Shown one piece after another: positions 1-13,594 of a stretch of 13,594 nucleotides of DNA. Made by a program: the position numbers and the translations under genes. The DNA lies in the NCBI GenBank assembly GCA_938029995.1, contig CALHGI010000243.1, forward strand, positions 1 through 13,594, in the 5' to 3' direction. Each line of letters opens with the position of its first letter. Position 1 is the first letter of the stretch. This stretch comes from an uncultured cyanobacterium. GTDB taxonomy: Bacteria; Cyanobacteriota; Cyanobacteriia; Phormidesmidales; Phormidesmidaceae. Under the pieces are notes generated by a model. It saw nothing but the letters and a program-made list of their open reading frames with translations. It made no database searches and was not told where the DNA came from.

Positions 1-90
1 AATTTTGATGTGCCTGAGGTCTGCAATATCCATATCTGTTGAGCAAGGTGGCCTCTTTTCCGTTTCGCAGGAGCCCCATTGCCTATGCCA

Positions 91-1383
91 TTAAGAACTC
101 TGTTCTGTTGAAAGGGGGGCCATTAAATAGGTCACCATAGAGCCTTTGCCTTTGATGATAATGGGCCCCCGTGGATAAAATTCATAGGACTCCCCACAGG
201 CGAGCAACCGGCGATAGGTTGCCTCACTAATTTGAATCCTATTGGGCACCCCGTGGGATTCCATCCGACTGGCCGTATTCACCGTATCCCCCCACAGATC
301 ATAGGCAAACTTTTTCAGCCCAATCACCCCCGCCACCACCGGCCCCGTATGAATGCCAATGCGTAGGGCAATATCTTGACCCGTCTCAGCATTAAAGTCC
401 TCTAGGGTTTTCTGCATGTCCACCGCCATGGCCGCCACGGCTGCCACATGATTATTTTGGGGTTGGGGTAATCCGGCCGCCACCATGTAAGCATCCCCAA
501 TGGTTTTTATCTTTTCCAGGCCATAGTGCTCCGCTAGCCGATCAAACCTGGAAAAGACCTGGTTCAAAAACTTGACCAAACTGGCCGCTGATCGGGTTTC
601 TGTCATCTGAGTAAAATTGACAATATCCGCAAATAACACCGTTACGTCCGCAAAACTTTCCGCAATAATGTCAGGGCTTTGCTTAAGTTGTTCCGCAATG
701 GGACCGGGCAGAATATTGAGCAACAATCGCTCCGATTTCTCTTGGGCCTCTAACAATTGACGGTTAGTGGTAAAGTTCTCCCGCGACAGTTTTTCATAAA
801 AGTAAACTGAGCAGTTACAGATACAACAAATCCAAAATGTATTGAGTAACAAACTGGCCGCCGGTAGCCCAGGGGAGACCACCTGAAGGCCCAACAGTGG
901 ATTGACCACAAAGTAATAAACCAATACCCCCAGCTGGGAGATCAGGTGCAGCGGCCAGCCCACCGGCACCAGGGTGGCCTGGGTAATAAACGAAAGTGCC
1001 CAACTAAACAGATCGGGGTCTGCGATGGGGGTGTTACTGGCTAGACCCATGTAGGTTTCATGGAACCGATGCAACAGGCTAATGGACCACGACGCCACTA
1101 AAAAAACCGCCATAATTCGTCGCGGTCGATAGACGTTTTTGCGCACTAACCTGAGACAGAATAACAGCAGTGCTATGCGCACCAGGTTGGTAACAATCCA
1201 CCATAAATCAAACGGATTTCGCCCCGCCGTCAGGTACTTGAGGGTATCTAGCGGTAAAAACGTAACCAGGTAGAACAGACCGAACAAAATCCCCAACCGC
1301 AATCGCCGCTGCATAAACCGATGTCGCCACTGGTCATAGGTTTTAAACTCATGGATGGGCGCTAGTTTAGAAAAGCCAAACAT
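91..1383 (-). CDS. Membrane-anchored class III adenylate cyclase
   Basis: It probably makes cyclic AMP from ATP at the inner face of the cytoplasmic membrane. From the ATG at 1383 the protein has 430 residues. About six hydrophobic segments fill residues 30-196, a short helical linker follows (QLLEAQEKSERLL), and the class III catalytic domain starts near residue 245. The two metal-binding aspartates are visible in FADIVNFT (D253) and TIGDAYM (D297). The transition-state pair N369/R373 lies in NTASRMES. The purine-specifying positions are Lys (K293, IKTIGD) and Asp (D362, YDLWGD), the adenylate-cyclase pair; guanylate cyclases have Glu and Cys there. The frame stays open to a GTG at 1452, but those 23 extra residues look non-conserved, so I chose the ATG before FGFSKL; no clear ribosome binding site supports either start. 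There is no response-regulator, GAF or PAS domain, so the membrane part is the likely input. Confidence 0.9.
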   Translation of the reverse strand: MFGFSKLAPIHEFKTYDQWRHRFMQRRLRLGILFGLFYLVTFLPLDTLKYLTAGRNPFDLWWIVTNLVRIALLLFCLRLVRKNVYRPRRIMAVFLVASWSISLLHRFHETYMGLASNTPIADPDLFSWALSFITQATLVPVGWPLHLISQLGVLVYYFVVNPLLGLQVVSPGLPAASLLLNTFWICCICNCSVYFYEKLSRENFTTNRQLLEAQEKSERLLLNILPGPIAEQLKQSPDIIAESFADVTVLFADIVNFTQMTETRSAASLVKFLNQVFSRFDRLAEHYGLEKIKTIGDAYMVAAGLPQPQNNHVAAVAAMAVDMQKTLEDFNAETGQDIALRIGIHTGPVVAGVIGLKKFAYDLWGDTVNTASRMESHGVPNRIQISEATYRRLLACGESYEFYPRGPIIIKGKGSMVTYLMAPLSTEQSS

Positions 1384-1607
1384 GGTCAAGGGCGAGCAAG
1401 ATGATAGGGCAGCTGGTCTGGAGCATGTGCCCAGGCACGGTAATTGTGGCACATGGATTCGGCCCCCAGACTGATCTCCCTTAAAAATCAGCGGTATAGC
1501 TTGGTGTGCATGGGGTAGGCCATGTAAGCTTGCTGAAAGCTATCGCTGTCAGCGGCTATGTCGGTGCAACGGATGGAAATCTTGGGGAAGCCCCCAGGTG
1601 GATGCCC

Positions 1608-1651
1608 AAAACAAATGCCCCCCGAAGATGCCTTCGGAGGGCGTTTGTTTT
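1608..1651 (-). terminator. Intrinsic terminator after the PRK-like gene
   Basis: The arms 1611-1627 and 1632-1648 form a 17-bp stem with a 4-base loop, one wobble pair and one mismatch. Three further A-T pairs extend it. It begins about 20 bases after the stop codon at 1671. Read on the minus strand the stem ends in a T-rich run (TTTGTTTT). The plus strand also carries a T run (1648-1653), so it could work in both directions, but no plus-strand gene reads into it here. Confidence 0.85.
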
Positions 1652-1670
1652 TTAAGATAAGTTGGCAGGC

Positions 1671-2624
1671 TTAGGCCGCAACACCCATTTTGCCAGTCGT
1701 TCCCATGGCCATCAGCATGTGATAGGTAATCAACAACTGAGTTAGGGCTAAGGGATAGCTTTGCAGCGTTTCACCCGTGGTGCCGACAATCTTGCCGACT
1801 TCCTGGTTGCCCTCTAGGCTACAGAACTGGCCCAGGTAAGGCACGTCACTACAAAGGATGCGCTCGAGCTGCTGCACTTGGTCGGGGGTGGCATGGCCAT
1901 CAATGGCCAATACGTCCACGGGCTTACCCATATCGCGCTCTAGGCCGAGGCGGATAGCTTTACCCAAATCGGTATCTAGGATATCTGTAAAGTCAGGGTG
2001 GGGAATTGTGGGACGCAGCACCAGATTGACGTTCAGCAACAAATCGTTGGCGGCTTCTTCGGCAGCGGTGGGGGGATAGAACGTAACCACCACATCAGCC
2101 CACTTTCTCTGGGGACGGATGAAGGCTTCAGAGTCGGGTTCGCGGGCCGCTAAGGCTGCTAATACGTCGGCTTCACCGTAGCCACGCTTGCGGGTATCAC
2201 GCTTGATTTTCCACTTGGTGCGTAGTTCCTCGGGGGGGGCGAGGTAAACCTTCACGTCATAGGCGTCGCGGGCTATTTTACTGGAGTAGCCCAATAGGCC
2301 TTCTACGATGACGAATTTCTTGGGTTCGATGTACTCAGGGGCATCAAAACAACCGGTGGTGTGGTTGTAGATGGGCTTTAGAATGGGTTTCCCCTGACGT
2401 AGCAGACCCAGATGCTGCTCAATAATGTCAACGTAATTACAATCGGGATGTAGGGCGGAAATCCCCATTTCCTTACGCTGTTGACGATCGTAGCGGTGAT
2501 AGTCATCGGTACAGATGGTCGTAACATCATGCTCACCGAGTACCTGGGCGATTCCGCGGGTGAGGGTGGTTTTGCCTGCGGCACTGTCTCCAACAATACC
2601 AAGGATGATCGGACGGTCTGCCAT
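1671..2624 (-). CDS. Phosphoribulokinase/uridine kinase-family protein, PRK-like paralogue
   Basis: This is a P-loop kinase of the phosphoribulokinase family, 317 residues from the ATG at 2624. The Walker A loop is GDSAAGKTT (residues 12-20). It is followed by the family signatures TDDYHRYDR, KPIYNH (83-88), the Walker B-like strand VIVEGLL (105-111) and RDTRKRGY (142-149). The start is set by an AGGAG eight bases upstream; an upstream TTG at 2663 is in frame but has no such support. Canonical cyanobacterial PRK, as I remember it, has a cysteine in the P-loop (GDSGCGKST) that forms the redox-regulatory disulphide with a second cysteine. Here the P-loop cysteine is Ala and only the second one (C38, TICTDDYH) remains. 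I therefore read it as the second, divergent PRK-like protein found in cyanobacteria. It may phosphorylate ribulose-5-phosphate or a related substrate; the sequence does not settle this. Database pipelines probably name it phosphoribulokinase. Confidence 0.8.
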   Translation of the reverse strand: MADRPIILGIVGDSAAGKTTLTRGIAQVLGEHDVTTICTDDYHRYDRQQRKEMGISALHPDCNYVDIIEQHLGLLRQGKPILKPIYNHTTGCFDAPEYIEPKKFVIVEGLLGYSSKIARDAYDVKVYLAPPEELRTKWKIKRDTRKRGYGEADVLAALAAREPDSEAFIRPQRKWADVVVTFYPPTAAEEAANDLLLNVNLVLRPTIPHPDFTDILDTDLGKAIRLGLERDMGKPVDVLAIDGHATPDQVQQLERILCSDVPYLGQFCSLEGNQEVGKIVGTTGETLQSYPLALTQLLITYHMLMAMGTTGKMGVAA

Positions 2625-3065
2625 GGACGTATCTCCTGCTTCTTTAGATTTTCTTAAACTCAATTGTTAGTCCCATTTTAGGCACCAACGGTACTAGGCT
2701 CAAGAATCTGTGTCAGGGAATACGTCTCGCCAAACAAATCGCTGATTGAGTAAAAATACTCATAACCCCCAGGCGCAAAGCGTTACACTTTCATCGGCAG
2801 ATGAAAAAAATATTAGAAAAATTTAGGTTTCATGACTTAATAAATTTGCCTGGATACGGTTGTTTTGTCCTTAGTGAAGGACGTTTTTGCTAAGGAGCGG
2901 TGTCCAAGGGGCGCGATGCTTAGCCCATGAATGTGCTATTAACCGGCTGTTACGGATCTATCGCCAGTCGGTTACCCACATGACCCGTAGCCGATTGAGA
3001 TCGCAAATCTATCGCTAGTCAGTTACCCATATCACTTTCAGTCGATTGAGATCGCAAATCTATCG
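2625..3065. other. 441-base intergenic region, leader side of the PRK-like gene
   Basis: No gene is visible. On the left are small hairpins: TGAGTA/TACTCA around a 4-base loop (2747-2762), TTTCATC/GATGAAA around a 4-base loop (2789-2806) and GTCCTT/AAGGAC around a 4-base loop (2867-2882). On the right the 51-bp tandem repeat begins at 2956. The promoter of the PRK-like gene must lie here or further upstream, but I could not pick convincing -35 and -10 boxes. Confidence 0.6.
2633..2637 (-). promoter_or_regulatory. Ribosome binding site deciding the PRK-like start
   Basis: AGGAG on the minus strand lies 8 bases before the ATG at 2624. It selects this ATG over the in-frame upstream TTG at 2663. 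Confidence 0.75.
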
Positions 3066-3108
3066 CTAGTCGGTTACCCATATCACTTTCAGCCGATTGC
3101 GACCGCGT
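2956..3108 (-). repeat. Three 51-bp tandem copies of the 3' end of the LapA/GGDEF-like gene
   Basis: The units are 2956-3006, 3007-3057 and 3058-3108. The third contains the real last codons and stop of the gene at 3066. The period is exactly 17 codons. On the minus strand each unit reads as AAT-CGx-CTx ... TGG-GTA-ACx-GAC, then TAG-CGA-TAG (TGG-CGA-TAG in the outermost unit), so each could encode NRLKVIWVTD or NRLRVMWVTD followed by a stop. Only the unit nearest the gene is translated. The first 5 codons of the unit are less alike between the gene copy and the other two. Confidence 0.9.
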
Positions 3109-3920
3109 TTAATGGCCAGGGCCAGGGCTTCTTCGGCTTTGCCCATCAATAGTTGTTCGCTCTCTGTGGGGTGCTCCGCATCTGTAACGGCTCCACCAAT
3201 ATGAACATCGAGGGCGGTTTGGGTGCCATCTGGCAGGGAGAGGGGGGCCTCTGTTAGGGCGGTTTTTAGGGTTTCGGCGTACTGGGTGATGGCTTTAAGG
3301 TCTAGGCCGGTGAGGCTACAGGTAAAGGTGCCTTGGTTATCGCTAAAGAGCCAAGAGTCTATGGTCAAGTTGTGCTGTAGTGCTTGGGAAATGGCTGACC
3401 ATAGGGCCTGGTCTTTTTTTAAATTCCCGGGTTCGGGTTGTCGTCGCTCGGGTTTAATGACCAGTAACCCGACGGATTGGAATTCTTCGTTGAGGGGTTG
3501 CATTTTCATCTGCTGAAGCAGGGCCCTCGTGGTGCGGGGAACGACGGCATCATTGACTAGGCCTGTGGTGTGGTCTAGCAGGTCTAGGGATTGCAACAGG
3601 TTTTGGTAGCTGTGGCGCAGGGTGCTGGCTTTGCGTGTTTGACTGTTGACTTCTTGTTGTTTGGCGAGGAGCTGGTCCTCTAGGCTGCTGGCTTGTCGTT
3701 TGGTGCGGGAAATACGCCACTCCCGTTTGAGAAATGTGGGAATGGTGACGAGGAGACCAAAGATCACGCCGAGACCGGTGGTGAGCAATAGCACGGTGGC
3801 CAGGTGTTGGCGCTCCAGCTGCCAGATAAAGAAGTTGATGGTGATTAGCTGATCGTTTTGCAGGGCAAATGCGATCGCAAAAAACGCAACCACCAAAGCA
3901 AAGATAAGAAATAGTGCCAT
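3066..3920 (-). CDS. LapA-domain membrane protein with a degenerate GGDEF-like C-terminus
   Basis: The protein has 284 residues from the ATG at 3920 (an in-frame TTG at 3938 would add six). Residues 1-65 match the LapA/DUF1049 layout: a first membrane helix, the FALQNDQLITINFF strand motif, then a second membrane helix (about 40-62). A charged coiled coil follows (about 70-105). Residues 110-280 resemble a diguanylate cyclase domain at its edges: LDHTTGL near 115 for the usual D-x-LTGL, and a typical end, KAEEALALAIKRGRNRL. The GGDEF loop itself is not there; the equivalent stretch reads LFSDNQGTFTCSL. The domain therefore cannot be expected to make cyclic di-GMP and may be structural or ligand-binding. 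No strong ribosome binding site is seen. The 3' end is tandemly duplicated downstream. Confidence 0.75.
   Translation of the reverse strand: MALFLIFALVVAFFAIAFALQNDQLITINFFIWQLERQHLATVLLLTTGLGVIFGLLVTIPTFLKREWRISRTKRQASSLEDQLLAKQQEVNSQTRKASTLRHSYQNLLQSLDLLDHTTGLVNDAVVPRTTRALLQQMKMQPLNEEFQSVGLLVIKPERRQPEPGNLKKDQALWSAISQALQHNLTIDSWLFSDNQGTFTCSLTGLDLKAITQYAETLKTALTEAPLSLPDGTQTALDVHIGGAVTDAEHPTESEQLLMGKAEEALALAIKRGRNRLKVIWVTD
3871..3878. repeat. HIP1 octamer (one of five in the window)
   Basis: GCGATCGC, the highly iterated palindrome of many cyanobacterial genomes, occurs at 3871-3878, 5515-5522, 6354-6361, 8475-8482 and 9552-9559. All five lie inside coding sequence. By chance an 8-mer would be expected about 0.2 times in a window of this length. 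Confidence 0.9.
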
Positions 3921-3987
3921 CGATAAAATAGCCAGCAAACAGCAGTTAACCCAAGCCTAGTGAAACTGACCTTTAGCCCTTATCCAT

Positions 3988-4013
3988 CAAAATTGGGAAT
4001 TTCTTCAATTTTG
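3988..4013. promoter_or_regulatory. 8-bp inverted repeat in the divergent spacer
   Basis: CAAAATTG (3988-3995) and CAATTTTG (4006-4013) form a perfect inverted repeat around 10 bases. It lies in the 248-base spacer between the LapA/GGDEF-like gene (minus) and the small plus-strand gene at 4169. A second small palindrome, CATGCC-taa-GGCATG, is at 4025-4039. Either could be an operator or a small hairpin; nothing links them to a known regulator. Confidence 0.35.
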
Positions 4014-4155
4014 GTACATGGGTTCATGCCTAAGGCATGGCTGCGCGATCCCTGGCCCATCCCTTAACCGTTCGTCAGGGTTTACTAAAAGTCTGCCAAA
4101 ACTAATCTGCCAAATCCCAATAGTTGCAGCAAAATCAGAAGTAGTGTTGTTGCGA

Positions 4156-4160
4156 GAGGA
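4156..4160 (+). promoter_or_regulatory. Ribosome binding site for the small beta-rich protein
   Basis: GAGGA ends 8 bases before the ATG at 4169. The nearer ATG at 4164 is too close and its frame stops after five codons, so this site selects 4169. Confidence 0.6.
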
Positions 4161-4168
4161 CCCATGCG

Positions 4169-4549
4169 ATGGCTGAGTTAACCGGTTCCTGGCTAGGGTC
4201 CTACTGGGATCGCCAGGCCCCCATCCGTTTTGAGGTCACCTTTGTGCAGGCGCAAAATAGCCTCAGTGGTCGGATTATGGATGACAGTCCCCTGGGGGAA
4301 GCTCAACTTCAAGGGCAGGTGGTCGGACGGCAGGTCACATTTACGAAACGGTACTTCAATAACCCCAGCTATACCATTCAGTACCAAGGCACCGTCTCAG
4401 AGGATGGGGATCATATCCACGGCCAGTGGACCATTGATTCCCGGCATCACGGTGCTTGGGAAGCCCACCGCAATGACAACGATCTGAGTAAGGAACTCAA
4501 TGCGGTGTTGGCTAAATCCTTGCCAGAACTGACAGGTTCTAAGGCCTAG
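4169..4549 (+). CDS. Conserved-looking small beta-rich protein of unknown function
   Basis: I do not recognise a characterised family. The protein has 126 residues and no signal peptide or membrane segment, so it is probably cytoplasmic. Residues 3-100 alternate short hydrophobic strands and turns (GSWLGSYWD, IRFEVTFVQ, SLSGRIMD, QVTFTKRYF, YTIQYQGTV, HIHGQWTID, HGAWEAHR). The repeated G-x-W/G-x-Y starts recall small antiparallel barrels of the lipocalin/avidin shape; that is a fold guess, not an assignment. Residues 103-122 form a short amphipathic helix. The start is supported by GAGGA eight bases upstream. The gene stands alone: it is divergent from the LapA/GGDEF-like gene and converges on the TPR gene with only 23 bases between the stops. 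Confidence 0.75.
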   Translation: MAELTGSWLGSYWDRQAPIRFEVTFVQAQNSLSGRIMDDSPLGEAQLQGQVVGRQVTFTKRYFNNPSYTIQYQGTVSEDGDHIHGQWTIDSRHHGAWEAHRNDNDLSKELNAVLAKSLPELTGSKA

Positions 4550-4554
4550 GCGTG

Positions 4555-4572
4555 GCCAAGGCGCTGGCTTTT
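4555..4572 (+). terminator. Weak possible terminator between convergent stops
   Basis: GCCA-(6 bases)-TGGC is followed by TTTT just after the stop of the plus-strand gene. The stem is only 4 bp, so this is a tentative call. Confidence 0.25.
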
Positions 4573-6699
4573 CTATAGCTTGAGCATCACCTCAGGCAAT
4601 AGCTCCGCTGGGATCTGGTTGAGGGCCTGCTGTTGGCCCTCTAGGCCCAACAGTTCATAGTGCATGGAAACATTACGCACCAAGGCCTTGAAAATAGGGG
4701 CATGGGTGGCTGCGGTCTTAGGGGTGGTTTTAAGGGCGGCGACATAATGGACCAATGCCCGCTCCAATTGGCCAGGGGCTGTTTGGTCATTGTCCGACCG
4801 GGCTAGCTTGTCGTAGATGCTACCCAGGCAGTGGCGAATGGACGCCAGGTCAATCATGGTGCTTGATGGGGCCAGCTCCGATGCTTTGAGGGCGGCTTCG
4901 TAGGCAATCACTGCGTTTTGTTTGTATCGCCCCTCCGGGTCTGCCGGGGCCTCTGGATGGTTGGCCAGTTCCCAAAAGGCTGTGCCCAAGTTGTTATAGG
5001 TGCTGGCGCAGGCGGACGGGTCGGTGGTGGGGGTGCGGTAATGCAGGGCATCGCGATAGGCGGCAATGGCATGTTTGAGTAAAAATATGGGCCGCTCGTA
5101 GCGGGACAGGCTCCAATAGGCGATGCCCAGATTATTTTGCACGGCGGCATAGTCCAGCGGTGACTGATCGGGGTGGTGGCAGCCTAGGGCTTCGTTATAG
5201 GCGGCAATGGCCCGGTGCAGATAGGTTTTGGGCTCTTCGTAGTAGGCCAGTTTCCAATAGACCGAACCCAGGCTGTTTTGCAGGGTGCCGTACTCATCGG
5301 AGTGGGTTTCCATGGGCGAGAACGGTAGGGCCTGGCGATAAACGGCCACCGCCTGCTTGAGATGGGTGACTGAGTCATCGTAATTGGCTAGGGCGCTGTA
5401 GACGGCTCCTAGGTTGCCGTACAAACGGCTATGGGTTTCTGCATCCACCATGGGGCAGTCAAGCCCGGCTTGATAGAGTGCCGCACTGCGGTTCATGCCC
5501 GCAATGAGGGCCTTGCGATCGCGTTGGTGTTGGGCCTGGAGCCAGTGTAGGGTGCCCAGGTCGTTCAGGCCTGCCGCCCGCTGGCTATCGTCCTTCGGTA
5601 GCCAGTGCAGATAAAGTTCAAAGGTCTCAATGGCGGTGGCCAGTAGGTTTGGGCGGATGTCCCCGGCTTCGATGAGATCGCGGTAGTGGTTGCCCAAGGT
5701 GCGATAGGCCTGGATTAGTTGCTCCGGCGTTGCTCCCTCGGCTTGCCGCTGGGCGATGACGTCTAACGGGTTGGCCACTGTGGTAATCGCGTCAGTGGTA
5801 ATCGTGTCAGTGGTAATCGTGTCAGCGGTGATCGTGTCAGCGGTGATATCAACCGATGGTGTGGGGCCGCTGGGAGGCTGTTCAGCGGGAGACTGCTGGG
5901 CAGGGGGCTGTTGCGTGGGGGGCGGCTCAGGGGCCGACTGACCCACCTGAGTTTCGGTTGCCGCGGCAGCTGCGTTGGCCTGGGTTGCGTTGGCCTGGGT
6001 TGCGTTGGCCTGGGTTGTTAGCGGCCTCGCAGCCGGGTGCTTAGCTGCTTCATTTGGCTGTTCAAGCTGGGCGAGGTCTTCGCTGAGAATTTGCCAAATA
6101 TCGGCGTTCTGTTGCGTCTGCCGAGCATTGCCCTGGCCGTATAGGCCATCTAGTTGGGGCGTGGCTGGGGGGCTAGATACTCCAGCCACGGGCTCGCTGA
6201 CAAAGGTAAAGACGCCGCTACGCCACTGCCAAAAACCGGGGGCAGACTTTTGTATGGTTCGGTACCAGGGCCATGGGAGCCATAGCACTAAGCTGCTTTC
6301 GAGGTGGGGCAACAGGGCCTGGATATTCTCAAGGGAGCGCAAGAAATGATTTTGCGATCGCATCGACTGATGGGTCATGGCGTCCATGCCCACCACTTGA
6401 ACATTGGGGGTGGGGGTAGGAGTCTGCTTAATCCAATGGGCCAGCTGCACCACCAGATCGGGCTGGGTGGGGTCAAAGGTTAGGGTTGCCAGATCGACCG
6501 CCCCAAAATCATCAATACTTTCCGCCGTGGCCACATCCGACTGTAGTCTGTTGACCAACTGGGCCTGCAGACTGTCGCTATCACAGACGGCAATCAAAAG
6601 CTGTCGTCTGAGGTTGAGCTGTAGGGAGGTCTTGAGGCCTTCGTACTGGCGTTGATTGAGCCCCAGAACCTTACGAGACCTGAGTTGTGTAGCCACCAT
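4573..6699 (-). CDS. Large TPR protein with an N-terminal STAND/AAA-like remnant and a repetitive linker
   Basis: The protein has 708 residues from the ATG at 6699. The frame is open to an ATG at 6813, but those 38 residues look non-conserved and neither start has a good ribosome binding site. Residues 15-165 form a globular domain (NLRRQLLIAVCD, later LVLWLPWPWY and WQWRSGVFTF). The last two segments resemble the end of NTPase-like domains found ahead of TPRs in cyanobacteria and other bacteria. No Walker A motif is visible, so ATP binding is doubtful. Residues 225-310 are a Thr/Gln/Ala/Pro-rich linker with pentapeptide repeats. Residues 330-690 hold helical repeats, the clearest four starting near 429, 476, 523 and 570 with a 47-residue period (NLGAVYSALANY, SLGSVYWKLAYY, NNLGIAYWSLSRY, NNLGTAFWELA). 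The likely role is a cytoplasmic protein-binding scaffold; the partner is unknown. Confidence 0.85.
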   Translation of the reverse strand: MVATQLRSRKVLGLNQRQYEGLKTSLQLNLRRQLLIAVCDSDSLQAQLVNRLQSDVATAESIDDFGAVDLATLTFDPTQPDLVVQLAHWIKQTPTPTPNVQVVGMDAMTHQSMRSQNHFLRSLENIQALLPHLESSLVLWLPWPWYRTIQKSAPGFWQWRSGVFTFVSEPVAGVSSPPATPQLDGLYGQGNARQTQQNADIWQILSEDLAQLEQPNEAAKHPAARPLTTQANATQANATQANAAAAATETQVGQSAPEPPPTQQPPAQQSPAEQPPSGPTPSVDITADTITADTITTDTITTDAITTVANPLDVIAQRQAEGATPEQLIQAYRTLGNHYRDLIEAGDIRPNLLATAIETFELYLHWLPKDDSQRAAGLNDLGTLHWLQAQHQRDRKALIAGMNRSAALYQAGLDCPMVDAETHSRLYGNLGAVYSALANYDDSVTHLKQAVAVYRQALPFSPMETHSDEYGTLQNSLGSVYWKLAYYEEPKTYLHRAIAAYNEALGCHHPDQSPLDYAAVQNNLGIAYWSLSRYERPIFLLKHAIAAYRDALHYRTPTTDPSACASTYNNLGTAFWELANHPEAPADPEGRYKQNAVIAYEAALKASELAPSSTMIDLASIRHCLGSIYDKLARSDNDQTAPGQLERALVHYVAALKTTPKTAATHAPIFKALVRNVSMHYELLGLEGQQQALNQIPAELLPEVMLKL
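5780..5854. repeat. 15-bp minisatellite, five units, encoding DTITT/DTITA repeats
   Basis: Units start at 5780, 5795, 5810, 5825 and 5840, with consensus GTGGTAATCGTGTCA on the plus strand. On the minus strand they encode the pentapeptides VDITA, DTITA, DTITT, DTITT and DAITT (residues 283-307 of the TPR protein). The two rightmost units have diverged. The period is five codons, so unit gain or loss keeps the frame. Confidence 0.9.
5971..6015. repeat. 15-bp minisatellite, three perfect units, encoding TQANA repeats
   Basis: TGCGTTGGCCTGGGT is repeated exactly at 5971, 5986 and 6001. On the minus strand it encodes TQANA three times (residues 229-243 of the TPR protein). The perfect identity suggests recent expansion. 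It is unrelated in sequence to the other 15-bp array 116 bases away. Confidence 0.95.
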
Positions 6700-7154
6700 A
6701 GCGTAGAAAAAGTGTGGGTAAGTTCGAAGCGGGACAATTGCCGGAGAAGGGCAGACATGGGCGGGGCCTAGGCAAGGGTCGGAAATAGGCACTGGGGCTA
6801 ACCCTTGGGACATTGTCCTAGGACCGTTAGAATGCTAGGCCCATGCCGTGCCTTCCCAGGCAAAACTGTTAATTACCCATCTTTTCCTTAAAAAATAGAC
6901 AGGATCAGGAATCCAGATGACGAATTGGAACATACTTGGTCGATCCTGCCCGAGTCCTAGGCGCTGCTGTAAACTTGAGATGTGACATTAGCAATGCTGA
7001 TTCCATCCACGGGTTGAATCTTGAAGCAATGGGCTGGCAGCCATCGTTACGGATAGATTTAAGTCCTAAATCAGTAAATGCTATTCTGCCCCCCTGTGAC
7101 GGTACCGTTTGGTGCAGTCTAAATCCATTCAATAGGTGAAGTGAACGCTCATCC
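6700..7154. other. 455-base divergent spacer between the TPR gene and pcyA
   Basis: If the TPR gene starts at 6699, this spacer carries promoters for both directions. If it starts at 6813, the spacer shrinks to 341 bases. Short open frames on both strands (6905-7180 minus, 6936-7139 plus) have no ribosome binding site or protein-like composition. I see only a small hairpin, GATTTA/TAAATC around 5 bases, at 7056-7072. No clear -35/-10 pair could be chosen. Confidence 0.5.
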
Positions 7155-7889
7155 ATGTCGATTACGGTAAAGTCTTCCATCCGCCAGCATCAGCATTCTG
7201 TCATCTGCGACCTGGCCGATATGATTGAAGCGACCTGGCAGCGTTATCTTGCCTTATCGCCCTATCATCTCCCCAGCGACCTTGGCCATGTGGAGGGTCG
7301 GCTTGAAGGTGAGCGCCTGGTGATTGAAAATGTCTGTTATCAGACCCCAGAATTCCGCAAGTTGCATTTGGAACTGGCCCAGGTTGGTCCCAACTTGGAC
7401 ATTCTCCACTGTGTGATGTTTCCTCGGTTGGACTATGGTTTGCCCATGTTTGGCTGCGACATCGTTAGTGGCCGAGGCCAAATTAGTGCCGCCGTGGTGG
7501 ATTTGTCCCCCACTAGCCCCGATGGCCTACCGGCCCCCTATCAACTGGCCCTAGAGGGCATGGGGACGGCGGGCTATAGCAATCCGCGGGAGCTACCTTC
7601 CTGGGGCCATATTTTTTCCGACTATTGTTGTTTTGTGAAGCCCATTGGCCCCCAAGAAAACCATCGGTTTTTGCAGCAGGTAAACCACTACCTCACCCTC
7701 CACTGCACCCAGGCGACGGCTACTCCCCCTGACCCCCACCAGCGGCTCAAGGTGTTGGCCGGGCAGCGCAACTACTGCACCCATCAACAACAAAATGATA
7801 AAACCCGTCGCATTTTAGAAAAGGCGTTTGACTCTGCCTGGGCTGAACGCTACATGACTACGGTGCTGTTTGATTTGCCCGTGGAATAG
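7155..7889 (+). CDS. pcyA: Phycocyanobilin:ferredoxin oxidoreductase
   Basis: PcyA reduces biliverdin IXalpha to phycocyanobilin in two ferredoxin-dependent two-electron steps, giving the chromophore of phycobilisomes and phytochromes; it is cytoplasmic. The 244 residues span the whole family. Characteristic blocks are LPSDLGHVEGRLEG, VIENVCYQTPEFRKLHLEL, LDILHCVMFPRLDYGLPMFGCDIV, ELPSWGHIFSDYC and NDKTRRILEKAFDSAWAERYM. The substrate-binding and proton-transfer residues known from Synechocystis PcyA (Glu76, His88, Asp105) appear as E73, H85 and D102 with a constant offset of three. The start has only a weak ribosome binding site, but the next in-frame ATG (codon 23) would cut into the conserved N-terminus. 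gmk follows on the same strand 111 bases on, so co-transcription is possible. The heme oxygenase that feeds it is about 3.6 kb away on the other strand. Confidence 0.97.
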   Translation: MSITVKSSIRQHQHSVICDLADMIEATWQRYLALSPYHLPSDLGHVEGRLEGERLVIENVCYQTPEFRKLHLELAQVGPNLDILHCVMFPRLDYGLPMFGCDIVSGRGQISAAVVDLSPTSPDGLPAPYQLALEGMGTAGYSNPRELPSWGHIFSDYCCFVKPIGPQENHRFLQQVNHYLTLHCTQATATPPDPHQRLKVLAGQRNYCTHQQQNDKTRRILEKAFDSAWAERYMTTVLFDLPVE

Positions 7890-7907
7890 GCCCCCGTTGG
7901 GTGCCAC

Positions 7908-7938
7908 GTTTGTTCCCGTGTTTGTCCCGTGTTTGTTT
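7908..7938. repeat. Short tandem GTTTGT(T)CCCGT repeat between pcyA and gmk
   Basis: GTTTGTTCCCGT (7908-7919), GTTTGTCCCGT (7920-7930) and the partial GTTTGTTT (7931-7938) are head to tail. The palindrome GTTTAAAC follows at 7935-7942. The unit faintly resembles the end of pcyA (GTTTGATTTGCCCGTGG), so it may be a third, weaker case of a gene tail repeated past its stop. Confidence 0.6.
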
Positions 7939-8000
7939 AAACTATGGGCAGTCTTGGTCGGCCTACAGGTCGTCACTATGTGCAGTTCCCTGAGTTAACT

Positions 8001-8633
8001 ATGCCTTCCACATCGGTGCCCTTGGATTCCAAAGCGGCGAGTATCCCCCAATCTTCTGGTCAGCTGATTGTTTTTACGGGGCCTAGTGCGGTAGGTAAGG
8101 GCACCCTCCTGCGGCGCTTGCTGGAACGCCATCCAGACATTCAACTATCGATTTCGGCCACCACGCGTCAGCCCCGTCCTGGGGAAGAAGATGGCAAACA
8201 CTATTACTTTGTGTCCCGTTCTGAGTTTGAGGCCATGGTTCAATCGGGTCAGCTGTTGGAATGGGCTGAGTTTGCTGGTAACTGTTATGGCACGCCACGT
8301 CAGCCCTTAGATGCCATGGTGGCCCATGGCCATACGGTGATTTTAGAGATTGAATTGGAGGGCGCACGCCAGGTGCGGACCACGTTGCCAACGGCCCATC
8401 AGATTTTTGTTTTACCGCCTAACATGGAGGCGTTAGAATCCCGCATTCGCCAGCGAGGTCAGGATTCTGAAGATGCGATCGCAAAACGCCTAGCCCGAGC
8501 CCAAATCGAAATTGCCGCCGCTGATGAGTTTGATAGTCACATCATTAACGATGACCTGGACCAGGCCGTGGCTGATCTAGAAAGGCTGATATTTGGTGCG
8601 CAAGATGCGTCGGAAGAGCCTGAGAAACCCTAG
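8001..8633 (+). CDS. gmk: Guanylate kinase
   Basis: Guanylate kinase phosphorylates GMP to GDP with ATP in the cytoplasm, an essential step to GTP and dGTP. From the ATG at 8001 it has 210 residues, close to the usual length of about 205. The P-loop GPSAVGKGT is at 27-35. The GMP-binding stretch [20 protein letters not shown] follows, then [13 protein letters not shown] (about 87-99), [13 protein letters not shown], the lid [17 protein letters not shown] and the closing [15 protein letters not shown]. An in-frame ATG at 7944 would add 19 residues without family resemblance; neither start has a good ribosome binding site, so the start is uncertain. It lies behind pcyA on the same strand and converges on ftsI. 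Confidence 0.96.
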
Positions 8634-8646
8634 CGATGGCCTCATT

Positions 8647-8778
8647 CAAGTCTTCGGCGGCGATGGGGGCCCCCTTGGAGATGAGCTGACTTAATTTTCC
8701 GGGGGCGATGGGGGGACCCCGGCGATGACTTGACTTAATTTTCCGGCGGTGAGGGGGGGACCCCGGCCATCACCACTA
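8647..8778 (-). repeat. 44-bp tandem copies of the 3' end of ftsI
   Basis: Unit 8735-8778 contains the real last codons and stop of ftsI. Unit 8691-8734 repeats it directly downstream of the stop, with 27 of the first 30 bases identical. A third, degraded unit lies at 8647-8690. On the minus strand the copy reads ATC-GCC-GGG-GTC-CCC-CCA-TCG-CCC-CCG-GAA-AAT-TAA, the same AGVPPSPPEN-stop as the gene with three synonymous changes and one Met/Ile change. The G/C blocks could also form hairpins between the convergent gmk and ftsI genes. Confidence 0.85.
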
Positions 8779-10474
8779 GGGACTCAATCACCGACTTAAC
8801 CAGGGGCGCCGTCACCGTTGAACCATAGGCATCTTCCCCCAGGGGTTCATCGATCACCGCTAGCACCACGTAGCGCGGATTTTCCACCGGGACAATGCCC
8901 ACAAAGCTAACAATTCGACCATCGCCATATTTGCCATATTCATTGGCTTTTTGGGCCGTGCCCGTTTTTCCGGCAACTCGGTAGTTGGCAACCTGGGCCG
9001 GTTTTCCAGAGCCCGTGTCCACCACCTCCTCCATCATCCTCAGCACAGCCTTGGTGTTATCCGAGGAAAAGACCGTCTTTTCCGGGGGCCGCTCAGGTTG
9101 CCAAATCAGGTTATCTTCCTGGTCCACCAGGCCCCTCACCACATGGGGGGGCACCAGTTTACCGCCATTGGCTAAGGCCCCGTGGAGCTGCACCTGTTGC
9201 ATGGGGGTGAGGGAAAACCCTTGGCCAAATGAGGTGGTGGCGGCCTCGACGGCATTGTTGACAAACTGGGGACGACTCTTCAGCTGGGCTGGGGACTCGG
9301 CGGGTAGCTCAATGCCCGTGGTTTGGCCGAGACCGAGCTTTTCTAGCCAGTCGTAGTAGTGGGAGCGCTTTAACTGTTCCATAATGTGGACCATGCCCAC
9401 GTTACTGGAATGGCGCAAAATATCGGTGATGGTGATGGACCCCCGGCCCCCCACTGCCTTATAGTCGGCGTTTTGAATGGTCCACTGGTCGTACTGTAAA
9501 TTCCCTTCATCGTAGATGTAGTCATCGGGACCGATGGCCCCCGCTTCCAGTGCGATCGCAACATTAATTGGTTTAAACGTTGACCCCGGTTCATACAGGT
9601 CACTCACCGCCCAGTTCTTAAACTGTTCCACATCCGCTTCATAGTAGCGATTGGGATCATAGGTGGGGGCGACGGCCAACGATAGAACCGCTCCATCCCG
9701 ACTGTCCATTACAATCAACGCCCCCCGCTTAGCCCCATGTTGGCGTACGGTGGCCTCTAAGTTACGCTGGACAATCCTTTGCAGACGACTATCCACCGTC
9801 AGCTGCAACCTAATGCCATCCCGTTTAGGCAGCTGTTGCAAAGCATGGTTGGGCAACGGCGCATCATTCAGCTCATACAGCAGCTTGTTCTGTAGCGCAT
9901 ACTCCAAACCTGCCTGGGGTTCCCCTTCCAAGTTGATATAGCCCACCAGCTGAGACATCAGCGCCTGCTGGGGATAAAAGCGCTGCTGACTGGGTAACAG
10001 TTCTAACCCATCCAGCTGCATGCCGCGCATCCGTTCCGCCAGCTCCTCCGACACATCCACCGCCACCTGGATCCCCGTTTCCTGTGCCTGGAAACGGGCC
10101 AAAAGATTTTCCTGGGATTGCCCCAACACCCCTGCCAAGGTTTCCGCCATTTCTTCACGGGAGCTGTTGAACAGCATGGGGTGGGCATAGATGGTGTACA
10201 CCACCCGATCCACCGCTAGGACGTTGCCCTGCCGATCAATGATGGGGCGTCTCGATGCTCGGGGTACCTGGGGTAAGTTCTGGCGTTGACCCTCCGCCTG
10301 GGCCTTAAGCTCGCTGCCTGCCACTAGCTGCAACACGGCCAAACGCACACTCAGACCCATCATTGCCAGCACCATACAGCTCCATACCGTAACCAGCCGG
10401 AACCGTGGCGATGACAAGTAACGAGACCGACGAGATGCCCGATTAGGGGATGGGATAGACCGGGGCGTAACCAT
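8735..10474 (-). CDS. ftsI: Division-specific penicillin-binding protein (FtsI/PBP3 type)
   Basis: FtsI is the class B transpeptidase that cross-links septal peptidoglycan; it is anchored in the membrane with the catalytic domain outside. From the ATG at 10474 it has 579 residues. A basic N-terminus is followed by one membrane helix (about 25-49). The dimerisation/pedestal region starts at RRPIIDRQGNVLAVD, and the transpeptidase domain fills the second half. All three active-site motifs are intact: S298 in GSTFKP, S-S-N at 356-358 (RHSSNVGM) and K503-T-G (AGKTGTAQ). The frame is open to an ATG at 10540, but the extra 22 Cys-rich residues look unlikely; no ribosome binding site decides. It lies 114 bases after the FtsL-like gene on the same strand, a probable operon. 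Its last codons and stop are duplicated downstream. Confidence 0.95.
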   Translation of the reverse strand: MVTPRSIPSPNRASRRSRYLSSPRFRLVTVWSCMVLAMMGLSVRLAVLQLVAGSELKAQAEGQRQNLPQVPRASRRPIIDRQGNVLAVDRVVYTIYAHPMLFNSSREEMAETLAGVLGQSQENLLARFQAQETGIQVAVDVSEELAERMRGMQLDGLELLPSQQRFYPQQALMSQLVGYINLEGEPQAGLEYALQNKLLYELNDAPLPNHALQQLPKRDGIRLQLTVDSRLQRIVQRNLEATVRQHGAKRGALIVMDSRDGAVLSLAVAPTYDPNRYYEADVEQFKNWAVSDLYEPGSTFKPINVAIALEAGAIGPDDYIYDEGNLQYDQWTIQNADYKAVGGRGSITITDILRHSSNVGMVHIMEQLKRSHYYDWLEKLGLGQTTGIELPAESPAQLKSRPQFVNNAVEAATTSFGQGFSLTPMQQVQLHGALANGGKLVPPHVVRGLVDQEDNLIWQPERPPEKTVFSSDNTKAVLRMMEEVVDTGSGKPAQVANYRVAGKTGTAQKANEYGKYGDGRIVSFVGIVPVENPRYVVLAVIDEPLGEDAYGSTVTAPLVKSVIESLVVMAGVPPSPPEN

Positions 10475-10588
10475 AGATACTAGGCAAGCAAAACAGATAC
10501 AACATCCACAGCAAAAATGCCCGGTTACAGTAGACCGCATCTAACGGTAGAACCCGAGTGTTTTACCGTTGCTGCTTAAAAGATGGAG

Positions 10589-11158
10589 TTAGTAACCCAG
10601 CGGATGGGGCATGGGAGCCTGACCCTGAGGCTTTAGGCCGGGCTTAGCCAGCGAGCGCGCTGGAGCGGGTGACACGAAGATAGCACGCTTAGGCTCAAAG
10701 GGTCGAAATCCAGACGCTGGCGACTCAGCCTGTTGAGCCATGCTGTGCTTCAGCGTTTCATTGGCGGTGGTCACTTGCTGTGTGGAAACCTTCAGGGATT
10801 CCAAATGTTGAAATGAGCGGGCAACGGTTTTGTCCAGATACACCGTCCAACTGTAAATCACCAGGGCGGTTGCCACTAGCCCCCCAGTTAAGACCGTAGA
10901 CCCCTGTTGTACGCCCACCAGTAACTTAAGACCCAGGGGCAGTTTCGGTGCCTTGGGCAGCTGTCTGACCTCAGCCGGAGCCTGCGGCGTCTTGTCTGGA
11001 ATGGTTGCAGGAGATTCCAGCGGCATATTAGCCGCAGCCTGGGCAGAGGCGGTGGTCCTAGGCAACGACTTTAAAGGAGTCAGCAATACTAGGTTCTGCG
11101 GTTGAGAGTCCCCAACGTTGTCATCCCTATCTTGATCAGCCCTAATGGCAAAACCCAC
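10589..11158 (-). CDS. Single-pass membrane protein, FtsL-like, upstream of ftsI
   Basis: The protein has 189 residues from a GTG start with AAGGAG seven bases before it. Residues 1-78 are cytoplasmic and rich in Pro and Ala. One membrane helix lies at about 87-107 (TVLTGGLVATALVIYSWTVY). A charged, coiled-coil-like helix follows (about 108-145, YLDKTVARSFQHLESLKVS...LKHSMAQQAE). The C-terminus is Pro-rich and contains RAIFVSPAPAR. Short cytoplasmic part, one helix, external coiled coil and a position just upstream of ftsI are the pattern of FtsL, which works with FtsB and FtsQ to activate septal synthesis. The family is poorly conserved in sequence, so this is inference from topology and neighbourhood. 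The tail seems conserved in cyanobacterial proteins of this kind from memory. Confidence 0.7.
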   Translation of the reverse strand: MGFAIRADQDRDDNVGDSQPQNLVLLTPLKSLPRTTASAQAAANMPLESPATIPDKTPQAPAEVRQLPKAPKLPLGLKLLVGVQQGSTVLTGGLVATALVIYSWTVYLDKTVARSFQHLESLKVSTQQVTTANETLKHSMAQQAESPASGFRPFEPKRAIFVSPAPARSLAKPGLKPQGQAPMPHPLGY

Positions 11159-11165
11159 TCGTTTA

Positions 11166-11171
11166 CTCCTT
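11166..11171 (-). promoter_or_regulatory. Ribosome binding site supporting the GTG start
   Basis: AAGGAG on the minus strand lies 7 bases before the GTG at 11158. It is the best ribosome binding site in the window and the reason to accept a GTG start for the FtsL-like gene. Confidence 0.8.
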
Positions 11172-11248
11172 CAATCACATGTTGTCCCTACGGTCTAGAG
11201 CCATGTCTGCTCCAAACCCACTGTAGTTACTTTTTCACACACCACCGA

Positions 11249-11276
11249 AAGATAGCAAAGAATGTCCACTTCGCAA
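11249..11276 (-). promoter_or_regulatory. Candidate promoter of the FtsL-like/ftsI unit
   Basis: On the minus strand TTGCGA (11276-11271) and TATCTT (11254-11249) are 16 bases apart. This would put the start of transcription roughly 85 bases before the GTG. One copy of the TGGACATTCTTT repeat fills the spacer. The boxes are imperfect, so confidence is low. Confidence 0.3.
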
Positions 11277-11310
11277 GTATTATTCGGTACGCAATGGAAA
11301 AGAATGTCCA
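11257..11310. repeat. Two 12-bp direct repeats AAAGAATGTCCA, 42 bp apart
   Basis: The copies are at 11257-11268 and 11299-11310. Forty-two base pairs is four helical turns, so a protein bound at both would face the same side. One copy sits between the candidate -35 and -10 boxes of the FtsL-like gene and the other just upstream. They may be operator half-sites; no known regulator motif is recognised. The rest of 11172-11455 shows no gene. Confidence 0.45.
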
Positions 11311-11455
11311 ACCCGTCTCCTTCATTCCATCGGAATTTCCGAAATCAGGAACCTGGAATAGACCGACTAATGGGCTGGAAATTGAGCCTCATACTACAGG
11401 AGCTGGCCCTAAAGGACAACCCCTGACGGCGAATTGAGCTTAAAAAGCGGCAAAG

Positions 11456-11500
11456 ACCAGCAAGGGGCAGGTTCCCATCAGAAACCTGCCCCTTGCTGGT
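11456..11500 (-). terminator. Intrinsic terminator of ho1
   Basis: The arms 11456-11473 and 11483-11500 form a perfect 18-bp stem with a 9-base loop, GC-rich in the middle. It lies about 40 bases after the ho1 stop. On the minus strand it is followed by TCTTTGCCGCTTTTT, a broken T run. The plus side also has a T-rich stretch, but no plus-strand gene reads into it. Confidence 0.85.
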
Positions 11501-11538
11501 TGATTGATCTTTTCTCGGCTTGACCGTTGGATTAAACC

Positions 11539-12255
11539 TTATTCAGCCGTCACCAGCTCAGTACTGCCACGACGACGACCACGGGTGAGGCTGTTAAACA
11601 ACATCTGACCAATGGCCTTAACTAGGTTGCCTTCCAGCTCCTGGAAAAGCACCATGTTGGTGCCAAAGGCATCATTGGCTTCTTCCACAATGCGATCAGC
11701 CATGGCCTCATCCACGGGGGCCGCATCAATGGAACTGCGATACTGGGCCTTAAACTCCGCATCATCATCAATGGTGGGGAATTCATAGAACGCAACACCC
11801 TCATCGTCCGCCAAGTTCATGGCTCGCTGGGCAATGTTCTTAAGAATCTGACCACCGGATAAGTCACCTAAGTAGCGCGTGTAGGAATGACCCACCAATA
11901 GCTCGGGTGACTGGTTAGACACTTCACGAATGCGATCCACATAGGCCTGACCCGCTGGGGAGATGGAAATCTGCTCTTTCCAATTTGGGCCGTAGTAATA
12001 GGCCAAATCAGTTTCCAGAGTTTCCTTGCGGTAAAGGTCAGGATAGTGAACCGATGAAACCACAGGATGATCCTTGTGACGCTCCAGTTCCTCTTCCATA
12101 GCAGCGTAAACATAGTAGAAGTTCGCCACTAGCTTCCGGTAGGACTTCTTCTCAACAACGCCACGCAAAAAACAGCGCACAAAGCCCACATTCTCGGCCA
12201 TCGTATGCGCTTTTTGCGTTCCTTTCTTGAGCTTCTCGGCTAAATTGCTGCTCAT
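11539..12255 (-). CDS. ho1: Heme oxygenase (biliverdin-forming)
   Basis: It opens heme with ferredoxin and oxygen to biliverdin IXalpha, CO and iron, supplying PcyA; it is a soluble cytoplasmic protein. The 238 residues match the family length (about 240). The proximal heme ligand is H17 in KGTQKAHTMAEN. The distal helix carries GDLSGGQ (130-136), with D131 at the position of the catalytic water-organising Asp140 of human HO-1. YLGDLSGGQILK, preceded by VGHSYTR, is diagnostic. The C-terminus is short and polar with no membrane anchor, as in cyanobacterial enzymes. The ATG at 12255 has no strong ribosome binding site, but the protein begins exactly where the family does (SSNLAEKLKKGT). It has its own terminator and a 338-base spacer in front, so it is probably a single transcription unit. 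Confidence 0.97.
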   Translation of the reverse strand: MSSNLAEKLKKGTQKAHTMAENVGFVRCFLRGVVEKKSYRKLVANFYYVYAAMEEELERHKDHPVVSSVHYPDLYRKETLETDLAYYYGPNWKEQISISPAGQAYVDRIREVSNQSPELLVGHSYTRYLGDLSGGQILKNIAQRAMNLADDEGVAFYEFPTIDDDAEFKAQYRSSIDAAPVDEAMADRIVEEANDAFGTNMVLFQELEGNLVKAIGQMLFNSLTRGRRRGSTELVTAE

Positions 12256-12593
12256 ACTAAAATATCTCGACGGTTAAATGGAGTGTTTAATTAGTGTCCG
12301 CTGTACGCGTAGTGGGACGACGGGCTAAATCGTTTTAGCAACAGGCGCATCGCCACAATTGATACCGTAGACCGTTTTGATAAGGCTTTTTATTAAATTT
12401 TTTTACGTAAAAGTCATGCTAAGCCCTCCTGGAACGACTACCCTGAAAGACTTAGACCCGTTTTGAGGGAGCTTAACAACAGCACATTCAACTATTCCTT
12501 TCGTATCCTTTCGTTATTTTTCGTAATCTTGGCTGGGGTTGACCAGTCCCAGTTGGTCTCTGGACGGGGTTTCCGGTTTCACTTGCCTAGGAA
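12256..12593. other. 338-base spacer between the InrS-like gene and ho1
   Basis: No gene is seen. It should hold the ho1 promoter and the end of the regulator transcript. Visible elements are a GCTAAA/TTTAGC hairpin with a 4-base loop (12324-12339), the perfect 12-bp palindrome TTTTACGTAAAA (12401-12412) and a 10-bp-period T/C-rich array (12496-12525). The palindrome lies about 150 bases upstream of the ho1 start and is the best operator candidate. Confidence 0.5.
12496..12525. repeat. Three units of a 10-bp period (TCCTTTCGTA type)
   Basis: TCCTTTCGTA, TCCTTTCGTT and ATTTTTCGTA are head to tail. A period of one helical turn puts the TTTCGT core on the same face of DNA each time. Its role is unknown. 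Confidence 0.6.
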
Positions 12594-12926
12594 CTAGTCA
12601 AAAAAACGGTCCAGGGCGGCTTTTAGCTCAGTCAATTCCTCCTCAATATTGCCTTCCGTCGCAGCTCGGCTAATGCATTCGCTGATGTGTTCATCTAAAA
12701 TCAGCCGAGCGACGCGGTCCAGGGCTCCTCGCACTGCCGCGATCTGCACTAATACGTCGGGGCAAGGTCTGCCCTCATGCACCATGGTTTTGAGGCCGCG
12801 TACGTGACCCTCAATGCGGGATAGTCGATTAACAATCCGTTTGAGGGACTCCGCACTGTGGGTGTGGCCCGTGCCATGGGCGTCAGGGGGGTGGGAATGG
12901 GCGATCGTGTCTGAAGTGGTGCTCAA
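12594..12926 (-). CDS. inrS: CsoR/RcnR-family metal sensor, InrS-like (nickel)
   Basis: This is a small all-helical DNA-binding repressor (DUF156 family) that releases DNA when it binds metal. It has 110 residues: a His-rich tail (HSHPPDAHGTGHTHS) and then the family core RLSRIEGHVRGLKTMVHEG, CPDVLVQIAAVRGALDRVARLILDEHISECI. The ligand set of Synechocystis InrS, from memory His21, Cys53, His78 and Cys82, is present as H23, C55, H80 and C84 with a constant offset of two. Nickel, or possibly cobalt, sensing is therefore more likely than copper. The start is a TTG at 12926; the next codon but one upstream is a stop and no ATG keeps the His-rich tail. No metal efflux gene lies nearby, so its target is probably elsewhere, as in Synechocystis. 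It follows hemB on the same strand after 131 bases. Confidence 0.85.
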   Translation of the reverse strand: MSTTSDTIAHSHPPDAHGTGHTHSAESLKRIVNRLSRIEGHVRGLKTMVHEGRPCPDVLVQIAAVRGALDRVARLILDEHISECISRAATEGNIEEELTELKAALDRFFD

Positions 12927-12963
12927 TGGCTAAAACTAGTAGGTGGGCTAGATGATCAAAAAA

Positions 12964-12995
12964 TAACGAATATCTCCCAGGGAAGACATTCGTTA
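12964..12995. promoter_or_regulatory. Inverted repeat upstream of the InrS-like gene
   Basis: TAACGAAT (12964-12971) and ATTCGTTA (12988-12995) form a perfect 8-bp inverted repeat around 16 bases that include CCCAGGG. It is centred about 53 bases upstream of the TTG start, the right place for an operator. It is A/T-rich, unlike the G-tract operators known for CsoR-family proteins, so autoregulation is only a guess. It could also be a weak hairpin at the end of hemB. Confidence 0.4.
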
Positions 12996-13057
12996 ATTAT
13001 TGTTACGCTTGCTTCGGGTTTTGTCACCCTGGCTAGTTTTTGTGCCTTTGAGTTGTT

Positions 13058-13594
<537 letters not shown>

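Follow-up and report, generated by a model that had tools for sequence, protein, structure and literature searches.

The last codons and the stop of a gene whose product has a LapA domain and a weak GGDEF-like region are repeated in three 51-bp units set head to tail at positions 2956-3108 of the window (the window being the whole stretch of DNA analysed, contig C243, 13,594 bases). Only the innermost unit is translated, and the middle one is a mosaic of its two neighbours. The array is missing at the same site in all seven same-genus orthologues for which DNA was available, where the alignment keeps the downstream gene prk. It probably originated in a tandem duplication across the stop, after which the outer copy would have drifted, the translated copy would have changed, and a later slippage of 51 bp would have given the present three units. 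On the whole, the array has the look of ordinary repeat formation rather than of a special mechanism at work.

Structure and setting of the array

The gene lies on the minus strand at 3066-3938, with its TAG stop at 3066-3068. In Pfam, its product matches LapA_dom with an E-value of 3.2e-16, and the GGDEF match reaches 20.3 bits, which is under the cut-off of 23.8. The gene next downstream is prk, which encodes phosphoribulokinase (1671-2624, minus strand; Pfam PRK, E 2.7e-38); its ATG start at 2624 was chosen by eye, the list of open reading frames extending it further, to a TTG at 2663. In the spacer between the array and prk (2664-2955, minus strand), no additional unit was found. A fourth, decayed unit had been considered in this spacer and was rejected, as 509, 457, and 749 of 1000 shuffles equalled the best local alignments. 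The order of LapA/GGDEF-like gene, spacer, and prk is common to all seven congeners, where the array has no counterpart and where TRF detects no tandem repeat at the gene ends.

The region upstream of prk also bears a 16-base dyad, TGAGTA-N4-TACTCA (2747-2762), which was found in all eight loci of the genus that were examined. In 1,288,722 bases of other stretches the dyad occurs three times, each time at a prk locus (G003, G005, and G007), and it is possibly an operator.

The genome to which the contig belongs is fragmented (733 contigs, 70.3% complete), and the named relatives among its protein matches include Leptothoe, Leptolyngbya, and Adonisia, which places it among the cyanobacteria, near Leptothoe. 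The own-species protein cluster of the array gene has a single member, the next best match among 63 genomes of the family being 80% identical.

TRF scores the array at 197. The unit spacing is 51 and 51 bases, and adjacent copies stand in one register. The inner unit (3058-3108, minus strand) comprises the last codons of the gene, the stop, and 8 post-stop bases, and it is translated up to the stop. The middle unit (3007-3057, minus strand) is untranslated and is built from parts of both neighbours: its first 10 bases are those of the outer unit, and the other 41 are those of the inner unit save for two private transitions. The outer unit (2956-3006, minus strand), likewise untranslated, has the gene end in the form RLRVMWVTD, with TGG in the place of the stop. 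Reading on in frame from the gene through the array gives ...NRLKVIWVTD, a stop, R, a stop, ICDLNRLKVIWVTD, a stop, R, a stop, ICDLNRLRVMWVTDWR, and a last stop. An 18-base core, searched with at most three mismatches, has two matches in the window (the inner and middle units) against 0.01 expected, and the repeat itself is beyond chance. The first-pass annotation of the window had already described three 51-bp units repeating the last codons and the stop, and both these units and every codon difference that it listed are indeed found in the sequence. A dispersed repeat element was also considered and set aside: at E ≤ 0.001 only the array's own site is matched, and the next matches in its own genome have E-values of 0.27 and above.

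Divergence of the units and a seemingly older end of the gene

From the listed differences, the same annotation concluded that the untranslated copies had diverged in a coding-like manner, a view that does not stand when the unit is taken as a whole. The codons immediately ahead of the ten that it compared had been omitted. They read CGC GGT CGC (Arg-Gly-Arg) in the inner unit and TGC GAT CTC (Cys-Asp-Leu) in the middle and outer ones, the three amino acid changes (CGC/TGC, GGT/GAT, and CGC/CTC) being common to both untranslated units; the genes of all seven orthologues have CGN-GGN-CGN at these positions. Over 14 codons, the inner and outer units differ by two silent, two conservative, and three radical changes and by one change of the stop, and the ratio of silent to other codon changes is 2/3 for the inner and middle units, 2/6 for the inner and outer, and 4/3 for the middle and outer.

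Third positions account for five of the 11 differing sites between the whole inner and outer units (P 0.29), for three of six between the inner and middle (P 0.32), and for four of seven between the inner and outer when only the ten codons and the stop are compared (P 0.17). The strongest of the four comparisons is that between the whole middle and outer units (six of nine; P 0.042), with none of the P values corrected for the number of comparisons made. In simulations, at least four third-position changes were obtained in 0.44 of the runs under free drift and in 0.80 of those where the translated copy alone was constrained, and the chance of the exact counts was 0.0143 and 0.0134, respectively. 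The weights used (0.1 for radical and 0.4 for conservative changes) and the starting tail were the authors' choice, and 3720, 4113, and 2173 of 30,000 runs each were kept for the models. Where both copies were constrained, three or more radical changes appeared in 0.22 of the runs; since this model cannot make the stop change by construction, its zero there says little. Under these models, the divergence is matched equally well by free drift and by constraint on only the translated copy; the pattern does not separate the two, nor does it require hidden translation.

The coding-like reading presupposed that copies made by slippage, once untranslated, should lose their protein sense. However, the translated copy changes as well, and its changes are filtered by selection. 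Furthermore, the outer copy, which was supposed to have kept the protein sense, has in fact lost it, both in the Cys-Asp-Leu codons and in the replacement of the stop by Trp. Because selection filters the changes of the one copy and the other has lost its sense, recombination between alleles is not needed to account for the pattern.

Related proteins provide a means of judging which form of the gene end is older. The closest protein found, P0002 from Leptothoe sp. PORK10 BA2, is 88% identical to the product of the array gene and is its sister, with support of 100/99, in a tree of 40 related proteins (40 of 43, with the last 20 residues cut; P0041-P0043 were omitted, one being short and two distant). 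P0002 ends in RLRVMWVTD followed by KLQTH; the outer unit also reads RLRVMWVTD, and the translated copy reads RLKVIWVTD. The Arg and Met of the outer unit are, moreover, the commonest residues at these sites among the related proteins listed. Since the sister protein agrees with the outer unit here, the simplest view is that Lys and Ile are derived in the translated copy, and the outer copy seems, from this comparison, to hold the older end of the gene. Some caution is due at the Lys/Arg site: Lys stands there in seven of the 40 rows of the tree, for which about six changes are needed, so this residue comes and goes, and a chance return is conceivable. The outer copy itself has Asp for Gly, Leu for Arg, and TGG for TAG, changes that belong to a sequence no longer read. 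The five residues of P0002 beyond the usual VTD end (KLQTH) indicate that its stop, too, has moved.

The first-pass annotation also anticipated an orthologue ending in VTDWR with the codons CTA-CGG-GTC-ATG. None of the seven orthologues with DNA ends in VTDWR, and the one nearest to the outer unit in its codons, that of G001, has CTA-CGC-GTC-ATG and then VTD and a stop. Of the two explanations offered there, the persistence of older ends outside the stop agrees with the RLRVMWVTD shared by the outer unit and P0002; the other, in which the units are tails of divergent alleles, could be true but is not needed.

Formation of the array and competing explanations

The history considered probable begins with a tandem duplication of about 51 bp, which would have arisen across the stop of the LapA/GGDEF-like gene and would have been harmless to it because the first copy still supplied its final codons and its stop. 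The outer copy, no longer translated, would then have drifted, acquiring Asp for Gly, Leu for Arg, Trp for the stop, and other changes, and the translated copy would have undergone Arg to Lys, Met to Ile, and silent changes under ordinary coding selection. Later, a single slippage would have duplicated a 51-bp register composed of the inner unit's right part and the outer unit's left end, which would yield the mosaic middle unit. The order of the three units is derivable from a two-unit array by one internal 51-base duplication, and either slippage or unequal exchange within such an array would give it. We infer a mechanism of this kind, along with the order of events, and we take the array to have no function of its own.

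Several observations count against this history. Of the seven positions in the right-hand 41 bases at which the inner and outer units differ, six fall within 12 bases (P 0.017, for a window of 12 bases whose length was picked after the data had been seen). Between the inner and outer units seven of 33 bases differ, as many as separate the inner unit from gene ends in other species (seven to 11); a distance of between-species size means that either the array is old or its tails are of different origin. Finally, two residue changes in ten are rather more than the short P0001 branch would suggest (0.044 changes per column).

The clustering and the distance both favour an alternative in which incoming DNA from a relative was recombined near the 3′ end, but out of register, one unit then being the gene end of the donor and another that of the recipient, or in which the inner unit had its right part overwritten by a short conversion tract. 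The resemblances to particular congeners point the same way, the outer unit being nearest to the gene end of G001 (28 of 33 bases; 90% over 30 bases), with the inner unit closest to that of G007 (26 of 33; 83% over 42), but counts of 28 and 26 out of 33 bases are not enough for naming a donor. In a comparison with the orthologue DNA of seven congeners, a donor-specific flank was not apparent between the units, which are too short for placing a breakpoint. The first codons of the outer unit (Cys-Asp-Leu) match no orthologue, Arg-Gly-Arg being present in every one of them, and the VTDWR ending is likewise foreign to all seven. A search of the window for a template of the 12-base tract returned the inner and middle units only. 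Given that simple duplication makes a donor unnecessary, an allelic origin of the tails is rather unlikely, although not negligible.

It is improbable that the array is an artefact in which the tails of strains co-occurring in a metagenome bin were joined head to tail during assembly. Assemblers are known to struggle with short repeats, a difficulty that one of the literature titles listed also names, and this genome, presumed to be a bin, is as fragmented as bins are. However, the units keep exactly to a register of 51 bp and share a left end of 10 bases that is present in none of the seven orthologues, which argues against such an origin, as strain bubbles would have no reason to produce a junction of this kind.

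Still less probable is a functional array, that is, a regulatory or terminator element between its gene and prk, or a supply of spare in-frame stops. The units are in frame with repeated stops, and prk follows on the same strand, two points in its favour. Against this, the RNA fold is no better than that of shuffled sequences (46 of 200 were as good; z -0.74), the sole terminator-like site within 2600-3300 lies outside the array, none of the seven congeners has the array, and one of the stops is lost in the outer copy. Rfam gives no match in the window. A diversity-generating retroelement, with a variable repeat at the gene end and a template repeat beside it, would suit a variable copy at the 3′ end with more copies downstream, but it is contradicted by the substitution pattern and hardly deserves credence: such elements change template adenines only, whereas A makes up two of six changed bases with the middle unit as the template and two of 11 with the outer one, and Pfam reveals no reverse transcriptase among the 11 window proteins scanned of the 23 open reading frames listed.

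Arrays at other gene ends and comparison with known repeats

A second array of the window consists of three copies of 44 bp (8655-8774) across the stop (8735-8737) of the gene for penicillin-binding protein 2 (PBP2), between this gene and the convergent guanylate kinase gene; TRF gives 2.7 copies with 81% matches and 1% indels. The PBP2 protein cluster has two members, both on one contig. Like the LapA/GGDEF-like array, it has three copies across a stop and is absent from the gene ends of all seven congeners, where TRF detects no repeat; unlike it, the unit is not a multiple of three, and the outermost copy is more decayed. Another case was found in the same genome at the end of an EVE-domain gene (L052, contig C6 of G000), where a 55-bp tandem copy extends past the stop (3264-3373). 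It resembles the LapA/GGDEF-like array in being a tandem copy across the stop that is absent from the gene ends of all six congeners compared, but it has two copies only, and similar post-stop bases were noticed by eye in four of those six.

When the translated end is compared with its neighbouring copy, the PBP2 array shows three silent changes and no other over 11 codons (four and one if the two codons before are added), the EVE array shows three and none over 13 codons, and the LapA/GGDEF-like array shows two and three. The silent excess in the first two, small as the numbers of changes are, is consistent with selection acting only on the translated copy, and it might be what caught the eye of the earlier reader. 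Two more repeats across stops were recorded elsewhere: a 17-bp repeat of 2.1 copies at the end of a 381-aa open frame (L055, 1129-1163, contig C9 of G000) and 123-bp tandem repeats at the end of a STAND-NTPase/WD40 gene (L112, 8792-9226, G005), the latter probably being repeats of the WD40 part.

A genome-wide preference of arrays for stops was considered and abandoned. In early samples, four of 13 arrays crossed a stop, both in 20 further contigs (period of at least 15) and in 40 (period of at least 17; 0.63 expected), the two of the window being included in each case, and the excess faded with 60 more contigs. Over 100 further contigs (491,722 bases, the window apart), with arrays of period under 17 dropped and open reading frames of at least 100 aa counted, two of 36 arrays lie across stops against 1.39 expected, and one of 36 lies across a start against 1.22 expected. 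Gene tails recur within 200 bases at one of 309 ends, compared with five of 927 interior points and none of 240 starts. From the array counts and the recurrence of tails, no preference for gene ends is seen. In stretches of the congeners, stop-spanning arrays number 0 of 14 (G003), 1 of 15 (G005), and 0 of 5 (G007). In the window alone, both of two arrays cross stops against 0.14 expected, and two of its 12 gene ends carry arrays compared with two of 893 in other stretches; this excess, which weighs against an ordinary history of the array, is unexplained except by the selection of the window. Two 15-base tandem arrays (5780-5844 and 5971-6017) were also observed in the window, inside a gene for a TPR protein (4573-6813).

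These cases call for caution in reading such arrays. When a gene end and its post-stop copies are alike in protein sense, this is no sign of separate translation, present or past, since all copies are the same at the outset and selection then screens the changes of the translated one. A gene's protein is left whole by a duplication across its stop, and the outer copy may hold older states of the gene end, thus offering a small way to polarise changes. It has also been entertained, as a tentative and rather doubtful idea, that stop-spanning duplications form small fossil records in which untranslated outer copies keep an earlier or displaced allele of the gene end; if true, arrays of this kind could serve, inside one genome, to date the replacement of alleles by homologous recombination. 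Among the literature matches listed, no title deals with gene ends duplicated past the stop, which describes those titles and not print as a whole.

The nearest known systems are short tandem duplications and minisatellites, which are formed by replication slippage or unequal exchange. The array shares with them the head-to-tail copies of equal length, the absence from relatives, and a mosaic such as a second slippage would give. It differs in happening to cross a stop codon, so that coding selection continues to act on one copy and the outer ones escape it.
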